From Deltaproteobacteria bacterium (GTDB lineage Bacteria > Desulfobacterota > GWC2-55-46 > UBA9637): a DNA stretch of 64,000 bases. Positions 1 to 64,000 of the stretch are shown here, piece by piece. The DNA lies in assembly GCA_030690165.1 (NCBI GenBank), contig JAUYHF010000042.1, forward strand, positions 1 to 64,000, given 5' to 3'. Within the stretch, counting starts at the first letter, position 1. The number at the start of each line of letters is the position of its first letter. Both the position numbers and the translations under genes were made by a program. The notes under the pieces were generated by a model, which did no database searches, had not been told where the DNA came from, and saw only the letters and a program-made list of their open reading frames with translations.

Positions 1-132
1 AGGAGAAGGACAAGACCTATGGGTGTGTTCAGCGACAGAACGAGTATGGAAAGAATACTGTATGCTGTATTTACCTATGAAAACAAAAAGGAGGGAACTA
101 ATACCCCTTTCTTACTGACACATAATAATTGA
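1..132 (+). pseudogene. C-terminal end of an IS transposase (IS256/mutator-like), cut by the window edge
   Basis: An open frame enters at base 1 and stops at the TGA at 130-132. It encodes the last 43 residues of a basic protein that begins RRRTRPMGVFSDRTSMERI and ends in LLTHNN. The R-R-x-T-R-P-M-x-V-F signature is what I associate with the C-terminus of mutator/IS256-type transposases. The rest of the gene lies outside the window, so whether the element is intact cannot be judged. It is followed at once by a small inverted repeat that could be the element's right end. The family call rests on memory of this C-terminal motif. Confidence 0.55.
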
Positions 133-154
133 CATTACCCAAAATGATAATGTC
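131..154. repeat. Inverted repeat, possible right terminal repeat of the IS
   Basis: GACATTA (131-137) and TAATGTC (148-154) are exact reverse complements separated by 10 bases, directly overlapping the transposase stop. The position fits a terminal inverted repeat or terminator of the IS. A second 9-bp inverted pair, CCAAAGTAG (163-171) and CTACTTTGG (188-196), follows. The left end of the element would be needed to confirm the boundary. Confidence 0.35.
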
Positions 155-218
155 CGGTTTTACCAAAGTAGAAATATTCAGACATTGCTACTTTGGGTTG
201 ACAGACGCTATTTTGTTT

Positions 219-249
219 TTGACAATCCCTTCTTTTTGTATTATAGAAT
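219..249 (+). promoter_or_regulatory. Sigma-70-type promoter for the SurA-like gene
   Basis: A perfect TTGACA at 219-224 is followed after 17 bases by TATAGA (242-247), overlapping TAGAAT (244-249). The predicted start of transcription is about 20 bases before the ATG at 272. Another TTGACA lies at 198-203. Confidence 0.5.
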
Positions 250-271
250 AGCTGCAAATAAGCTAATCCGG

Positions 272-1069
272 ATGCAACTCAAACCTTATATCCTTTCCAT
301 CCTTTTTCTGCTGCCCATAGCGGCCTGCGAAAAAAACAAATTGCAGGGGGAAAATATCGCCTCTGTTAACGACATCGGCGTTTCTCTGGCGGAATTCCAG
401 AAAGATATATCCATCCTCTCAAAAAGAAATCCGGCCTTTAAGATAACCCCGCAGACACTTGAAGAACATCTCAATACCATCATTGATAAAAAATTATTAT
501 TGCAGGAGGCGATGAAGAAAGGGCTGACAGAAGACCCGCGTTTTGCAGAAACAATCAAAACATTCTGGGAGCAGACTTTGATAAGGGAACTGATGGAATT
601 AAAGATCAAAGAGTGGGCAGACAGACTTTTTGTGACAGAAGACGAAATAGAGCGGCACTATCAAAGGATGCAGTATCTGCCAACTGTACAACTTGTGGAG
701 ATAAAAAATAAGGAACAAGCCAAAGAAACAAAGGAAAAGATGTTAAAAGGATTAAAGATTGACGGCGCAGAATCCCTGGGGCCTCTTTATCTGGAAGATA
801 TAAGGTCTGATGCGCTTTTAAACGCATTTGATATGAATGCCGGAGAGGCGAATATGTACGAAGGAGACGGCGGCTATATTGTTATTCATATTATAAAAAA
901 AGAAAAAAACCCCATCCCCCCGCTTAAAGGCATTTACAGCCGCATAAAAACATTCCTTCTTGAACAGAAAAAACAAAAGGCAATGGAGGAATGGCTGAAA
1001 AATGTTAAAAACTCCGCTAAAATACAAATCAACACTAGTCTGCTGAAGGGGCTTGCGAATGGAAAATAA
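272..1069 (+). CDS. SurA/PpiC-like periplasmic chaperone lipoprotein
   Basis: The 265-residue protein begins MQLKPYILSILFLLPIAAC, a type II signal sequence with lipobox I-A-A-C, so it should be lipid-anchored in the periplasm. Residues about 25-130 resemble the SurA N-terminal chaperone fold (a G-x-S-L-x-E-F strand, then helices ending in L-I-D-K-K-L-L-L-Q-E-A). The following region is where a parvulin domain would sit (E-D-E-I-x-x-H-Y, later an M-N-A-G-E-A turn), but it is short and lacks clear catalytic signatures. A chaperone without isomerase activity is likely. I chose the ATG at 272 rather than the TTG at 185 because it starts the signal peptide; no strong ribosome site is visible. The next gene overlaps its stop by 11 bases, so the three genes to 2218 form an operon. 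Confidence 0.65.
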   Translation: MQLKPYILSILFLLPIAACEKNKLQGENIASVNDIGVSLAEFQKDISILSKRNPAFKITPQTLEEHLNTIIDKKLLLQEAMKKGLTEDPRFAETIKTFWEQTLIRELMELKIKEWADRLFVTEDEIERHYQRMQYLPTVQLVEIKNKEQAKETKEKMLKGLKIDGAESLGPLYLEDIRSDALLNAFDMNAGEANMYEGDGGYIVIHIIKKEKNPIPPLKGIYSRIKTFLLEQKKQKAMEEWLKNVKNSAKIQINTSLLKGLANGK

Positions 1070-1676
1070 AAAAGCCTTTAGGCGCAGAAATTATTTTATT
1101 AAAAAGAAGTTTCAGATAGATTTTTCCATCAAGTTCCTCATTATTATAGTCATAGAGGCTGTTCTTGCAATAGGGCTTTTTCTGTATCTGTCAAAAGGCA
1201 CTCTGACAACCGGATATTTAGGCTCAGAGCTCAAAATAGCCAGCACATACGATTTTTTCCTTCCTATGCTGCTTTTTTCAAATCTCATAATAGTCGTGGC
1301 GACAGGCATTATCGGCATAGCTGCGCTCATATTTTTATCGCATAGACTTGCCGGACCGTTATACCGCTTTGAAAAGGCTCTGGGCGATTTAAGCAAAGGC
1401 GACCTGGCTCAGAGATTCAAATTGAGAGAAAAAGACCAATTTATGGAATTGCAAAACAGCATCAATGAACTGGCAAACGTCATGGATATGAATGTGGGCG
1501 CCATAAAGTCCGGGATTGCCGGTATTTCAAAATTAGTTTCAGAAATGCAGGCCGCTGCGGCGTCAAACCCTTCTGCTAAAGAAGATATGGCCTCCCGATT
1601 GCCGGAGATATCTAAAAAACTTCAAGATTTAAAAGAGACTGCCGATTATTTCAAAACCTCAAGCCGCCAATTGTGA
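1059..1676 (+). CDS. Inner-membrane HAMP-domain protein of unknown output
   Basis: 205 residues. A basic N-terminus is followed by two hydrophobic segments (about 24-44 and 65-90) flanking a short periplasmic stretch. A HAMP linker then begins R-L-A-G-P-L-Y-R-F-E-K and is followed by a helical tail rich in coiled-coil heptads. There is no kinase, cyclase or methyl-accepting domain, so it is a sensor stub or structural signal adaptor. The ATG at 1059 has AAGGGG eight bases upstream. The gene overlaps both neighbours (upstream stop at 1069, downstream GTG at 1673), which suggests it works with the exported SurA-like and HExxH proteins. Confidence 0.6.
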   Translation: MENKKAFRRRNYFIKKKFQIDFSIKFLIIIVIEAVLAIGLFLYLSKGTLTTGYLGSELKIASTYDFFLPMLLFSNLIIVVATGIIGIAALIFLSHRLAGPLYRFEKALGDLSKGDLAQRFKLREKDQFMELQNSINELANVMDMNVGAIKSGIAGISKLVSEMQAAAASNPSAKEDMASRLPEISKKLQDLKETADYFKTSSRQL

Positions 1677-2218
1677 ACCGGAAACCATTATTTATTTGCT
1701 GCCTGTTGTTTGCAGTTTACAGCTTGCCGTTTACTGCAAACTGTTTTGCCGAAGATTGGGCAAAGACATACGAAACGCAATATGCAACCATATATTACTC
1801 GAATGACAGCGACCTTAACAGTTTTACCAGAAATCTACGTAGTGGCCTTCAAATTTTTGGCGAGAGCCAGGGGAAAAATCCTATGCTGGCAAAAAACAGG
1901 GTTGACGCCATCGTGGAGAGGGTTGAGGAGATTCTGGACATGTATCCGGCTAATCTCCATTTTAAGATATATATCTATCCTGCATATAAAGACCTGTCTC
2001 TAAAATATCTCGCTATAGGCAGCTTCGGCAAATCGCCCATAGCGTTCTATAACCACAAAACAAGGGCTATATACCTTTCTCTCTCAGATACGACTGACGG
2101 CGTTCTGGCGCACGAAATAGGCCATGCAGTGATAAATTTCTTTTTTCCTGTGCCGCCCCCTGCAAGGATGCAGGAGATACTTGCCCAGTATGTGGACAGG
2201 CATTTGTGGGAAAAATAA
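1673..2218 (+). CDS. Exported HExxH metallopeptidase-like protein
   Basis: 181 residues. It starts at a GTG that overlaps the previous stop (GTGA). The N-terminus has a signal peptide (K-P-L-F-I-C-C-L-L-F-A... with cleavage near A-N-C-F-A-E). The middle resembles the all-beta lead-in of peptidase-MA-like proteins. Near residue 147 is H-E-I-G-H, the zinc-binding motif of gluzincins, followed by an E in M-Q-E-I-L-A-Q-Y that is a good third ligand. The later gene at 28344-29477 carries the same arrangement in a longer protein. The substrate is unknown. Its 3' end is convergent with the large ATPase gene with no gap. Confidence 0.6.
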   Translation: MNRKPLFICCLLFAVYSLPFTANCFAEDWAKTYETQYATIYYSNDSDLNSFTRNLRSGLQIFGESQGKNPMLAKNRVDAIVERVEEILDMYPANLHFKIYIYPAYKDLSLKYLAIGSFGKSPIAFYNHKTRAIYLSLSDTTDGVLAHEIGHAVINFFFPVPPPARMQEILAQYVDRHLWEK

Positions 2219-5200
2219 TCAATCTGTTATCTTCAATATTACACCCCCTATCTTCCCGCCCCTGTATTTTACTATAATGGGATATTCGCTTCCCTTTCCG
2301 TTTATGGAATACTTTTTCCACATATCTCTATTTGTATCAATCAAATAGCCCCTGTCTTCCCCTGTATTTTTATTTTTATCCCCTGTAAAACCAAGCAGAT
2401 TTACGACAATACCATTGGCCGGGACGCCTCCTGCGTCTGCGGAAACAATCTTTATCTTATCCCCTCTTTTTACTTTAAGTGTTTCGCCGTTAAAAACCGT
2501 TTCTTTCCCGCTGCTATTTATCTCAAATGTGAGCGTCAATAATCTTGGCTTATCTGATACATCAGGAGCGGTTTCAGGCATTGCCTCAGGCAGAACAACT
2601 TTATCTTCAGGCGCATGTTGAACCTCCGGCGGCACAGTCTTAATTGCCGGCGGCTCGGTTGCTGGTAAATTGACAGGTTCTACTTTTTCAACAGGTCCTG
2701 GCGCATTAGAACCTGAGAAGAGAGTAATTTCCTGTAAGATATTATAATTGGCAATAACAGCCACCATGGTTCCGGCCGCAATTACAACAATAAATGTTTT
2801 TAACAGGAAGCTGTTTTTTGCAAAGAACCCATTCTTTTTTTCATCAACCTCAAATGAAACAAAGGAAGTATCTGGTTGATGCGTCCCTTCTTCAACGTTA
2901 GGCAGACGCCATTCACTACCCCTGTCATCACCGACAATGCCGGTTGTTTGCCCCGGTAATACCATTTTAAATCCCTCCTCACCCTGATCGTCTCCCTCAA
3001 GTGGAGAGGGACTGGCGTCAGGTTGAACCGCCCTCTTGTCCATTTCGCTTTTTACAACACCTACTACCATATTGACCACTTGTTCATTTACAAGCCTTTT
3101 TACCTTTTCTGTAACCTCATCTACTACAGATACAGGGTCAAATTGGGGCGCCCTTTTTTCAATTTCCTTTTTTACTGCCTCTTCCACTGCCGCGGCTATT
3201 TGTCCGCTTATAATCTTTCTTATCTCTTCCTCAGAGAGAGCGTCTGCCTTTTCTTCTACAGGCTCAATCTGTTGAACCGCCCTCTTGTCTATTTCGCTTT
3301 TTACAACACCTACTACCATATTGACTACTTGTTCATTTACAAGCCTTTTTGCCTTTTCTGTAACCTTATCCACTACAGATACAGGGTCAAATTGGGGCGC
3401 CCTTTTTTCAATTTCCTTTTTTACTGCCTCTTCCACTGCCGCGGCTATTTGTCCGCTTATAATCTTTCTTACCTCTTCCTCAGAGAGAGCGTCTGCCTTT
3501 TCTTCTATAGGCTCAATCTGAGGAAGTTTTTCATCCACCTTTGTGTCAATACTGCCTTCTGCGGCTTTGACAATCTGCTCGTCTATAATGTGGGTTGTCC
3601 TCTTCATCGCCATATCAAGGCTCAAGTCGCAGATTTTATTTATCATCTCCGGATTGCCAAAACTCGCATTGTATATGATTTTAACTGCCCAAGGGGTTAT
3701 CTCAAGTTTTCCTTCTCCACCGGCTAATGCGAGTCTTTTAGAGATATATTCTTTTGTCTCTTCATGGCCAAGCGGGTGCAGGTGATGTATCCCTGAGATG
3801 CCCTGTTTAATCTCTTTAAGGTGGGGCGCATTCAATATATTTTTTATATCAGACTGGCCGGAGAGAATTATATTATCAATCCCTGTTTGCAATAAAGTTC
3901 TTACAGCCCTTAATGTATTGGCATTAAATTTGTCTGCATTATCAAATATTACAACGGTTCGCCCCCTTGCTTCCCTGCACATAAAAGAATGCGCGTGGAG
4001 GGCGGAGACAACGTTCTCTACAGAATCATTGGCGGTTTTTATTCCAAGCTCATTTTTAATTGCGATTAAAATATCTAACCCGCTGCTTTCCGTTGCAATG
4101 CTTTGCTGCAACAGAAGCCCATCTATATACACAAACGCTATCTTTTCATCTGCAAGCTCATCCATTGTTTTAAGACACATGCTTGTTTTACCGCTTCCTT
4201 TTACCCCTGTAAGGAGGATAATATTAGCCCTATTGCTTTTAATATTGTTTAAAAGGAAATATAATGCCTCAGAATGCGCATCCCCAAGATATAATAAATC
4301 CGGGTCAGGCAAAAGGTCAAACGGGTTTTTGGTTAAATGAAAATAGTCAATATGGTCTTTCTTCTGAACGTCAGAGCCGGACATTATCTTGATAAGCGCG
4401 AGTTCTTTCCTGGCCTTAGGCAGAAATGGATTTTTTTTAAGCGCTGCTGCCAGACCGCCCTCAGCCTCTTTAAATAAACCCTCTCTTATATAAAGTTTTG
4501 CAAGGAAAAGATGGGCTATGTCCATGTCAGGATTGATAGAGAGCGATTCCATAAGGAGGTTCTTGGCCTTTACCGTATCATGGGGATGCGTGTTAAAAAT
4601 CGCCCAGCCGAGATATGCCTTATATTCTGCCTCATCGGGATTGAGTCTTACTGCTTCTTCAAATGAAGCTGCTGCTTTTTCATAATCTTTTTTGGCAAGG
4701 TGTGTTTTCCCATTCTGGAATATGAGTTCGGCATCTGTCTTTTTCTCCGGCTCATAAGCCTCCTCTTTTGCTTCGGTTGATTCAAGCTTGTAGACTGAAC
4801 CAACAACACCGGCAACAGGTTCATCCTTTGAAGATATAATATCTGTTATTATGAAGCCGTATGTCAGAAGTTCAGCCTTCCGATGGAGGAGATCAGAATT
4901 ATTTATCACTTCTTTTGTTTTGCTTTTGCCGTCAAATTTGGCAAGGAAGCGGCTCTCCTGGATATTTAAACCGAGGTCTTCGATTTTATACGGCTTGCTT
5001 GGCGAAAGAGCAAGGGGTTTGTCCATAAACTTTTTAAGCAGAGCCTCCACCTGTTCAATCTGGCAATATCCATTTAGTATTCCGTTTATTATCAGCAAGG
5101 CAGGATTCATGGGTAGCAATTGGAGATTTGCCGGCAGGCTGCCCTTAACTAAAAAATACTTATAATTTCCATCCGGCCAGCTAAAGATTTTCCATATCTT

Positions 5201-5545
5201 TTTTTTCATCTGAAGCGCAAGGCAGTCGTCAAGTTCTTTTTGCGATATAAACCCCATAGAAATAAGGACCTCGCCATGTCTTTTCTTTTGCTTTAACATT
5301 ATCTCCAGCGATTTTTCATAAGCCTCTTTTGAGATAATGCCTTCTTCCAACATCACCCTGCCAAGCACATCGTTCATACTGTTGGAGGAAACATTAACAG
5401 GCCAGCCTTTTTTAAAGTATATCCTCCTCTTTAACATTCCCCTTGTAACGTCCATGATGTTTGCCGGGTCGCTGCGGAGGGATATAGTATGCAGCAGTTT
5501 TAGCAAAGGGTTATCTTTAAGGTCATTCCATTTTTTTTCAGACAC
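2219..5545 (-). CDS. Multidomain DUF4388 (PATAN)/TPR/ExeA-type AAA ATPase with one membrane segment
   Basis: 1108 residues from a GTG with GGAGGT upstream. Order of parts: an N-terminal DUF4388/PATAN-like region with two type-IV-pilus-like helical segments (about 1-240); TPR repeats (about 265-395, for example A-A-A-S-F-E-E-A-V-R-L-N-P-D); an ExeA/GspA-type AAA ATPase starting Y-F-H-L-T-K-N-P-F, with Walker A G-V-K-G-S-G-K-T-S near 440-450 and Walker B V-V-I-F-D-N-A-D; two exact-length 83-residue amphipathic repeats (676-841); a low-complexity linker; a transmembrane helix (about 915-936); a Pro-rich spacer; and a C-terminal beta domain, presumably periplasmic. ExeA proteins use ATP to help build secretin channels, so a role in cell-envelope machine assembly is plausible. 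No secretin or pilus gene is nearby. The combination of domains is unusual. Confidence 0.7.
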   Translation of the reverse strand: MSEKKWNDLKDNPLLKLLHTISLRSDPANIMDVTRGMLKRRIYFKKGWPVNVSSNSMNDVLGRVMLEEGIISKEAYEKSLEIMLKQKKRHGEVLISMGFISQKELDDCLALQMKKKIWKIFSWPDGNYKYFLVKGSLPANLQLLPMNPALLIINGILNGYCQIEQVEALLKKFMDKPLALSPSKPYKIEDLGLNIQESRFLAKFDGKSKTKEVINNSDLLHRKAELLTYGFIITDIISSKDEPVAGVVGSVYKLESTEAKEEAYEPEKKTDAELIFQNGKTHLAKKDYEKAAASFEEAVRLNPDEAEYKAYLGWAIFNTHPHDTVKAKNLLMESLSINPDMDIAHLFLAKLYIREGLFKEAEGGLAAALKKNPFLPKARKELALIKIMSGSDVQKKDHIDYFHLTKNPFDLLPDPDLLYLGDAHSEALYFLLNNIKSNRANIILLTGVKGSGKTSMCLKTMDELADEKIAFVYIDGLLLQQSIATESSGLDILIAIKNELGIKTANDSVENVVSALHAHSFMCREARGRTVVIFDNADKFNANTLRAVRTLLQTGIDNIILSGQSDIKNILNAPHLKEIKQGISGIHHLHPLGHEETKEYISKRLALAGGEGKLEITPWAVKIIYNASFGNPEMINKICDLSLDMAMKRTTHIIDEQIVKAAEGSIDTKVDEKLPQIEPIEEKADALSEEEVRKIISGQIAAAVEEAVKKEIEKRAPQFDPVSVVDKVTEKAKRLVNEQVVNMVVGVVKSEIDKRAVQQIEPVEEKADALSEEEIRKIISGQIAAAVEEAVKKEIEKRAPQFDPVSVVDEVTEKVKRLVNEQVVNMVVGVVKSEMDKRAVQPDASPSPLEGDDQGEEGFKMVLPGQTTGIVGDDRGSEWRLPNVEEGTHQPDTSFVSFEVDEKKNGFFAKNSFLLKTFIVVIAAGTMVAVIANYNILQEITLFSGSNAPGPVEKVEPVNLPATEPPAIKTVPPEVQHAPEDKVVLPEAMPETAPDVSDKPRLLTLTFEINSSGKETVFNGETLKVKRGDKIKIVSADAGGVPANGIVVNLLGFTGDKNKNTGEDRGYLIDTNRDMWKKYSINGKGSEYPIIVKYRGGKIGGVILKITD
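2879..3021 (-). repeat. In-frame inserted low-complexity element within the ATPase gene
   Basis: This stretch, read on the minus strand, encodes S-P-S-P-L-E-G-D-D-Q-G-E-E-G followed by P-G-Q-T-T-G-I-V-G-D-D-R-G-S. Its composition is unlike the helical repeats before it or the membrane segment after it. The DNA contains the partial palindrome CCCTCTCCACTTGAGGGAG (on the minus strand), of the kind seen in nomadic intragenic repeats. The reading frame stays open. The call is from composition and my recollection of similar P-L-E-G-E inserts. Confidence 0.4.
3022..3519 (-). repeat. Tandem duplication, two 249-bp units inside the ATPase gene
   Basis: Units 3022-3270 and 3271-3519 are nearly identical and exactly 83 codons long, so the frame is kept. 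Each encodes E-x-A-D-A-L-S-E-E-E followed by amphipathic helices with K-K-E-I-E-K-R-A-P-Q-F-D-P and ending K-S-E-[IM]-D-K-R-A-V-Q. The few differences (for example V/I in E-E-[VI]-R-K) point to a recent duplication. The repeats lie between the ATPase domain and the membrane helix and would lengthen a cytoplasmic stalk. Confidence 0.9.
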
Positions 5546-5584
5546 TTTGCGCTACCTCCTATGGAAGAAAGTCAAAAGGGGATT

Positions 5585-5604
5585 AACAGGTTTAAAGACC
5601 TGTT
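5585..5604. repeat. Small palindrome between the ATPase and MATE genes
   Basis: AACAGGT (5585-5591) and ACCTGTT (5598-5604) pair exactly around a six-base loop, in the 170-bp divergent gap. No T-run follows, so it is more likely a dispersed repeat or regulatory hairpin than a terminator. Confidence 0.5.
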
Positions 5605-5665
5605 TCTACGGCTTTCTGCTTTATATCTTATTCCACGACAAGATTGAAATCAAGAAAATCCTTAT

Positions 5666-5700
5666 TTGACTAATTCCGGCTGCTCCTATAGAATGAGCAG
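5666..5700 (+). promoter_or_regulatory. Promoter with overlapping palindromic operator upstream of MATE
   Basis: TTGACT (5666-5671), 17 bases, TAGAAT (5689-5694) is a good sigma-70 promoter. CTGCTC (5680-5685) and GAGCAG (5695-5700) form an exact inverted repeat with 9-base spacing centred on the -10 box. A repressor bound there would block transcription of the pump gene and perhaps the whole 5.7-11 kb run. Confidence 0.55.
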
Positions 5701-5715
5701 GTAAAAAGGAGAAAA

Positions 5716-7059
5716 ATGACATCCTTGTTAAACGGTCCTTTGTCCAAAGATATCCTTAAACTCGCCTCCCCCGTATTTTTTGGCACACTTTCCCAGACTA
5801 TTTTTTATGCCGTTGACACTGCCATGCTGGGGAGGGTCGGGGTGGAGGCCCTGGCAGCGGCAGGTCTTGGCTGGTTTGTTGTCTGGGTATTTGGAAGCAG
5901 CCTTATGGCCATAGAGGTAGGCGCCCAGAGCCTTGTTGCAAGAAGGTTCGGAGAGGGGGACTGGGAGGCATGCGGAGGGCTTCTTGATAACACGCTTGCC
6001 TTTGCTGTAATATCCGGTTTCTTATTTTCCGTTGCCGGTTATCTCTTTGCCCCGGCAATATTTCCATACCTGTCAGATGACATAAAGGTTGTTGAGTATG
6101 GGATTGATTATCTCAAATACAGTTTTTTATCAATATTCTTTTTCCTTGTCATTGCATCCTTCAGGGGATTTTTTGACGGCCTTGGCCAAACGCATCTGTT
6201 TATGAAGGTTGCCATTGTTATGAATATATCAAACATTATCTTTGACTATGTACTCATTTTTGGGAAATTCGGTTTTCCGAGGCTTGAGGTAAAAGGGGCT
6301 GCCATTGCATCGCTTATTTCTTCCTTTATAGGCGCCGCATATTTCTTTGGCATCAGTTTTAGCAACCGATTTGTCAGGCGGTTCAGATATTTAAGCAGGT
6401 ATCAGTTTAACCTTGCAATTTTAAATTCCATTATGAGGCTTGCATTTCCTGCAATGATCAGGGTATTTTTTATAATGGCAGGACTTACAACATTTCTCTG
6501 GATAGTGGGACGGATAGGGAACGTAGAGCTTGCGGCAAGCAATATACTTATGACCCTTTCCTCTTTTACATTCCTTGCCGGCTACGGGTTTGCGGTTGCA
6601 GCCGCCACAATGGTAAGCCAGAATCTTGGCAAGGGCAATGCGGAAATTGCAGAAAGCTATGGATGGGAGGCCGTGAAACTCGGACTTTTATGTATGGGTT
6701 TTTTAGGGGCTTTGTTTATATTATTCCCCGGGATTATACTTGAGATATTTACTGACCAGAAAACAGTTATAGAAACAGGCAGAAATGTCCTCATACTGTT
6801 TGGAATAATTCAGTTCTTTGACGCTGCAAATCTTATTCTTTCCCATGCGCTTCAAGGCGCAGGATATACAAAATGGGTTATGAAGGCAGAGGGGTTTGTG
6901 GTATGGTTTTTATTCCTGCCGGCAGCCTATATTTTAAGTCTGGTTTTTGGTTTCGGGCTTTATGGCGCATGGCTGAGCATGTTTGCGTACAGTTTGACCA
7001 TAGGGGTAACAATGCTGTGGAAGTTCAAGGAAGGGAAATGGAAAGAGATTGAAATGTAA
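5716..7059 (+). CDS. MATE family Na+- or H+-driven multidrug efflux transporter
   Basis: 447 residues with about 12 membrane segments in two pseudo-symmetric halves. The N-terminus D-I-L-K-L-A-S-P-V-F-F-G-T-L-S-Q and the following D-T-A-M-L-G-R-V-G are the standard MATE start, and the second half repeats the pattern (M-R-L-A-F-P-A-M-I-R). AAGGAG lies just before the ATG. Its length is normal for the family (about 450). A palindrome sits on its promoter, so expression is probably controlled by a repressor, perhaps responding to a substrate. The next gene begins only a few bases after its stop. The exported compound cannot be told from sequence. Confidence 0.9.
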   Translation: MTSLLNGPLSKDILKLASPVFFGTLSQTIFYAVDTAMLGRVGVEALAAAGLGWFVVWVFGSSLMAIEVGAQSLVARRFGEGDWEACGGLLDNTLAFAVISGFLFSVAGYLFAPAIFPYLSDDIKVVEYGIDYLKYSFLSIFFFLVIASFRGFFDGLGQTHLFMKVAIVMNISNIIFDYVLIFGKFGFPRLEVKGAAIASLISSFIGAAYFFGISFSNRFVRRFRYLSRYQFNLAILNSIMRLAFPAMIRVFFIMAGLTTFLWIVGRIGNVELAASNILMTLSSFTFLAGYGFAVAAATMVSQNLGKGNAEIAESYGWEAVKLGLLCMGFLGALFILFPGIILEIFTDQKTVIETGRNVLILFGIIQFFDAANLILSHALQGAGYTKWVMKAEGFVVWFLFLPAAYILSLVFGFGLYGAWLSMFAYSLTIGVTMLWKFKEGKWKEIEM

Positions 7060-7073
7060 GGATGGAGGTGGTT

Positions 7074-7577
7074 ATGGAAATTATAATAAAACAGGGAAGC
7101 CTTTTGGAGGCAGAGGCTGACGTCATAGTAAACGCTGCAAATAGCCTCGGCCTCATGGGCGGCGGGGTGGCGATGGTTATAAAAAAGGCGGCTGGCGATG
7201 TAGTGGAAGAGGAGGCAAAAAAACTCTCTCCCATACCGGTTGGCAAGGCTGTCCTGACAACAGCAGGGAATTTAAAATTCAAAGGCATTATCCACGCGCC
7301 TACAATGGAGATACCCGGCATCCGCATACCGCTTGTGAGCGTGGGCAAGGCAACAAAGGCAGCGCTTAAGCTGGCTGACGAAAGCGGATTTTCCGTGGTG
7401 GCGTTACCGGGCATGGGAACAGGTATAGGCGGCGTAAAAAAAGAGGCAGCAGCAGATGCAATGCTGGAGACGATACAGGATTTTAAGGCGCAGCAGCTAA
7501 AAAAGATTGTGCTTATGGATGTTGACAGCGAAATTGTGCAAGAGTGGAATAAGGCAAAGACAAAGAGAGGATTGTAG
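7074..7577 (+). CDS. Macro-domain (ADP-ribose-binding) protein
   Basis: 167 residues made of a single macro domain: G-S-L-L-E-A-E-A-D-V-I-V-N-A-A-N-S near the start, then the glycine-rich G-G-G-V-A loop, and A-L-P-G-M-G-T-G-I-G-G for the phosphate loop. Such proteins bind ADP-ribose or hydrolyse ADP-ribosyl esters or O-acetyl-ADP-ribose. The start at 7074 is preferred over 7062 because GGAGGTGG sits six bases before it. It lies between the MATE and aspartase genes with short spacing. No DarT-like toxin is adjacent, so it is not part of a DarTG pair here. The substrate is open. Confidence 0.88.
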   Translation: MEIIIKQGSLLEAEADVIVNAANSLGLMGGGVAMVIKKAAGDVVEEEAKKLSPIPVGKAVLTTAGNLKFKGIIHAPTMEIPGIRIPLVSVGKATKAALKLADESGFSVVALPGMGTGIGGVKKEAAADAMLETIQDFKAQQLKKIVLMDVDSEIVQEWNKAKTKRGL

Positions 7578-7586
7578 GACAATACA

Positions 7587-9008
7587 ATGAAGGCAATGCC
7601 TAAAACAAGAATAGAACGTGATTCGCTCGGCGAAAAAGATGTGCCCATGAATGCCTATTACGGCATACAGACACTAAGGGCAATTGAAAACTTTTCCATA
7701 AGCGGCATATCTCCGAAAAAAGAATTTGTATTAGCCTTTGCAATGGTGAAAAAGGCTGCTGCTATTGCCAATATGGCAACCGGGAACCTCAATAAAAGAA
7801 TCGGCATGGCGATTGTCAAGGCTGCGGACGAGATTATAAGCGGAAAACTGCACAATGAATTTGTTGTGGATGTGTATCAGGCGGGCGCAGGCACATCGCA
7901 CAACATGAATGCCAATGAGGTCATCGCAAATAGGGCAATAGAAATGCTCAGTGAGAAAAAGGGGAACTATAAAATCATCCACCCCAACGACCATGTTAAT
8001 ATGTCACAGTCAACGAATGACACGATACCAACAGGCATGAGGATTGCCAGTCTGTTTTTGACAAAAGAGTTATTATTGGAATTGAAGATGATGGAAAAGG
8101 CGCTATCAGATAAGGCAAAGGAATTTGACGGTATTATCAAATCGGCAAGAACCCATCTTCAGGATGCGGTGCCCATAAGGCTTGGACAGCAATTTCGCGC
8201 TTACGCAGCAGTAGTCTCAAAGGCGACAAAAAGAATTCAGCGGGCTGCAGAAGAATTAAAAGAACTTGGCATAGGCGCAACAGCAGCAGGCACAGGCATA
8301 AATACTCATCCTGCATACAGAAGGCATGTAATAATGGCATTGAAGGATATTACCGGGATAAAAGATTTAAGGCCTGCAAAGGACATGTTAGAGGCTATAA
8401 ACAGCATGGCGGATTTTGTAAATTTATCTCAGGGATTAAGAGGGCTTGCTATAGAACTTATAAAGATTGCCAATGATCTGCGGCTTTTAAGCTCAGGCCC
8501 AAGAACAGGTTTTGCCGAGATTATACTTCCCGCTGTTCAACCCGGTTCATCCATTATGCCTGGCAAGGTAAATCCGGTTATGGCTGAAATGATGAACATG
8601 GTCTGCTTTCAGGTTATCGGCAATGACCTGACAATCGCAATGGCAGCGCAGGCAGGCCAGCTTGAATTGAATGTAATGATGCCTGTAATAAACCATAACC
8701 TTCTCCAATCTTTGGAAATTCTTAAAAATGGCGTAAAGGCTTTTACAGAGCGGTGTGTAAAGGACATAAAGGCAGACAAGGCAAGATGCCGGGAGTTTGC
8801 AGAAAAGAGCGTTGGTCTTGCGACTGTCCTTAATCCATTCATCGGCTATGAAAAAGCGGCTGTTGTCGCAAAAGAGGCTGTTATAACCGGCAAAACCATA
8901 AGAGAGATAGTCCTTGAAAAGGGGATTCTTTCTAAAAAAGAGGTTGATAAAATTTTTAACCCAATGGCCATGACAAGACCGGGAATTATTAAAAGGCAGA
9001 AGATATGA
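7587..9008 (+). CDS. aspA: Aspartate ammonia-lyase
   Basis: 473 residues of the fumarase/aspartase superfamily. The signature G-S-S-I-M-P-G-K-V-N-P is at about residue 316. The N-terminal N-A-Y-Y-G-I-Q-T-L-R-A-I-E-N-F is the aspartase form rather than FumC, and the length fits (about 470). It converts aspartate to fumarate and ammonia in the cytoplasm, and the neighbouring aminopeptidase could supply amino acids. Fumarase activity cannot be fully excluded. Start at 7587 follows a weak AGGA; ATG 7596 is an alternative. The stop overlaps the next ATG (ATGA). Confidence 0.88.
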   Translation: MKAMPKTRIERDSLGEKDVPMNAYYGIQTLRAIENFSISGISPKKEFVLAFAMVKKAAAIANMATGNLNKRIGMAIVKAADEIISGKLHNEFVVDVYQAGAGTSHNMNANEVIANRAIEMLSEKKGNYKIIHPNDHVNMSQSTNDTIPTGMRIASLFLTKELLLELKMMEKALSDKAKEFDGIIKSARTHLQDAVPIRLGQQFRAYAAVVSKATKRIQRAAEELKELGIGATAAGTGINTHPAYRRHVIMALKDITGIKDLRPAKDMLEAINSMADFVNLSQGLRGLAIELIKIANDLRLLSSGPRTGFAEIILPAVQPGSSIMPGKVNPVMAEMMNMVCFQVIGNDLTIAMAAQAGQLELNVMMPVINHNLLQSLEILKNGVKAFTERCVKDIKADKARCREFAEKSVGLATVLNPFIGYEKAAVVAKEAVITGKTIREIVLEKGILSKKEVDKIFNPMAMTRPGIIKRQKI

Positions 9009-9955
9009 ACGGCCGTTACAACTCCCTTTCTGATTTTCTTAAGAATAAATTTGGCTGTAAGGTCTTTAAGGTCTCTTTGAATGCAGGCCTTAGCTGCCCT
9101 AACAGGGATGGCATAAAAAGCGCAGGCGGATGCATTTATTGCAATTCCGAACCAATGATGCCTTTGAATTATAGTGACAGCATGGGAATAAGAGAGCAGC
9201 TTTATCAAGGCATTGAATATATAAAAAACAGACATAATGCAAAAAAGTTTATCGCTTATTTTCAGATAAACACGAATACATATGCGCCTGTTACAACATT
9301 AGAAAGGCTTTACAAGGAAGGATTGAACCACCCTGATGTTGTTGGTCTGGCTGTTTCAACAAGGCCGGATTGCGTGGATAACGAGATTTTAGATTTATTG
9401 TCAAAACTTGCAAAAGAAAAATTCCTGTGGCTTGAACTCGGTCTTCAGTCCGCTCACGATAAAACCCTTAAACTAATAAACAGGTGTCATACAGTAGAAG
9501 ATTTTACCGATGCTGTTAAAATGGCAAAAGAAAGAAAAATTCCTGTGTGCGCCCATGTAATCCTTGGTCTTCCCGGCGAAAACAGAGAAGATATGCTTTC
9601 AACCGCAAGGATTTTGGCTAATATCGGGATATGGGGCATAAAACTTCATCACCTTCATATACACAAAGGCACAAGGCTTGAAGAGATGTATAATAAAGGC
9701 GGATTCATGCCTTTGGAGTTTGATGATTATGCCAATCTTGCAGCAGATTTTCTTCAAGAGATCCCTGAAGATGTTATAATGCATAGGTTATGCGGAGATA
9801 CGGCAAGGAGGTTTTTAATCGCCCCTGACTGGAGTGTCAATAAATTCTTAATATTAGACAGGATTAACAGGGTCTTGGAGGAAAGAGATACCTGGCAGGG
9901 TAAGGAGGTTTCATGTACGACACACGCATTACAAAGCTTGCAGACATTCTTGTAA
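9005..9955 (+). CDS. TIGR01212-type radical SAM protein (YhcC-like)
   Basis: 316 residues. The N-terminal C-P-N-R-D-G and G-G-C-I-Y-C-N give the spaced cysteines of this radical SAM subfamily. Downstream are S-T-R-P-D-C-V and W-L-E-L-G-L-Q-S, then G-L-P-G-E, all typical of YhcC-like enzymes related to Elp3/coproporphyrinogen-type radical SAM folds. The reaction is not established for this family. It is translationally coupled to aspA. Its 3' end overlaps the aminopeptidase start by 43 bases. Confidence 0.88.
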   Translation: MNGRYNSLSDFLKNKFGCKVFKVSLNAGLSCPNRDGIKSAGGCIYCNSEPMMPLNYSDSMGIREQLYQGIEYIKNRHNAKKFIAYFQINTNTYAPVTTLERLYKEGLNHPDVVGLAVSTRPDCVDNEILDLLSKLAKEKFLWLELGLQSAHDKTLKLINRCHTVEDFTDAVKMAKERKIPVCAHVILGLPGENREDMLSTARILANIGIWGIKLHHLHIHKGTRLEEMYNKGGFMPLEFDDYANLAADFLQEIPEDVIMHRLCGDTARRFLIAPDWSVNKFLILDRINRVLEERDTWQGKEVSCTTHALQSLQTFL

Positions 9956-10983
9956 ATTATTCCCTTAAAATAAAAAAAGGGGAACGGGCGCTAATCAATG
10001 CATCTTCAGAGCTTGCAAAACCGCTTGTGCTTGAGGTATATAAAAAGGTTTTGCAGGCAGGAGGCTATCCTGCTGTCAATATTGCGTTTGAGGAGATGAC
10101 TAATATATTTTACAAGATGGCAGCAAAGGAACAGCTTCTGGACTTTCCAAAGATAAAGTTTTTTGAGGCAAAGAATGTTGACTGCGTTATTAATATAAGG
10201 GCCTCTGTTAATAAAAAAGCGCTCTCAAATATAGATCCAAAGGTAATCAGCATGCGCAGCAAGGTTTTAATGCCAATACAGGAAGAGATTGTAAATAGAA
10301 AGCGTTGGGTTATCTGCAATTTCCCCACAAATGCCCTGGCGCAGGAAACTGACATGTCTCTGGAAGAGTATGAGGATTTTCTCTATGGCGCAACAAATAT
10401 AAACTGGGGCAAGGTTAAAAAAGAGGAGATGAATCTGAAGAGGATTCTGGATAAGGCTAATATTATAAGGATAGTCGGCAAGGATACTGATTTGACCCTC
10501 AGCATAAAGGGGCGAAAGGCTATCCCGTGCTGCGGCGAAAGGAATATGCCTGACGGGGAGGTGTTTTTGTCGCCGGTGGAGGATAGCGCCGAGGGGCAAA
10601 TCTATTACGATTTGCCTGCAATATATCAGGGCAAAGAGGTTCTTGGTATATGTTTAAAATTTAAAAAAGGCAGGGTTATAGAAGCAAAGGCAGAAAAGAA
10701 TCAGGGATTTCTTATCTCAATGCTGGATACAGACAAAGGCGCAAGGTATCTCGGTGAGGTGGGCATTGGCACAAATTACGGCATAAAACATTTTTCCAAG
10801 GACATTTTATTTGACGAAAAGATTGGCGGCACTGTCCATCTTGCGGTAGGCAGATCTTATGAAAGCGCAGGGGGCAAGAATAAATCTGCTATTCACTGGG
10901 ACATGATAAAGGATTTGAGAAATGGCGGAGCGATATATGTTGACGGGAAGGAGATTCAGAGGAATGGAAGGTTTGTGATATAA
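9913..10983 (+). CDS. M29-family metallo-aminopeptidase
   Basis: 356 residues of the AmpS/AmpT (thermophilic aminopeptidase) family. The C-terminal half shows the family core: S-P-V-E-D-S-A-E-G near 210, E-V-G-I-G-T-N near 275, D-E-K-I-G-G-T-V-H-L-A-V-G-R-S-Y, then S-A-I-H-W-D-M. The E, H and D residues in these motifs are the dinuclear metal ligands. It removes N-terminal residues from peptides. Slightly shorter than many M29 members (about 370-410). AAGGAGG lies five bases upstream of the ATG inside the preceding gene, and the stop forms one edge of a terminator hairpin. Confidence 0.88.
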   Translation: MYDTRITKLADILVNYSLKIKKGERALINASSELAKPLVLEVYKKVLQAGGYPAVNIAFEEMTNIFYKMAAKEQLLDFPKIKFFEAKNVDCVINIRASVNKKALSNIDPKVISMRSKVLMPIQEEIVNRKRWVICNFPTNALAQETDMSLEEYEDFLYGATNINWGKVKKEEMNLKRILDKANIIRIVGKDTDLTLSIKGRKAIPCCGERNMPDGEVFLSPVEDSAEGQIYYDLPAIYQGKEVLGICLKFKKGRVIEAKAEKNQGFLISMLDTDKGARYLGEVGIGTNYGIKHFSKDILFDEKIGGTVHLAVGRSYESAGGKNKSAIHWDMIKDLRNGGAIYVDGKEIQRNGRFVI

Positions 10984-11013
10984 AAGCTATCAGCTATCAG
11001 CTGACAGCTTTTA
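10981..11013. terminator. Bidirectional hairpin terminator shared by two convergent genes
   Basis: A 15-bp stem (10981-10995 with 10999-11013) closes a 3-base loop with one mismatch, which becomes a G-U pair on the minus-strand transcript. The left edge is the aminopeptidase TAA and the right edge is the response-regulator TAA (read on the minus strand). A-runs and T-runs flank the stem in both directions. Confidence 0.75.
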
Positions 11014-11388
11014 GCCTGAACCAGCAAAGGCAGCAATTTCACTTACAGCTTTTAAAAGGTCTATTGTTTTAAAGGGCTTTAGCAAATACCTCACCCCTGT
11101 TTTTTTAAAAAGCGTATCGGCTTCTCTATTCTTATCACCAGTGATGAACAATATCCTTTGTTTTATGGAAGGCGTTTTTTCAATGAGTCTCCTGTAAAAT
11201 TCTATTCCGTTCATTACAGGCATATCAATATCGCTTATTATGACGGCATATTTCCTGTCATATGCCATCTTCAATCCTCCCTCACCATTGCTGGCAGCAT
11301 CCACCTCATAACCCTCTTCGCTGAGTATAGCTGAAAGAAGCTCAAGGATACTATGTTCGCCATATATTACAAGAATGCGCCTTCTCAT
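11011..11388 (-). CDS. Stand-alone response-regulator receiver with degenerate acidic pocket
   Basis: 125 residues, a single receiver domain. The phosphoacceptor is the Asp in I-I-S-D-I-D-M-P (about residue 54). The switch Thr (F-I-T-G-D) and Lys (L-L-K-P-F) are present. The usual Asp-Asp or Glu-Asp pair after beta-1 is replaced: I-L-V-I-Y-G-E keeps only the Glu, so Mg2+ binding and phosphotransfer may be weakened. GGAGGT is placed well before the ATG. No histidine kinase is adjacent. Confidence 0.8.
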   Translation of the reverse strand: MRRRILVIYGEHSILELLSAILSEEGYEVDAASNGEGGLKMAYDRKYAVIISDIDMPVMNGIEFYRRLIEKTPSIKQRILFITGDKNREADTLFKKTGVRYLLKPFKTIDLLKAVSEIAAFAGSG

Positions 11389-11412
11389 ATGATATTACCT
11401 CCAGCAAACAGG

Positions 11413-11580
11413 TTATGATTTCAAATCTTTTTCTTTACCCCAGATAGATTCATTCGGGGGTTCAGCATTGCCTTCGTCGGACTTTGAGAATATAAAATCG
11501 CAATATGGACATGGGTTTGGCTCCTGAGGGGCTGCAGTATATGAGCACTTTTTGCATTTTGGGCATATCATCTTTTCCAT
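11413..11580 (-). CDS. Small zinc-ribbon protein
   Basis: 55 residues starting M-E-K-M-I-C-P-K-C-K-K-C, with a second knuckle C-P-Y-C 20 residues on, a simple four-cysteine zinc ribbon with an acidic C-terminal tail. The ATG at 11580 is chosen because AAAGGAGG lies just before it; the upstream ATG at 11607 lacks one. Such ribbons often act as adaptor or nucleic-acid-binding modules. It lies 24 bases upstream of the receiver gene, so the two are probably co-transcribed. Confidence 0.65.
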   Translation of the reverse strand: MEKMICPKCKKCSYTAAPQEPNPCPYCDFIFSKSDEGNAEPPNESIWGKEKDLKS

Positions 11581-11617
11581 GATGTCCTCCTTTCTTTTTA
11601 TCTGCATCTATCCGATC

Positions 11618-11911
11618 TTAATAGACAGGCGGCCTCTTGAGCCTGAATTTCAGCTCGCCGTGAGGCCATTCTTCAATTTTTTCAAATGCCGCAAGTCCAT
11701 ACTTTTCAAGAGAGGTCATGCTTGATTTAAGCCTCTTGAGCGCCATCAATCTTCTCCCTATCTTTTCTATTTCTCTAAAACTTATTTTGCACGAGACATC
11801 AACATCATCCGCGCTTGCAAGGAGCAGTATGTATAGCTTTAACTCTCCATTTGACAGGAGATGAAAAAAGTCTGAGCCGCTGAGATATTGCAGAAGCTCC
11901 GCCTTGTCCAT
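11618..11911 (-). CDS. Hypothetical winged-helix-like protein
   Basis: 97 residues, not confidently recognised. The layout (helix, S-N-G-E-L-K-L-Y-I-L-L-L-A, then I-S-F-R-E-I-E-K-I-G-R and S-M-T-S-L-E-K-Y-G-L) matches a winged-helix module as in replication-initiator or DnaD-like N-terminal domains. The start at 11911 has AAAAAGGAG upstream and is preferred over 11947. It is first in a three-gene minus-strand set with the zinc-ribbon and receiver genes. Confidence 0.5.
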   Translation of the reverse strand: MDKAELLQYLSGSDFFHLLSNGELKLYILLLASADDVDVSCKISFREIEKIGRRLMALKRLKSSMTSLEKYGLAAFEKIEEWPHGELKFRLKRPPVY

Positions 11912-11949
11912 AAACGCAGTTTCTCCTTTTTGGCTCTGATAAAACATGT

Positions 11950-11970
11950 CCCCGAATATTTCTATCGGGG
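11950..11970. repeat. Hairpin in the divergent gap
   Basis: CCCCGA (11950-11955) and TCGGGG (11965-11970) pair around a nine-base loop, about 40 bases upstream of the minus-strand gene's start. It may be a 5' leader hairpin of that transcript or an operator. Confidence 0.4.
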
Positions 11971-12075
11971 AAAGGCCTGATTATACTCAACGAATAATAA
12001 AATCAGTTATTAAATAGGATAAATAGTCTATCTTGTCAAGTAAAAAAGGATAATACAATTTTAAATTCATTTAAA

Positions 12076-12104
12076 TTGACAATACATGAGAAAGGGGATA
12101 TTTT
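12076..12104 (+). promoter_or_regulatory. Promoter for the XRE regulator gene, giving a very short leader
   Basis: TTGACA (12076-12081), 17 bases, TATTTT (12099-12104). Transcription should start around 12111, only about five bases before the ATG at 12116, and no Shine-Dalgarno sequence fits in that space. Confidence 0.5.
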
Positions 12105-12115
12105 AAATCCTTCTT

Positions 12116-12553
12116 ATGATAAAGGAACAGATTGGCAGAAAACTTAGAGAGATAAGGCAATCTAAGGGGCTTACCCAGAAGGCCCTGGCTAAAAAAACAG
12201 GGGTGGATTACACATACATTGGAAAGATAGAGCGGGCGGAACAGCTTCCATCCCTCGGAGTCCTGATAAAGATTTCCGACGCCCTTTCATTTCCCCTTGA
12301 GCGCTTCCTTATGGATGAATCAACCTTAAGATTGATTAACCTCTTGCCCATAGAAGGATACAGGGTTGCCCAGAGAAGGGAAATGCGGGAACTTTTGAGA
12401 ATACTGGACGATGTCCGCGAAGAAGATATCCCCCTTCTCATAGAAATAGTCCGGGTGCTGAAGAAACATAGAGAGGATAAATATAAGCTGCCGATGGCGG
12501 CAGAGTCTCGGTCAGTATATAAGAGGCTGAAAAAGGGGAAAGACCCTCTCTAA
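12116..12553 (+). CDS. XRE-family (Cro/CI-type) transcriptional regulator
   Basis: 145 residues. Residues 5-60 are a helix-turn-helix of the HTH_3 type (L-R-E-I-R-Q-S-K-G-L-T-Q-K-A-L-A-K-K-T-G-V-D, written here split for clarity, then Y-I-G-K-I-E-R). The C-terminal half is a charged helical segment likely for dimerisation. No peptidase or ligand domain is seen. The next gene, an FAD dehydrogenase, begins 17 bases downstream and may be its target or partner. No toxin gene neighbours it. Confidence 0.8.
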   Translation: MIKEQIGRKLREIRQSKGLTQKALAKKTGVDYTYIGKIERAEQLPSLGVLIKISDALSFPLERFLMDESTLRLINLLPIEGYRVAQRREMRELLRILDDVREEDIPLLIEIVRVLKKHREDKYKLPMAAESRSVYKRLKKGKDPL

Positions 12554-12570
12554 AGGCAAGAGGATGGGTG

Positions 12571-13914
12571 ATGAATACCTATGATGTTATCATAGTCGGC
12601 GCAGGCCCTGCCGGCATCTTTGCCGGTCTTGAGCTTCTTGCCTCTCAAAAAAAACTCAGGATTCTCCTTCTGGAAAAAGGAGATGACCTCCCTGATAGAA
12701 AACCTCATGATATATTTCACGGCTTTGGCGGCGCAGGCACATTCAGCGACGGCAAGCTAAACCTCTCTACAGCCGTTGGCGGTTTTTTAACCGATTACAT
12801 TGAGGAAGATAAGCTCGAAACTCTTATAGATTATGTTGACAAGATATTTATAAAATACGGTGCGCCTCAGGAACTGCACGGCACAGACGAGGGAGAGGTA
12901 AAAAGACTTGAAGAGATTTCAGCGAGAAACGGCTTAAGGCTTTTGCCTTTTAAGATAAGGCATCTCGGCACAGACAGGTGCTTTTCGCTTCTCGAGAATT
13001 TAAGAAAGAAATTAGACGCAGATGTTGATTTTCAGTTTAATTCCCCGGCATCAGAGATATTGAGGCAAGGGGATAAAGTTCTTGGTGTGAAAACAGCCGA
13101 CGGCAGAGAGTTTCTCGGAGATTTTGTAATCCTTGCGCCGGGCAGGAGCGGCTCGCACTGGCTGAGCGAGGAATCAAAGAAGCTTGGCCTTTCTACGGGA
13201 AATAACCCTATTGATATTGGTGTAAGGGTTGAGGTGCCAGCATCCATTATGAGGCCAATAACAGATGTGATGCACGAGGCAAAACTTTTATTTTACTCTA
13301 AGCGATTTAATGACCAGGTAAGAACATTCTGCATGAACCCCTACGGCATTGTAGTAAAAGAAAAGCACAAAGACTTTTGCACAGTAAACGGCCACAGCTT
13401 TTCTACAAAAAAAACCGATAATACAAACTTTGCAATCCTTGCCTCCACAACATTTACAGAGCCTTTTCATGAACCAATTGCATACGGCCAATATATCGCA
13501 AAGCTGGCGAATATCTTAAGCGAAGGGATACTTGTCCAGAGGCTTGGAGATTTGCTTCAGGGGAAAAGGTCAACCTTGGAAAGGATTAAAGAGGGGGTAG
13601 TCAAGCCTACGTTGAAGGATGCGGTCCCGGGCGACCTTTCATTTGCCATACCATACCGCTATCTCTCGGACATACTTGAGATGCTGGAGGCGCTTGATAA
13701 GATAGCTCCGGGGATATACTCAGCATCCACGCTCCTTTACGGCATAGAGGTGAAATTCTATTCCATGAGGCTTAAACTTACCAAAGACCTTGAAACAGAA
13801 GTTAAAAACCTCTTTGCCGCAGGCGACGGCGCCGGCATTACAAGGGGCATTATCCATGCAGCGGTGTCGGGGGTTGTGGCGGCGATGGAGATAATAAAGA
13901 GAACAGCCTATTAA
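12571..13914 (+). CDS. FAD-dependent dehydrogenase (COG2509 type)
   Basis: 447 residues. The N-terminal Rossmann motif is V-I-I-V-G-A-G-P-A-G-I-F-A-G with the acidic E of L-L-E-K-G. Next comes G-F-G-G-A-G-T-F-S-D-G-K-L-N, characteristic of this family. The distal FAD motif is L-F-A-A-G-D-G-A-G near residue 420. The substrate is unknown for most members. ATG at 12571 is preferred over the GTG at 12568. Co-directional with the XRE regulator just upstream. Confidence 0.85.
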   Translation: MNTYDVIIVGAGPAGIFAGLELLASQKKLRILLLEKGDDLPDRKPHDIFHGFGGAGTFSDGKLNLSTAVGGFLTDYIEEDKLETLIDYVDKIFIKYGAPQELHGTDEGEVKRLEEISARNGLRLLPFKIRHLGTDRCFSLLENLRKKLDADVDFQFNSPASEILRQGDKVLGVKTADGREFLGDFVILAPGRSGSHWLSEESKKLGLSTGNNPIDIGVRVEVPASIMRPITDVMHEAKLLFYSKRFNDQVRTFCMNPYGIVVKEKHKDFCTVNGHSFSTKKTDNTNFAILASTTFTEPFHEPIAYGQYIAKLANILSEGILVQRLGDLLQGKRSTLERIKEGVVKPTLKDAVPGDLSFAIPYRYLSDILEMLEALDKIAPGIYSASTLLYGIEVKFYSMRLKLTKDLETEVKNLFAAGDGAGITRGIIHAAVSGVVAAMEIIKRTAY

Positions 13915-13996
13915 GGGGTGAGACATAGCAAAAAAGGATTAAGTCGTATATTGGTACATGGTGATTGAAAAGGAGTAAGGATAGATATATTTTTGT

Positions 13997-14989
13997 TTAC
14001 GGCCGCACCTTCCTTAAAAACTCTGCGCTCTCTTCAGGCAGGCTTGTGTTTATATACATGCCGCTTCCAAGTTCAAAACCAGCAGCCTTTGAAATACGGG
14101 GTATTATGCTCACATACCAGTGGAAATATTCCAGATTACAGTCCTTCGGTTTATTGGAACGGATTACAAAATTGTAATCCGGATTGGATAGTCCATTATA
14201 AAGTTTGGACAGGATATTCTTAAGGGAAAAGGCCAGGCTTTTAATCTCTGCCCCTGTGATATCTCCGAATGATGCAGAATGTCTTTTGGGAAATATCCAT
14301 GTATGAAATGGTGAAAGCGCCGCGTAAGGGATAAATGTCAGAAAGTGTTCATCCTCTGCAACGATTCTTATTTTTTCTTCCTTTTCTTTTTTTGCCATCA
14401 TGCACATCAGGCACTCGCCTGTATCGTCAAAGAAATGGGCGGCTGCCTCAAGCCTGTCCCTGAACTGCACAGGCATTACAGGCGTCCCGATAAGCTGTGA
14501 ATGCGGATGTTCCAGAGATGTGCCTGCGCCTTCGCCGTGATTCTTAAAGATTATGACATGTTCAACCCGTGAGTCGCTGTATGCCTCAAGGAATCTATTT
14601 CTATAAATCTTTACTATCTCTTCCATCTCTTCCAATGAAAGCAGAGCCGGGTTCATATTATGGAGAGGGGTTTCAATTATAACCTCATGCACGCCAACGC
14701 CTGTAACGCTGCGTATGAGGCCGTCAACCCGCCTCTCTTTATTGCCGGAGTTGGATATGGCAGAAAACTTATTTGGCACTACCCTGGTCTTCCACCCGTT
14801 TGCATCGCTTATCCTGAAGGTCTCTCCAGGGGTCTTCGCTTCGTTTCCAGGACAGAATGGGCATGTTTCCACATACCTGGGAATATCCTTTTTAACTGCA
14901 GCGGTTTTGAAATCCTCAGGCTTCTTTGCCCTTTCTGTGGCAATGATTACCCATTCCCTTGTTATAAGATTTAGTCTAAGTTCTGACAT
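13997..14989 (-). CDS. galT: Galactose-1-phosphate uridylyltransferase
   Basis: 330 residues of the HIT superfamily. The N-terminus reads L-R-L-N-L-I-T-R-E-W-V-I-I-A; zinc ligands are in C-P-F-C-P; the catalytic H-P-H-S-Q is near residue 164 (nucleophile the second His), and a second HIT half follows (S-P-F-H-T-W-I-F-P). It exchanges UMP between UDP-glucose and galactose-1-phosphate. In bacteria lacking other Leloir genes nearby, such proteins can also be ADP-glucose or UDP-sugar phosphorylases, so substrate specificity is less certain than the fold. It is downstream of the ferritin-like gene with nine bases between. Confidence 0.85.
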   Translation of the reverse strand: MSELRLNLITREWVIIATERAKKPEDFKTAAVKKDIPRYVETCPFCPGNEAKTPGETFRISDANGWKTRVVPNKFSAISNSGNKERRVDGLIRSVTGVGVHEVIIETPLHNMNPALLSLEEMEEIVKIYRNRFLEAYSDSRVEHVIIFKNHGEGAGTSLEHPHSQLIGTPVMPVQFRDRLEAAAHFFDDTGECLMCMMAKKEKEEKIRIVAEDEHFLTFIPYAALSPFHTWIFPKRHSASFGDITGAEIKSLAFSLKNILSKLYNGLSNPDYNFVIRSNKPKDCNLEYFHWYVSIIPRISKAAGFELGSGMYINTSLPEESAEFLRKVRP

Positions 14990-14998
14990 AACAAAACC

Positions 14999-15484
14999 CT
15001 ACATTGACTTCATTATATCTTCCAATACCTTCACATGCATCCTTTCCTCGTCTGCAAGCTCTTTATACATTTCAGCACCGCCTTTGGTCGTTGCCTTTTC
15101 AGCCATGCCTTCAAAATATTCTGATGCGTACTTCTCCGTATGTATGGCCAATATTACAGCCTTTTTTACACTATCTATTGCATGGACAAGCTTTTCTACA
15201 TTTATCTCTTCAGTGAATATCTTTGGATCAGCGGCTCTGGAGACATAGTCTTCTATGGTCAACTCTTCCTCTGTAATCTCCTCGCCAAAGCCTGCCTCAG
15301 GATAATATCTATTTTCCAGTATACTTATGTGTCTTTTTTCTTCTTTCGCAAGTCTTTTAAATACATCCTTTACGGCCTTATCCTCTACCTTGTCTGCGAG
15401 TATGGAATAAAACGCAAAACCATTTCTTTCTATCAAAGAAGCAATCTCCACAGCCTCTTTTTCTTCAAGATGCTCAAAAACCAT
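14999..15484 (-). CDS. Ferritin-like diiron (rubrerythrin-domain) protein
   Basis: 161 residues, all-helical. Glu ligands recur in E-R-N-G-F-A-F-Y, A-K-E-E-K-R-H (E-x-x-H) and A-D-E-E-R-M-H (E-x-x-H), the four-helix-bundle diiron pattern of rubrerythrins. It lacks the C-terminal rubredoxin iron site (no C-x-x-C), so it is a truncated or erythrin-type member. A role in peroxide reduction or iron handling is likely. AGGAGGT precedes the ATG. Confidence 0.82.
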   Translation of the reverse strand: MVFEHLEEKEAVEIASLIERNGFAFYSILADKVEDKAVKDVFKRLAKEEKRHISILENRYYPEAGFGEEITEEELTIEDYVSRAADPKIFTEEINVEKLVHAIDSVKKAVILAIHTEKYASEYFEGMAEKATTKGGAEMYKELADEERMHVKVLEDIMKSM

Positions 15485-15552
15485 GGCAACCTCCTATTGT
15501 AGCTTTCTATGAATTTATCAGAGATGGGCTTAACTGGCAAGTCAAATAAAAG

Positions 15553-15591
15553 TAATGATTGAATCAACCATTAAATAGTGATAGAACACTA
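15553..15591 (+). promoter_or_regulatory. fabI promoter with two inverted repeats
   Basis: TAATGATTGA/TCAACCATTA (15553-15573) is a 21-bp near-perfect palindrome. A candidate promoter TTGAAT (15560-15565), 16 bases, TAGAAC (15582-15587) overlaps it, and TAGTG/CACTA (15576-15591) forms a second inverted repeat over the -10 box. The layout suggests a repressor controlling fabI. Confidence 0.45.
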
Positions 15592-15619
15592 ATGATTACA
15601 CATACAAGGAGGTTTTTAA

Positions 15620-16390
15620 ATGGGTTTGCTGAATAATAAAAAGGGAATCATTTTCGGCGTTGCAAACGAGAGGAGCATTGCATGGGCGATAGCGCAGGCG
15701 CTGCATAAAGAAGGGGCGGAGCTTGCATTTACATATGTTGGAGATGCGCTTAAAGAAAGGGTTATGCCGCTGGCTCAGGGCATTGGTTCAAAACTGATTC
15801 TGCCATGCGATGTGGCAAAGGATAATGAGATAGATGCGGTGTTTAACACGGTTAAAGAGGCATGGGGCGGATTGGATATCCTCGTTCACTCTGTTGCCTT
15901 TGCAAATAAGGATGAGCTAAAAGGCATGTATGCGGATACCTCAAGAGAAGGCTTCAGGCTGGCAATGGATGTGAGCGCCTATTCCCTTGTGGCATTGGCA
16001 AAGCGGGCATATCCGTTAATGGAAGGCAGAAGCGGAAGCATTATAACCTTAACCTATTATGGCAGCGAAAAGGTTATTCCCAATTATAATGTCATGGGTG
16101 TTGCAAAGGCGGCGCTTGAGGCAAGCGTTAAGTATCTTGCGGCTGACCTGGGGCAGAAGGGCATAAGGGTCAATGCCATATCAGCGGGCCCTGTAAAGAC
16201 CCTTGCAGCCATGGGCATTGCAGGTTTCAGGGATATATTGAACGTCGTAGAAAAAAAAGCGCCTTTGAAGCGAAATGTCACAACAGAAGATGTAGCAAAG
16301 ACAGCCCTGTATCTCTTAAGCGACCTGTCCAGCGGAGTTACAGGCGAGATTATCTATGTGGATGCAGGATATAATATTGTGGGAATGTAA
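15620..16390 (+). CDS. fabI: Enoyl-[acyl-carrier-protein] reductase (NADH)
   Basis: 256 residues, SDR fold. The N-terminal [14 protein letters not shown] is diagnostic of FabI, and the catalytic Tyr/Lys are in Y-N-V-M-G-V-A-K near residues 156-163. S-A-G-P-V-K-T-L-A follows, as in FabI substrate loops. It makes the last reduction of each fatty-acid elongation round. AAGGAGG precedes the ATG. It appears monocistronic, with a palindrome-bearing promoter. Confidence 0.93.
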
Positions 16391-16471
16391 ATTTACTTGC
16401 GCAGGTTTAGTCATAGGTAAAGCCATTGAAAGATTATAGAGCAAACCGAGATATGCTGAAAAAAAGGCGCT

Positions 16472-16552
16472 ATGAAAGAATTGTCTAATAGTCAACTTGA
16501 AAAGATTATAAGTCTTCTGGAAAAAGGGAAGGCATTCCAAATTTACTCATGA
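16472..16552 (+). pseudogene. 26-codon ORF, possible N-terminal relic of a DNA methyltransferase
   Basis: Encodes M-K-E-L-S-N-S-Q-L-E-K-I-I-S-L-L-E-K-G-K followed by six residues and a stop. The L-E-K-I-I-S-L-L-E-K-G-K stretch resembles the usual beginning of type III/adenine-specific methyltransferases. It lies just upstream of a restriction-modification gene. It may be the scar of a lost gene or simply a chance short ORF. The rest of the 188-bp gap shows nothing further. Confidence 0.3.
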
Positions 16553-16578
16553 AAAACTTGATATAAAGAAAGATTGCA

Positions 16579-19500
16579 ATGCTCAAATCATATCTAAAAC
16601 GAATATTTGAAGTTGCTAAAAGAGGAGATGCCAGAGAAGAAAGCTATTATTCCTGTCTTGAGGAACTTCTTAAAAATTACTCTGAGTCTATCAACAAAAA
16701 ACATATCCAGACTACCACTCTGCCCAAAAAAACGGATGCCGGAAATCCTGATTTCAGAGTATGGGATGGAAAACAGCATATAGTCGGATATATTGAAGCC
16801 AAAGCCCCAGCCGTTGAGCACTTAGACCAGATAAAAGAAACCGAACAATTAAAACGCTATTTGCACACCTTCCCCAATCTGATACTCACCAACTTCTTTG
16901 AATTCCGTTTCTATCGGGAAGGTCAATTGGTAGATAAAGTCCAGATTGCAAGGCCATATGTAATACACAAACTCGGAACAATTCCGCCTGTCGAAAAAGA
17001 AAAGGAGTTTTTCAGTCTCCTTGAAAAATTTTTCTCATTCTCTCTGCCAAAGACATACACTGCAAAGACCCTTGCAGTGGAGCTTGCAAAGAGGACAAGG
17101 TTTTTAAAAGAACAGGTTATCATTGAAGAACTTAAGCAAGAAGAAAAGAAGGGGAAAGGCAATATCTTTGGATTTTATCAGGCGTTTCAGAAATTTCTTA
17201 TCCACGGCCTCACAAAAGAAGATTTTGCAGACCTCTACAGCCAGACAATCACCTACGGACTTTTTGCCGCAAGGACAAGGGCAGAAAATGGTTTTAACAG
17301 AAGACTTGCCTTTGACTACATTCCGCAAACAATCGGAATATTAAGGGATGTCTTTAAATTTATATCCCTTGAAGACCTGCCACCGCAGATGGAATGGATT
17401 GTTGACGATATATCTGAAGTCCTATCTGTTGCGGATGTCAAACAGATTCTCCATAAATTTTATCATGAAGGTAAAGGAAGCGACCCCATCATTCACTTTT
17501 ATGAAACATTCCTTGCCGAATATGACCCGCAGGCAAGAGAAAAAAGGGGCGTTTATTACACCCCTGAACCCGTAGTCTCTTACATTGTCCGTTCTTTAAA
17601 CATAATCCTGAAACAATATTTCGGCAAGCAGGACGGTTTTGCCTCAAGCTCGGTTACCGTGTTGGACCCTGCGGCAGGGACACTCACCTTTCTTGCTGAA
17701 ACAAGCAAGCTTGCCGTAGAGGAATTTACCTCCAAATACGGAGACGGCGGCAAGAAAGACCTTATTAAAACCCATATCCTTAAGAACTACTATGCCTTTG
17801 AACTGATGATGGCCCCGTATGCAGTCGGACATTTGAAGATGTCCTTCCTTCTTGAGGAACTTGGATATAAACTCCAGAAGGACGATAGATTTAAACTTTA
17901 TCTCACCAACACCCTTGAGATGGAGGAGCTTGAGCAGACCTTTTTGCCCGGCATGGCATCATTGTCTGAGGAATCACATTTGGCAGGCGCGGTAAAGAAA
18001 GAGCAGCCGATACTTGCAATCCTCGGCAATCCGCCATATTCAGGCCATTCAACAAATATAGGAGATTGGATAACAAAAGAGATTAAGGCTTATTTTCATG
18101 TTGACGGAAAACCCCTTGGCGAGAAAAATCCAAAATGGCTTCAGGACGATTATGTTAAGTTTATCCGTTTTGCACAATGGAAAATAGACACAGCAGGCGA
18201 AGGTATTTTAGGTTTTATCACCAACCACAGCTACCTTGACAACCCCACATTCAGGGGGATGCGTCAATCTCTCATGCAAAGCTTTGATGAGATTTATCTC
18301 CTTGACCTGCACGGCAATAGTCTTAAAAAAGAAAAATGCCCCAATGGAAGCAAAGATGAGAATGTCTTTGATATCCAGCAGGGCGTTGCCATTGCTCTGT
18401 TCATCAAGAAAAAAGGTTTGAAGAAAAAGATTTCCCATGCGGAACTTTGGGGACTGAGAGAGGACAAATACGACTGGCTCAATAAGCATGACATAAAAAG
18501 CACAAAATGGAAAAAGATAAATCCTAAATCCGAGTTCTACCTTTTTATTCCGAGAGATGAAGGGCTTTTAAAGCAGTATGAGCGCTATCCTAAAATCACG
18601 GAAATCTTTCCGGTAAACAGCGTTGGCATTGTGACGGCAAGGGATAATTTCGTCATTGATGCCGACAAAGGCGCTTTGCGGAGACGGATACTACAATTCA
18701 GGGATAAAAAGTTGTCTGACGAGATTATTCAGCAGACTTATGGTCTTAAGGATAAGGCAAACTGGAAATTAAAGGATTCAAGAGAAGCTGTCATGAAAGA
18801 TGATAATTGGGAAAAGGGAATAACAAAAATTCTCTACCGTCCTTTTGATGAGCAGTGGATTTTCTATCACGATGCTTTAATAGAACGTTCACGCAAAGAA
18901 GTCATGCAGCACATGATGAAAGATAATTTGGGATTAGTTGCAGTAAGGCAGGTTGCCGAAGGCATTTTTAATCACACCTTTGTAACAAATAGTATTATTG
19001 AAAGCCGTGTAACACTAAGTAACAAAGGGATTGCATTTCTTTTCCCCCTCTACCTTTACCAGCAAAAAGACAAACCTAAAAAACACTCTTTTGGCAGCAC
19101 CATGATGCTCTTTGAACCTCAGGCAGAATACGGAGTAAAAAAGCCGAATCTATCTCCAGCCTTAATTGAACAATTAAAAAAGGACTTTAAGAAAGAGCCA
19201 ACCCCTGAACAAATCTTTTATTACATCTACGCTATTCTTTATTCAAACACCTACCGCACAAAATATGCTGAGTTTTTAAAGATAGATTTTCCGAGAGTCC
19301 CTTTTACCAGTGATTACAAACTATTTGTTAAGATGGGACAATATGGAGAAAAACTCGTCAAACTGCATCTTCTAAAATCATCAGAGCTTGATAAACCTGT
19401 TGCCAGATTTCAAGGCAATGGAACTAATAAAATTGAAAAGCTGGGATACGAAAAAGGAAAACTCTACATCAATAACGACCAGTATTTTGAAGGCATTGCG

Positions 19501-19689
19501 CCGGAAGTCTATGAATACCAAGTAGGCGGTTATCAGGTCTGTGAAAAATGGCTTAAGGATAGAAAGGGCAAGTCTTTATCACTTGATGATATAAAACATT
19601 ATTGTATGGTTGCTACCTCCATCCAAAAAACAATTGAAACCCATAAGGTGATAGATTGTAGTTATCTAAAAGTGGAGGAAAAGGTTTGA
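16579..19689 (+). CDS. Fused restriction endonuclease/N6-adenine methyltransferase (type IIG/ISP-like)
   Basis: 1036 residues. The N-terminus carries a PD-(D/E)xK-type nuclease core: G-N-P-D-F-R-V followed by Y-I-E-A-K-A (about 55-75). The middle is an N6-adenine methylase with motif I as D-P-A-A-G-T-L-T-F (near 362; the second Gly of the usual D-P-x-x-G-x-G is Leu) and catalytic N-P-P-Y near 483. The C-terminal third is probably target recognition. Type ISP enzymes carry a helicase in the same chain; here it is absent, and a helicase fragment lies just downstream, so the enzyme may act alone like type IIG. A weak AGAAAG precedes the ATG. Confidence 0.8.
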   Translation: MLKSYLKRIFEVAKRGDAREESYYSCLEELLKNYSESINKKHIQTTTLPKKTDAGNPDFRVWDGKQHIVGYIEAKAPAVEHLDQIKETEQLKRYLHTFPNLILTNFFEFRFYREGQLVDKVQIARPYVIHKLGTIPPVEKEKEFFSLLEKFFSFSLPKTYTAKTLAVELAKRTRFLKEQVIIEELKQEEKKGKGNIFGFYQAFQKFLIHGLTKEDFADLYSQTITYGLFAARTRAENGFNRRLAFDYIPQTIGILRDVFKFISLEDLPPQMEWIVDDISEVLSVADVKQILHKFYHEGKGSDPIIHFYETFLAEYDPQAREKRGVYYTPEPVVSYIVRSLNIILKQYFGKQDGFASSSVTVLDPAAGTLTFLAETSKLAVEEFTSKYGDGGKKDLIKTHILKNYYAFELMMAPYAVGHLKMSFLLEELGYKLQKDDRFKLYLTNTLEMEELEQTFLPGMASLSEESHLAGAVKKEQPILAILGNPPYSGHSTNIGDWITKEIKAYFHVDGKPLGEKNPKWLQDDYVKFIRFAQWKIDTAGEGILGFITNHSYLDNPTFRGMRQSLMQSFDEIYLLDLHGNSLKKEKCPNGSKDENVFDIQQGVAIALFIKKKGLKKKISHAELWGLREDKYDWLNKHDIKSTKWKKINPKSEFYLFIPRDEGLLKQYERYPKITEIFPVNSVGIVTARDNFVIDADKGALRRRILQFRDKKLSDEIIQQTYGLKDKANWKLKDSREAVMKDDNWEKGITKILYRPFDEQWIFYHDALIERSRKEVMQHMMKDNLGLVAVRQVAEGIFNHTFVTNSIIESRVTLSNKGIAFLFPLYLYQQKDKPKKHSFGSTMMLFEPQAEYGVKKPNLSPALIEQLKKDFKKEPTPEQIFYYIYAILYSNTYRTKYAEFLKIDFPRVPFTSDYKLFVKMGQYGEKLVKLHLLKSSELDKPVARFQGNGTNKIEKLGYEKGKLYINNDQYFEGIAPEVYEYQVGGYQVCEKWLKDRKGKSLSLDDIKHYCMVATSIQKTIETHKVIDCSYLKVEEKV

Positions 19690-19885
19690 CCCTAACAAAT
19701 ATGAGGCTTTCTTGTATGCCATCTGTGGAGACAGGGAATATCAAAAAGAGGCTGCCAGGGAAGTTTTACGGTACTTTTTATGCGAAGAATATAGAAGCCT
19801 CAGATTTAACTATCACAGCAATCAAAAGAGAGCAGAAATATTATTTCAAGTTTTTATCTCCAACGAGTTATGGTATCTTCTTTAA
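19670..19885 (+). pseudogene. Truncated N-terminus of a DEAD/DEAH helicase (R-M partner)
   Basis: In the frame overlapping the methylase stop, the DNA encodes F-D-P-N-K-Y-E-A-F-L-Y-A-I-C-G-D-R-E-Y-Q then K-E-A-A-R-E-V-L-R-Y. This is the recognisable beginning of helicases that accompany this class of methylase. It stops at 19883-19885 before any Walker A motif, and no start codon is found in the frame before it. A deletion has apparently removed the helicase body. The competing 87-residue frame (19686-19949) looks like its shadow. The rest of the gap up to 19990 holds nothing clear. Confidence 0.6.
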
Positions 19886-19990
19886 GACGCTGCGGGAAAG
19901 GACTTATGGAGACTTCAAATTAGAGATTGATGCGAGGTTGACAGGGTAGCGTTGAATGCGGCAATGAAATAGATAGATTAAAACTTACCT

Positions 19991-22159
19991 ATGACACAAC
20001 AAAACGCCAAATCTTCCGATAAACAATCCCTTCTTAAACTCATACAGGATAAGGCCTACAGGCCGCTGTCTTTCAAGGACCTTGCCAGAGAATTAGCTGT
20101 TCCTAAAAAAGAAAATGGACTGTTTAAGGGGCTGCTGAATGAATTGATTAAAGACGGCCATATTATAAAAATAAGCGGTGAAAGATACGGCGTCCAGGCA
20201 AAGATGAATCTTATTGTGGGCGGGCTTATCTGCCATCCTAACGGCTTTGGTTTTGTCGCGCCGGAAGACGGGGGCGTAGATATATTCATAAACCCCAGAA
20301 ATCTAAAAGGCGCAATGCACGGTGATAAGGTTGTGGCGAGGATTGAAGGACGCGGCAAGGGCGATGGAAAGAAAGAGGGAAGGATTATAAGGATTCTTGA
20401 GAGAAGGCATAAAACAATTGTCGGCAGATTTGAAAAGAGGAAGGGGTTTGGGGTTGTCATCCCTTCTGAAGAAAGAATTCTTCACGAGGTTATAATTCCC
20501 CCAAAGGATAGCAGACATATTGAGGATGGTAAAATTGTAGAGGCAGAGATAATTAGATGGCCTGCTGAGCATATTGCACTTCTTGGAAAGATTATCGCTG
20601 TTCTCGGAGACCATGATGACCCTGATGTTGAGATCGAGGTTATAGTAAAAAAATACAGCCTGCCGCATAGATTTCCCCATAATGTAATTGAAGAGGCAAA
20701 GGCCATATCGCAGGAGGTGGCTGGAGACGACATCGCAGGGAGGGTGGATTTAAGAGAGAGGAGAACGGTTACAATTGACGGAGAGACGGCAAAAGATTTT
20801 GACGATGCGGTTTCTATAGAAAGAACGGCTAAAGGATACAGGTTATGGGTGTCTATAGCGGATGTCGCTCATTATGTAAAAGAGGAAACCCTCCTTGATA
20901 AAGAGGCTTACACAAGGGGGACAAGCGTATACTTTCCTGACAGGTGCATCCCTATGCTTCCTGAGGCATTGAGCAACGGCATATGCAGCCTGAATCCGCA
21001 TGTTGACAGGCTTACGCTGACGGCAGAGATGGATTTTGACCATGAAGGGAATATTATCCGGAGTAAATTTTACGAGAGCGTCATAAAAAGCTCTGCAAGG
21101 CTGACCTATACAAATGTGAAGGATATTCTTACCGGCAATGACGAAACGATTAAAGAAAAATACAGCCGCCTCGTGGACGACTTGAAGATAATGGAGGAAC
21201 TCTGTTTGAAACTCAGAGAGAGGCGGGCGGAGTTGGGAAGCATTGATTTTGACCTGCCTGAGCCGCAGATAATCATTGATATAGAGGGGAAGGTTGAAGG
21301 CATTGTAAAATCAGAGAGAAACATAGCCCATAGGATAATAGAGGAATGTATGCTTGCGGCAAATCAGGCTGTTGCAAGTTACATTACTCAATTGAAACTT
21401 CCATTTCTCTACAGGGTTCACGAAGAACCTGATAAGGAAAGCATTTATGAGTTTAAAGAGTTTATCGGAAATTTCGGGTATCATCTAAAGGAAAATAATT
21501 TAAGTCCCAAAACCCTTCAGAAAGCGCTGCTGGAGGCAGAGGGAAAGCCCGAAGAGAAACTGATAAATCACATCCTGCTCCGCTCCATGAAACAGGCGAG
21601 GTATTCGGAAAAAAATATGGGACACTTCGGCCTTGCATTTGAGTATTACACGCATTTCACATCCCCAATACGCAGATACCCTGATTTAGTGGTCCACAGG
21701 ATTTTGAAAAAATGGATAAGAGAAAAATATTCCGGAAAGGATAAGGAATATTGGGGAAATGCCCTTCCTGAGATTGCAGGCCATACATCAAAGAGGGAGA
21801 GAAATGCAATGGAGTCAGAAAGGGAGGTCGTTGATTTAAAAAAGGCGCAGTTTATGATGGATAAGGTGGGCGAGGTTTATGATGGTATCATATCCGGCGT
21901 TACCAGCTTCGGCTTCTTTGTGGAGATTGAGGAATATTTTGTGGAGGGGCTTGTGCATGTTACAAATCTGAAAGATGACTATTATACCTTTATGGAAAAG
22001 GAGCACTCGCTTGTCGGAGGCCATACAAAGAAAAGATATAGGATAGGGGACAGGGTAAGGGTAGTCGTGACAAATGTAGGTATTGAGCGGCGGCAGATAG
22101 ATTTGGCGCTGGAAGGACAGGTAATCGGAGCAAAACGGGCAAGAGGCAAGAGAATATGA
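19991..22159 (+). CDS. rnr: Ribonuclease R
   Basis: 722 residues with the RNase R domain order. A helix-turn-helix-like start is followed by cold-shock domains (G-F-G-F-V-A-P near 80 and G-F-G-V-V near 150). The RNB catalytic domain has T-I-D-G-E-T-A-K-D-F-D-D-A-V (about 258-271, the metal-binding aspartates) and later H-F-T-S-P-I-R-R-Y-P-D-L. A C-terminal S1 domain (G-V-T-S-F-G-F-F-V-E-I) precedes a basic tail. It degrades structured RNA 3' to 5'. Its stop overlaps the next start by four bases (ATGA). Confidence 0.95.
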   Translation: MTQQNAKSSDKQSLLKLIQDKAYRPLSFKDLARELAVPKKENGLFKGLLNELIKDGHIIKISGERYGVQAKMNLIVGGLICHPNGFGFVAPEDGGVDIFINPRNLKGAMHGDKVVARIEGRGKGDGKKEGRIIRILERRHKTIVGRFEKRKGFGVVIPSEERILHEVIIPPKDSRHIEDGKIVEAEIIRWPAEHIALLGKIIAVLGDHDDPDVEIEVIVKKYSLPHRFPHNVIEEAKAISQEVAGDDIAGRVDLRERRTVTIDGETAKDFDDAVSIERTAKGYRLWVSIADVAHYVKEETLLDKEAYTRGTSVYFPDRCIPMLPEALSNGICSLNPHVDRLTLTAEMDFDHEGNIIRSKFYESVIKSSARLTYTNVKDILTGNDETIKEKYSRLVDDLKIMEELCLKLRERRAELGSIDFDLPEPQIIIDIEGKVEGIVKSERNIAHRIIEECMLAANQAVASYITQLKLPFLYRVHEEPDKESIYEFKEFIGNFGYHLKENNLSPKTLQKALLEAEGKPEEKLINHILLRSMKQARYSEKNMGHFGLAFEYYTHFTSPIRRYPDLVVHRILKKWIREKYSGKDKEYWGNALPEIAGHTSKRERNAMESEREVVDLKKAQFMMDKVGEVYDGIISGVTSFGFFVEIEEYFVEGLVHVTNLKDDYYTFMEKEHSLVGGHTKKRYRIGDRVRVVVTNVGIERRQIDLALEGQVIGAKRARGKRI

Positions 22160-23841
22160 ACTTCCTAAGAATCCACCTCTCATACAAAAATATTCAGCGG
22201 CTCCGGCAAATTATCGCCATACTAATCAGTCACGGTTTTTACCCGATAATAGAGAAGATGTATCTGACTAAACTCATATCCCTCCCGCAAAGAATCATGA
22301 GGAAAAAGGCGACCGCAGACCATGAAGCCATATCCCTTGCTGTTAGAACAAGGCTTGCCTTCGAAGAACTCGGTCCTACATTTATCAAGTTTGGACAGAT
22401 ACTATCCACAAGGCCTGATATCCTGCCTAGAGAATTTATAAGAGAATTTTTAAAGCTGCAGGATGAAGTCCCGCCATTTCCTTTTCAGGATGTTATCAAG
22501 GTAATAGAAGACGAATTTAAAAGGCCGGCCAAGGAATTATTCAGGGAGATAGATGAAAGGCCTGCTGCCGCCGCATCCATTGCGCAGGTTCACAGGGCAA
22601 TTACAATGGATGGAGAAGATGTGGTGATAAAGGCGCAGAGGCCTGACATAGAGGCAATAATAGACACAGATATATCCATCCTCCAGCACCTTGCAAAACT
22701 CATTGTAAAATACATACCAGAAGCCAGGGTTTATGACCCTGCGGGTATGGTAGATGAATTTGCCATAACCATAAAAAAGGAGATGGACTTCACATTGGAG
22801 GCAAGCTACACAGAAAGGTTTAAGCAAAATCATTCTGATGACCCAAGGGTTTTTATCCCGGCTATTTATTGGAACCTGACAGGCAAAAAGGTCATTACAA
22901 TGGAAAGGATAACAGGGATAAAGATAGATAATGTGGAAAAACTTAAGGCGAATGGCATAGACACTGAAAAGATAGGTCATATAATGACTGAGGTTTTATT
23001 CAGACAGGTTTTTGAATTCGGGATTTTTCACGGAGACCTTCATTCAGGAAATATATTTGTCACAGGGCCTGAACAGATTGCGCTTGTTGATTTCGGGATT
23101 GTCGGAAGGGTTGACAGAGAGATGCAGGAAAATCTGGCGGACATATTTGTCGGCCTCATGAGCGAAGACTATGAGCTTCTTACAAGGGTTTATCTGAGGA
23201 TGGGCATACTGCCGGAGGATATAAACGAAGCGTCGTTCACAAGGGAATATCAGGAATTGCTCTTTTCTTACTTTGGGAAACCCTTTAAAAGAACAAGTGT
23301 CGGCGAACTGCTGACGAGCTACATAAGGCTTGCTTCAAGACACAGGATAAGGATGCCGAGGGAGCTCCTGCTTCTGGATAAATGTATACTTGAATTGGAA
23401 GGGCTGAGCAGGCTTTTGCACCCTGATGTGAATGTCCTTGTGGAAAGCCAGCAGTTCGCCAGCAGGCTTATAGCAAAACGTTTCGGGCCTGCTGCCATGG
23501 CAAAAGGCGCGGTTGATACTATGAGGGAATATCAGGCCTTTGCCAAAACCCTGCCTTCTCAGATAAACCAGATATTGAAAAAGATGACAAGCGACAAATT
23601 TACCATAGATTTTGTGCACAAGGGGCTTGAAGATTTGATGGGAGAGATGGACAGGTCATCCAACAGGCTTACATTCGGCGTAATCGTTGCAGCCCTGATT
23701 ATAGGCTCTTCTCTGGTAATGGCCTTCGGCGGCGGACCGAAATTGTTTGGCTATCCGTTCCTCGGGATATTCGGTTTTTTAATCGCAGGTTTTATGGGTC
23801 TCTGGCTTGCGTTTTTGATACTCAGGTCGGGGAAGTTTTGA
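22156..23841 (+). CDS. ABC1/UbiB-family atypical kinase with C-terminal membrane anchor
   Basis: 561 residues. Family motifs: the K-x-G-Q signature F-I-K-F-G-Q-I-L-S-T-R-P-D near 75; the Ala-rich loop A-A-A-A-S-I-A-Q-V-H-R; V-I-K-A-Q-R-P; the catalytic H-G-D-L-H-S-G-N; and D-F-G-I-V-G-R. Two hydrophobic helices end the chain (about 505-555), as in UbiB. Members act in ubiquinone or other isoprenoid lipid handling. It may serve menaquinone metabolism here; no ubi or men gene is nearby. Translationally coupled to rnr. Confidence 0.88.
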   Translation: MNFLRIHLSYKNIQRLRQIIAILISHGFYPIIEKMYLTKLISLPQRIMRKKATADHEAISLAVRTRLAFEELGPTFIKFGQILSTRPDILPREFIREFLKLQDEVPPFPFQDVIKVIEDEFKRPAKELFREIDERPAAAASIAQVHRAITMDGEDVVIKAQRPDIEAIIDTDISILQHLAKLIVKYIPEARVYDPAGMVDEFAITIKKEMDFTLEASYTERFKQNHSDDPRVFIPAIYWNLTGKKVITMERITGIKIDNVEKLKANGIDTEKIGHIMTEVLFRQVFEFGIFHGDLHSGNIFVTGPEQIALVDFGIVGRVDREMQENLADIFVGLMSEDYELLTRVYLRMGILPEDINEASFTREYQELLFSYFGKPFKRTSVGELLTSYIRLASRHRIRMPRELLLLDKCILELEGLSRLLHPDVNVLVESQQFASRLIAKRFGPAAMAKGAVDTMREYQAFAKTLPSQINQILKKMTSDKFTIDFVHKGLEDLMGEMDRSSNRLTFGVIVAALIIGSSLVMAFGGGPKLFGYPFLGIFGFLIAGFMGLWLAFLILRSGKF

Positions 23842-23897
23842 AGAACCTTCCCGCAGCAAGTTGCGAAGTACCTAAACTGCTGAACCAGCAAAGAGGC

Positions 23898-24497
23898 TTA
23901 AAGCAAATACACAATCCCCACCTGTATTATTCCTATTATAAAACCCAGCGCCCCGCCCAGCCATTCTATGTGGCGCAGTTCTCTTGCAATGAAATCCGTA
24001 AGCAGCGCCTCAAACCTTTTTATATCCAGATTGTCAATTCTTGTAACAAGCATCTCCTTCATATTAACCTTGTCATGAAACTTTTCCACAAACGAGCCCT
24101 TTTTCTTGTCTATATGCTTTATTACTTCTTTTGTAAGGAGGTATTTGATGTGATAGGTAAGGTTTTCTGAAATAAGCCCTATAAGCGGTATCTTCTTTAT
24201 CTTGCCTGCCTTAAATCTATGCTCAACAATCTCATCTACAGCCTTTTCAACATCTTCTTTCCACTCAATACCTTCCAATATCATGGCAAAATCTTTGGCT
24301 GAAACAAGCTCTCTTTCAATGGTCTTTGCAATGCCGGCTGCTATTTCTTTTCTTCTTTTAGGAATGAGTCCCTGAAGCTTATAGCCCAGGAGATTTACGG
24401 GGCGGTAGGGTCTGAAGAGCATTTTTATCGCCACATAATTTGTGAACCAGCCTATAACTGCGCCTGTAATCGGCGGGATAAATATTCTGTAATCCAT
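23898..24497 (-). CDS. DUF445 family membrane protein
   Basis: 199 residues. The N-terminal I-F-I-P-P-I-T-G-A-V-I-G-W-F-T-N-Y-V-A-I-K followed by M-L-F-R-P-Y is the hallmark of DUF445 (YheB-like). A C-terminal hydrophobic segment (L-G-F-I-I-G-I-I-Q-V-G-I-V-Y) completes the usual hairpin-like topology. Function unknown. Start ATG at 24497 overlaps the upstream stop. Convergent with the UbiB-like gene. The 56-bp gap shows no terminator. Confidence 0.85.
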   Translation of the reverse strand: MDYRIFIPPITGAVIGWFTNYVAIKMLFRPYRPVNLLGYKLQGLIPKRRKEIAAGIAKTIERELVSAKDFAMILEGIEWKEDVEKAVDEIVEHRFKAGKIKKIPLIGLISENLTYHIKYLLTKEVIKHIDKKKGSFVEKFHDKVNMKEMLVTRIDNLDIKRFEALLTDFIARELRHIEWLGGALGFIIGIIQVGIVYLL

Positions 24498-24769
24498 CAA
24501 AACCTTTTCTTCGCAATCTCTTCCTGATAATATTTCTTATAGAGTATCTCCCATTCCTTGCTGCCTTCCGGGATAGGTCTTGATATGGACCGTATCTTTC
24601 CCCTTACCATGTCGTCTACTCCATCTTCTATCCTTAAATAACCTGCAATGCTTTTTTTCGTCTCGTGCAAAACCTTATCCTCATCTACAAAATCAACAAG
24701 GTCATCTTTCCATATCCCATCGGTTATAAGATGCGCCAGATGCGATATCCTGTCTTCTGAAAGTCTCAT
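24497..24769 (-). CDS. DUF507 family protein, copy 2
   Basis: 90 residues beginning M-R-L-S-E-D-R-I-S-H-L-A, the family start, with a helical core V-D-F-V-D-E and R-K-I/G-K-I-R-S-I. Function unknown; the family is common in Desulfobacterota, Nitrospirota and Aquificota. It overlaps both neighbours by a few bases. It is a paralogue of the gene just upstream (24766-25047). Confidence 0.85.
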   Translation of the reverse strand: MRLSEDRISHLAHLITDGIWKDDLVDFVDEDKVLHETKKSIAGYLRIEDGVDDMVRGKIRSISRPIPEGSKEWEILYKKYYQEEIAKKRF

Positions 24770-25047
24770 ATGACAATACCCCTTTCCTTAACTAATTTTC
24801 CCTTTATAAGGCTAAACATCTTGCGGTAATCCATCCGGCCTGCCTCAATCTCTTTTGCATGCCCCTTTAACATCTCTTCCACCTCTCTGTCAAGGCCGTC
24901 TTCAGCCTTAAGGTCGTCTGAAAAGATTTCGATAACCCTGTTCAACACCGCATCTTCCGGCGACTTAAAGATAATAAGCCCTTTTGCCTTTAAATTATCC
25001 AGTATAATCCTGGAAATCTTTTCCACCTGCTCCTTTGAAAGCCGCAT
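24766..25047 (-). CDS. DUF507 family protein, copy 1
   Basis: 93 residues beginning M-R-L-S-K-E-Q-V-E-K-I-S-R-I-I, the same family start as the next gene. Both carry two acidic-basic helices and end without further domains. The pair is commonly adjacent and may form a heterodimer (inference). First gene of the minus-strand DUF507-DUF507-DUF445 operon. Confidence 0.85.
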   Translation of the reverse strand: MRLSKEQVEKISRIILDNLKAKGLIIFKSPEDAVLNRVIEIFSDDLKAEDGLDREVEEMLKGHAKEIEAGRMDYRKMFSLIKGKLVKERGIVI

Positions 25048-25111
25048 AACAACCTCACTTTAGTAGTTTTTTAGTAAAATAACATACCTCAAGACTTATT
25101 TGCAATGACTA

Positions 25112-25141
25112 TTGACAAAGTTATAATCTTTAGTCTATATT
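25112..25141 (+). promoter_or_regulatory. Strong promoter for the 25.1-29.5 kb gene run
   Basis: TTGACA (25112-25117), 18 bases, TATATT (25136-25141). Expected start of transcription lies about 16 bases before the ATG at 25164, leaving room for the GGGGAG ribosome site. Confidence 0.65.
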
Positions 25142-25163
25142 GAAGACATTTAAAGGGGAGAAA

Positions 25164-25397
25164 ATGGCAAGGAGACAAAAAGACTATATATGCTTTATCT
25201 TTGGGATAATACTTATCATAGTTGGAGTGATAGGACTTGTCTATCCCGAAATTACTCTTAAGAGGACAAAGACTGTAAAGCTTGGTCCTGTAACCGTTGA
25301 GGAGCCAAAAAAACAGATATTCCACATATCGCCCTATGTTGCCGGAGGTATGATTGCAGGAGGGGTGATTTTGATTTATATTGGCACAAAAAAATAA
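25164..25397 (+). CDS. Small two-helix membrane protein, unknown
   Basis: 77 residues. Hydrophobic helices at about 10-28 and 54-72 are separated by a Lys-rich loop with V-T-V-E-E-P-K-K. Both ends are basic, so both are probably cytoplasmic. I cannot name a family. The ATG at 25164 has GGGGAG five bases before it, better than the TTG at 25140. First gene of a run with the PA2779-like protein 20 bases downstream. Confidence 0.6.
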   Translation: MARRQKDYICFIFGIILIIVGVIGLVYPEITLKRTKTVKLGPVTVEEPKKQIFHISPYVAGGMIAGGVILIYIGTKK

Positions 25398-25417
25398 TTA
25401 ACACGGAGGGAAAGGAC

Positions 25418-25816
25418 ATGAGAAAAATTAAAACAATATTTGTTTTCAAGACAGTTGCATTGTATCTGGCATTTGTCTTTTTACTGATCGGCAGCATACC
25501 CCGAAATTCATGGGCATACTTTGCTGAATCACAACAGACTTTAAGCTTTTCAAGGGAGACTGACATAAATAAGATTCAGAGGGCGCTGGAATCTAAAATG
25601 GTCAGCCAGAGGCTCTCTGAAATTGGGCTCTCCAGAGGTGAGATAAACTCAAAGCTTCAGCAGTTAAGCGATGCAGATGTCCATCAGTTTGCATCACAGA
25701 TGGACAGCCTTATGCCGGGAGGCGATGCTGGGGTTACTATAATACTGCTTCTGGTCATAGCGATACTTGTCCTTGTTATTATACAGATGACAGGTCATAA
25801 GATAGTGATAAAATAA
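25418..25816 (+). CDS. PA2779-family exported protein
   Basis: 132 residues. An N-terminal signal/anchor helix ends near N-S-W-A-Y-F. Then comes R-E-T-D-I-N-K-I-Q-R-A-L-E-S-K, G-L-S-R-G-E-I and L-S-D-A-D-V-H-Q-F-A, and a C-terminal membrane helix after M-P-G-G-D-A-G. This order matches PA2779-family proteins. Those usually sit beside a PA2778-type cysteine peptidase carrying TPRs; here the neighbour has TPRs but no peptidase domain. GGAGGG precedes the ATG. Confidence 0.75.
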   Translation: MRKIKTIFVFKTVALYLAFVFLLIGSIPRNSWAYFAESQQTLSFSRETDINKIQRALESKMVSQRLSEIGLSRGEINSKLQQLSDADVHQFASQMDSLMPGGDAGVTIILLLVIAILVLVIIQMTGHKIVIK

Positions 25817-25830
25817 CAAAGGGGCGTAAG

Positions 25831-26640
25831 ATGACTCAAAAATCAAGGCGCGGGAATCAAGATGCGGAAACCATGATGCACTTTTTAAGATGCAAAATTT
25901 TACTTGCAGTTTACATCCTGTTGCTTGTAACTGTTTTCACCGGCTGCGCCGCTTCTAACAAAAGCCGAAAAGAGGATGCGGATATACATTATAGGCTTGG
26001 CATTGTTCATTTTAACGGAGGGAATATCCCTGATGCGCTGAAGGAATTAACTGCCGCAGTAAAAACATACCATGACGATGCTGCATTTCACAATGCCCTC
26101 GGCCTTGCATATTTTGTAAAAGGCATGAATGATGACGCTATAAAACATTTGAAAGAGGCTGTAAAGATAAACGAGAAATTTTCTGACGCCCATACAAATC
26201 TGTCGGCTGTTTATCTTGAAAAAAAGGAATGGGACTTGGCCATTACAGAAACAAGGATTGCCATTGCTGATATTTTTTATGCCACCCCGGAGTTTGCTTA
26301 TGTCAACATGGGACGGGCATTTTATGAGAAGGCCGATTATCTCAAGGCAGAAGAGAGCTATAAAAAGGCTATAGAGGGCAATCCGAAGTATGCGCTTGCC
26401 TACTACAATCTGGGTCTCACATATATGAAGATGAACAGAGATAAAGGGGCGGCTGATATGTTTGGGCTTGCAATAAAGAATGTGCCAAATTACGCTGATG
26501 CCCACTATAACCTTGGTCTTGTCTTGGTAAAGCTAAAAGATAAGAAGGGCGCGCTAAGCGCATTTCAAGAGGTTATAAAGCTTGCCCCAGACAGCGGGAT
26601 GGCAATGTCCGCAAAGGGATATATGGATCTGTTAAAATAA
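25831..26640 (+). CDS. TPR lipoprotein (PilF/PilW-like)
   Basis: 269 residues. Lipobox T-G-C near residue 32 after a long basic N-region (V-F-T-G-C-A-A-S). Then six or so TPRs, for example G-N-P-K-Y-A-L-A-Y-Y-N-L-G and N-Y-A-D-A-H-Y-N-L-G, to the C-terminus. Lipoproteins of this shape help assemble outer-membrane secretins or other envelope complexes. AGGGGCG lies before the ATG. It follows the PA2779-like gene by 14 bases and likely acts with it. Confidence 0.75.
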   Translation: MTQKSRRGNQDAETMMHFLRCKILLAVYILLLVTVFTGCAASNKSRKEDADIHYRLGIVHFNGGNIPDALKELTAAVKTYHDDAAFHNALGLAYFVKGMNDDAIKHLKEAVKINEKFSDAHTNLSAVYLEKKEWDLAITETRIAIADIFYATPEFAYVNMGRAFYEKADYLKAEESYKKAIEGNPKYALAYYNLGLTYMKMNRDKGAADMFGLAIKNVPNYADAHYNLGLVLVKLKDKKGALSAFQEVIKLAPDSGMAMSAKGYMDLLK

Positions 26641-26643
26641 ATT

Positions 26644-26723
26644 GCAAATTGAAGATTGCAAATTGGAAAACTAAAGTAGAATTTAAATTTAAAATTTGCA
26701 CTTTTCAATTTTCATTTTTCAAT
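26644..26723. repeat. Short-period repeat palindrome in the TPR-rodZ gap
   Basis: The left side repeats (G)CAAATTGAAGATTGCAAATTG, and the right side holds the complementary-type units TTTTCAATTTTCATTTTTCAAT after AAATTTGCAC. The arms can fold into a long AT-rich imperfect hairpin. It lies directly before the RodZ gene. Confidence 0.65.
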
Positions 26724-26736
26724 GGAGCAAAGCGAC

Positions 26737-27600
26737 ATGGAAAGTCCGGGGGAATATCTTAAAAGAGAAAGAGAGATCAGGGGCATTTCTTTAGAAGACA
26801 TCTCCAATGCCACAAAGATACGGGCCGGGCTGCTTATTGCCATAGAGCGCAATGATTTTGACGCCCTGCCGGCAACTCCGTTTGTAAAAGGTTTTATACA
26901 GGCATATTGCAGATATCTGGGCCTGGATGCACAGGATGCGATACTTCGCCACGAGGCATATATGCGAAGCCTCGCAGAAAATGAAACACCGGCTTTAAAA
27001 CAAACACCGGCGGATAAAATACGGAAGCCGGAAGCCCCTGCGCCTTACCCGTCGCTTTCAATTATAGTTGTTGCCGTTGTCGCAATCATGGTAATAGCAG
27101 GCGGCATCTATACCATCATATCAAAAAAACAAACATCTCCCGCTCCGGACTCTTTCTCCGATAAAGACCCTCGGGGACAGGCTTATTCACAAATCAACCG
27201 TTCTCCAGAAAAACATTCTGAAAACAAGGTTGAGGCGAAAAAGGAAGAACCTTCTTTACCAATAAAGATAGAAGGCCATGCGGATATAGCTCTTAATTCT
27301 TCTGTTTCCAAAACAAGTGTAGGTCCGCTTACTTTGATTATAGAAGCCGCAAAACCTACGTGGATTAAAGCTGAAATAGACGGTCAGAATCCATTTGAGG
27401 TGTCCCTTAAAGAAGGGGAAAAGGTAAAGTGGAATGCAAAAGAAAAGTTTTCTGTTCTTATAGGCAATGCAGGCGGTGTTAATGTAATATTTAACGGCAA
27501 GTCACTCGGCAGCCTTGGAGATGAAGGTAAAGTGGTTAAACTAATCCTTCCGCCCGACAAAGCTGGAGAAGATCCGGCTATTAAAATTTTAAACCCTTGA
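26737..27600 (+). CDS. rodZ: RodZ-like cytoskeletal membrane protein
   Basis: 287 residues. An N-terminal HTH_25-type domain (G-E-Y-L-K-R-E-R-E-I-R-G-I-S-L-E-D-I, then P-F-V-K-G-F-I-Q-A-Y) is followed by a linker, a transmembrane helix (about 105-125), a Pro/Ser/Lys-rich spacer and a C-terminal DUF4115 beta domain (W-I-K-A-E-I-D-G, L-K-E-G-E-K, G-N-A-G-G-V-N-V-I-F-N-G). RodZ links MreB filaments to the wall machinery. The start at 26737 has GGAG eight or so bases before it; the ATG at 26722 has only repeat sequence upstream. Its partner gene mreB is not in the window. Confidence 0.85.
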   Translation: MESPGEYLKREREIRGISLEDISNATKIRAGLLIAIERNDFDALPATPFVKGFIQAYCRYLGLDAQDAILRHEAYMRSLAENETPALKQTPADKIRKPEAPAPYPSLSIIVVAVVAIMVIAGGIYTIISKKQTSPAPDSFSDKDPRGQAYSQINRSPEKHSENKVEAKKEEPSLPIKIEGHADIALNSSVSKTSVGPLTLIIEAAKPTWIKAEIDGQNPFEVSLKEGEKVKWNAKEKFSVLIGNAGGVNVIFNGKSLGSLGDEGKVVKLILPPDKAGEDPAIKILNP

Positions 27601-27634
27601 ACCTTTAATTCCAAACCCGTTACAGAGGTGACTG

Positions 27635-28342
27635 ATGGAAACTATTACCCGCTGCAGAAAGTGCGGCAAAAAGATGAAAAACGAAAGGGTTGATGATTAC
27701 AGGGTAAAACTTGCATGTCCATGCGGTTTTTGGGAATTCAAGACAATGCCCGCAGCCAGCAAGGCAATCAATCCCTATTATGCACAAGACACATTTTCAC
27801 ATATAAAGATTGATGAAAAAGGCGGCATAGTCTTTGAGATGGAAAGGGCAAACAGGGAAAAGATGGAGATTATGACCCTTGAAGAGATAAGCATGCTTGC
27901 CAGCTCTGATTATGACCTGGACGATGTGCTTCAGTCTGTTGTTGAGAAAACTGCAAAAAGGCTGGGAGTGGATGTTTCTTCAATATATCTTTGGGACGGA
28001 AAAGAACTTGTCCTAAGGGCAACCACAAGCTTTATAAAAGAGGCTATTGGAAAGGTCAGGCTTAAATTGGGAGAGGGCGTTACAGGCGCAGCCGCCGAAC
28101 AAGGGAAACCCATATATGTCAGGGATGTGTCAAATGACCCGAGGTATAAAAAGTTTTCTGAATTAAGAGAAAAGAATTATGCATCCATGCTATCACATCC
28201 CATTATCCACAAAGGAGAACTTTTTGGCGTGCTGAATGTGCAAACCATTGCGCCAAAGGAGTTTCAGGAGGATGAGATATATTTTGTCTCTGTAATTGCA
28301 AATATGCTCCTCGGCGCAATACGGATTAGAAAGAAGGTTTAA
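27635..28342 (+). CDS. GAF-domain sensor protein with N-terminal zinc ribbon
   Basis: 235 residues. It opens with a zinc-ribbon-like C-R-K-C-G-K-K-M and C-P-C-G (about 7-32). A GAF domain fills residues 75-232: E-E-I-S-M-L-A-S-S-D-Y-D-L-D-D-V-L-Q, G-E-G-V-T-G-A-A-A, N-D-P-R-Y-K, L-F-G-V-L-N-V. It resembles GAF modules of NtrC or phosphodiesterase families, but has no output domain. The ligand is unknown. GAGGTG precedes the ATG. Confidence 0.75.
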   Translation: METITRCRKCGKKMKNERVDDYRVKLACPCGFWEFKTMPAASKAINPYYAQDTFSHIKIDEKGGIVFEMERANREKMEIMTLEEISMLASSDYDLDDVLQSVVEKTAKRLGVDVSSIYLWDGKELVLRATTSFIKEAIGKVRLKLGEGVTGAAAEQGKPIYVRDVSNDPRYKKFSELREKNYASMLSHPIIHKGELFGVLNVQTIAPKEFQEDEIYFVSVIANMLLGAIRIRKKV

Positions 28343-28343
28343 G

Positions 28344-29477
28344 TTGCTTTGTAAAAACTGTGGAACAAACTCACCAGATAATACTACAAAATGCCTCAAA
28401 TGCGGCGCCAATCTGCTGCTCCCCATCAAGATTTTCAGACCCGAACCGGAGAAATTTTCAAGCACACTAAGAATAGTCGTCACCCTGCTGATATTACTTC
28501 TTTCCATTACATGTATAGCTGCTTTTAAGCTGTATTTTATGCCCAAACATGATGCGGAAACAGATATTGACACAACCAAACAGATAGCTATCTCTGCGCC
28601 AGATAGAGAAGACAGCGCTTTAGAAAATATACAGGAATCTGTAAAAGATAAACCTGATTATAGGACAATGGCACAACCTCAAACTGTGCCAAACTTACAT
28701 AGAGGTCCTCTGATTGGAGAAGGTAGTCAAAAGAAAGAAAACTATCAGAAAAAGGCGCAAGAAAGCTTTGAAGAACAGATTGAGAAAAGATTTCAGAAAA
28801 AAGAAGGGAGTCATTTTACTGTCAAATTTGAGGGTGGGGAAAATTCAGACATAGGCCATCTTATCTCAATACTTCTTGAAGAGGCTTATATAAAGGTTGG
28901 ATTTGATATAGGATATTACCCTGAAGACAGGATAGAGGCTGTTCTCTACACCCTGCAGCAATTTACCGATATAACAAGGGCGCCGGGCTGGGCAGGGGCA
29001 ATATACGATGGAAGGATAAAGATCCCCATAGGGGGCGTAACAAGCAGGACGAGTCTTCTGGAAAGGGTGCTTTTTCATGAATATACCCATGCGCTTGTGC
29101 ACAGGCTTTCAAAGGGGAGGGCGCCGGTATGGTTGAATGAGGGTATTGCCCAGTATGAAGAAGGCGCAGCAAATGAAAATATAAACCAGATTTTGGTTCA
29201 AATCGCAAGGTCAGAGAAACCCATACCTTTAAGGCCATTTGAAGGCTCATTTATGGGCTACAACAATATGCAGGCATCTGTAGCATACTCTGTCAGTCTT
29301 TCAGCAACAGAGTATATAATAAATGAATTTGGAATATCCGCAGTCAGACGAATATTGGGAAATCTCGGAGAAGGTAAAACTATTGAAGAGGCGGTATCAT
29401 CCGGTCTTTATATTTCCTATGAAGACCTGCAAAGCAACTGGTTTATGTCGCTGAAAAAAAGAAGGTTTGCGGATTAG
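28344..29477 (+). CDS. Membrane-anchored peptidase-MA-like metalloprotease with zinc-ribbon N-terminus
   Basis: 377 residues from a TTG two bases after the GAF stop, with AAGAAGG six bases upstream. A zinc ribbon (C-K-N-C-G ... C-L-K-C-G) starts the chain, followed by a transmembrane helix (about 50-72), a charged linker and a peptidase-MA-like domain. H-E-Y-T-H at about 245-249 and the E of L-N-E-G-I-A-Q-Y form the gluzincin site. The catalytic domain is outside the membrane. The substrate is unknown. It resembles the shorter HExxH protein at 1673. Confidence 0.75.
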   Translation: MLCKNCGTNSPDNTTKCLKCGANLLLPIKIFRPEPEKFSSTLRIVVTLLILLLSITCIAAFKLYFMPKHDAETDIDTTKQIAISAPDREDSALENIQESVKDKPDYRTMAQPQTVPNLHRGPLIGEGSQKKENYQKKAQESFEEQIEKRFQKKEGSHFTVKFEGGENSDIGHLISILLEEAYIKVGFDIGYYPEDRIEAVLYTLQQFTDITRAPGWAGAIYDGRIKIPIGGVTSRTSLLERVLFHEYTHALVHRLSKGRAPVWLNEGIAQYEEGAANENINQILVQIARSEKPIPLRPFEGSFMGYNNMQASVAYSVSLSATEYIINEFGISAVRRILGNLGEGKTIEEAVSSGLYISYEDLQSNWFMSLKKRRFAD

Positions 29478-29957
29478 TTAATCCTTTAGCATATCATGCA
29501 AGGTAATAAGCCTTTTAACTTCATATTCTTTTTTCCCGGTTGGAAGCTGTATCTCAATCTCATCTCCAATCTCTTTATTCAGAAGCACCCTGCCGATAGG
29601 GGATGCTATAGATATCTTTCCGTTCCTTGGGTCAACCTCTTCAGGCGTAACAAGTTCATACACAATCTCCTCGCCTGTATTTAAGTCTTCTAAAAAAACC
29701 TTTGAACCAAATGCAACCATGTCTTTTGGCAGGCTGTCTAACTTGATTGACGCAAGGGCATTAATTCTTGTATGAAGGTGCGCAACCCTTGCCTGAAGAA
29801 ATGTCTGCCTCTCCTTTGCAGCATGATATTCTGCATTTTCCCTGAAGTCGCCATGCGCTGCCGCCTTTCTGAGTTCTTTTGGCAGCTCTATGCGCAACTC
29901 CTTCTCCAACTTTTTAAGTTCTTCTTCTAATTGCTTCAAGACAGGGAGTTTATGCAT
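29478..29957 (-). CDS. greA: Transcript cleavage/elongation factor GreA
   Basis: 159 residues. The N-terminal coiled coil ends with G-D-F-R-E-N-A-E-Y-H-A-A-K, whose acidic tip (D, E) enters the RNA-polymerase channel. The C-terminal globular domain has I-A-S-P-I-G-R and L-P-T-G-K-K-E-Y-E-V as in GreA. It rescues arrested RNA polymerase. Start ATG at 29957 after AAGGAG. The 3' end abuts that of the peptidase gene with no gap. It directly follows metH on the same strand, one base apart. Confidence 0.93.
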   Translation of the reverse strand: MHKLPVLKQLEEELKKLEKELRIELPKELRKAAAHGDFRENAEYHAAKERQTFLQARVAHLHTRINALASIKLDSLPKDMVAFGSKVFLEDLNTGEEIVYELVTPEEVDPRNGKISIASPIGRVLLNKEIGDEIEIQLPTGKKEYEVKRLITLHDMLKD

Positions 29958-29958
29958 A

Positions 29959-32373
29959 TTATTTCTCCTTCCCAACTAATCTTTTCATCTTTTCAACCGC
30001 CTCCAGCGCATCCTTTGCATAACCATTTGCGCCTATCTTATCTGCAAATTCCTTATTTACCACAGCGCCGCCTACTATTGTCAATACCGGCACGCCCTCT
30101 GCCTTCAGCCTTTTTATGACATTATCCATCTCCATAACGGTTGTTGTCATAAGTGCTGACAGACCAACCACATCCACCTTGTGTTTTACTGCCTCTTCTA
30201 TTATTTTATCAGCAGGGACATTTTTCCCCAAATCAATGACTTCAAAACCATGATTTTCCAATAATGTGGATACAATATTTTTTCCGATATCGTGAATATC
30301 ACCTTCAACAGTTGCCATCAAAACCTTGCCGATGCTTTGTCTTTTTTTATCTTTAAACTCCATTTTCAGCCTGTCAAATGCCTTTTTCATTGTATCTGCT
30401 GACAGCATTACCTGCGGCAGAAAATAGATATTCTGGTTAAAGAGCCTTCCCACTTCTTCAAGTCCTGGGATAAGGCCGATATTGCTTATCTTCAACGGGT
30501 CCCATCCCTGCTTCAAAGCATCTTCAACCAATGCCACAACCCCTTCCTCATCACCGTCTATAATAGCCTTCTTCAACTTCTCATCAATCGTCTTCGCTTC
30601 TTCTTTTGCTTCTGACTGACCCCTGACCCCCGACCCCTGACCCCTGTATTTATTTATATATCTCTCTGCCCTCAAATCCTGACCGGTAAGCACAATCGCA
30701 GCATGATACGCATCCATCATTAAACTGTTATGCGGATTTATAATAGCGGCGTCAAGGCCTGCCTCAATTGCCATTGCCAAAAAGTTGGCATTTATTATCT
30801 CCCTCGTTGGCAGGCCAAATGAGATATTACTTACGCCGAGGATGGTCGAAAGCCCAAGTTTTTCCTTGACCATCCTTATTGCTTTAAGCGTTTCCCTTGC
30901 GGATTTCTGGTCAGCGCTCACTGTCAATGCCAAACAGTCTATTGCAACATCGGATTTGGAAATGCCGTATTCCAGTGCCCTCTTTAATATTATCTCTGCA
31001 ATACAGACCCTTCCCTCTGCAGTTGGAGGTATTCCTTTGTCATCAAGTGTTAAACCAATGACAGCAGCGCCGTATTTCTTTGCCAAAGGAAGGATTGTGT
31101 TCAGCTTTTTTTCTTCTCCGCTTACTGAATTTATCAGCGCCTTTCCATCAACTGCCTTTAACCCTGCCTCAAGAGCCGCCAAGCTTGAAGAATCAAGGAC
31201 AATGGGAAGTTGACAGTTTTCATTCACCGCAAACACCGCCATTTGCATTGACGCAGGTTCATCTATCCCGGGCACACCGACATTTACATCTAATATGTGC
31301 GCCCCTGCCTCCTGCTGGGACTTTGCCTCTTTGCGGACGATGGATGTCTTTTTTTCTTTGATCTCCTGCTGAAGGTTTTTTTTGCCTGTCGGGTTTATCC
31401 TTTCGCCTATAATTACAGACCACGAGCCGCTTCCAAACTCTACAAATCCTGAACGGCTCGCAAGCCTGGTTATTGTAAGCTTTGACTCTTTGACTCTCTG
31501 ACCCTTTGACTCTTTGACCCTTTCTGCCATTGCCTTTATATGTTCCGGCGTTGTGCCGCAGCACCCGCCGATTACCCTTACTCCAGCGTCTAAAAGCTTT
31601 GGGACATATTCCGCCATATCAGAAGGGCTTGCAGGAAATATAGTTTTGCCATCCTTGAGATACGGTATGCCTGCATTTGGCTGGGCAATTAAAGGAAGAC
31701 CAGCAACTCTGCTCATAGCCAGAACTGCCTTATAAATCCCTTCTATGCCAAGAGAACAGTTTGCGCCAATAACATCAGCGCCAAGCCCCTCTGCAACTAT
31801 GGCAAACACCTCCGGCGGGGTACCAAGCACTGTCCGCATGGTTTCGTCAAATGTCATAGTCGCAGCTACCGGAAGCCCTGATGCCTTTGCTGCAATGATC
31901 GCAGCTTTCATTTCTCTTATATCCATCATTGTTTCAATGATTATTAAATCCACGCCGCCGTCTTTGAGGGCATTAACCTGCTCTGAAAATATATCCACTG
32001 CCTCATCAAATGATAAATCGCCTATGGGTTCTAAAAACCTTCCGGTTGGTCCAAGACCTCCTGCAACAAATTTTTCTTTTCCAGCAGCCTCTCTTGCATT
32101 CTGCGCTGCCTTCATATTTATCTCAGTTAGCTTTTTATCAAGATTATATTCTTTAAGTTTTATCCTGTTCGCCCCGAATGTGCATGTTGTAACAACTATA
32201 GACCCTGCTTTTATATACCCCTTGTGAACCTCTTTTATCATCTCAGGGTTTGTGATATTCAGCTCATCAGGGCATCCGCCTGGCTTCATACCTAGCCCCT
32301 GAAGCATGGTGCCCATAGCGCCGTCAAATATAATTGGTCTTTGTTTTAATGTTTCTAAAAATCTGTTTTGCAT
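29959..32373 (-). CDS. metH: Cobalamin-dependent methionine synthase lacking the reactivation domain
   Basis: 804 residues. The homocysteine-binding domain is first (G-A-M-G-T-M near 20; zinc ligands in G-A-N-C and G-G-C-C-G-T). The pterin-binding domain follows from about 330 (G-E-R-I-N-P-T-G). The cobalamin cap and B12 domain come last, with the E-G-D-I-H-D-I-G-K cobalt-binding His near 691. The AdoMet-binding reactivation domain found at the end of the 1200-residue E. coli enzyme is absent. Reactivation would need a separate protein, as in some other bacteria. Two linkers contain in-frame repeat inserts. Confidence 0.92.
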   Translation of the reverse strand: MQNRFLETLKQRPIIFDGAMGTMLQGLGMKPGGCPDELNITNPEMIKEVHKGYIKAGSIVVTTCTFGANRIKLKEYNLDKKLTEINMKAAQNAREAAGKEKFVAGGLGPTGRFLEPIGDLSFDEAVDIFSEQVNALKDGGVDLIIIETMMDIREMKAAIIAAKASGLPVAATMTFDETMRTVLGTPPEVFAIVAEGLGADVIGANCSLGIEGIYKAVLAMSRVAGLPLIAQPNAGIPYLKDGKTIFPASPSDMAEYVPKLLDAGVRVIGGCCGTTPEHIKAMAERVKESKGQRVKESKLTITRLASRSGFVEFGSGSWSVIIGERINPTGKKNLQQEIKEKKTSIVRKEAKSQQEAGAHILDVNVGVPGIDEPASMQMAVFAVNENCQLPIVLDSSSLAALEAGLKAVDGKALINSVSGEEKKLNTILPLAKKYGAAVIGLTLDDKGIPPTAEGRVCIAEIILKRALEYGISKSDVAIDCLALTVSADQKSARETLKAIRMVKEKLGLSTILGVSNISFGLPTREIINANFLAMAIEAGLDAAIINPHNSLMMDAYHAAIVLTGQDLRAERYINKYRGQGSGVRGQSEAKEEAKTIDEKLKKAIIDGDEEGVVALVEDALKQGWDPLKISNIGLIPGLEEVGRLFNQNIYFLPQVMLSADTMKKAFDRLKMEFKDKKRQSIGKVLMATVEGDIHDIGKNIVSTLLENHGFEVIDLGKNVPADKIIEEAVKHKVDVVGLSALMTTTVMEMDNVIKRLKAEGVPVLTIVGGAVVNKEFADKIGANGYAKDALEAVEKMKRLVGKEK
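30612..30646 (-). repeat. GGGGTCA heptad repeat inside metH
   Basis: On the minus strand this reads as units of GGGGTCA (one variant GGGGGTC), encoding R-G-Q-G-S-G-V-R-G-Q. It sits in the linker between the pterin and cobalamin domains. A 23-base core (A-GGGGTCA-GGGGTC-GGGGGTCAG) is identical to the insert in the P-type ATPase gene at 44460. Confidence 0.85.
31481..31523 (-). repeat. GGTCAAAGAGTCAAA repeat inside metH
   Basis: Minus-strand units GGGTCAAAGAGTCAAAG/GGGTCAGAGAGTCAAAG encode R-V-K-E-S-K-G-Q-R-V-K-E-S-K-L. It lies exactly in the linker between the homocysteine and pterin domains. The unit is the same as in the intergenic repeat after dnaK (49657-49740). Confidence 0.8.
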
Positions 32374-32376
32374 CTA

Positions 32377-32985
32377 TTATCCTTTTATGAAGCCTTTATC
32401 AGGGCCAAGCGGAAAGGAAATATCTATATGGCCCGCAAGGGTCTTTGTCTTTTTCCCTTCTATGAGTATTTGCGCCTTCTTTATATCAGGAAAGTTAAGG
32501 GTTACTGTATTAACTATGGAATAGACAGTCTGGATCTCGGCAGAACTTCCACCAGGATGTTTTTCAGAAATCTCCTTGCTGAAATTTAAAAATACAACTC
32601 CGTCTTTAATCTCAACACCAAGAAGTTTTGTCCCATCCGGTATAGTGGGTGTAAGTTTTCCAAGAGGTCCGTTTATAAGGACATTTATGCCCTCTTCAAT
32701 CTCTTTTGTCAGAGCCCCCTTTGATAGCTCCCTCTTTTCTATCTTCAGCACAAGGCCTTCTTCATCAGAAAAATAGAGGTTTATTATCTTCATTTCCGGT
32801 TTGGATACCTTTTTGGAGATGAGATAAGGGAAGATATTTTCACCGAATTTTGTGAGGAGATAGATTCCAACGACTACGGTAAGAAGGGCAATAATGACTA
32901 CTGTCAGAAGGGCGCTGCCGGAGCCACCCTTCTTTTTTCCTGGTCTTTGCGGTTTTGGATTACTATATGTTTTTTTTTTAGCCAT
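32377..32985 (-). CDS. GerMN-domain exported protein
   Basis: 202 residues. A basic cytoplasmic tail, one transmembrane helix (about 25-45), then a GerMN domain: A-L-T-K-E-I-E-E-G-I-N-V-L-I-N-G-P, P-D-G-T-K-L-L-G-V, V-F-L-N-F-S, and Q-T-V-Y-S-I-V-N-T-V. GerMN occurs in spore germination GerM and in many non-spore-forming envelope proteins; its ligand is unknown. It lies four bases upstream of metH and just downstream of murI, so it may relate to peptidoglycan. Confidence 0.78.
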   Translation of the reverse strand: MAKKKTYSNPKPQRPGKKKGGSGSALLTVVIIALLTVVVGIYLLTKFGENIFPYLISKKVSKPEMKIINLYFSDEEGLVLKIEKRELSKGALTKEIEEGINVLINGPLGKLTPTIPDGTKLLGVEIKDGVVFLNFSKEISEKHPGGSSAEIQTVYSIVNTVTLNFPDIKKAQILIEGKKTKTLAGHIDISFPLGPDKGFIKG

Positions 32986-32995
32986 CTTGACTTCC

Positions 32996-33790
32996 TCAAT
33001 TCACAAGTTCAACATCCTCAAGACTCGTCCCCATAAACTTGCCGCCAACCCGTTTAAATCTTTCAGGTGAATCTGTAACAAAAAACCTGCGCAGGCCTTG
33101 TCCGGAAGATACAACTTCCATGATATTTTTGTTCATAAGACACCTTGCAACTTCTGCCGCAGTCTCCTGGCCTGAATCTATAAGCGCAACATTCTCCCCC
33201 ATAACCTCAGAGATTACATCCTTTAACAGCGGGTAATGTGTGCAGCCGAGTATCAGCGTATCTACACAGTGTTTTTTCATCTTCTGCAGATAGGATTGGG
33301 CGGTCAAATGCGCTATCCTATTGCTTGTCCAGCCCTCCTCTGCAAGGGGCACGAACAAAGGGCACGACTGCGGGAACACAACAACAGACGGGTCAATAGT
33401 CTTTATTGCATCGAAATACGCCCCGCTTCTTATAGTTCCTTCCGTTCCTATTACGCCGACCCTCTTGGTTTTTGTCACCTCAACAGCCTTTCTTGCGCCT
33501 GGACCTATCACGCCTACCACGGGTATCGGCAACTCCTGCTGCAGTTGGGGCAGGCAATATGCAGAGGCAGTGTTGCAGGCAACAACCAAAAGCTTTATGT
33601 TAAACTTCAAAAGAAACCTTGCATTCTCAAAGGAGTACCTTGTAACAGTTTCAACAGACTTTGTGCCATACGGCACTCTGGCGGTATCGCCGAGATAAAT
33701 AGCATCTTCCCCTGGCATGACATTCAATATTTCTTTCAGCACAGTAAGTCCGCCTATGCCGGAATCAAATATGCCTATTGGTTTTCTCAT
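32996..33790 (-). CDS. murI: Glutamate racemase
   Basis: 264 residues. Starts K-P-I-G-I-F-D-S-G-I-G-G-L-T-V-L. The two catalytic cysteines are in V-V-A-C-N-T-A-S-A (near 72) and L-G-C-T-H-Y-P-L (near 184). It supplies D-glutamate for peptidoglycan. Normal length. First gene of the minus-strand murI-GerMN-metH-greA run. Upstream lies the boundary with the GC-rich cytochrome module. Confidence 0.93.
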   Translation of the reverse strand: MRKPIGIFDSGIGGLTVLKEILNVMPGEDAIYLGDTARVPYGTKSVETVTRYSFENARFLLKFNIKLLVVACNTASAYCLPQLQQELPIPVVGVIGPGARKAVEVTKTKRVGVIGTEGTIRSGAYFDAIKTIDPSVVVFPQSCPLFVPLAEEGWTSNRIAHLTAQSYLQKMKKHCVDTLILGCTHYPLLKDVISEVMGENVALIDSGQETAAEVARCLMNKNIMEVVSSGQGLRRFFVTDSPERFKRVGGKFMGTSLEDVELVN

Positions 33791-33808
33791 ATAAAGATAT
33801 CTGTGGGT

Positions 33809-33833
33809 GGGGACAGATTTGAAATCTGTCCCC
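33809..33833. repeat. Perfect 25-bp palindrome
   Basis: GGGGACAGATTT, G, AAATCTGTCCCC: twelve paired bases on each side of a single central base. It lies 19 bases upstream of murI, at the left flank of the cytochrome module. I have seen this type as a dispersed REP-like repeat in related bacteria; copy number elsewhere is unknown. Confidence 0.9.
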
Positions 33834-33988
33834 AGTGTCCCTTATAATTGCTATCAGTTTAGGCAATCCATTCCGGTTTGTCAAGGTCAAGGCACAGGAC
33901 AGGCATGTTTGTAGCCTCCTATCTGACGGCGATTATACTTTAACTAATTACGAATTTATACGATTAAGAGGATTTGGGCGAATTCTTG

Positions 33989-34018
33989 TTGACAGCAAAA
34001 TCCATCACACACTATAAT
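33989..34018 (+). promoter_or_regulatory. Consensus promoter for the cytochrome-porin gene, likely leaderless
   Basis: TTGACA (33989-33994), 18 bases, TATAAT (34013-34018): both boxes match consensus fully. The ATG at 34026 lies seven bases after the -10 box, about where transcription should begin, and no ribosome-binding site is visible. Confidence 0.75.
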
Positions 34019-34025
34019 AATTATT

Positions 34026-35462
34026 ATGGCGAAGCATTCAGGAAGTTTTAATTATTTTTATTTAAACATCCTATGTGGTTTTTTTCTTGGTGTCATCATA
34101 ATTTCACTATTTCCATCATCCTCCTTTGCCACCCCGGCGTTTGCACGTAAATATGATCTCTCATGCGCTTCCTGCCACACCAAACCGCCCCGGTTAAATG
34201 CCTTTGGCGAGGCCTTCCACATGGCCGGGTTTCAGATTCCGACGGTACAGGAGGGGGAGATTAAGAAGAAACGTCATATAGGACGGATCATGTCCGAGAC
34301 TGAGTTCCTGAATATTTTTTCGGTCAGAACGACCGGTGATTTCATTCAATCATTCTCGGGTGGTCAAAAGAACGAATCGGCGATGGCGCTGCCGCAAAGC
34401 GTCGAGCTGTATCTGGCCGGAAACTTTACCGATGCCATCGGCTATTTCTTCGAGCTGGAGCATGAAAGCCGGGCAATCGAAGGGCTCGCGGGAGGCCGGT
34501 TCGAGGAGACCTCTCGCTTCGGAATCGGGAAGGAGTTCTTTTTTATCTTCGATCTGCCCGCTCTATTTAAAAGCGCGTCCCCGGACATGGCCGACTCCGG
34601 CGGGCCGATGGGCCATAGCGGAGGGGCGATGATCATGGGGCCGATGGTGATGGCTGGGAAGATAGATCCGTCCACCAATTTTTCATACCCGACGAACCGG
34701 CAATTTATTCTGAATGTTCCTGGCCGTGTCCGTGTAGATTCAGGAATCGTTGAACGTTTTGGCCTGACACCCTATGCTTTTGCCGTGAAGTTTTTCGGGA
34801 TCAAGACGACGGAGGGGAATTCGGTCGAAGTGACCAGAGAAGTACTCTACAACACCCCTGGGGATTTCGGGATCGACCTTCATGTGATGGTGGAAAACCT
34901 CATAGTGCAGGCGGGTGTGATGCAGGGGGGGCTTCAGGCCGGGAACAGTGATGTGAATCAGAAGAAGGATCCGTATATGATGATGCGGCTGAATTTCGGA
35001 CAGGAAGCCTATATCTCAGGTAGTCTCTCCGGCCTGGTCTATTGGGGAAACGACACGGCTATGGTTGATACCAGCCTGGTCAACTGGCTTCGTTATGGAT
35101 TTTCAGGGAATCTCAAATATAAATATCTGGATCTCTACGGCGCCATTATTTGGGACAACATCCGCAACCTACCTGCTGGCATCAGCAGTCCGTTTGATAG
35201 CACGGCCTATGGGTTCACCATTGAAGGGGATTACCTGGCGACCGATAGATGGCTGCTGTCGCTTCGGTATGACCAGCTCAAGGCGGGCGGATTTATCAGC
35301 CAGAAAACCGATGGCAAAACCATTGCGGCCCAGGCGCGGTTCTATATACGGGATAATTTTTCATTCTACCTGAGGGATAGTTTTAACCTGGAGGGGGTCA
35401 ACGATAATGCGCTTCGAAATTTTCAAAACTTCGTCACATTGGGCGTCGATTTTCATTTTTAG
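34026..35462 (+). CDS. Outer-membrane cytochrome-porin fusion (Cyc2-like architecture)
   Basis: 478 residues. Signal peptide, then mature start A-T-P-A-F-A-R-K-Y-D-L-S. A single heme-c site C-A-S-C-H is at residues 47-51, followed by T-K-P-P-R-L-N-A-F-G-E-A-F and H-M-A-G-F-Q. The remaining 400 residues look like beta-strands alternating with loops, ending V-D-F-H-F, as in outer-membrane barrels. A small N-terminal monoheme cytochrome plugged into a porin is the layout of Cyc2 iron-oxidising proteins; many relatives have no known activity. An unusual Met/His/Gly-rich loop (D-S-G-G-P-M-G-H-S-G-G-A-M, near 190-205) is present. Base composition is visibly GC-richer than the flanks. Confidence 0.75.
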   Translation: MAKHSGSFNYFYLNILCGFFLGVIIISLFPSSSFATPAFARKYDLSCASCHTKPPRLNAFGEAFHMAGFQIPTVQEGEIKKKRHIGRIMSETEFLNIFSVRTTGDFIQSFSGGQKNESAMALPQSVELYLAGNFTDAIGYFFELEHESRAIEGLAGGRFEETSRFGIGKEFFFIFDLPALFKSASPDMADSGGPMGHSGGAMIMGPMVMAGKIDPSTNFSYPTNRQFILNVPGRVRVDSGIVERFGLTPYAFAVKFFGIKTTEGNSVEVTREVLYNTPGDFGIDLHVMVENLIVQAGVMQGGLQAGNSDVNQKKDPYMMMRLNFGQEAYISGSLSGLVYWGNDTAMVDTSLVNWLRYGFSGNLKYKYLDLYGAIIWDNIRNLPAGISSPFDSTAYGFTIEGDYLATDRWLLSLRYDQLKAGGFISQKTDGKTIAAQARFYIRDNFSFYLRDSFNLEGVNDNALRNFQNFVTLGVDFHF

Positions 35463-35493
35463 GCGAGCTCGTGGGATCGGGGAGGCCATCTAT

Positions 35494-36294
35494 ATGAACC
35501 ATCACGTTTTCAGTTTTGGTTTGCTCGTGATCGCAACGGCATTTGTGTCTCTTTTCTGCCCGGAGGTTGGGTTCAGCCAGACGAATCAGGAACACGGGCA
35601 TGATATGGGACACATGGAAGGAACGGACGCGGTAGACATCATGGCAGGGAAGATGATCTACACGATGGGCTGCATCCATTGCCATGGATCGAAGGGACAG
35701 GGCGATGGCGCTGCGGCGATTTTTATCGGGCCCTACTCGCATCCACGTCCGAACGATTTTACCGCAGGGATTTTTAAGTTCCGTTCGACGGAGTCTGGTC
35801 GGCTGCCGATGTTGAAAGATCTGATGCGGACGATTCGCGAGGGCATTCCGGGCATTATGCCGTCGTTCAGGAATTTGGGAGAGGGGCAAATCCTTGCGGT
35901 GGCGCTGTATGCGAGCAAAGAATTCATTAAGCAGGAGCTTCCGACCGAGACGGCCATCATCTATGCCGAGCATGTGGGACCTTATACCTATTCGCTGGAG
36001 AGTGTCCGACGTGGAAAAGAACTTTACACAAAGCTTGGATGCGCCGCATGCCATAGAGTGGACGGCCGAGGGGCGGGTATCACATTACAGGATGTAAGAG
36101 GGCTTCACATCATGCCGGTGGACCTGACCCGGCAGGAGACATTCGGGAACGGCACCTCTCACGAGGATATTTACCGAACGATCATGACTGGCCTGGATGG
36201 GACGCCCATGCCCTCCTTTTTCGACTTGTTTAAGGGGCATGAACAAAGCGCATGGGATCTTGTGCATTACATCCTTTCACTGCAAGGAAGGTAA
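35494..36294 (+). CDS. Exported diheme cytochrome c
   Basis: 266 residues. A signal peptide (N-H-H-V-F-S-F-G-L-L-V-I...) ends near F-S-Q. A His/Met-rich spacer H-G-H-D-M-G-H-M-E follows. Two class I cytochrome c domains: C-I-H-C-H (60-64) with Met ligand near 122 (I-M-P-S-F), and C-A-A-C-H (183-187) with Met near 239 (P-M-P-S-F). It is a good periplasmic electron carrier for the cytochrome-porin encoded just upstream. GGGGAGG before the ATG at 35494 decides the start. Its last 28 bases overlap the 3' end of hisD on the other strand. Confidence 0.85.
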   Translation: MNHHVFSFGLLVIATAFVSLFCPEVGFSQTNQEHGHDMGHMEGTDAVDIMAGKMIYTMGCIHCHGSKGQGDGAAAIFIGPYSHPRPNDFTAGIFKFRSTESGRLPMLKDLMRTIREGIPGIMPSFRNLGEGQILAVALYASKEFIKQELPTETAIIYAEHVGPYTYSLESVRRGKELYTKLGCAACHRVDGRGAGITLQDVRGLHIMPVDLTRQETFGNGTSHEDIYRTIMTGLDGTPMPSFFDLFKGHEQSAWDLVHYILSLQGR

Positions 36295-37583
36295 ATGTCC
36301 TTCATCCTTATAGAAACACTTCTCCCGTGGGCATCTAAACCTTCTATATCAGTAAACCTGACCACTTTTCCCCCAAGCCTCTCAAACCCTTTTCTGGAAA
36401 AGGCAATAATACTTGAACGTTTAATAAAATCCTCAACTCCAAGGGGAGATGAAAACCTTGCAGTGCCTCCTGTCGGGAGTGTGTGATTTGGCCCTGCCAT
36501 GTAGTCGCCGAGGGACTCAGGTGTGTATTGCCCTAAAAAGATTGCGCCTGCGTTTTTAATCTTTTTCAAAAGCTCAAATGGTTTTTTTACAAAAAGCTCC
36601 AGATGCTCTGGCGCAATCTTGTTGGATATATCTGCTGCTTCGGCTAAATTCTTTGTAATAATAATTGCGCCATATCTATCAATGGAACTTTGGGCAATAG
36701 CCTTTCTTTTAAGTCCTTTGATCCGGATTGAAACCTCCTTTGACACAGCCCGGGCCATCTTTTCTGAGGTCGTAAGAAGGATGCTTGATGCGAGTTCGTC
36801 ATGCTCTGCCTGAGACAACAAATCAGCGGCTATCCATGCAGGCTCCCCTGAGCCGTCATTTATAATAAGTATCTCGCTTGGCCCTGCTATCATATCAATA
36901 TCCACTGTCCCAAACACGAGTCTCTTTGCGGTAGCAACATAGATATTGCCCGGTCCTACAATCTTATCAACCTTCGGAATGGTCTTTGTGCCGTAAGCAA
37001 GGGCAGCAATGGCCTGCGCGCCGCCGATGCTGTAAATCTTATCAACTCCTGCAATCTCTGCCGCAGCCAGCACATACGGGTTAATTCCATTTTTGGAAGG
37101 AGGCGTAACCATTATAATCTCTTTTACGCCTGCAATCTTTGCAGGTATTGCGTTCATTAAAACAGTGGACGGATATACAGCCTTTCCGCCAGGGACATAG
37201 ATGCCAACCTGTTCAATAGGTGTAATCATCTGCCCCAGTATGGTTCCATCCTTTTCAGAAAACGCCCATGATTTGGCTGACTGCCTTTTGTGAAATGCCT
37301 CTATCCTTTTTGCGGCAAGTTTAACGAGATTTAAATCGGTTTTTGAAATCTTTTGAATAGCCTTTTTTATATTTCTTTTCGTTACCCTCAATCCCGTGTT
37401 CTTAAGCCTGATACCGTCAAAAAGTTCGGTATATTTCAAAAGGCTTTTATCTCCGCTTTGTCTTACATCCTTGAGAATTGCCTTTACAGCCTCCTCTGCG
37501 CCAGTTATATCTGATTCACCCCTTTTAAGGATGATATCAAGTATTTTAATAAAGCCTTTTTCTCTTATGGAAAATATCTTCAT
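36267..37583 (-). CDS. hisD: Histidinol dehydrogenase
   Basis: 438 residues. Signatures include P-G-G-K-A-V-Y-P-S-T-V-L-M-N, G-G-A-Q-A-I-A-A-L-A-Y-G-T, V-G-P-G-N-I-Y-V-A-T-A-K and A-P-E-H-L-E, plus G-P-N-H-T-L-P-T-G. It catalyses the last two steps of histidine synthesis with zinc. The C-terminus would normally end near H-G-R-S-V-S-I-R, but here ten further residues (D-I-Y-L-P-C-S-E-R-M) are read out of the neighbouring cytochrome gene. Start at ATG 37583; GTG 37592 is the alternative; no clear ribosome site. Confidence 0.92.
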   Translation of the reverse strand: MKIFSIREKGFIKILDIILKRGESDITGAEEAVKAILKDVRQSGDKSLLKYTELFDGIRLKNTGLRVTKRNIKKAIQKISKTDLNLVKLAAKRIEAFHKRQSAKSWAFSEKDGTILGQMITPIEQVGIYVPGGKAVYPSTVLMNAIPAKIAGVKEIIMVTPPSKNGINPYVLAAAEIAGVDKIYSIGGAQAIAALAYGTKTIPKVDKIVGPGNIYVATAKRLVFGTVDIDMIAGPSEILIINDGSGEPAWIAADLLSQAEHDELASSILLTTSEKMARAVSKEVSIRIKGLKRKAIAQSSIDRYGAIIITKNLAEAADISNKIAPEHLELFVKKPFELLKKIKNAGAIFLGQYTPESLGDYMAGPNHTLPTGGTARFSSPLGVEDFIKRSSIIAFSRKGFERLGGKVVRFTDIEGLDAHGRSVSIRMKDIYLPCSERM

Positions 37584-37628
37584 GATTGTCACATTTTATA
37601 GAAGAATTATGAATGGCGCAAGGTTATT

Positions 37629-38378
37629 TTATTTTCCCATATCCCCAAGCTCATACTGAATAATAGCTGCAATGCTTATGGCTGCTGTCTCTGTTCTTAA
37701 TATCCTTGGCCCAAGCATCACAGGTAAAAAACCTGCCTTTTCTGCGAGAGCCACCTCCCGTTCTTCAAAGCCCCCTTCAGGGCCTATCAAAACAATACAT
37801 CCTGAAAACCCACCAGGCTTCAAAATGTCTTTGAGGTTATTCCTGTTTTCTCCTTCCCATGGAATAATTTTGATATACTTCTCCATGCTGTGAGAATACT
37901 TGCTTAAAACCTCTGCTAATGTAGCCATTTCTTCTATTTGTGGAATAACATCTCTCCTGCATTGCTTTGCCGCCTCAATTGCTATGCGCTGCCATCTTTG
38001 GATTTTCTTTGCGGCTTGTTCGCTGTTCAACCTTGACACAACCCTTGAGGCAGTAAATGGTATAATCTCTGAAACACCAAGCTCTGTTGCCTTCTGGATT
38101 ATGATGTCCATCTTCTCAGCCTTTGCAAGACCCTGAGCAAGGATTATCCTGAACCGGCTTTCTCTTGATACATCAAGTTGTTTTTCTATGGCAATACAGC
38201 CTCCATTTTTTGTGACAGTTTTAAGATTTCCTGTGAATTCCCGGCCTTTTCCATCAAATACAATAACCTTATCCCCTTTTTTAAGACGAAGGACATCCTT
38301 CAAATGATGGAGTTCTTTGCCGGTTAAGAGGGCAGTCTTTTCTTTATCGTTTATGTGTTCTGCAAAAAATCTCTTCAT
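37629..38378 (-). CDS. rsmE: 16S rRNA m3U1498 methyltransferase
   Basis: 249 residues, SPOUT fold. N-terminal PUA-like part with H-H-L-K-D-V-L-R-L-K-K-G-D. Then Q-K-A-T-E-L-G-V-S-E-I-I-P-F, A-A-K-Q-C-R-R, G-P-E-G-G-F and L-G-P-R-I-L-R-T-E-T-A at the knot. These identify RsmE. 45 bases upstream of hisD and likely co-transcribed. Confidence 0.93.
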   Translation of the reverse strand: MKRFFAEHINDKEKTALLTGKELHHLKDVLRLKKGDKVIVFDGKGREFTGNLKTVTKNGGCIAIEKQLDVSRESRFRIILAQGLAKAEKMDIIIQKATELGVSEIIPFTASRVVSRLNSEQAAKKIQRWQRIAIEAAKQCRRDVIPQIEEMATLAEVLSKYSHSMEKYIKIIPWEGENRNNLKDILKPGGFSGCIVLIGPEGGFEEREVALAEKAGFLPVMLGPRILRTETAAISIAAIIQYELGDMGK

Positions 38379-38393
38379 AAATATAAAAACTCC

Positions 38394-38422
38394 TTGACGC
38401 TTTGGGGTGTTTAGTATATTTT
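38394..38422 (+). promoter_or_regulatory. Promoter for the exported esterase
   Basis: TTGACG (38394-38399), 17 bases, TATTTT (38417-38422). The predicted start of transcription falls at or near the ATG at 38429, so again little or no leader. Confidence 0.5.
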
Positions 38423-38428
38423 TGCGGC

Positions 38429-39409
38429 ATGCAGTCTAATATACACTTTATGTATAAAAAAACAATCTCCTCTGTTTTAATAATCTTATTTTTGCTGGTT
38501 CAGGATGTCTATGCCGATGTTTCCAGCCTTCCTGCTGAGTATAAGGAATTCTGGAATACGAGGCTTTCTGAATTAGAGGCTGTACAGGCAGAGCCGAAGC
38601 TGGGCAATGCCATAAAAAGGGATGGGATTATCGGCAGGGATGTCTGGTTCAGGGGCTACGGTAATGTGAGGCTGCACGGCTATTTGGCAGAGCCTTCTCA
38701 TATTAAGCCGAATCAGAAATTGCCGGCAGTGCTGCTTCTTCACGGTTATTCTGATTACGGAAGGCCGTCGTGGGCAGAGAGATATGCGAAGATGGGTTTT
38801 ATTGCCTTTGCAATAGATGTGCGCGGCCACGGCAAAAGCCGGCAGGATTATAATCCCGGGGTTCCCGGCCTTATGGTTGACAATATTACGGATGGCAAAA
38901 ACTACAGCCTTGTAGGCGTTATACTTGATGCAATAAGAGGGCTTGATTTTCTTGAGACCCTGCTCGTAGCGGATAGAAATAGAATCTATGTAAGCGGCAG
39001 CAGTATGGGCGGGGGGAGCGCCATGATAGTATCTGCAATAGATACACGGGTGAAGGCTGTTGCGGCGGGCGTGCCGTTTCTCAATAACATACCGGAGAGT
39101 TTAAAAACCGCTGATGGCGGGCCTTATATGGAAGTAAAGAAATATCTGAAACAACATCCTAAGGATAAAGACAAGGTTTGGGATACGCTCAAATATGTGG
39201 ATGCGTATAATTATGCGCCTTATATCAACAAACCTGTTATTGTAGGAGTTGGACTTGCTGATTCCATCTGCCCTCCGGAGGGCATTAAATCAACCTTTGA
39301 CAGAATTACACCAGATACTAAAAAGGAAATCTACGAAGCGCCAAAGGCAGGCCATGTAGTTTTGCCGGGGTGGCATGAGAAGAATAGAAAGTGGTTTTCC
39401 GAAAACTAA
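38429..39409 (+). CDS. Exported alpha/beta-hydrolase (acetyl-esterase family)
   Basis: 326 residues. Signal peptide ends near V-Y-A-D. The fold resembles acetyl xylan esterase/cephalosporin-C deacetylase: W-F-R-G-Y-G-N-V-R-L-H-G-Y-L, L-L-L-H-G-Y, D-V-R-G-H-G-K-S. Nucleophile in G-S-S-M-G (Ser192), Asp in G-L-A-D-S-I-C-P-P, and His in A-G-H-V. Substrate unknown; oligosaccharide or xenobiotic esters are possible. The start could also be ATG 38450, which begins a tidier signal peptide. Confidence 0.7.
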   Translation: MQSNIHFMYKKTISSVLIILFLLVQDVYADVSSLPAEYKEFWNTRLSELEAVQAEPKLGNAIKRDGIIGRDVWFRGYGNVRLHGYLAEPSHIKPNQKLPAVLLLHGYSDYGRPSWAERYAKMGFIAFAIDVRGHGKSRQDYNPGVPGLMVDNITDGKNYSLVGVILDAIRGLDFLETLLVADRNRIYVSGSSMGGGSAMIVSAIDTRVKAVAAGVPFLNNIPESLKTADGGPYMEVKKYLKQHPKDKDKVWDTLKYVDAYNYAPYINKPVIVGVGLADSICPPEGIKSTFDRITPDTKKEIYEAPKAGHVVLPGWHEKNRKWFSEN

Positions 39410-39431
39410 GGCCGGTTAAAGGAGTTATTGT

Positions 39432-40151
39432 ATGACAGACCATAAATTCCTCCCTCTTTTTTTCTTAAGTATACTGTTTCTATCCATCATCCCTGCCTAT
39501 TCTCAGGATGTATACGCAAAAAAACGGCAGATAATGATAGAGAAGGATATACGAGGACGGGGTATCACGGATAAAAAGCTTCTGGATGTGATGGGAAAGA
39601 CGCCCAGACACCTTTTTGTTGAAGGGCATCTCAGGGGTGCGGCCTATGAAGATTATCCCCTTCCCATAGATGAAGGTCAGACCATATCTCAGCCATATGT
39701 GGTTGCTTTGATGACCGAGGCATTGCGGCTTAAGCCTTCTGACAGGGTTCTGGAGATAGGCACAGGTTCAGGCTATCAGGCGGCTATTCTTGCAGAGATA
39801 GTGAAAGAGGTTTATACCATAGAGATTAGAAAAGGGCTTGCAGACAAGGCTGAAAAAAGGCTTAAAGAGATGGGCTATAAAAATGTAAAAGTCAGGTATG
39901 GGGATGGATATTTTGGTTGGGAAGAATATGCGCCGTTTGATGCTATAATCATCACTGCTGCCGCAAATCATATCCCACCATCATTAATCAAGCAATTAAA
40001 GGAAGGCGGAAAGCTAATCATACCGCTTGGGAGCACTGTCTACAGCCAGACCCTTATTCTGGCCATAAAGAAAAAGGGCGAACTTGATTTGGAAGAGATA
40101 ACGTCCGTGAGATTTGTCCCTATGATTGGCGAGGCGGAGAAGGGAAGGTAA
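39432..40151 (+). CDS. pcm: Protein-L-isoaspartate O-methyltransferase with signal peptide
   Basis: 239 residues. A clear signal sequence ([18 protein letters not shown], cleavage before Q-D) precedes a full Pcm: the R-x-x-F-V region, [15 protein letters not shown], and SAM motif [11 protein letters not shown]. It repairs isoaspartyl residues. An exported location is odd because SAM is cytoplasmic. 22 bases after the exported esterase. Its last 32 bases overlap the convergent gene. Confidence 0.85.
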
Positions 40152-42519
40152 AAAAGGCAAGGGCATATGAAATACCGCCCATCCAGAGGACTGCCTTAAA
40201 ACCAATGACTATAGCCAGCATGATGGTGAGTATAGGCGCTAGAACAGAGAAACAACCATTGACGGCCCATGCCCACGGAATGAGAGAGGGATTTCCTGCG
40301 CCAAGCGACTTAATCCCGAGCGGAAACGGTATCCCCATAAGGAAACCGAGCGGAATAAGCACAATAAATGACATGACAATTTTAATCGATAATGCATGGG
40401 GAGAAATAGCATCAGAGATTGCGGGTATAATAAGGCTGTATACAATAACGAGAAATGAGATTACAAAAAGCATAGCCCGGTTTCTTAGCAAAGAAAATCT
40501 GTGGCTCAAAAGACTTCCCGTACCGGAACTAATCAGTATGGATGTAAGGACAACGCTAACAGCATAAGAAGGATTTTCCAGAGGGAGGATCATCTTCTGA
40601 ATCATGGTGATTTCTACGAACATAAAGCCAAGGCCGAGGAGGGCAAAATAGATAAGGGAGGTATAATTGTCCTTACGTTGCGTATCCCCACGTCTTTTTG
40701 CAACAGCAGGTAGAAATATAAAAATGATACTCAGTAGCAGAGCCTGTATAAAAACCACAGGGAGGAGATACCCCTCTTCTATAAAATACTGCCACTTTTC
40801 ACCCATCGTCCTGTAGATTGTTTTTATATTCTTGAGCCTTAAGTAATAGGGGAAAAACGGATTTTCATCCCGGACAGGGCTTATGTCAAAAATATAATTA
40901 CGCTGAAAATTCTCCCGTGTTCCGGGATCAAGAATATTCTTAAATGCCGCAAAATATTCATTTGAAGGCAGCCGCACATAAATATTTGTTTCTTGTTCTG
41001 TAATCCCAGGAAGATATATAAGGTCAAACCTCCTTTCCCTGCAAAATTTTTTCACAGATTCTATTTCGTCAAAAGAAAATGGCGTTTTTTTTGCAAGAAT
41101 AGATACAGTTCCCCAGCTTCTTATAGCTGCAATATTTTTATCTGCATCCGCTATCCCGCTTTCATTCATTGCCAAAACCATAGTGTTTAAAAGCCTTAAC
41201 TCTGTCCTCGGCGGATGGAGAATGAAGAGGTGTATGCTCAGTATGCCATTATCTTTTAAATGCCCCAGATATTCTTTGAATGCCTCAATAGTAAATCTGT
41301 AATCCTCTGAGATTCCAAAAAAGCCTCCAGGAGAAGCGCCCATTAAGGGAATATCAATGGCATCAAATTTTTTATCTCTCTTTTTAAGCCATGACCTTCC
41401 CATGCCGGACCATGTATTCTGGCTATAGATACCCTGAGAAAATTCTGTAAAATCATCTCGTATGACCTTTATGACCAGCGGGTTGGAATCGACCTTGTAG
41501 ATGTTTTTTGAGTTGTAATAGCGGGCCAGCAATACCTCCATGCCTCCTTTTGGCTCAAGAATTAACACATCGTCTTTTTTGCCAATCTCGTAAGAAAGGG
41601 CAGAGGGGAGGTATGTTAAAAACTTAAGCGCCCGGTTATCTCCGGCGGTAAGGGCATTTATTTCGCCTCCATCAATGGAAAGGCCAATCTGTTCAGGAAG
41701 CGGATCGAGATATTTCAGGCTCAGCCCCGGTGCGAACCGTGCCGCAGGGCTTTTAAATGTGTCTATACGTGAATATGGGCTGTTGTATGTCCTGATATGT
41801 TCTGCCCCCGGAAATTTTAAAGCAACCTGAAGACCTTTGTACGGAGACATTCTTGGAATAATGATGTTCGGCATGGTTAAAAGGAAAAAATTTAATGCAA
41901 TCAGGCATAGCGCAGCAATCTTTATCCTCCGCTGCCCAATGATAAATGCGCCCAATAATGCCAGTGAAGCTGTAATAATAATAGCCTTCTCAGGAGGCAT
42001 TATGCTCAATAAAAAGAGAATAACAATTGAGCCTGTGCCTGCGCCAAGAAGGTCTGAGCCATATAACAGCCCTGATTTTTCACTTATCATGGAAAACGCA
42101 GATGCCATACAAAACCCGAAAAAGAGAAATGGGATAGAAAGTATCATGTAGTAAAGGAATATATAAAAAATCTGAACTTTTTCCCATGCAAGCCTTACGG
42201 GGTCAAAGGGTATCTGGTTTGAAATGATGTAACTTAAGGATATGCCCGCGCCAAGGAGCAGACCATATATTCCAATCCGTTCATATGGGAAGGAGCTATC
42301 CCCTCCCTTTTGGCTGGCCACATAGGTCGCCCCTGCAATTTTCGGATATAGTGAAAGAACCGTGCCGCTTGCGCCAATACCCAGCATTGCTATACTGATA
42401 ATCATGAATGCAAAGTGATACCATAGCGATATGGAGAATATCCTTATTAAGGCTATCTCATATGCAAGGGATGAAAATGAGAAGAGAAAGATTGCTGCGT
42501 ATATCTTTATTTTTGTCAT
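40120..42519 (-). CDS. Membrane protein with spermidine-synthase-like domain
   Basis: 799 residues. About six N-terminal transmembrane segments (starting [14 protein letters not shown]), a soluble middle with a Rossmann methyltransferase/aminopropyltransferase-like fold ([10 protein letters not shown], then V-D-S-N-P), and about seven C-terminal segments. The glycine loop is altered (K-G-G-M rather than the usual G-G-G-D-G), so catalysis is uncertain. Proteins of this layout are widespread and unassigned. It overlaps pcm at the 3' end. Confidence 0.7.
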
Positions 42520-42590
42520 TTGAATTTCAATCTAACACGGCCTGTTGCCTTTGACAAGGGGTGAACAGATGTGCTTTAAATATAAGGTAA

Positions 42591-42619
42591 CCCCGCCACC
42601 AAAAGTTTTGGTGTGGGGG
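42591..42619. repeat. Hairpin in the leader of the P-type ATPase gene
   Basis: CCCCGCCACCAAAA, G, TTTTGGTGTGGGGG: an imperfect stem closing on one base, 19 bases before the ATG. A TTGACA at 42551-42556 lies upstream. The hairpin would be in the 5' leader and may affect translation or be part of an operator. Confidence 0.45.
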
Positions 42620-42638
42620 TTTATATCCGGGATTAACA

Positions 42639-45600
42639 ATGAATCTATCCTCTCTCCTCTCCCAAGACCATATCTTCATAGACTTCACAGCAAAAGGCCA
42701 TACAGAGGCCTTGAAAAATATGGTCTGCCTTCTTGGCAAGGTATGCGAGGATGAGGAGTCGCTGAGGACGCTCAAAGACCATGAGAGCATAGACGGCGTG
42801 CTGGCAGGCACAGGCTCCGCAATATTCCACACATTTTCAGAGGCAGCAGAGGACATTAAAATTGTCCTTGCTGTTTCTACCTCCGGGATCCCCCATCCAA
42901 CAAGAAAAAAAGAAAAGATTAATATGCTCTGGCTTGTTGTATCTCCTATAAAAGAAAGCGGCACGCATTTTCAGCTCCTATCCCATCTGGAAGGCCTTCT
43001 TTTAAATAATATCTTCCGCAAGGAAGTCCTTGCTGCAAAAACCAAAGATGCTGTCATAAGCATAGTGAAAAGAGAAGAAGGGTCGGGCAGGGACGCATAC
43101 ATCCCTTTAACAAGGGAAGAGATTTTATCCGAGCTTAATACGCTGGAAACAGGGCTTGCGGACAGAGAGGCCCTTCACAGGCTTGCAGTTGTTGGCCCTA
43201 ATATACTTAAAAGGGTTGCAAGAAAGCATCTTCTCTATGATTTTTTGCAAAATCTGACAAACCTCTTTGCAATACTTCTGTGGCTTGGCGGCGCATTGTC
43301 ATTTGTTGCGGGCATGCCTGAACTCGGCTGGGCCATTTTCCTTGTCATTATGATAAATGCGTCATTCAGCTTCTGGCAGGAGTATAAGGCAGAGAGGGCC
43401 GTGGAGGCGCTGCAAAAACTTCTTCCCCAAAAGGTAAAGGTTATAAGGGAAGGAAAAGAAAGAGAGATTTCAAGCAGCTGGCTTGTGCCAGGAGATATTA
43501 TTCTTCTGAACGAGGGCGATAATATACCTGCCGACGGAAGGCTTATACAGGCTGACGATATGCGGGTTGACAACAGCCCGTTAACAGGAGAGTCAAGGCC
43601 GGTATATAAAGTGGCAGAGTCTCTGGAAAACGGAAAGAATTTTATCTGGACAGAGATGCCTAATCTTATATTTGCAGGTACTAGCGTCCTTTCAGGCATT
43701 GGCAAGGCAGTTGTTACAGCAACAGGCATGGATACAGAGATTGGCAAGGTTGCCTATCTTACCCAGGCTATAAAGGCTGAAATGAGCCCGTTGCAAAAAG
43801 AGATGATAAGACTAACTAGGGTGGTCACATGGATTGCAATAAGCCTCGGTGTGTTGTTTTTCCTGCTCGGTTTTAAGATAGCAGGGCTTACATATCTGGA
43901 GAGTTTTATATTCGCCATAGGCATCATTGTTGCAAATGTGCCGGAGGGTCTGCTTCCTACAGTGAGCCTCTCCCTTGCAATGGGTGTCCAGAGGATGGCG
44001 GGGAAAAATGCCATTGTGAAAAAACTTTCTGCTGTGGAAACACTCGGCTCGGTAAATGTTATATGCACTGACAAGACAGGCACTCTTACCACGAACGAGA
44101 TGTGTGTAAAAAGGCTTTGGGTTAATGGAAAAGATGTTGAGGTTACAGGAAGAGGGTATGAGCCGCAAGGAGATTTTGTGCTAAGCGGTAATGTTCTTTC
44201 CCGTGAGGAACTGAAAAAGGATGGTGTAGAGGAACTTCTGAAGGCAGCGAGCCTTTGCAATAATACACATCTTATTGTCCCTTTACAAAAGGGCGCAAGC
44301 GGGGGTTGGTCAATTTCAGGCGACCCAACAGAGGGCGCATTGATTGTTGCTGCTGAAAAGGCAGGCCTTAAAATGGATGAACTGAAAGAGAAGAACCCAA
44401 GAATCGCCCACCTTTCCTTTGAAAGAATAAGGAAGAGGATGACGACGATACATGAAGACAGGGGTCAGGGGTCAGGGGTCGGGGGTCAGAAGGTCGTGGC
44501 ATATATAAAGGGTGCGCCGACTGAGGTTTTAAATCTCTGCGTTAATATAAAGGAAGGCGGGGATGTTGTCAGGCTTACAAAAGAAAAAAGGGATGAAATT
44601 TTAAGGCAGAATGACTTGATGGCAGGGGATGGTTTAAGGGTTCTGGCTGCTGCATATAGAGAAATTACCGAAGGCATAAAATACACAGTTGAAGAGGTGG
44701 AGAAGGATTTAACATTCCTCGGCCTTATTGCTATGTTTGATCCGCCGAGGCCGGAGGTTAAAAAGGCAATCGGAGAATGTCATACTGCCGGTATCAGGGT
44801 AATAGTAATGACAGGCGACTACGGTTTGACTGCCCATGCAATTGCAAAAGAGATAGGCATAGGCGGAGACGATACAAAGGTTATAACGGGTCTTGAGCTT
44901 TCAAGACTTTCCCACAGGGAATTAAGGGATGTCCTGAAACAGGGCGAGGTTATATTTGCCAGAGTCCAGCCAAAGGACAAACTCAGGGTTGTTGCCGCGC
45001 TTCAGGAGTTCGGAGAGATTGTGGCAGTTACAGGCGATGGCGTGAATGATGCGCCGGCATTAAAAAAGGCGGACATCGGCATTGCAATGGGGATGCGGGG
45101 AAGCGATGTGGCAAAAGAGGCGGCAGAGATAGTCCTTGCAGATGACAACTTTGCAACCATTGTAGAGGCAATAAGAGAAGGCAGGGCAGTATATTCAAAT
45201 ATAAAAAAGTTTGTGACATATATCTTTGCCAGCAATATACCTGAGATTATTCCATTTATTGCCTTTGCTATTTTTAAGATTCCGCTTCCTTTAACCGTAA
45301 TACAGATATTAGCTGTGGATTTGGGCACAGATGTTGTCCCTGCCCTCGGTCTCGGTATAGAGCCTCCCGAAGAAGGGATAATGAACCAGCCGCCGAGACC
45401 AAAGACAAAAAGGCTTCTTGATTTTTCTCTGCTTGCGAGGGCGTATCTTTTTCTCGGCCCAATAGAGGCGGTTTTATGCATGGCTGGATTCTTCTTTGTT
45501 TACTGGTCAAGCGGATGGCGGCCCGGAATGGAGATGCCTTCAAGTGGCATTATCTACACAACAGCCACAACCATGACACTTGCAGGCATTGTTGCATCTC

Positions 45601-45857
45601 AAATTGGAAATGTGTTTGCGTGCCGGACTGAAAAAGAGTCGATGTTCAGCGTAGGTTTTTTTAAGAATAAACTTGTCCTCTTTGGTATTTTGACCGAGAT
45701 ATCGCTTATCCTCTTTCTTACATATACGCCATTTATGCAAAACATCTTCGGCCTTGCGCCGTTGGGATGGAGGGAATGGGGATTTTTACTAGTTTTTCCG
45801 GTGATTGTGCTATTGATGGAGGAGGGAAGAAAGTGGGTGGTAAGAACCTTGTTTTGA
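42639..45857 (+). CDS. PTS EIIA-like domain fused to a P2-type cation ATPase
   Basis: 1072 residues. Residues 1-150 are an EIIA (fructose/nitrogen-type) domain: candidate phospho-His H64 in G-S-A-I-F-H, then I-N-M-L-W-L-V-V-S-P and H-F-Q-L-L-S-H-L. From about 165 it is a P-type ATPase with L-T-G-E-S, D478-K-T-G-T-L-T, K-G-A-P-T and T-G-D-G-V-N-D-A-P. Membrane motifs V-P-E-G-L (E436), S865-N-I-P-E869 and D894-L-G-T-D898 match those lining the cation sites of Na,K-ATPase rather than SERCA, so Na+, K+ or a similar cation is likely. A small repeat-encoded insert lies in the nucleotide domain. A fusion with EIIA suggests control by PTS phosphorylation. Confidence 0.85.
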   Translation: MNLSSLLSQDHIFIDFTAKGHTEALKNMVCLLGKVCEDEESLRTLKDHESIDGVLAGTGSAIFHTFSEAAEDIKIVLAVSTSGIPHPTRKKEKINMLWLVVSPIKESGTHFQLLSHLEGLLLNNIFRKEVLAAKTKDAVISIVKREEGSGRDAYIPLTREEILSELNTLETGLADREALHRLAVVGPNILKRVARKHLLYDFLQNLTNLFAILLWLGGALSFVAGMPELGWAIFLVIMINASFSFWQEYKAERAVEALQKLLPQKVKVIREGKEREISSSWLVPGDIILLNEGDNIPADGRLIQADDMRVDNSPLTGESRPVYKVAESLENGKNFIWTEMPNLIFAGTSVLSGIGKAVVTATGMDTEIGKVAYLTQAIKAEMSPLQKEMIRLTRVVTWIAISLGVLFFLLGFKIAGLTYLESFIFAIGIIVANVPEGLLPTVSLSLAMGVQRMAGKNAIVKKLSAVETLGSVNVICTDKTGTLTTNEMCVKRLWVNGKDVEVTGRGYEPQGDFVLSGNVLSREELKKDGVEELLKAASLCNNTHLIVPLQKGASGGWSISGDPTEGALIVAAEKAGLKMDELKEKNPRIAHLSFERIRKRMTTIHEDRGQGSGVGGQKVVAYIKGAPTEVLNLCVNIKEGGDVVRLTKEKRDEILRQNDLMAGDGLRVLAAAYREITEGIKYTVEEVEKDLTFLGLIAMFDPPRPEVKKAIGECHTAGIRVIVMTGDYGLTAHAIAKEIGIGGDDTKVITGLELSRLSHRELRDVLKQGEVIFARVQPKDKLRVVAALQEFGEIVAVTGDGVNDAPALKKADIGIAMGMRGSDVAKEAAEIVLADDNFATIVEAIREGRAVYSNIKKFVTYIFASNIPEIIPFIAFAIFKIPLPLTVIQILAVDLGTDVVPALGLGIEPPEEGIMNQPPRPKTKRLLDFSLLARAYLFLGPIEAVLCMAGFFFVYWSSGWRPGMEMPSSGIIYTTATTMTLAGIVASQIGNVFACRTEKESMFSVGFFKNKLVLFGILTEISLILFLTYTPFMQNIFGLAPLGWREWGFLLVFPVIVLLMEEGRKWVVRTLF
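44460..44489 (+). repeat. GGGGTCA heptad repeat inside the P-type ATPase gene
   Basis: Three GGGGTCA-type units and one variant GGGGGTC encode R-G-Q-G-S-G-V-G-G-Q in a surface loop just before V-A-Y-I-K-G-A-P. The sequence shares a 23-base core with the metH insert at 30612-30646. The reading frame is preserved. Confidence 0.85.
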
Positions 45858-45895
45858 TATAATTTTTCTTTCATATTTATTTTTCATTTTATTAC

Positions 45896-45923
45896 TTGAC
45901 AAGTTTTACAATTATGATATTAT
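45896..45923 (+). promoter_or_regulatory. Promoter for the MerR-kamA pair
   Basis: TTGACA (45896-45901), 16 bases, TATTAT (45918-45923). The start of transcription would be around 45930, giving a leader of about 75 bases before the ATG at 46006. Confidence 0.6.
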
Positions 45924-46005
45924 CTATTCAGTTTAAGGATAAATTTAAACTTGATGATGCTTAAAAAACAGCTATTTGAGCATATACAAAATAAAGGGGG
46001 TATAT

Positions 46006-46299
46006 ATGGGTATGAAAACCCCGGCACTCTTAAAGATGATAGATATACCCCGGCAAAAGCTGTATTATCTGGAGCAGAAGGGATATATAAACCCGCACAA
46101 GATTATAATTGGAGAGAAAAATTTCCGCGAATATAGTGAAGAGGATATAAAAAAGATAGAGTGTATATGGAAATATCTCAAGAAGGGTTTTAAATACAGG
46201 GTAGCGCATGAGAAGGCTCATGAGGAATTGAGTAATCCGCAAATGGCTCTTATTAAAAATCTCCCGCCAAGGGATGAAACAAAAAAGGAGGAAAAATAA
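46006..46299 (+). CDS. MerR-family transcriptional regulator
   Basis: 97 residues. A winged-helix MerR DNA-binding domain: K-T-P-A-L-L-K-M-I-D-I-P-R-Q-K-L-Y-Y-L-E-Q-K-G-Y, then R-E-Y-S-E-E-D-I-K-K-I. The C-terminus is short and has no obvious effector-binding Cys cluster, so it may sense by dimerisation only. GGGGG precedes the ATG at 46006. The stop overlaps the kamA start (TAATG), so it is probably the local regulator of kamA. Confidence 0.8.
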   Translation: MGMKTPALLKMIDIPRQKLYYLEQKGYINPHKIIIGEKNFREYSEEDIKKIECIWKYLKKGFKYRVAHEKAHEELSNPQMALIKNLPPRDETKKEEK

Positions 46300-47459
46300 T
46301 GGAGCTCTCAATAAGCTCTGAACCCCCAAGCAGCAATCTTGCAAGAAATCTTGTAAATGCATCTGAAGAACCTAACGAGTGGCAGGAATGGGAAGACTGG
46401 AAATGGCAGCTTAAAAACAGAATCACCACATTAGAAGAACTTAAAACACTTATTGCCCTGACCCCTTCTGAAGAAGAGGGCATAAAAAGATCAAAAGGGC
46501 GGTTGGCAATGGCCATCACACCCTATTTTTTTTCTCTGATAGATAAAACCAATCCAAACTGTCCAATCCGCAAACAGGCAATTCCGAGAATTGAAGAATT
46601 CAGCATATCAACCCATGACATGGTAGACCCCTGCGGCGAAGATAATCATTCGCCGGTGCCGGGTCTTGTCCATCGTTATCCTGACAGGGTGCTTCTTTTA
46701 GTTACGGATGCCTGCGCAATGTATTGCCGTTATTGCACAAGGAGGCGCATGGTGGGTGAGGAACTGCCGCCCATATCTATAGAAAGATTTGAAGATACTT
46801 ATAAATATATTAAATCCAAAAGGTCGATCCGCGATGTCCTTATTTCAGGCGGAGATCCATTGATGCTCAAGACAGAACACCTTGAGTATTACATAAAAAA
46901 ACTACGCTCTATCTCGCACATTGATATAATAAGACTCGGCACAAGGGTTCCGGTAACCCTGCCAATGAGGATAGACAAAGAACTGGTTGAGATGTTGAAG
47001 AAATATCACCCAATTTATATTAGCATCCACTTTTCACACCCAAGAGAGATAACCGAGGATGTAAAAGAAGCCTGCGGAATGTTGGCTGACTCAGGCATTC
47101 CCCTTGGAAGCCAGACCGTCCTTTTAAAAGGCATAAATGACAAGCCTTCTGTTATGAAAAGGCTTATGCAGGAGCTTTTGCGAATCAGGGTTCGCCCGTA
47201 TTACATATACCAGTGCGATATGGTTACCGGCACAGGCCATTTCAGGACGCCGGTATCTGTCGGCATAAACATCATAGAAAAACTCAGAGGCCACACATCA
47301 GGCTATGCAGTTCCCACCTTCGTAGTGGACGCCCCGGGCGGCGGCGGTAAGATCCCTGTTGGCCCGACCTATCTCATTTCACAGGCAAAGGATAAGGTTA
47401 CCCTCAGGAATTATCAAGGAAATATATTTGAGTATTTTGAGAATTGTAGCGGCGGGTAG
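46299..47459 (+). CDS. kamA: Lysine 2,3-aminomutase (radical SAM, PLP)
   Basis: 386 residues. The radical SAM cluster is C-A-M-Y-C-R-Y-C (C-x3-C-x2-C) near residue 139. The PLP-binding segment is in the C-terminal part (F-V-V-D-A-P-G-G-G-G-K), as in KamA. I-S-G-G-D-P-L and G-T-R-V-P-V-T also fit. Makes beta-lysine from lysine. Partners for fermentation (kamD/E, kdd) or for acetyl-beta-lysine osmolyte synthesis (ablB) are not adjacent. Slightly short at the C-terminus. An EpmB-like function is less likely at this length. Confidence 0.85.
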   Translation: MELSISSEPPSSNLARNLVNASEEPNEWQEWEDWKWQLKNRITTLEELKTLIALTPSEEEGIKRSKGRLAMAITPYFFSLIDKTNPNCPIRKQAIPRIEEFSISTHDMVDPCGEDNHSPVPGLVHRYPDRVLLLVTDACAMYCRYCTRRRMVGEELPPISIERFEDTYKYIKSKRSIRDVLISGGDPLMLKTEHLEYYIKKLRSISHIDIIRLGTRVPVTLPMRIDKELVEMLKKYHPIYISIHFSHPREITEDVKEACGMLADSGIPLGSQTVLLKGINDKPSVMKRLMQELLRIRVRPYYIYQCDMVTGTGHFRTPVSVGINIIEKLRGHTSGYAVPTFVVDAPGGGGKIPVGPTYLISQAKDKVTLRNYQGNIFEYFENCSGG

Positions 47460-47730
47460 AGAGAAAATATGGGAAGTCCCGCAAGTTTCAGCAAGTCCGC
47501 AAGCCAATTAGCTCAGCCTGCGACTCCTTATCATAATCATTCCTGTCAATAGTAATCCTGCCACATTTCTCATCTTGCCAACCTCATCTTGCCAACCTTG
47601 ACAATGCCAGGTATGGTGCATAAATTATAAACAGGTTACTTGCTGTCTAATGGGGTAAAGAGCCAAACTTTTTAACTGGACTTTATAACTGGATTTATAG
47701 TAAAAATCAAATCAGAACAAGGAGGATTAT
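47460..47730 (+). promoter_or_regulatory. dnaK upstream region with short direct repeats and a promoter
   Basis: 271 bp without a gene. Repeated GCAAGT units sit at 47480-47510. Two direct copies of CTCATCTTGCCAAC lie at about 47569-47596. TTGACA (47598-47603), 17 bases, TAAATT (47621-47626) is a candidate promoter, leaving a leader of about 100 bases that contains two AACTGGA copies. No CIRCE element (TTAGCACTC-N9-GAGTGCTAA) is visible, so HrcA control is not supported. Confidence 0.5.
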
Positions 47731-49656
47731 ATGGGAAAGATTATCGGCATTGACCTTGGCACGACAAATTCTGTTGTTGCGGTTATGGAAGGGGGAGAGC
47801 CAAAGGTTATAGTAAATGAGGAAGGGAGCAGGATCACACCGTCTGTTGTTGCCTTTACAAGAGATGGCGAGGTTCTGGTAGGGCAGGTGGCAAAAAGGCA
47901 GGCTGTTACAAATCCTGAAAATACCATCTTTTCTATAAAGAGGTTTATGGGAAGGAATTATGACGAAGTAAACGAAGAGATGAAGATGGTTCCTTACAAG
48001 GTTATTAAGGATGAATACGGCAGGGCTGTTGTTGATGTTTCCAATATGAAAAAGAGATACACCCCTCCGGAGATTTCTGCGTTTATATTGCAGAAGCTTA
48101 AAAAGGCTGCCGAGGCATACCTTGGCGAGCCTGTTACAGAGGCTGTTATAACTGTGCCCGCATATTTTAATGACTCTCAGCGTCAGGCAACAAAGGATGC
48201 GGGAAAGATAGCAGGACTTGATGTAAAGAGGATTATAAACGAGCCGACAGCGTCTTCGCTTGCTTATGGATTGGATAAAAAGAAGGATGAGACTATTGCT
48301 GTTTATGACTTTGGCGGCGGCACATTTGATATATCCATGCTTGATGTCGGCGAAGGGGTGTTTGAGGTCAGGGCAACAAACGGGGATACGCATCTTGGCG
48401 GCGACAATTTTGATCAGAAGGTTATAGACTGGCTTATTGCGGAGTTTAAAAAGGATCAGGGCATAGACCTTTCAAAGGACAGGATGGCCATTCAGCGGTT
48501 AAAAGAGGCTGCTGAAAAGGCAAAGATAGAGCTTTCATCAACAATGGAGACAGAGATGAATCTTCCATTTATAACAGCAGACGCAACAGGGCCAAAGCAT
48601 CTTGTCATGAGGCTTTCCAGGACAAAGCTTGAACAGCTTACAGAAGACCTTGTAGAGAGAAGCCACAGGCCATGCGAACAGGCATTAAAGGACTCTGGAC
48701 TTAAACCTGCTGATATAGACGAGGTTGTTCTTGTGGGCGGCATGATAAGGATGCCGAAGATCCATCAGTTTGTTAAGGAGTTCTTCGGCAAAGAGCCGCA
48801 TAAGGGCGTGAACCCTGATGAGGTCGTTGCAATTGGAGCAGCCATACAGGCAGGCGTTCTTGCAGGCGATGTTAAAGATGTTGTGCTTCTGGATGTTACG
48901 CCATTATCCCTCGGCATTGAAACCCTCGGCGGCGTGCTGACTAAGCTCATAAACCGCAATACAACCATACCTACAAAGAAGAAAGAGACATTTACAACAG
49001 CGGCAGACAGCCAGACGCAGGTGGAGATACATGTGCTTCAGGGTGAAAGGGAAATGGCAAGGGACAACAGGACATTAGGCCGCTTCCATCTTGTGGGTAT
49101 CCCTTCTGCGCCGAGGGGCATCCCTCAGGTAGAGGTTACATTTGATATTGATGCAAACGGCATATTGAATGTGTCCGCAAAGGACATGGCAACAGCAAAG
49201 GAACAAAGGATTACCATTACAGCCTCCAGCGGCCTTGCAAAAGAGGAAGTGGAAAAGATGGTTAAGGATGCAGAGGTCCATGCAGAGGATGATAGAAAAC
49301 GGAAAGAGGTTATTGAACTCAGAAATCAGCTTGACTCTATTATCTATTCAACAGAAAAAACCCTGAATGAGCACAAGGCTAAGATCCCTGCGGCAGATGT
49401 GCAGAATATTGAAAATGCCGTAGCAGAAGGCAAGAAGGCCCTTGAAAAAGAGGATGTTAACGATATGAAGATGGCGCTTGATAATATAAACAAGGTGTCT
49501 CACAAAATGGCAGAGGTTATGTATAAGGCGGCAAGCCAGTCTGCTGCTGCGGGTCAGCCGGACGCAGCAGGGGCCGGCGCGAAAAAAGAAGGAGATGTAG
49601 TAGAAGCAGAATTTGTTGATGAAGAGAATAAAAGAGAGGATAGACCGAAAGGATAG
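47731..49656 (+). CDS. dnaK: Molecular chaperone DnaK (Hsp70)
   Basis: 641 residues. Starts [17 protein letters not shown]; the ATPase has [11 protein letters not shown] and [11 protein letters not shown]. The substrate domain and lid follow, with an A/G-rich then acidic tail ([10 protein letters not shown]) as usual. Promotes folding with a J-protein and GrpE; the J-protein follows at 49743 and grpE is not here. AAGGAGG precedes the ATG. Confidence 0.97.
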
Positions 49657-49740
49657 AGTCAGAGAGTCATAGGGTCAAAGAGTCATAGCAAAAGCCTCAT
49701 GGTTTTTACTTTGACACGCTGACTCTTTGCCGCTGTATTT
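49657..49740. repeat. GAGTCA/GGTCAAA short-period palindrome after dnaK
   Basis: Left arm repeats GAGTCA, GGGTCAAAGAGTCA (about 49657-49685); right arm is TTTGACACGCTGACTCTTTG (49710-49729), complementary in type. The unit matches the repeat in metH at 31481-31523. A TTGACA in the right arm could act as a promoter for the next gene, which has no clear ribosome site. Confidence 0.75.
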
Positions 49741-49742
49741 AT

Positions 49743-50654
49743 ATGGCCAAAAAAGACTACTACGAAATACTCGGGATTTCACGAGATGTAATAGAGGAGG
49801 ATATAAAAAAGGCATACCGGGAGCTTGCCAAGAAATATCACCCGGACCTTCATCCTGGTGATAAGGCTATGGAGGCAAGGTTCAAGGAGATAAATGAGGC
49901 GTATGAGATTTTAAAAGACCCGAAAAAGCGGGAGCAGTATGACAGATTTGGCAACGCTGCATTTGAACCTGGATTTCAGGGCACAAGAACCTACACCTAT
50001 CCTTGGGGATCCGGGGGCAAAACAGTTAATGTTGAGGATTTTGGTTTTGATATTGGAGGGCTGGAAGATACATTTGGCGATATATTTGGCAGAAGGACGA
50101 GGGCTCAAAGGGGGCCATTAAGGGGCGAAGATGTTGAATATGTATTAGAAGTAGGTTTTGAACAGGCAATACATGGCACAGAAGTAAGAATGACAATAAA
50201 TGGTGAAAAATTAACGGTAAAAATACCTGCTGGAGTTAAAGACGGCTCAAGGATTAAAGTGGCCGGTAAGGGCAGGCCGGGAATGATGGGCGGACATGCT
50301 GGAGATTTATATATTGTAACAAAGATAAAACCCCATCTTTATTTCAGGAGAGAAAATGACGATATATATATTGATGTTCCGATAACCATAACAGAGGCAT
50401 CCCTGGGCGCTAAAGTGAATATACCCACGATAGACGGAAAAACACTGCTTATAATCCCTCCTGGCACACAAAGCGGGCAAAAGTTGAGATTAACTGGCAA
50501 AGGAGTTCCGCATATAAAAGGTATAGGCAGAGGTGATCAATATGTTATAATAAGAATAACGGCCCCTAAGGGATTGGATGAAAAATCAAAAGGGCTGTTG
50601 CAGGAGTTTCAGAAATTGAATCCCTATGACCCGCGAAGGGACATGGGCTGGTGA
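49743..50654 (+). CDS. cbpA: J-domain co-chaperone without zinc fingers (CbpA/DnaJ-like)
   Basis: 303 residues. J domain with Y-R-E-L-A-K-K-Y-H-P-D (HPD). A Gly/Phe-poor linker is followed by the two C-terminal beta domains (G-T-E-V-R, I-P-A-G-V-K-D-G-S-R-I, and G-T-Q-S-G-Q-K-L-R). The four C-x-x-C-x-G-x-G zinc motifs of DnaJ are missing, so it is a CbpA-type protein. It delivers substrate to the DnaK encoded just upstream. The Clp ATPase starts five bases after the stop. Confidence 0.85.
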   Translation: MAKKDYYEILGISRDVIEEDIKKAYRELAKKYHPDLHPGDKAMEARFKEINEAYEILKDPKKREQYDRFGNAAFEPGFQGTRTYTYPWGSGGKTVNVEDFGFDIGGLEDTFGDIFGRRTRAQRGPLRGEDVEYVLEVGFEQAIHGTEVRMTINGEKLTVKIPAGVKDGSRIKVAGKGRPGMMGGHAGDLYIVTKIKPHLYFRRENDDIYIDVPITITEASLGAKVNIPTIDGKTLLIIPPGTQSGQKLRLTGKGVPHIKGIGRGDQYVIIRITAPKGLDEKSKGLLQEFQKLNPYDPRRDMGW

Positions 50655-50658
50655 TGTC

Positions 50659-52935
50659 ATGATAGAACTGGAAGGCTTTAAAGAAAGGCTGACTCCGAAA
50701 GGCATCAGGGTGCTGGAAACCGCTATTGAAGAGAGCAAAAGGCGGCAGCACTATTACCTTGGGGTGGAGCATATATTCCTGTCCTTTGCAATGGTTGAAG
50801 ACGCCTTTTTCAGAGATATAATGTCAGACTTAAATCTTGACGCAAATCAGGTTGTTCAATTCTTAAGCGACAACCTTAATATATCCCGCCAGTATATAGG
50901 CGTTGGCCTTAAGGTCCCTCCGACAACAAAGACTATATTTAAACTTGCATGGGAAGAGGCTCAAAGGTGGGGAAGGGATGAGATAGATTCCACAGACCTC
51001 CTCATAGCCATATTTCAGGAAAGCCACAGCCTTCCTGCAAAGGTATTCAGAAGTTTCGGCCTTGACCCTGATTATGTTATGCGGCGGATAACAGCAAAGA
51101 TAAGAAACAGGGAAGAGCTGGGCGAAGAGCTGAAAAAGAAGTATGATTTGCCGCCGAATCTTAAGCACTTTGCTGTTAACCTTAACAGGCTTGCCTATTA
51201 TGACAAGCTTCCTATAATTGTTGGGAGAGATAATGAGATAAACCAGGTAATGGAGATCCTCTGCCACGTTGAGAGGAGCAATTCTGTTATGATAACCGGC
51301 GAACCAGGCGTTGGTAAAACAGCCGTGGTGGAAGGACTTGCCAGAAAGATAGAACTGGAACCACATACGGTTCCCAGAAGACTCAGGGATAAACAGATTA
51401 TAAATCTTCAGATGAACTCCGTTGTGGCAGGCACAATATTTCGCGGGATGTTTGAGGACAGGATTGAAAAGATAATAAAGGAGCTTAAGGAGAAGAAAAA
51501 CATAATACTATTTATAGACGAGGCCCACACGCTTATAGGCGCAGGTTCTGCAATGGGGGTGCCGTCAGACGCTGCCAATATCTTCAAGTCAACACTTGCC
51601 AGGGGAGAGATTCAGATAATAGGCGCAACGACACTTGCAGAATATAAAGAATTTATAGCAGAGGATGAGGCCCTTGCCAGGAGATTCAGGATAGTCAATG
51701 TAGAAGAGCCTTCAATAGATGACACAAAAAAGATACTATACGGCATAAGGCAGAGGCTGCAAAAAAATTATTCTGTGGCCATAACTGACGGCGCGATAGA
51801 AACTGCCATGGATATGTCAGAGAGATATATGCGCGGCTTAAGGCTGCCTGATAAGGCGATAGGATGGCTTGATACAGCCTGTGTAAAGGTTGAGATAAAC
51901 AGACCCCAGGAAGCGGTCAGCGGCAGCGATGTTATAGATGTCATATCCCAGGAGACAAAGATTCCGAGGGATATGATATTCAGGGATACTACAGTGAGGT
52001 TTAAAGATATGGAAGCCGCCATGTCCAGGAGAATTATCGGACAAAGAGAGGCAATAGAGGCGCTGGTAAAGAGACTAAGATTGAACAAGGGACCGTTGAA
52101 GGAAAACTACTCAAGGCCTGACGGAGTGCTGCTCTTTCTTGGGCCAACAGGGGTTGGCAAGACAGAGGTTGCAAGGGCTTTGGCAGAATTTCTCTTTGGC
52201 GACGAAAAGAAGATGATAAGGCTTGACATGAGCGAATACAAGGACTCATCCATTGCGGTTGATAAGCTCATTGGCATGCCCAGAGGGATTGTTGGCAGTG
52301 AACGGGGCGGCATACTGACAAATCAGATAAGAGAAAATCCATATTCTGTTGTGCTGTTAGATGAGGTGGAAAAGGCAAATCCATACGTATTAAATCTGTT
52401 TCTGCAGGTCTTTGACGAAGGTTGGCTTACGGACGGCAGGGGCAAGAGGGTATATTTCAGCGATACAGTTATTATTATGACAAGCAATCTCGGAAGCGAT
52501 GAGTTTAGAAAATTTACAAAACCGCTCGGCTTTTTGCCTGAGGGACAGGCGTTGGGCGATTTGAAAAAGACCATAATGAAAGAGGTTGAAAATACCTTTT
52601 CTCCGGAATTCTTAAACAGGATAGATGACATCATCATCTTTTCGCCGCTTACAAGAGAAGAGGTAAAGAAGATTACCGTAATATATCTGAATAATATAAA
52701 AAGGCATATGGAAGAAAATGGCAAGACTTTATATGTTTCTGACGCAGCGTTGGATGTGCTGGTTGATACAGGCTATAGCCCTAAATACGGGGCAAGATTT
52801 TTAAAAAGGAATATAGATGAAAAGGTAAAGGTTCCTGTAACGTTACACTGGAAGGAAGGCGCTGTCTTCAGAGTAAATGCAATTGGCAGTGATATTGCGG
52901 TTGAGTGCGCAGCCGATGATCTGATTACTGTTTGA
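50659..52935 (+). CDS. Clp protease-type AAA+ unfoldase (ClpA/ClpC-like)
   Basis: 758 residues. An N-terminal double Clp-N repeat (to about 140), then two AAA modules. The first has G-E-P-G-V-G-K-T and I-L-F-I-D-E-A-H-T-L; the second G-P-T-G-V-G-K-T and V-V-L-L-D-E-V-E-K-A. No ClpB-type long coiled coil is seen between them. An L-G-F tripeptide (P-L-G-F-L-P-E-G) in the second module is like the ClpP-docking loop (I/V/L-G-F/L). It probably feeds ClpP. ATG 50659 is preferred over 50626, which lies inside the J-protein gene. Completes a dnaK-J-Clp proteostasis run. Confidence 0.85.
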   Translation: MIELEGFKERLTPKGIRVLETAIEESKRRQHYYLGVEHIFLSFAMVEDAFFRDIMSDLNLDANQVVQFLSDNLNISRQYIGVGLKVPPTTKTIFKLAWEEAQRWGRDEIDSTDLLIAIFQESHSLPAKVFRSFGLDPDYVMRRITAKIRNREELGEELKKKYDLPPNLKHFAVNLNRLAYYDKLPIIVGRDNEINQVMEILCHVERSNSVMITGEPGVGKTAVVEGLARKIELEPHTVPRRLRDKQIINLQMNSVVAGTIFRGMFEDRIEKIIKELKEKKNIILFIDEAHTLIGAGSAMGVPSDAANIFKSTLARGEIQIIGATTLAEYKEFIAEDEALARRFRIVNVEEPSIDDTKKILYGIRQRLQKNYSVAITDGAIETAMDMSERYMRGLRLPDKAIGWLDTACVKVEINRPQEAVSGSDVIDVISQETKIPRDMIFRDTTVRFKDMEAAMSRRIIGQREAIEALVKRLRLNKGPLKENYSRPDGVLLFLGPTGVGKTEVARALAEFLFGDEKKMIRLDMSEYKDSSIAVDKLIGMPRGIVGSERGGILTNQIRENPYSVVLLDEVEKANPYVLNLFLQVFDEGWLTDGRGKRVYFSDTVIIMTSNLGSDEFRKFTKPLGFLPEGQALGDLKKTIMKEVENTFSPEFLNRIDDIIIFSPLTREEVKKITVIYLNNIKRHMEENGKTLYVSDAALDVLVDTGYSPKYGARFLKRNIDEKVKVPVTLHWKEGAVFRVNAIGSDIAVECAADDLITV

Positions 52936-52936
52936 T

Positions 52937-53710
52937 TTAAGTTTTCTCAAGATACGCATAGGCGCTGTGATTGTGGATGCTCTCCAAGTTTTCAGCCTCT
53001 ATGCTGAACCAGATAATACCTTTCAGCGCCTCAAGCTTTGAGGCAACCTCCCTTACAACATCCTCCACAAATCTTGGGTTGTCATAGGCATGCTCTGTCA
53101 CATATCTTTCGTCAGGTCTTTTTAACAGGGAGTAGACCTGGCTTGAGGCAGATGCCTCGACTATTTTAATTATGTCCTCTATCCAGATGAAGCCTTTGAA
53201 CCGCAGGTTGACCTTTACGATACCGCGCTGGTTATGCGCCCCTTTCCTGCTTATCTCTTTGGAGCATGGACAAAGCGTTGTAACAGGCACTGTAATCTCA
53301 AGGACAAAATCCTTTTTGTCGCCCAGCGAGCCGGTAAATCTACACCTGTATTCCATTAAACCCTTTGCCTTTGAAACAGGCGCCGCCTTTTCAATAAAAT
53401 AGGGGAATCCCACCTCCATATGCGCTGTCTGCGCATTGAACCTCTTTTTCATTTTTGCCAGAATATCCGGAAAATTCTTTACAGTAATCTCCCCCCTGTG
53501 CTCGTTTAATATCTCTATAAACCTGCTCATGTGGGTGCCTTTAAAATGATGAGGCAGGTCCACATACATATTTACAGAGGCGATTGTGTGTTGGAATTTA
53601 TTCTTCTTGTCCAGCACAACAATGGGATAGCTGATGTCCTTTACACCAACCTTATCTATGGCTATTTTTCTGAAGTCAGGCTGGCTTTGTATGTCCTTTA
53701 TATTCTTCAT
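52937..53710 (-). CDS. folE2: GTP cyclohydrolase IB (FolE2)
   Basis: 257 residues. The metal-binding T-T-L-C-P-C-S-K-E-I-S (Cys near 147) and the Glu in A-Y-D-N-P-R-F-V-E-D, with E-N-L-E-S-I-H-N-H-S-A-Y-A near the end, identify FolE2. It makes dihydroneopterin triphosphate for folate and queuosine, and it works with metals other than zinc, in contrast to FolE. QueD, which uses the same product, lies about 2 kb upstream on the same strand. Its stop is two bases from that of the Clp gene. Confidence 0.92.
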   Translation of the reverse strand: MKNIKDIQSQPDFRKIAIDKVGVKDISYPIVVLDKKNKFQHTIASVNMYVDLPHHFKGTHMSRFIEILNEHRGEITVKNFPDILAKMKKRFNAQTAHMEVGFPYFIEKAAPVSKAKGLMEYRCRFTGSLGDKKDFVLEITVPVTTLCPCSKEISRKGAHNQRGIVKVNLRFKGFIWIEDIIKIVEASASSQVYSLLKRPDERYVTEHAYDNPRFVEDVVREVASKLEALKGIIWFSIEAENLESIHNHSAYAYLEKT

Positions 53711-53719
53711 ATTCCCCCT

Positions 53720-54481
53720 TTACTTTTCTTTCTTCATCTCTTTTATCTTCTCCAGGATAACCTCTGCCCTTGCCCTGTAATCAATCGCTGTCTTGTCCCA
53801 CGGGTCTATATCAAGCGCTGCATCCCATTCCTTTATCGCCAGTTCCAATTCCTCTTTTTGAAAATAATCAATGCCTTTTTTGAGGTGCATATCAATTGAA
53901 TCTTCCCTTTCTTTTTTGGCTGTCGCAAGAAAGCTCATGGCATACGTGTGGGATGGGACTATCTTGAGCGTTATATTAAACTCAGTTATTGCCATGTTAT
54001 ATTTTTTGGCTTCGAGAAACGCAGCGCCTTTCTTATAATGCCCTTCTGCGAGGATTTCGGGTTTTACCGCATCTTTGCCTTTTTTGGGCTTTATCTCTTC
54101 CGAAGGGGCCTGCTGCTGTTCCGCAGTCTTCAGCCTTTTTTGGATCACTTGGTTTGAGGGGTCGAACTGAAGGGCTATCCTGTAGTTTTTGGCGGCCAGA
54201 TCAAAGATATTAGCCCTTTCGTATTCTTCGCCGAGCGCCTTATATCTTTCCGCCAGTATCGAAGACAGTCTTTCAATCTTTGTAAGAAACTCCTGCGCCG
54301 CCTTATAATCGCGGGAGTCTTTTTTAATATTCAACAGCCTTTCTTTTGCCGGGGTTAGCTGGCCGTCTCCATACAGCATAAGCGCCTTTTCATAGTCAGA
54401 TGCCGTGTAGTAGCGTGGCATGATCTGGGCGCAGCCGCTTATCACGAGTAATGCCGCTAATATGAGTGAATCAAAACGCAA
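53720..54481 (-). CDS. TPR lipoprotein, unknown
   Basis: 253 residues. Lipobox I-S-G-C (residues 14-17, V-I-S-G-C-A-Q). Then helical TPR-like repeats: L-M-L-Y-G-D-G-Q-L-T-P-A-K, A-A-K-N-Y-R-I-A-L-Q-F-D-P-S-N-Q and Y-N-M-A-I-T-E-F-N-I-T-L. Similar lipoproteins assist outer-membrane or secretion assembly. It overlaps the cyclase gene by 11 bases, so the two are made together; a role as its partner is possible but not shown. Confidence 0.7.
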   Translation of the reverse strand: MRFDSLILAALLVISGCAQIMPRYYTASDYEKALMLYGDGQLTPAKERLLNIKKDSRDYKAAQEFLTKIERLSSILAERYKALGEEYERANIFDLAAKNYRIALQFDPSNQVIQKRLKTAEQQQAPSEEIKPKKGKDAVKPEILAEGHYKKGAAFLEAKKYNMAITEFNITLKIVPSHTYAMSFLATAKKEREDSIDMHLKKGIDYFQKEELELAIKEWDAALDIDPWDKTAIDYRARAEVILEKIKEMKKEK

Positions 54482-55991
54482 TGCCCTCTCTCCTCATTTT
54501 ATCCATTACCATACGAACGGTTTCCTGGGACCCTTTCTCCCACTCCCCCTTTAAACCGGTAATATTATACAAGGTGAAGTGTTTTTCAATACCCTTTATA
54601 TTGACATCCGGCATCTCCACGGCTGCAATATTGCCGGCTATTTTAGCATAAACATCTTCGCTGACGAGAATTTCACCGCCCTTTGCAATGCCTGAAAGCC
54701 TTGAGGCTGTGTTTACTGTGTTCCCTATAACAGTGTACTCCATCCTGACCTTTGACCCCATGCTACCTGCGACAACAAATCCTGAATCCAGCCCTATACC
54801 CATAGGGAACTGAACGGCCTCCCTTTTCCCCCTCAGCCTGTTTATCTCTTCCAGCGCCTTGTTAATCACAAAGGCTGCCTTGACACCGTATTCAAGGTGG
54901 CCGGATATATAAAGCGGAGAGCCGAATACACCCATCACCGCATCGCCGATAAACTTATCTACTGTCCCTTTAAAATGGAATATTATTTCTGTCAGGGTTG
55001 TGAAGTAATTATTTAAGAGCCCGACTATCTCCTCGGGCTGCATCTTAAGCGCTATGCCGGTAAATCCCCTGATATCCGCGAAGAGGACTGTCGCCTCTCT
55101 TCTTTCTCCTGCAAGGTGTATCTTTTCAGGGTTTTTCAAAATCTCATCGGCAATGGGCTTACTCACATACCTGTCAAATGCGCCCTTTAGCAATTCCTTT
55201 TTTTCCAGTTCAGACGCCATCTGATTGAACGAAAGAATGAGGTCGCCTATCTCATCGCTTCTGTCTGAATGGATGCGATACCAGAATTTGCCGAGGGCGA
55301 TCTCTTTAGTCCCTTTCAAAAGCCTGAATATGGGATTTAATAATCCTGACGCCAGCGGTATGGATAGTATAAGGACTGCTATGATTGAGGAGGCGGTGAT
55401 TAAGATTATTCTGCTGCGCGCCTCTTTGATTTTCTGTTGAATAAATTTTTTGGAAAATATGACAATTGTATAACCGACCTTTGTTTTCTTAAAGATTATG
55501 GAAGAGGCGAAGGTTAAGGCGTCTTCGTCATCCCTTATAAGCCGCGGGTAAGGCCCGCCTGCATTCAGTATATCTTCTTTATAGCCATGATATTCTATGC
55601 CGACCTTTTCCAGTTCCTTGTGGCCTTTTACAATGAGCTTTTCGTCAAGTATATAGGCATTTATTATCCCCGGGTAGTTCATTAGGTTCTGGACAAGGAG
55701 GTTCATTGTAAGGCGGTCGTTCTGGAGGAGAGGCATCTTGCTGTTATTGGAGAATTCTCCTGTAATGGTGCCTGCCAGACTGCGCATCTGATCTTCCAGA
55801 GCCCTCCTTTGATGGCCTATCATTATAATCCCGATTACGACCGCCAGGAGGGAAAGTAAAACAGAAAGGACTACAGCGAGCTTTATCCTGATGGACATTT
55901 TAAAAGGTGCAGCAACCCTGTTTATCAATCTCATCAAGCCGTTATTCTTATTTCCGACTGCATGGCTATTCATAATATACGGCAGCCGCAT
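54471..55991 (-). CDS. Class III adenylate/guanylate cyclase with extracytoplasmic sensor and HAMP
   Basis: 506 residues. A transmembrane helix (about 37-57), a periplasmic region with double-Cache-like features, a second helix (about 190-212), a HAMP linker (L-L-N-P-I-F-R-L-L-K-G-T-K-E-I), then the cyclase domain. Metal Asp residues are in F-A-D-I-R-G-F (306) and F-I-G-D-A-V-M (350). N-T-V-N-T-A-S-R-L lines the active site. ATP versus GTP cannot be decided. The start at 55991 has GGGAG seven bases before it, inside queD. Confidence 0.85.
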   Translation of the reverse strand: MRLPYIMNSHAVGNKNNGLMRLINRVAAPFKMSIRIKLAVVLSVLLSLLAVVIGIIMIGHQRRALEDQMRSLAGTITGEFSNNSKMPLLQNDRLTMNLLVQNLMNYPGIINAYILDEKLIVKGHKELEKVGIEYHGYKEDILNAGGPYPRLIRDDEDALTFASSIIFKKTKVGYTIVIFSKKFIQQKIKEARSRIILITASSIIAVLILSIPLASGLLNPIFRLLKGTKEIALGKFWYRIHSDRSDEIGDLILSFNQMASELEKKELLKGAFDRYVSKPIADEILKNPEKIHLAGERREATVLFADIRGFTGIALKMQPEEIVGLLNNYFTTLTEIIFHFKGTVDKFIGDAVMGVFGSPLYISGHLEYGVKAAFVINKALEEINRLRGKREAVQFPMGIGLDSGFVVAGSMGSKVRMEYTVIGNTVNTASRLSGIAKGGEILVSEDVYAKIAGNIAAVEMPDVNIKGIEKHFTLYNITGLKGEWEKGSQETVRMVMDKMRREGIAF

Positions 55992-56334
55992 TTTCAGACT
56001 CCCATACCTTTACCCTTGCCGCCTTTATGTCTTTGCCTTTAATTTCCTTTTGGAACTGTTTAAATATATACCTTGCGATATTCTCTGAAGATGGATTCTC
56101 CTTGTCAAACGGCTGGATTTCATTCAGATACTTGTGGTCAAGCCTTTCAATAATATTTTCCAATGTTCTTTTTAAGATTTTAAAATCCACAGCCAGCCCA
56201 ATTTTATTTAGTTTCTTACTTGCAACCGTAACCTCCACCTTCCAGTTGTGGCCGTGCAGCCTCTCGCACTCCCCTTCATAGAATCTTAAGCTATGCGCTG
56301 CCGCAAAATCAGATATTACTGTAAGTTCATACAT
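55966..56334 (-). CDS. queD: 6-carboxy-5,6,7,8-tetrahydropterin synthase (QueD)
   Basis: 122 residues. Zinc His residues are in A-A-A-H-S-L and R-L-H-G-H-N-W; catalytic Cys in E-G-E-C-E-R; L-D-H-K-Y-L-N and P-S-S-E-N-I-A follow. Makes the pterin precursor of queuosine from the FolE2 product. Other que genes are not in the window. Downstream cyclase gene overlaps its 3' end by 26 bases. Confidence 0.9.
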   Translation of the reverse strand: MYELTVISDFAAAHSLRFYEGECERLHGHNWKVEVTVASKKLNKIGLAVDFKILKRTLENIIERLDHKYLNEIQPFDKENPSSENIARYIFKQFQKEIKGKDIKAARVKVWESENAAAVYYE

Positions 56335-56352
56335 AAAAGACTTCCCCCTTCC

Positions 56353-57060
56353 TCACTTTACCCTCTCCTCTATCTGCGTGCAGATCCCCCGCAGCATATT
56401 AACCTCTTTCTGCATAAGGCCTGTCCTGCCGAAAAGTCTTTTAAAAGACCTCATTATTGCCCTTAAAAGATGCGCCCCTCCTTTTTTGCCGTAGTCAAGC
56501 TTTCTTAAAGTCTTTTCAAGATGAATATACATTCCATCCAACTCCTCCCATGGCGCAAGGGTAATGGACGGGCCTGAAGGTTTTTCTGCCATAAAAAGCG
56601 CATGACAGACTAATAATACCGCATCTGCCAGATTAAAGGACGGATATTTTTTGTGAGCCGGTATTTCAATGAGGGTATCACAAAGTTTTATCTCCTCATT
56701 TTTCAACCCCTTGTCTTCTCTTCCAAAGAGTATTGAAACCTTATTATTTTTTGCGGCATTTAAAATATTTGGAATAGACTCATAAAGCGTCAACACAGGG
56801 TAGCGTTCCCTTCCTTTTCTTCTTGTAGCGCCTACAACAAGACATGAGTCCTTTATGGCATCTTCTGTATTTGTGAATATCTTTGAATTGAGGAGCGTGC
56901 CGCAGGCATTGCACGCCATTGAATACGCCTCATTGTTTTTATAGTCCACAGGATTTATAAGGACAAGGTTTGAAAAACCTGTGTTTTCCATTGCCCGCGC
57001 AACAGAGCCTATATTGCCGGATGACTGCGGCTCTACGAGTATGATGGATATGTTATTCAT
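56353..57060 (-). CDS. trmJ: tRNA/rRNA 2'-O-methyltransferase of the TrmJ group
   Basis: 235 residues, SPOUT fold. V-E-P-Q-S-S-G-N-I-G-S-V-A-R-A-M begins the domain, with V-G-A-T-R-R-K-G and L-F-G-R-E-D-K-G-L and N-L-A-D-A-V at the knot. These fit TrmJ, which methylates the 2'-OH of nucleotide 32 in tRNA. Start ATG 57060 gives the typical N-terminus; 57072 or 57099 are also open. The queD gene follows 18 bases later. Confidence 0.83.
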   Translation of the reverse strand: MNNISIILVEPQSSGNIGSVARAMENTGFSNLVLINPVDYKNNEAYSMACNACGTLLNSKIFTNTEDAIKDSCLVVGATRRKGRERYPVLTLYESIPNILNAAKNNKVSILFGREDKGLKNEEIKLCDTLIEIPAHKKYPSFNLADAVLLVCHALFMAEKPSGPSITLAPWEELDGMYIHLEKTLRKLDYGKKGGAHLLRAIMRSFKRLFGRTGLMQKEVNMLRGICTQIEERVK

Positions 57061-57179
57061 AACGAGCGTCATGGTATCATTACAGCGGTAAATTATCAAA
57101 CGGCAGGAGATTGACGGCGAGGCCTCTTACTTTTTGTAGTAATGAAACCTTTTGTGCAGTATAATCAGACCACGTGGAC

Positions 57180-57206
57180 TGGACTTCCCCCGAATTTTAG
57201 GACACT
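57180..57206. mobile_element. Possible IS3-type end scar
   Basis: TGGACTTCCCCC then GAATTTTAGGACACT resembles the terminal repeat of IS3-like elements (TGGAC...CCCC...GGACA). No transposase frame accompanies it, so it would be a remnant. This is by visual similarity only. Confidence 0.3.
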
Positions 57207-57214
57207 CAGTTAGG

Positions 57215-57274
57215 TTATGCTACCATAGCCTCCAACTCATTGATTTTAATTCTGGCTTTGGCTTCTTTTTGCAT
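57215..57274 (-). pseudogene. Short relic resembling the N-terminus of a type I restriction subunit
   Basis: On the minus strand, M-Q-K-E-A-K-A-R-I-K-I-N-E-L-E-A-M-V-A then stop. The K-E-A-x-A-R-I-K-I-N stretch is the usual start of HsdR-like DEAD helicases. It is cut off next to the possible IS end, so an insertion may have removed the remainder. Chance similarity is possible at this length. Confidence 0.3.
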
Positions 57275-57333
57275 AACTTTTATTTGTCAGTCATACGGAT
57301 TAAATAATCTTACTAACCTGTCCTCTAAATGTC

Positions 57334-57394
57334 AATAATGACAAAAATAATGACAAAAATATTCTTGCTTTTAGCAATTAAGATATAGTATAAA
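57334..57394 (+). promoter_or_regulatory. Direct repeats and weak promoter upstream of serA
   Basis: Two tandem 12-mers AATAATGACAAA (57334-57345 and 57346-57357) precede TTGCTT (57365-57370), 18 bases, TATAAA (57389-57394). Together with the palindrome at 57453 they fill the 430-bp gap (57100-57531); the remainder shows no gene. Confidence 0.4.
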
Positions 57395-57452
57395 TCTCAT
57401 TTCATATTAAGCCCCTGCCACAGGGTTAGGGATATAAGTAAAGCAAAGTATG

Positions 57453-57512
57453 CAGTAGGTACTAATCAGTAGGCAGCAAAAAGCAGATGGTTTTCTGCCT
57501 ACTGCCTACTGT
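57453..57512. repeat. CAGTAGGCAG palindrome before serA
   Basis: CAGTAGG repeats (about 57453-57478) face the complementary CTGCCTACTGCCTACT (57495-57510) across an AT-rich loop, and end with a T-run (GTTTTTAT). It is another short-period palindrome and could also act as a transcription attenuator in the serA leader. Confidence 0.75.
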
Positions 57513-57531
57513 TTTTATAATGGAGGAATAG

Positions 57532-59115
57532 ATGAAGGTGTTGGTAAGCGACAGCATGTCGGATAGGTGTGTTGAGATTTTTAAAAATGCGCCGGGTTTG
57601 CAGGTTGATGTAAACACGAAGTTAAAACCCGAAGAATTGAAAAAGGTAATTAAGGATTACCATGCCCTTGTTGTAAGAAGCGCAACAAAGGTTACTGCCG
57701 AGATTATAGAGGCGGCGGATAATCTTAAAGTAATAGGCAGGGCAGGGACAGGTGTTGATAATATTGATATGCAGGCTGCAACAAAAAAAGGTATTGTTGT
57801 TATGAATACCCCTGGCGGTAATACCGTAACCACAGCGGAACATGCGGTTTCCATGCTCATGGCTCTTGCAAGGAAGATTCCCCAGGCAACTGCCTCAATG
57901 CGAAAAGGGGAGTGGGAGAAGAAAAAATTTGAAGGCACTGAGATAACAGGCAAGACTCTCGGAATACTTGGCGTTGGCAATATAGGAACCGTTGTTGCAG
58001 ACAGGGCGCAGGGGCTCAAGATGAATGTGATTGCATACGACCCGTATCTTTCGCAGGAGGCAGCCAACAGGATGGGCGTTCTTCCGGTGTCTCTTGACGA
58101 TTTATACAAACGAAGCGATTTTATATCCGTCCATGTGCCGCTTACAAACGAGACAAAAAATCTGGTGAACAGAGATGCCTTTGCAAAGATGAAAAAGGGC
58201 GTAAAGATTATAGATTGTGCCAGAGGCGGGATAGTAAATGAAAAAGATTTATCGGACGCTATAAAAGAAGGTATAGTATCAGGGGCGGCTATGGATGTTT
58301 TTGAAAAAGAGCCGACGCCGGTGGATAATCCCCTCTTAGGCCTTGAAGAGGTAATTTTAACGCCGCATCTCGGCGCATCCACTGCAGAGGCGCAGGAGAA
58401 TGTTGCCATAGCAATTGCTGAGCAGATTGTAGAGTATCTCGTGAAAGGCACAATCCGAAATGCTGTCAATGTGCCATCCGTGCCAGCGGAACTCCTTGCA
58501 AGCCTTAGTCCCTACATTACCCTTGCTGAAAAGCTAGGGAGCTTCCAGGGTCAGATACTCAAGGGCGGCATAGAGGAGGTTACCGTAGAATACAGCGGCG
58601 ATGTGGTTTCATACGATGTTACGGCTGTTACAGTTGCTGCGATAAAAGGTTTGCTTGACCAGGTGATGGATCAGCAGGTAAATTTTGTAAATGCGCCGTT
58701 TGTTGCAAAGGAGCGCGGTATAAAGGTGATAGAGATAAAAAGTTCAAGGGCTATTGATTTTGCAAGCAGCATCACGATCAAGGTAAAAACCAAAGAAACG
58801 GAAAACCTTGTGGAGGGCGCCCTCTTCGGCAAAAAGGAGCCGAGGATTGTCAGGATAGACAAATTCTTTCTGGACGCCGTGCCGGAGGGTTATCTCCTTG
58901 TGCTTTATAACTATGATAAGCCTGGTGTTATTGGTAATGTAGGCACTTTACTCGGATCAGGGAGTATCAATATTGCAAGACTCCACCTCGGCAGACAGGC
59001 GGTTGGCGGAGAGGCCGTATCCGTATGGAACATAGATACGCCTTTACCGGCAGAGCTGCTTTCAAAACTCATTAAACTGCCGCATATGATTTCTGCAAAG
59101 GTAGTAAAATTGTAA
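57532..59115 (+). CDS. serA: D-3-phosphoglycerate dehydrogenase
   Basis: 527 residues, the long form. A substrate/NAD domain with G-R-A-G-T-G-V-D-N, L-G-I-L-G-V-G-N-I-G near 147, and C-A-R-G-G-I-V-N-E and H-L-G-A-S-T. Next come the ASB (allosteric) domain and a C-terminal ACT domain (D-K-P-G-V-I-G-N-V-G-T), used for feedback by serine. It opens serine synthesis. GGAGGA before the ATG. The serA, hisZ and purA genes are co-directional. Confidence 0.95.
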   Translation: MKVLVSDSMSDRCVEIFKNAPGLQVDVNTKLKPEELKKVIKDYHALVVRSATKVTAEIIEAADNLKVIGRAGTGVDNIDMQAATKKGIVVMNTPGGNTVTTAEHAVSMLMALARKIPQATASMRKGEWEKKKFEGTEITGKTLGILGVGNIGTVVADRAQGLKMNVIAYDPYLSQEAANRMGVLPVSLDDLYKRSDFISVHVPLTNETKNLVNRDAFAKMKKGVKIIDCARGGIVNEKDLSDAIKEGIVSGAAMDVFEKEPTPVDNPLLGLEEVILTPHLGASTAEAQENVAIAIAEQIVEYLVKGTIRNAVNVPSVPAELLASLSPYITLAEKLGSFQGQILKGGIEEVTVEYSGDVVSYDVTAVTVAAIKGLLDQVMDQQVNFVNAPFVAKERGIKVIEIKSSRAIDFASSITIKVKTKETENLVEGALFGKKEPRIVRIDKFFLDAVPEGYLLVLYNYDKPGVIGNVGTLLGSGSINIARLHLGRQAVGGEAVSVWNIDTPLPAELLSKLIKLPHMISAKVVKL

Positions 59116-59118
59116 AAA

Positions 59119-59199
59119 CAGGTTGAGGTTAAGGTTTAGGCTAAGGAAAGACAACCTCAACCTCAACCTCAACCTCAATCTTAACCTTAACCTTAACCT
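59119..59199. repeat. GGTTAAGGTTGAGG hexamer palindrome abutting hisZ
   Basis: Left arm (59121-59146) carries GGTTGAGGTTAAGG-type hexamers; right arm (59153-59199) carries CCTCAA five times then CTTAAC/CCTTAA units, the complement of the left. The right arm ends one base before the hisZ ATG, so that gene has no normal ribosome site. The same hexamers recur after purA at 61517-61560. Confidence 0.9.
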
Positions 59200-60195
59200 A
59201 TGCTCAATCAGCCCAACATATCCCTTCCCCCCGGCGTAAAGGACAGTCTGCCGGATGAGGCAGAAAAGATAGAGCGTATAGAGGAATGTATTCTGAAAGT
59301 TCTGGAAAGATGCGGGTTTAAAAGGGTAATAACGCCATTCCTTGAATACCTTGATGTGCTTTCCATAGGGCTTGGAGATGATTTAAAGGAGAAGGTATTT
59401 AAATTTATAGACCCAACTTCAGGCAGGGTTGTTGCTGTCAGACCGGACATAACCCCCCAGGTAGCAAGGATTGTGGCTACGCGAATGAGGGATTATAAGC
59501 TGCCCCTCAGGATATGCTATAATGAAAAAGTTTTCAGGTATCAGGAACCGAGAAGCGGCAGGCCAAGAGAAATTCAGCAGATCGGGGCGGAACTTATAAC
59601 AAAAGAGTTGTCGCCAGGGGCAGATGCAGAGGTAATTATTATAGCGATCAATAGCCTTAAAGGTTTGGGGCTTAAAAATTTTAAGATAGATATTGGCGAG
59701 GCAGGTTTTGTCAGGGGTATGTTGAATACCACAATTCTGGATGATAAAGAAAAAGGCATGATAAAAGATGCCATAGCCCTGAAAGATGGTTCAGCATTGG
59801 AAGTAATATTAGACAGTCTAGGGGATAAAATAACAAACAAATATAAAAAGGTTCTGAAAACTATCCCATCTTTGTTTGGCGGTAAAGAGGTTCTGAAAAA
59901 GGCATCATCCATCGCAGAAGGCAGGCAGGCTAAAATGGCAGTGGCAAATCTTTCAAATATTTTAAAAATACTTGACACAAAAGGGTTTCAGAAATTTATA
60001 ACCTTTGACCTGGCAGAGATGCGGGGGTTTGATTACTATACGGGGATAGTTTTTGAGGGATTTGCTATGGGGCTTGGAAAATCGATTATGAGCGGCGGGA
60101 GATATGATAACCTTATGCAGAAATACGGCTATCCATGCGCCGCCATTGGTTTTGCCTTTGATGTAGAAAATATAGTTGCTGCTATGGCACATTAA
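59200..60195 (+). CDS. hisZ: ATP phosphoribosyltransferase regulatory subunit
   Basis: 331 residues. A histidyl-tRNA-synthetase-like catalytic core: P-P-G-V-K-D-S-L-P, V-R-P-D-I-T-P-Q-V-A-R, R-I-C-Y-N-E-K-V-F-R-Y and Q-I-G-A-E-L; class II motif 3 remnant is in S-G-G-R-Y-D-N-L. It lacks the anticodon-binding domain, as expected for HisZ. It would form the short-form ATP phosphoribosyltransferase with HisG, which is not here. Start codon directly follows a repeat, and no SD is visible. Confidence 0.85.
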   Translation: MLNQPNISLPPGVKDSLPDEAEKIERIEECILKVLERCGFKRVITPFLEYLDVLSIGLGDDLKEKVFKFIDPTSGRVVAVRPDITPQVARIVATRMRDYKLPLRICYNEKVFRYQEPRSGRPREIQQIGAELITKELSPGADAEVIIIAINSLKGLGLKNFKIDIGEAGFVRGMLNTTILDDKEKGMIKDAIALKDGSALEVILDSLGDKITNKYKKVLKTIPSLFGGKEVLKKASSIAEGRQAKMAVANLSNILKILDTKGFQKFITFDLAEMRGFDYYTGIVFEGFAMGLGKSIMSGGRYDNLMQKYGYPCAAIGFAFDVENIVAAMAH

Positions 60196-60219
60196 TCGTG
60201 CCAATGGGAGGGTGAATAA

Positions 60220-61515
<1,296 letters not shown>

Positions 61516-61516
61516 A

Positions 61517-61560
61517 AAACAGGTTAAGGTTAAGGCTAAGAGAAACCTCAACCTTTGTTT
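61517..61560. repeat. GGTTAAGG hexamer hairpin after purA
   Basis: AACAGGTTAAGGTTAAGG (61518-61535) faces CCTCAACCTTTGTTT (61546-61560). The unit is the same as at 59119-59199, so the hisZ-purA pair is flanked by related repeats. Confidence 0.75.
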
Positions 61561-61567
61561 TAATAAC

Positions 61568-61643
61568 GAGCCGCTAGCTCATCAGGTAGAGCAACGCCCT
61601 TTTAAGGCGTGGGTGCCGAGTTCGAGTCTCGGGCGGCTCACCA
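61568..61643 (+). tRNA. tRNA-Lys(TTT), CCA encoded
   Basis: Acceptor GAGCCGC/GCGGCTC, anticodon stem ACGCC/GGCGT, loop CTTTTAA with anticodon TTT, T-arm CCGAG-TTCGAGT-CTCGG, then A-CCA. 76 bases with all arms paired. Confidence 0.95.
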
Positions 61644-61644
61644 T

Positions 61645-61720
61645 GTCCCCATCGTCTAGAGGCCAAGGACATCGCCCTTTCACGGCGGTAACCCGGGTTC
61701 GAATCCCGGTGGGGACGCCA
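61645..61720 (+). tRNA. tRNA-Glu(TTC), CCA encoded
   Basis: Acceptor GTCCCCA/TGGGGAC, D-arm GTCTAGAGGCC.., anticodon stem TCGCC/GGCGG (one U-G), loop CTTTCAC with anticodon TTC, T-arm CCGGG-TTCGAAT-CCCGG, then G-CCA. One base separates it from the tRNA-Lys. Confidence 0.95.
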
Positions 61721-61727
61721 AGATTAT

Positions 61728-61755
61728 AAATCCCACAGATAGCTGTGGGATTTTT
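61728..61755 (+). terminator. Rho-independent terminator after the tRNA pair
   Basis: Stem AAATCCCACAG (61728-61738), loop ATAG, CTGTGGGATTT (61743-61753), with a T-run from 61751. Strong stem and tail. Confidence 0.9.
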
Positions 61756-61842
61756 ATTTGGGTGACAAGAATGTGCCTTGATCTGTCAATGGATCGAGCA
61801 AATGCCTCCTATCATCCCTTAATTATGACATTTTCAAAGTCT

Positions 61843-61903
61843 GGTTTACACAAACACACGGTTTACACAAACTATTGACTTGAAATCCGAAAGGTGTTAA
61901 TTT
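61843..61903 (+). promoter_or_regulatory. tolQ promoter with tandem activator-type repeats
   Basis: Two exact 13-bp copies of GGTTTACACAAAC (61843-61855, 61860-61872; period 17) end three bases before TTGACT (61875-61880), which is followed after 17 bases by TAATTT (61898-61903). The repeats lie where a transcription activator would bind, about -70 to -38. The rest of 61756-61942 holds nothing else. Confidence 0.55.
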
Positions 61904-61941
61904 TCTCATAAATCATTTGGTCAAGGAGGCAAAAGAATTTA

Positions 61942-62649
61942 ATGAATGTCCAGAACTTAAGCGGCAATATGCAGGGAGGTTTGTGGAGTATGATTTTGGG
62001 CGCAGGCATTATGGTAAAGTTTGTGCTTATCGTACTGCTTGCTTTTTCTGTTTTGTCGTGGGCAATAATTATATACAAATATCGCATCTTAAAGAAGATG
62101 GAAAAAGAATCAGGCGCATTTCTGGAATTTTTCTGGTATAAGAAACAGTTTTCCACGATATTTGCCGCTGCCGCAAATTACAGATTTACGCCGCTTGCAA
62201 GGCTTTTTGCCGCAGGTTATAACGAGCTTCTGCAGGCAAGGACGCAAAAAAAGGAGAATATCCAGTTTAGCATCGGCGAGACGGACAGTATCCAGAGGGC
62301 ATTAAAAAAGGCAATGTCCAATGAAATAAGTAGGATGGAGAAGGCTGTTTCATTTCTTGCCACCACAGGCAACACTGCGCCGTTCATCGGTCTTTTTGGC
62401 ACAGTGTGGGGCATAATGAATTCGTTCAGCGGCATAGGATTAAAAGGGTCGGCCAGCCTTGCGGTGGTTGCGCCCGGCATATCAGAGGCGCTTATTGCAA
62501 CAGCTATTGGCCTTGTTGCGGCCATACCTGCGGTGGTTGCGTATAATCATTTTGTAACAAGGATTAACAGGATGGCAATTGAGATGGAAAACTTTGCAGG
62601 CGATTTTTTAAATATTGTGGAAAGGGAGCTTGAAAGAGAAAGAAGATGA
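61942..62649 (+). CDS. tolQ: Tol-Pal proton-channel protein TolQ
   Basis: 235 residues with three membrane segments (about 15-40, 135-160, 172-195). The middle pair holds T-G-N-T-A-P-F-I-G-L-F-G-T-V-W-G-I-M and I-S-E-A-L-I-A-T-A-I-G-L, the MotA/TolQ/ExbB core with the key Thr. F-S-G-I-G is the TolQ variant. It powers outer-membrane constriction at division with TolR. AAGGAGG lies upstream of the ATG. Confidence 0.92.
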   Translation: MNVQNLSGNMQGGLWSMILGAGIMVKFVLIVLLAFSVLSWAIIIYKYRILKKMEKESGAFLEFFWYKKQFSTIFAAAANYRFTPLARLFAAGYNELLQARTQKKENIQFSIGETDSIQRALKKAMSNEISRMEKAVSFLATTGNTAPFIGLFGTVWGIMNSFSGIGLKGSASLAVVAPGISEALIATAIGLVAAIPAVVAYNHFVTRINRMAIEMENFAGDFLNIVERELERERR

Positions 62650-62656
62650 TAAAAAG

Positions 62657-62761
62657 ATGATTGCACAGATTAGAAAAACAAATTACACAGATTGCAGATA
62701 CGGCAAATTCAGTGTTATTAAATCTGTGTAATCGTATTTTAAAAATCTGTGTAATCTTGAC
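62657..62761. repeat. ACACAGATT palindrome between tolQ and tolR
   Basis: Left arm has GATTGCACAGATT and ATTACACAGATTGCAGAT (62657-62699); right arm has AATCTGTGTAATC twice (62720-62732 and 62745-62757). The units are complementary and fold to a long imperfect hairpin. It separates two genes that are otherwise usually coupled. Confidence 0.85.
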
Positions 62762-62770
62762 AAGGTAATT

Positions 62771-63196
62771 ATGATTGACCTTTCAAGGCCAAAACAGCGG
62801 ACTGTGCTGTCTCAGATAAATATTACACCATTTGTAGATGTAATGCTGGTTCTGCTCATTATATTTATGGTTACGGCGCCCATGCTTCAGGAAGGGCTGG
62901 ATGTAAGTCTGCCAAAGGTAAAGGCAGCCGGATTTTCATCAGAAGATGAGCCTTTGGTGATAACAATAAATAAAGAAGGCGCTATGTTCATAAACAAAAA
63001 TAAGATACCCATTTCTGATCTAAAAGAGAAATTAGAAAGGATTTATCAAACAAGGCAGTGGAAAGGGGACAAGATAGTTCTTTTAAAGGCAGATAAAGAG
63101 GTGTTTTATGGTAGTGTAGTTGCGGTAATGGCTGAGATAAGAAAGGCAGGCATAGAAAAGGTTGGCATGATGACAGAGCCTGTTGAGGAAAAGTAG
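62771..63196 (+). CDS. tolR: Tol-Pal protein TolR (ExbD/TolR family)
   Basis: 141 residues. One membrane helix near 22-40 with the catalytic Asp in N-I-T-P-F-V-D-V-M-L-V-L-L-I-I-F. The periplasmic domain includes I-T-I-N-K-E-G-A-M and D-K-I-V-L-L-K-A-D-K. Works with TolQ. AAGG lies just before the ATG. Confidence 0.93.
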   Translation: MIDLSRPKQRTVLSQINITPFVDVMLVLLIIFMVTAPMLQEGLDVSLPKVKAAGFSSEDEPLVITINKEGAMFINKNKIPISDLKEKLERIYQTRQWKGDKIVLLKADKEVFYGSVVAVMAEIRKAGIEKVGMMTEPVEEK

Positions 63197-64000
63197 GTGG
63201 CGGCCGGATGTTATAACGAGGAAGAACAACTTTCAGATTTCGGCTTCACAATAGCAATCTCTGTTTTTCTGCATATTGTTTTTATAGCCTTCATATTTTT
63301 GCTTGCCAACGATAGATCTACAATAAAAATTACAACGTCCATCTACACAGTTGACCTGATGTCGCCGGGGAAAACAGCAGTTTTCCCAGAGGCTCGGGCA
63401 AATGGTGAGGCCTTAAAAAAAGAGAGGCCTCAAACTGATGTTATTTCCAAATCGGTTCGACAGGCTAACGATAAGGATGTTTCAAGACCTGCTGTAAAAG
63501 AAAAGGCCATTGCCTTAAAAAAGGAGAAAGAGCTTTCCTTAGACGAGGCAATTAAAAAGATACAGAAACGGGTGGAAAAAAGAGAGGCAGAAGAGGCTGT
63601 AAACAAGACAATAGAGGAATTGCAAAATAAGCAGCTGGAAAAAAAGATTAAGGAAATCAGGGAGAAGGTTGTTCATAGGCAAGTTACTGTAAAGCCAATT
63701 AAAGAAAAGACGGAAGGCGTGGGGAAAATGCAACAAGGCAGCGCAGTGAAACGCATTGAAAAATCAGAGGAAAAACAGGGCACCGGTATAAATACAGGGA
63801 CAATGCAACAGGGCGTAGCAGCGAAAAACATTGAAGAGTTAGAGAAAAAATATTTTAAACTTGTAGAGGAGATAATCACCTCCAAATGGAATTATACCGG
63901 TGATTTAAAAGAAGGAGAAGTTGTTGTAATAACCGTAATCATAGATAAGACCGGACACCTTGTCAAAAGCTATGTTGAACAGTCATCTGCCAATTCGATA
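63197..64000 (+). CDS. tolA: TolA/TonB-like energy transducer, truncated by the window edge
   Basis: An open frame of 268 codons begins at GTG 63197, one base after the tolR TAG, with GAGG eight bases before. One transmembrane helix (I-A-I-S-V-F-L-H-I-V-F-I-A-F-I-F-L, about 19-37) has the His typical of TolA/TonB, followed by a periplasmic Lys/Glu-rich coiled coil (about 70-210), then the start of a TonB-C-like domain (Y-F-K-L-V-E-E-I-I-T-S-K-W-N-Y). The 3' end is outside. The two Q-Q-G units (M-Q-Q-G-S-A and M-Q-Q-G-V-A) look like a small internal repeat. Confidence 0.8.
   Translation, partial: MAAGCYNEEEQLSDFGFTIAISVFLHIVFIAFIFLLANDRSTIKITTSIYTVDLMSPGKTAVFPEARANGEALKKERPQTDVISKSVRQANDKDVSRPAVKEKAIALKKEKELSLDEAIKKIQKRVEKREAEEAVNKTIEELQNKQLEKKIKEIREKVVHRQVTVKPIKEKTEGVGKMQQGSAVKRIEKSEEKQGTGINTGTMQQGVAAKNIEELEKKYFKLVEEIITSKWNYTGDLKEGEVVVITVIIDKTGHLVKSYVEQSSANSI

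What the first reader, a model, noticed from the sequence alone, without database searches (positions are those of the whole stretch)
16472..19949. Restriction-modification locus caught in decay
A long nuclease-methylase gene is intact, but its helicase partner survives only as about 70 codons (F-D-P-N-K-Y-E-A-F-L...) with no start codon, and a 26-codon methylase-like start precedes it. The methylase could still protect or modify the genome, while ATP-dependent cutting by the helicase would be lost. Motif I has Leu in place of the second Gly (D-P-A-A-G-T-L-T-F).
Basis: partly seen in the sequence, partly recalled or inferred. Interest (0 to 1): 0.5.

Follow-up and report, generated by a model that had tools for sequence, protein, structure and literature searches.

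The report
Intact restriction gene in rival's wreck
A complete single-gene DNA cut-and-protect enzyme sits inside the leftover ends of a different, destroyed restriction system, so the helicase scrap beside it belonged to the old system and is not a missing part of the intact one.

Summary
Window 16579-19689 encodes an intact 1036-aa nuclease-methylase. The methylase-like start upstream and the helicase scrap downstream are real, but are the two ends of another system, a type III-like mod-res operon. The mod start (16472) ranks first of 2,772 window ORF starts against a profile of relatives. The catalytic motifs between are gone.

The intact gene is a helicase-less type IIG/IIL enzyme related to DrdV and LlaBIII. 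Its full-length relatives are 1016-1094 aa, too short for a motor, and no res match was found in the flanks held for 80 homologues. Leu in motif I is normal: 51 of 55 Leu, 4 Met. So the old mod-res operon decayed, not this enzyme. In six relatives the fabI-rnr gap is 52-776 nt without this gene. Best reading: one RM gene replaced another. A readable scar of RM turnover, not a new kind of system.

The parts
15620..16390 (+). left flank: enoyl-ACP reductase-like gene (fabI; name recalled from reading)
16472..16552 (+). remnant of the start of a type III-like Mod methylase: 26 codons in frame, the first 20 align with Mod residues 1-20; Mod-like reading (KLDIKKDC) continues in the next frame up to about 16572
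16579..19689 (+). intact 1036-aa type IIG/IIL-like restriction-modification enzyme (nuclease, helical region, gamma-class adenine methylase, Type_ISP_C specificity domain)
16744..16803 (+). PD...EAK nuclease motif (residues 56-75); D58, E73 and K75 in 57 of 57 aligned rows
17665..17691 (+). methylase motif I DPAAGTLTF; the Leu is the family residue (51 Leu, 4 Met of 55)
18028..18039 (+). methylase motif IV NPPY, 57 of 57 rows
19679..19821 (+). remnant of the Res N-terminal part (residues about 23-77); the TGA of the intact gene lies inside it (AGGTTTGACCC shared with Res DNA)
19812..19949 (+). remnant of the Res C-terminus (residues about 786-830) in another frame; about 700 codons between the two Res pieces are missing. 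The two pieces overlap by a few bases in these coordinates because the exact joint cannot be placed
19991..22159 (+). right flank: ribonuclease R-like gene (rnr; name recalled from reading)

Best explanation
Shown: the locus is a complete type IIG/IIL-like gene lodged between the two ends of a mostly deleted type III-like mod-res operon, at a variable site between fabI and rnr. Inferred function: the single protein recognises a DNA site with its C-terminal domain, methylates an adenine there with its central gamma-class domain, and cuts unmethylated sites with its N-terminal PD-(D/E)XK domain without ATP or a helicase. Inferred history: a mod-res operon first occupied the site. The IIG reading frame then replaced the body of mod and the start of res, leaving about 34 mod codons before it and joining res at about codon 24 behind it. 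A separate internal deletion removed about 700 codons of res. The IIG gene may now be transcribed from the old mod promoter (not tested).
For: Mod remnant: rank 1 of 2,772 starts. Res N and C ends: E 5e-19 and 4e-12. Mod-Res pairs in other genomes: L098, L174, L176, L177, L101 and a Curtobacterium plasmid. Elsewhere in the same genome the only other Res matches are partial, 27-43% identical; the C48 one, checked, is a helicase that does not match either Res scrap (E 0.7 or worse). Intact gene: PADLOC IIG model E 3.6e-270 in two stretches; motifs kept; 1 private departure from otherwise invariant columns, other rows 0-8. Helicase-less: residue 304 aligns with LlaBIII 845 but residue 307 with DrdV 285; Pfam finds no helicase domain; best fold match DrdV. 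Site: gap between fabI and rnr matches 52 nt in G002, 216 in G004, 546-776 in G003, G005, G006, G007. An IIG relic in G009 ends KTEEKI* like the window's KVEEKV*, so the C-terminus looks native.
Against: No genome was found with an intact mod-res operon at fabI-rnr, so the order of events is inferred. The Mod scrap is short and its BLAST score alone lies within the range of the controls. The window is from a 70-contig assembly, so a chimeric joint cannot be excluded without reads. The structure model is mediocre (mean pLDDT 69.7, pTM 0.48), weakest at the nuclease and part of the methylase. Activity, recognition site and cofactors are untested. The 8-nt match at the right joint may be coincidence.
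Confidence: 0.85

Rival explanations
1. One reading: the nuclease-methylase and a separate helicase formed one ATP-dependent system; the helicase decayed and only modification remains.
For: The helicase scrap directly follows the gene, and the C-terminal domain is the Type_ISP_C domain of enzymes that have a helicase in the same chain.
Against: No Res match in the flanks held for 80 relatives; the 57 full-length rows are 1016-1094 aa; Res is found next to Mod instead, and a Mod start lies at the other end of this locus.
Confidence: 0.04
2. The IIG gene first entered as an extra gene between complete mod and res genes (as other genes do in L175) and the deletions came later, step by step.
For: L175 carries two other genes between mod and res with res intact; the same genome's C48 mod operon also has a gene between methylase and helicase; res in the window shows a separate internal deletion.
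Against: Needs two deletions that stop within about 6 nt of the IIG start and at its stop codon without harming it; one replacement needs fewer coincidences.
Confidence: 0.3
3. Assembly chimera: the joints are artefacts.
For: Draft assembly of 70 contigs, no reads available here; the genome holds a second IIG copy, 72% identical.
Against: The second copy is too different to collapse with this one, its flanks differ, and a frameshifted Mod start and an internally deleted Res are not what a simple mis-join makes.
Confidence: 0.06

Closest known systems
DrdV (PDB 7lo5, 7lvv); that it is a type IIL enzyme is recalled
   Same: best fold match over nearly the whole chain (E 4e-29); sequence match with residue 307 on DrdV 285, so about the same length before the methylase; chain of 1029 aa
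   Different: 18-19% identity in the fold alignment; recognition site unknown here; model of modest quality
LlaBIII and LlaGI (type ISP)
   Same: methylase and specificity part, residues 304-992 on LlaBIII 845-1522, E 6e-42; Type_ISP_C domain
   Different: no helicase-like motor in the chain. PMC4872093 (passages read) says ISP enzymes resemble type IIL except for an inserted helicase-like ATPase; here that insert is absent
PADLOC family PDLC03610, Type IIG restriction enzyme-methyltransferase
   Same: E 3.6e-270 in two stretches, the best from residue 500 to 1025
   Different: no difference seen; the intact gene looks like an ordinary member
Type III RM (mod and res)
   Same: the remnants are the ends of a methylase (Pfam N6_N4_Mtase in L098) and of a ResIII helicase with a PD...EIK stretch
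   Different: the L098 Res matches the PADLOC type III Res models only weakly (best E 1.5e-10), so 'type III-like'
Replacement of RM by Ssp systems in Acinetobacter baumannii (PMC12421847; title and start of abstract in a search listing only)
   Same: one defence system taking the place of another
   Different: not read further, so no detailed comparison; in the window both ends of the old operon remain around the new gene

Membership tests
Type IIG (IIL subgroup) RM enzyme | one chain with N-terminal cleavage domain, gamma-class adenine methylase and specificity domain | tested here: met
   motifs and domains; fold match to DrdV. The nuclease rests on the conserved PD...EAK motif; the Pfam nuclease hit is below cut-off
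Type IIG (IIL subgroup) RM enzyme | cuts at a fixed distance from its site without ATP | not testable with these tools
   needs purified protein
Type IIG (IIL subgroup) RM enzyme | no separate protective methylase (IIL) | tested here: inconclusive
   flanks are fabI and rnr; the window's other ORFs were listed but not all annotated, and the genome has other methylases
Type ISP RM enzyme | helicase-like ATPase in the same chain between nuclease and methylase | tested here: not met
   no Pfam helicase; residue 304 aligns to LlaBIII 845; no PDB sequence match in the first 300 residues
Type ISP RM enzyme | ISP C-terminal specificity domain | tested here: met
   PF18135, E 7e-90
Type III RM (remnants) | mod and res in tandem, methylase plus SF2 helicase with nuclease | tested here: met
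   tandem in L098, L174, L176, L177, L101; domains and motifs checked in L098 only; in the window only the two ends remain
Type III RM (remnants) | a working catalytic core | tested here: not met
   DPPF, FAGSGTT, ATGKS, DEAH, GRGLR and PD...EIK positions of L098 all fall in the missing parts

The most novel reading that the evidence does not exclude
This IIG family spreads as an almost bare reading frame: start codon to stop codon, with only a few bases of its own on either side, dropped into existing operons by short-homology recombination and expressed from the host promoter. In the window it overwrote a resident RM operon and kept that operon's leader, so one RM gene displaced another and took over its transcription. 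The second copy in the same genome, lodged between oppC and oppD with 3 nt before its start codon, would be another case.
Probability: 0.2. Interest if true: 0.5.

Novelty: new member of a known kind. Interest (0 to 1): 0.3.

Why it matters
It turns a supposed crippled enzyme into a probably working one, and shows RM turnover recorded in one place: both ends of the old operon still bracket the newcomer. An annotator who reads the helicase scrap as a lost subunit would predict no restriction; the better prediction is ATP-independent restriction. It also gives a clear test of whether single-gene RM systems move as bare reading frames into operons, and which promoter then drives them.

Tried and rejected
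Rejected: that the IIG gene and the Res fragment are operon partners. Rejected: that Leu in motif I marks a dead methylase. Rejected: that the IIG gene lost its C-terminus at the joint; I first read the stop as supplied by Res, but relatives and the G009 relic end alike, so the stop may belong to both. Tested and not supported: that IIG genes sit unusually tightly against their neighbours. Downstream same-strand gap of 20 nt or less in 19 of 52 versus 143 of 465 background pairs, p 0.43; exact 4-nt overlap 9 of 52 versus 45 of 465, p 0.10. dN/dS against the six nearest relatives was uninformative because dS is saturated. A viral-contig scan for Res found no relative. NCBIfam gave no family. 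Searches on RM replacement and remnants listed the Acinetobacter paper; I opened none of the papers those two listed, so I claim no absence of precedent. A 2010 paper on mobile RM forms, known to me by recall and cited in PMC3874152, is not held.

Rows dropped before counts: the 57-row alignment keeps only loci whose first tblastn match starts by residue 8, reaches residue 1000 and reads 980 codons or more without a stop; split, frameshifted and cut loci were left out. Two near-duplicates were then removed.

Full report
WHAT IS THERE. Between a fabI-like gene (15620-16390) and an rnr-like gene (19991-22159) lies one long open frame, 16579-19689, 1036 aa. Upstream, a frame starts at 16472 and stops after 26 codons. 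Downstream, a frame without a start runs from 19685 for 66 codons.

THE LONG GENE. Pfam finds the type ISP C-terminal specificity domain at 675-1019 (E 7e-90) and an N6 methylase domain at 303-490; a nuclease model (HSDR_N_2) at 52-112 is below its cut-off. PADLOC's type IIG model fits with E 3.6e-270 in two stretches. NCBIfam has no model. A genome scan found 82 relatives and kept 80 loci, 49-80% identical in their best segment. I aligned 57 full-length rows including the window, 55 after removing two near-duplicates; split, broken and cut loci were left out. Their lengths are 1016-1094 aa. The nuclease residues D58, E73 and K75, and NPPY, are present in all 57 rows. At the motif I position the 55 rows show 51 Leu and 4 Met, so Leu for Gly is the family's normal state. 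Of columns otherwise invariant, the window departs in 1; other rows depart in 0 to 8. Nothing suggests decay of this gene.

NO HELICASE IS MISSING. Type ISP enzymes carry nuclease, helicase-like ATPase, coupler, methylase and recognition domain in one chain (start of the abstract of PMC4666363 in a listing; passages of PMC4872093 and PMC3874165). PMC4872093 states that type ISP enzymes resemble type IIL except for the inserted helicase-like motor. In the window protein residue 304 aligns with LlaBIII residue 845, while residue 307 aligns with DrdV residue 285, so some 540 residues of the ISP chain are absent and the length is that of DrdV. The first 300 residues match no PDB sequence, and Pfam sees no helicase. 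An AlphaFold2 model from a 25-row alignment is of modest quality (mean pLDDT 69.7, pTM 0.48). It shows a mixed N-terminal part, then helices at about 126-322, then the methylase region. Foldseek ranks six DrdV chains first (best E 4e-29), then LlaBIII and LlaGI, then MmeI. That DrdV is classed as type IIL is recalled.

WHAT THE SCRAPS ARE. A search of 147 relatives with the 66-aa scrap gave 6 of 147, the window's own genome included; 395 genomes of the phylum with a 41-aa piece gave 10 of 395, the own genome included. The clear hits are the N-terminus of an ~830-860-aa DEAD/DEAH helicase that follows a ~650-720-aa methylase directly in L098, L174, L176, L177, L101 and a Curtobacterium plasmid. 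In L098 the methylase is Pfam N6_N4_Mtase and the helicase ResIII; PADLOC calls the first type II/III methylase and the second, weakly, type III restriction enzyme. Mapped back on the window, Res residues 23-90 align at 19679-19864 (62% identity, E 5e-19; the last part of that alignment is poor) and Res residues 786-828 at 19812-19940 in another frame (53%, E 4e-12). The Mod N-terminus aligns residue for residue with the frame at 16472; a profile from eight relatives' Mod starts puts it first of 2,772 ORF starts in the window, 2,115 of which were scored (17.6 bits; next independent start 6.5). Against this, its pairwise BLAST score of 26.6 bits is within what controls reach (26.9). The catalytic motifs of L098 Mod and Res all fall in the missing stretches.

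A SECOND COPY OF THE HELICASE? Not found. Other Res matches in the genome are partial, 27-43% identical. A cousin of the methylase (736 aa, 34% over 448 residues, E 2e-65) lies on C48, followed by a 539-aa gene and an 891-aa helicase. That helicase aligns with Res only at 27% over the helicase core and does not match either Res scrap (E 0.7 or worse). So the genome has another Mod operon, distantly related, but not a copy of the lost one.

IS RES A PARTNER OF THE LONG GENE? The evidence says no. Mod and Res proteins from three operons were searched against 99 loci that hold the IIG gene or parts of it: no Res match, and weak partial Mod matches in two. Of 54 full-length loci, 49 had an upstream and 52 a downstream neighbour to look at. 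A search of 90 loci with the scraps themselves gave nothing better than E 0.19.

THE SITE AND THE JOINTS. The gap between the fabI and rnr matches is 52 nt in G002, 216 in G004, and 546-776 in G003, G005, G006 and G007. The longer gaps hold other genes, which I read as a nucleotidyltransferase, a carbonic anhydrase and another small protein without profile tests. In G001 the contig ends before rnr, so nothing is shown there. The left joint lies about 6 nt before the IIG start codon: Mod-like sequence runs to about 16572. At the right joint AGGTTTGACCC is shared with Res DNA, and L012's IIG gene ends in GGTTTGA, so a match of about 8 nt may have guided the join. PMC3031569 (passages) reports reciprocal recombination of an RM plasmid at 1-3 bp identities in 2 of 28 products, so joins of this kind have precedent. 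This step is inference.

HOW IT MOST LIKELY WORKS. As a stand-alone type IIG/IIL enzyme: recognition by the C-terminal domain, adenine methylation by the central domain, cutting by the N-terminal domain, without ATP. The same genome carries a second, intact copy (G000:C9, 1089 aa), 81% identical over residues 1-606 and 67% over the rest, so the two may read different sites. It lies between genes that read like oppC and oppD (names recalled). Of eight oppC loci looked at, two carry the IIG gene (own genome, G006), two have oppD directly after oppC (G005, G013), and four have something else there.

VERDICT. An ordinary, apparently mobile RM gene stands in the ruins of another. Interest is modest, because RM turnover is well known; what is nice is that both ends of the old operon are still readable.

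Noticed in passing
L069, L070, L071, L072, L074, L080, L088: In seven relatives the IIG gene is split at the same seam (about residue 610-617) into a nuclease-methylase ORF and a specificity ORF with its own start, and different genes lie in between: Bro-N (L069, L074 by Pfam; L088 by reading), Y1 transposase-like (L070 by Pfam; L071 by likeness), DUF559 (L072), HEPN plus nucleotidyltransferase (L080). It recalls extra genes linked to type I hsd operons, such as prrC (PMC3710099, passages). L086 may be another case and was not resolved.
   Followed up: partly
G000:C9:11119-14376 (L154 6111-9377, minus): Second intact IIG copy in the same genome between oppC-like and oppD-like genes, 3 nt after oppC; likewise in G006 (L158). 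oppC is followed directly by oppD in G005 (L187) and G013 (L193).
   Followed up: yes
16391-19990 and L147-L152: The fabI-rnr gap is a variable site: 52 nt in one relative, other genes in several.
   Followed up: partly
G000:C48:15322-21958 (L195): Another operon with a Mod cousin (736 aa), a 539-aa gene and an 891-aa helicase in the same genome.
   Followed up: partly
L175, 1067-2871: Two genes, DNA-binding-like and DUF1016-like by reading, sit between mod and res of a related operon.
   Followed up: no
L161, about 3995-4418 (G009:C35): An IIG relic in another genome with only residues about 1-40, 164-197 and 964-1036 left.
   Followed up: partly
L077 and L079 (Thermaceae): IIG homologues interrupted at another place, about residue 827-854, by about 535-610 nt.
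   Followed up: no
L014, L015, L065, L157, L028, L058: IIG genes appear to sit inside housekeeping operons, for example next to genes that read like pdxJ and acpS, yggS and proC, efflux pump genes, or rpsP (names recalled from reading). Spacing is not unusual statistically.
   Followed up: partly
window 2219-5545, minus strand: The 1108-aa ORF contains two nearly identical copies of a stretch of about 80 residues (ADALSEEE...IRKIISGQ...), an internal duplication (by reading).
   Followed up: no

Follow-up and report, generated by a model that had tools for sequence, protein, structure and literature searches.

An EIIA domain of the PTS fused to a P2C-like P-type ATPase suggests that phosphoenolpyruvate switches a cation pump in a groundwater bacterium and its relatives

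One gene of the window, by which we mean the whole 64,000-nucleotide stretch of DNA analysed here, raises the question of why an EIIA domain of the PTS should be joined to an ion pump resembling Na,K-ATPase, and whether such a pump could be controlled by phosphoenolpyruvate (PEP). The original prediction, that an EIIA domain and a complete P-type ATPase share a single open reading frame, is borne out: the frame at 42639-45857 (+) encodes one intact protein of 1072 aa in which Pfam recognises PTS_EIIA_2 (PF00359) at residues 6-145 (E 3.1e-13, 50.4 bits, cut-off 27), followed by Cation_ATPase_N (158-221), E1-E2_ATPase, Cation_ATPase, HAD, and Cation_ATPase_C (882-1067). The same architecture is kept across many independent contigs and genomes; the fusion is therefore real and inherited, and an assembly chimera is ruled out as its source. 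The positions of the domains and key residues are given in Table 1.

Table 1 Features of the EIIA-P-type ATPase fusion, in window coordinates.
Feature	Position	Strand	Basis or detail
EIIA-P2C ATPase fusion gene	42639..45857	+	1072 aa, ATG start, stop 45855-45857
PTS EIIA domain (Fru/Mtl/Ntr type, PF00359), residues 6-145	42654..43073	+	Pfam, AlphaFold2 fold
His48, at the column of the conserved Arg in the genome's PtsN ('ERE' motif)	42780..42782	+	Alignment
His64, candidate phospho-His, at the column of the His in 'AIPHVR' of PtsN	42828..42830	+	22/22 fusions
His110, in line with 'AHLKIL' of PtsN, the region of the second active-site His	42966..42968	+	20/22 fusions
Short linker between EIIA and pump, residues 146-157	43074..43109	+	Gap between Pfam domains
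Complete P2C-like P-type ATPase, residues 158-1072	43110..45854	+	Pfam, alignment, tree, fold
TM4 VANVPEGLL (residues 431-439), the same in Na,K-ATPase, with E436 at E327	43929..43955	+	Alignment
Asp478 of DKTGT, catalytic phospho-Asp, invariant	44070..44072	+	Sequence
TM5 TYIFASNIPEIIPF, residues 860-873; Y861, S865, N866, E869 match Na,K-ATPase	45216..45257	+	Alignment
TM6 DLGTD, residues 894-898 = D804...D808 of Na,K-ATPase	45318..45332	+	Alignment
TM8 Gln988 = Q923; N991, three residues further, replaces D926	45600..45602	+	Alignment
TM9 Glu1020 = E954; T1019 at the E953 position	45696..45698	+	Alignment

Close homologs that have the full fusion are found in metagenome-assembled genomes (MAGs) labelled as Deltaproteobacteria, several of them from groundwater, and in one Nitrospinota MAG, with more divergent homologs in one Spirochaetota MAG. 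Among 395 genomes of the window's phylum, 13 encode the full fusion and one gave a partial match; within the same class it is present in 8 of the 17 genomes sampled. The groundwater MAG JACPZB01 has two EIIA-P2C fusion genes, L006 (JACPZB010000006) and L016 (JACPZB010000045).

The class of the pump was assessed by comparison with solved structures, by phylogeny, and by the residues of the ion path. The whole fusion scores highest against Na,K-ATPase (555 bits), followed by SPCA1 (488), LMCA1 (463), and SERCA (447), whereas a bacterial P2A control from Paenibacillus gives 677 bits for LMCA1, 639 for SPCA1, 572 for SERCA, and 442 for Na,K-ATPase. Na,K-ATPases are also the best fold matches of the full-protein model (pTM 0.63). 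A maximum likelihood tree was constructed from 78 pumps, in which the P2 references were of the P2A and P2C types and E. coli MgtA served as a distant one; the window protein falls in a 27-row clade with the shark Na,K-ATPase (SH-aLRT 100), and LMCA1 and SPCA1 lie outside. A smaller second tree of 46 rows gave the same placement with Na,K-ATPase and outside P2A.

The motifs V-P-E-G, S-N-I-P-E, and D-L-G-T-D, from which a P2C-like pump had been proposed, are present and align column by column with the shark Na,K-ATPase; SPCA1 and LMCA1 differ at these positions, and TM6 of the window pump reads DLGTD, not the P2A-type N-x-x-x-D. For the Na,K-ATPase sites we use the customary position numbers, from E327 to E954. 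In the alignment, E436, Y861, S865, N866, and E869 then correspond to E327, Y771, S775, N776, and E779, and D894, D898, Q988, and E1020 to D804, D808, Q923, and E954. The full third Na+ site (D926, E953/E954) is not kept in the window pump: E1020 is retained, but N991 replaces D926 and T1019 replaces E953, so the site is partly kept and a 3Na+/2K+ stoichiometry is not established. These losses bear on the stoichiometry, not on membership of the P2C clade.

The same two replacements could be read in favor of a Ca2+ (P2A-like) or H+/K+ pump whose ion path had become convergent with that of Na,K-ATPase, in which case the P2C label would be wrong, and the NCBIfam PMR1-type and IIC-type models do score similarly (639.8 and 633.5 bits, both below cut-off). 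We consider this improbable, given the support of 100 in the first tree, the agreement of the second, the ranking of the solved structures, and the retention of all main site I and II residues, including the equivalent of D804, a position occupied by Asn in the Ca2+ pump references. H,K-ATPase has Lys at the S775 position, whereas the window pump has Ser865. Taken on the tree, the ranking of structures, and the cation-site residues, the sequence identifies the pump as P2C-like, and the tree sets it apart from P2A, in agreement with the original prediction. The β-subunit assembly motif SYGQ/SYGE is absent from the window pump sequence, as it is from every prokaryotic member in a published survey (PMC9609216).

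Nested among the fusions in the tree are four unfused pumps from Gram-positive bacteria and Chloroflexota (Lactobacillus, Streptococcus, and Leptolinea), and a single clade for all fusions is not rejected (p-AU 0.305); both a single origin with loss of the EIIA domain and several origins are possible. Sisters of the fusion family include the unfused P2C-like pumps L014, L017, L019-L021, L023, L024, L027, L028, and L073 of Streptococcus, Lactobacillus, and Leptolinea, which carry DLG(T/S)D and SNxxE motifs. For one of them, L021, the best PDB match is split between LMCA1 and Na,K-ATPase.

The N-terminal domain is predicted to have the EIIA-Mtl/Ntr fold seen in IIA-Ntr structures. An AlphaFold2 model built from 12 family sequences has a mean pLDDT of 86.6, and its best PDB matches are IIA-Ntr of Neisseria (2a0j, TM 0.79/0.81) and of E. 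coli (1a6j), at a TM of about 0.8. IIA-Mtl and other IIA proteins follow in Foldseek, and the next matches include the SLC4 cytoplasmic domains of band 3, AE2, NDCBE, and BTR1. Among the NCBIfam models that match within the domain, the fructose type is best (TIGR00848, 35.8 bits), with nitro_reg_IIA at 13.6 bits. We aligned the EIIA domains of 22 distinct fusions, mainly from Deltaproteobacteria, together with Nitrospinota and Spirochaetota records. The domains diverge widely, and His64 is the sole column without exception; it aligns with the phospho-His of the PtsN encoded in the same genome. This conservation, the PtsN alignment, the EIIA sequence match, and the predicted fold uphold the earlier choice of His64 as the candidate phospho-His.

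The site around His64 is altered in most fusions, since Arg has changed to His and Pro to Phe, each in 15 of the 22. The conserved active-site Arg of canonical EIIA, which precedes the GxG...PH loop, is absent from the window fusion, which has His48 there, and Arg occupies that column in only one fusion (L093, genome G061), whose EIIA site is fully canonical ('REAVDTTALGQGVSFPHAR') and which scores 101 bits to PF00359. The Pro replaced by Phe is the one that precedes the phospho-His. A retained His with a changed second shell would be compatible with a working but specialised site, and is no proof of phosphorylation. The changed Arg and Pro, together with the SLC4 domains among the Foldseek matches, lend some weight to another explanation, that the EIIA fold serves as a phosphorylation-independent regulatory or scaffold module, as in SLC4 proteins, with His64 kept for metal binding, pH sensing, or structure. 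However, a single invariant His column accompanied by a nearly invariant second His is the pattern of a catalytic site, and the fully canonical site of L093 also speaks for phosphorylation.

A phosphorylated EIIA domain would depend on EI and HPr, and these were sought in the genomes that carry the fusion. The genome containing the window (2.2 Mb, ~100% complete) has exactly two EIIA_2 domains, one in the pump fusion and the other in PtsN on contig C51, which also encodes HPr (105.7 bits) and EI (641.8 bits). With the genes named by eye from the translations, hprK follows ptsN, and a mannose-type EIIC/EIID stretch leads into HPr and then EI; the HPr has the motifs GLHARAA (His15) and GKSIMG (Ser46). 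The genome holds a full PTS relay, outside the pump's contig. The EI and HPr that the original prediction proposed to look for are thus encoded, in one cluster with HPr kinase, PtsN, and mannose-type PTS genes, and its remark that the window has no further PTS component holds for EIIA_2, HPr, and EI, the families searched.

EI and HPr score above cut-off in 12 of 14 fusion-bearing genomes. Profile searches of the related genome G016 did not find them, although it encodes ptsN-hprK-rapZ-EIIA(Man)-EIIB-EIIC in order up to the contig end. Because that contig breaks off within the mannose EIIC gene, immediately short of the place that EIID-HPr-EI occupy in genome G000, an assembly gap is the most likely cause. 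In genome G378, which has the fusion, none of EI, HPr, PtsN, or RpoN was found, and the whole rpoN-ptsN-HPr-EI block is missing; this may reflect a missing contig, or a domain working without the relay. The G378 fusion is a further point for a scaffold module, but the presence of EI and HPr in nearly all host genomes counts against it, and with the conservation of His64 leads us to regard that explanation as unlikely.

The fusion gene stands alone, as shown by the near-absence of recurring neighbours: when 13 related loci were searched with the window neighbours, one neighbour recurred, once. The divergent gene at 40120-42519 (-) encodes a 799-aa, apparently multi-pass membrane protein that is spermidine-synthase-like by eye and matches no Pfam family at E 0.01. 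Shortly after the pump gene, a small MerR-type regulator (PF13411, 24.7 bits) is encoded at 45976-46299 (+) and overlaps a lysine 2,3-aminomutase-like gene that starts at 46299; in relatives this regulator was not found beside the fusion. Between the two divergent promoters, at 42597-42613, lies an inverted repeat, CACCAAAA/TTTTGGTG, which is some 25 bases from the pump ATG. We rejected this hairpin as a conserved regulator: it has no Rfam match above cut-off, folds weakly (z -1.4), and is absent upstream of the relatives.

Other K+ transporters were also sought. In the window's own genome TrkH/KtrB and KdpA were not found and Kup is present, which rules out the pump as the sole K+ uptake route. 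G303 is a relative that also encodes the fusion and whose genome is 100% complete. A search of it limited to TrkH/KtrB, KdpA, and Kup found none of the three; the fusion pump could therefore matter for K+ uptake there, and in G303 it may be a main importer of K+.

Together these results suggest that PEP, as a measure of fuel status, switches the pump up or down. We think it somewhat probable that the protein is a P2C-like primary cation pump with a built-in PTS regulator, with HPr~P acting on His64 to alter turnover. EI would take phosphate from PEP and pass it to HPr, and HPr~P would phosphorylate His64 of the N-terminal EIIA domain, as for free PtsN; the turnover of the pump would then depend on whether the tethered domain is phosphorylated. 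Most likely, unphosphorylated EIIA would slow the cycle by docking on the cytoplasmic domains of the pump (actuator, N, or P), and phosphorylation would free it. The pump would most likely export Na+ (possibly H+) and import K+. We infer the phosphorylation of His64, the transported ions, and the stoichiometry.

The mechanism is supported by the invariant His64, the predicted EIIA fold, the encoded EI and HPr, the P2C placement, and the precedents of PtsN and LacS. Unphosphorylated PtsN of E. coli binds and regulates TrkA, YcgO, and KdpD (PMC13104625), and LacS carries a fused EIIA-Glc-like domain, a substrate of HPr, through which transport is modulated (PMC10710835). Terminal autoinhibitory domains occur in some P-type ATPase families (PMC10654040). 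By analogy with PtsN, LacS, and these terminal domains, autoinhibition by unphosphorylated EIIA is favored, and the sign of control is perhaps inhibitory, a leaning that we hold only slightly. Against the mechanism stand the altered site around His64, the G378 fusion, the want of conserved neighbours that would point to a pathway, and Asn in place of D926.

Information could also pass in the opposite direction, the conformation or ion occupancy of the pump altering EIIA phosphorylation so that the domain, as an HPr~P sink, would report K+/Na+ status to the PTS. Phosphate exchange by EIIA proteins is reversible, and the HPr kinase and PtsN in the genome indicate that this PTS has regulatory outputs too. 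Yet in the known cases, PtsN-TrkA, PtsN-YcgO, and LacS, it is the PTS that acts on the transporter, and the fusion of one EIIA to one pump fits local control better than global signalling; we judge reverse flow very improbable. Returning to control of the pump by the PTS, the chances seem about even that this is a primary Na+/K+-type pump gated directly by the PEP phosphorelay through a covalent EIIA and reversible His phosphorylation.

We found no published EIIA-P-type ATPase fusion in the open literature searched, which covers subscription journals little; the parts and the principle are known, and the joining of a PTS domain to a primary Na,K-type pump appears to be undescribed. The archaeal P2C products are uncharacterised (PMC10654040), and according to a 2026 review the purpose of PTS control over K+ balance is still unclear (PMC13104625). 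The fusion joins these two puzzles, the role of the prokaryotic relatives of Na,K-ATPase and the link between the PTS and K+, on one polypeptide. If the switch works, PEP-derived His phosphorylation would join the known modes of P-type pump regulation, and K+/Na+ gradients would be tied to glycolytic and carbon status throughout an entire class of groundwater bacteria that have not been cultured.

Compared with the Na,K-ATPase α-subunit and other P2C ATPases, including archaeal and bacterial ones, the window pump belongs to the same clade and has the TM4, TM5, and TM6 cation residues and complete pump domains. It differs from Na,K-ATPase α in lacking SYGQ, in the equivalents of D926N and E953T in site III, and in its N-terminal EIIA. 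With the control of TrkA, YcgO, and KdpD by PtsN it shares the domain family, the fold, and a K+ transporter as target; PtsN, however, is a free protein that acts on secondary transporters and a sensor kinase, whereas the window EIIA is a covalent part of an ATP-driven pump and by sequence scores closer to EIIA-Fru models than to PtsN. LacS of streptococci and lactobacilli is likewise a transporter with a tethered EIIA, placed there at the C terminus. The LacS domain, which HPr phosphorylates (PMC10710835), is of the EIIA-Glc family and serves a sugar carrier, in contrast to the PF00359 EIIA and ATP-driven pump of the window fusion. The SLC4 anion exchangers are likewise ion transporters with an N-terminal EIIA-like fold, that of the band 3 cytoplasmic domain, but they are animal proteins that offer no target for PTS phosphorylation and belong to another type of transporter than the window pump.
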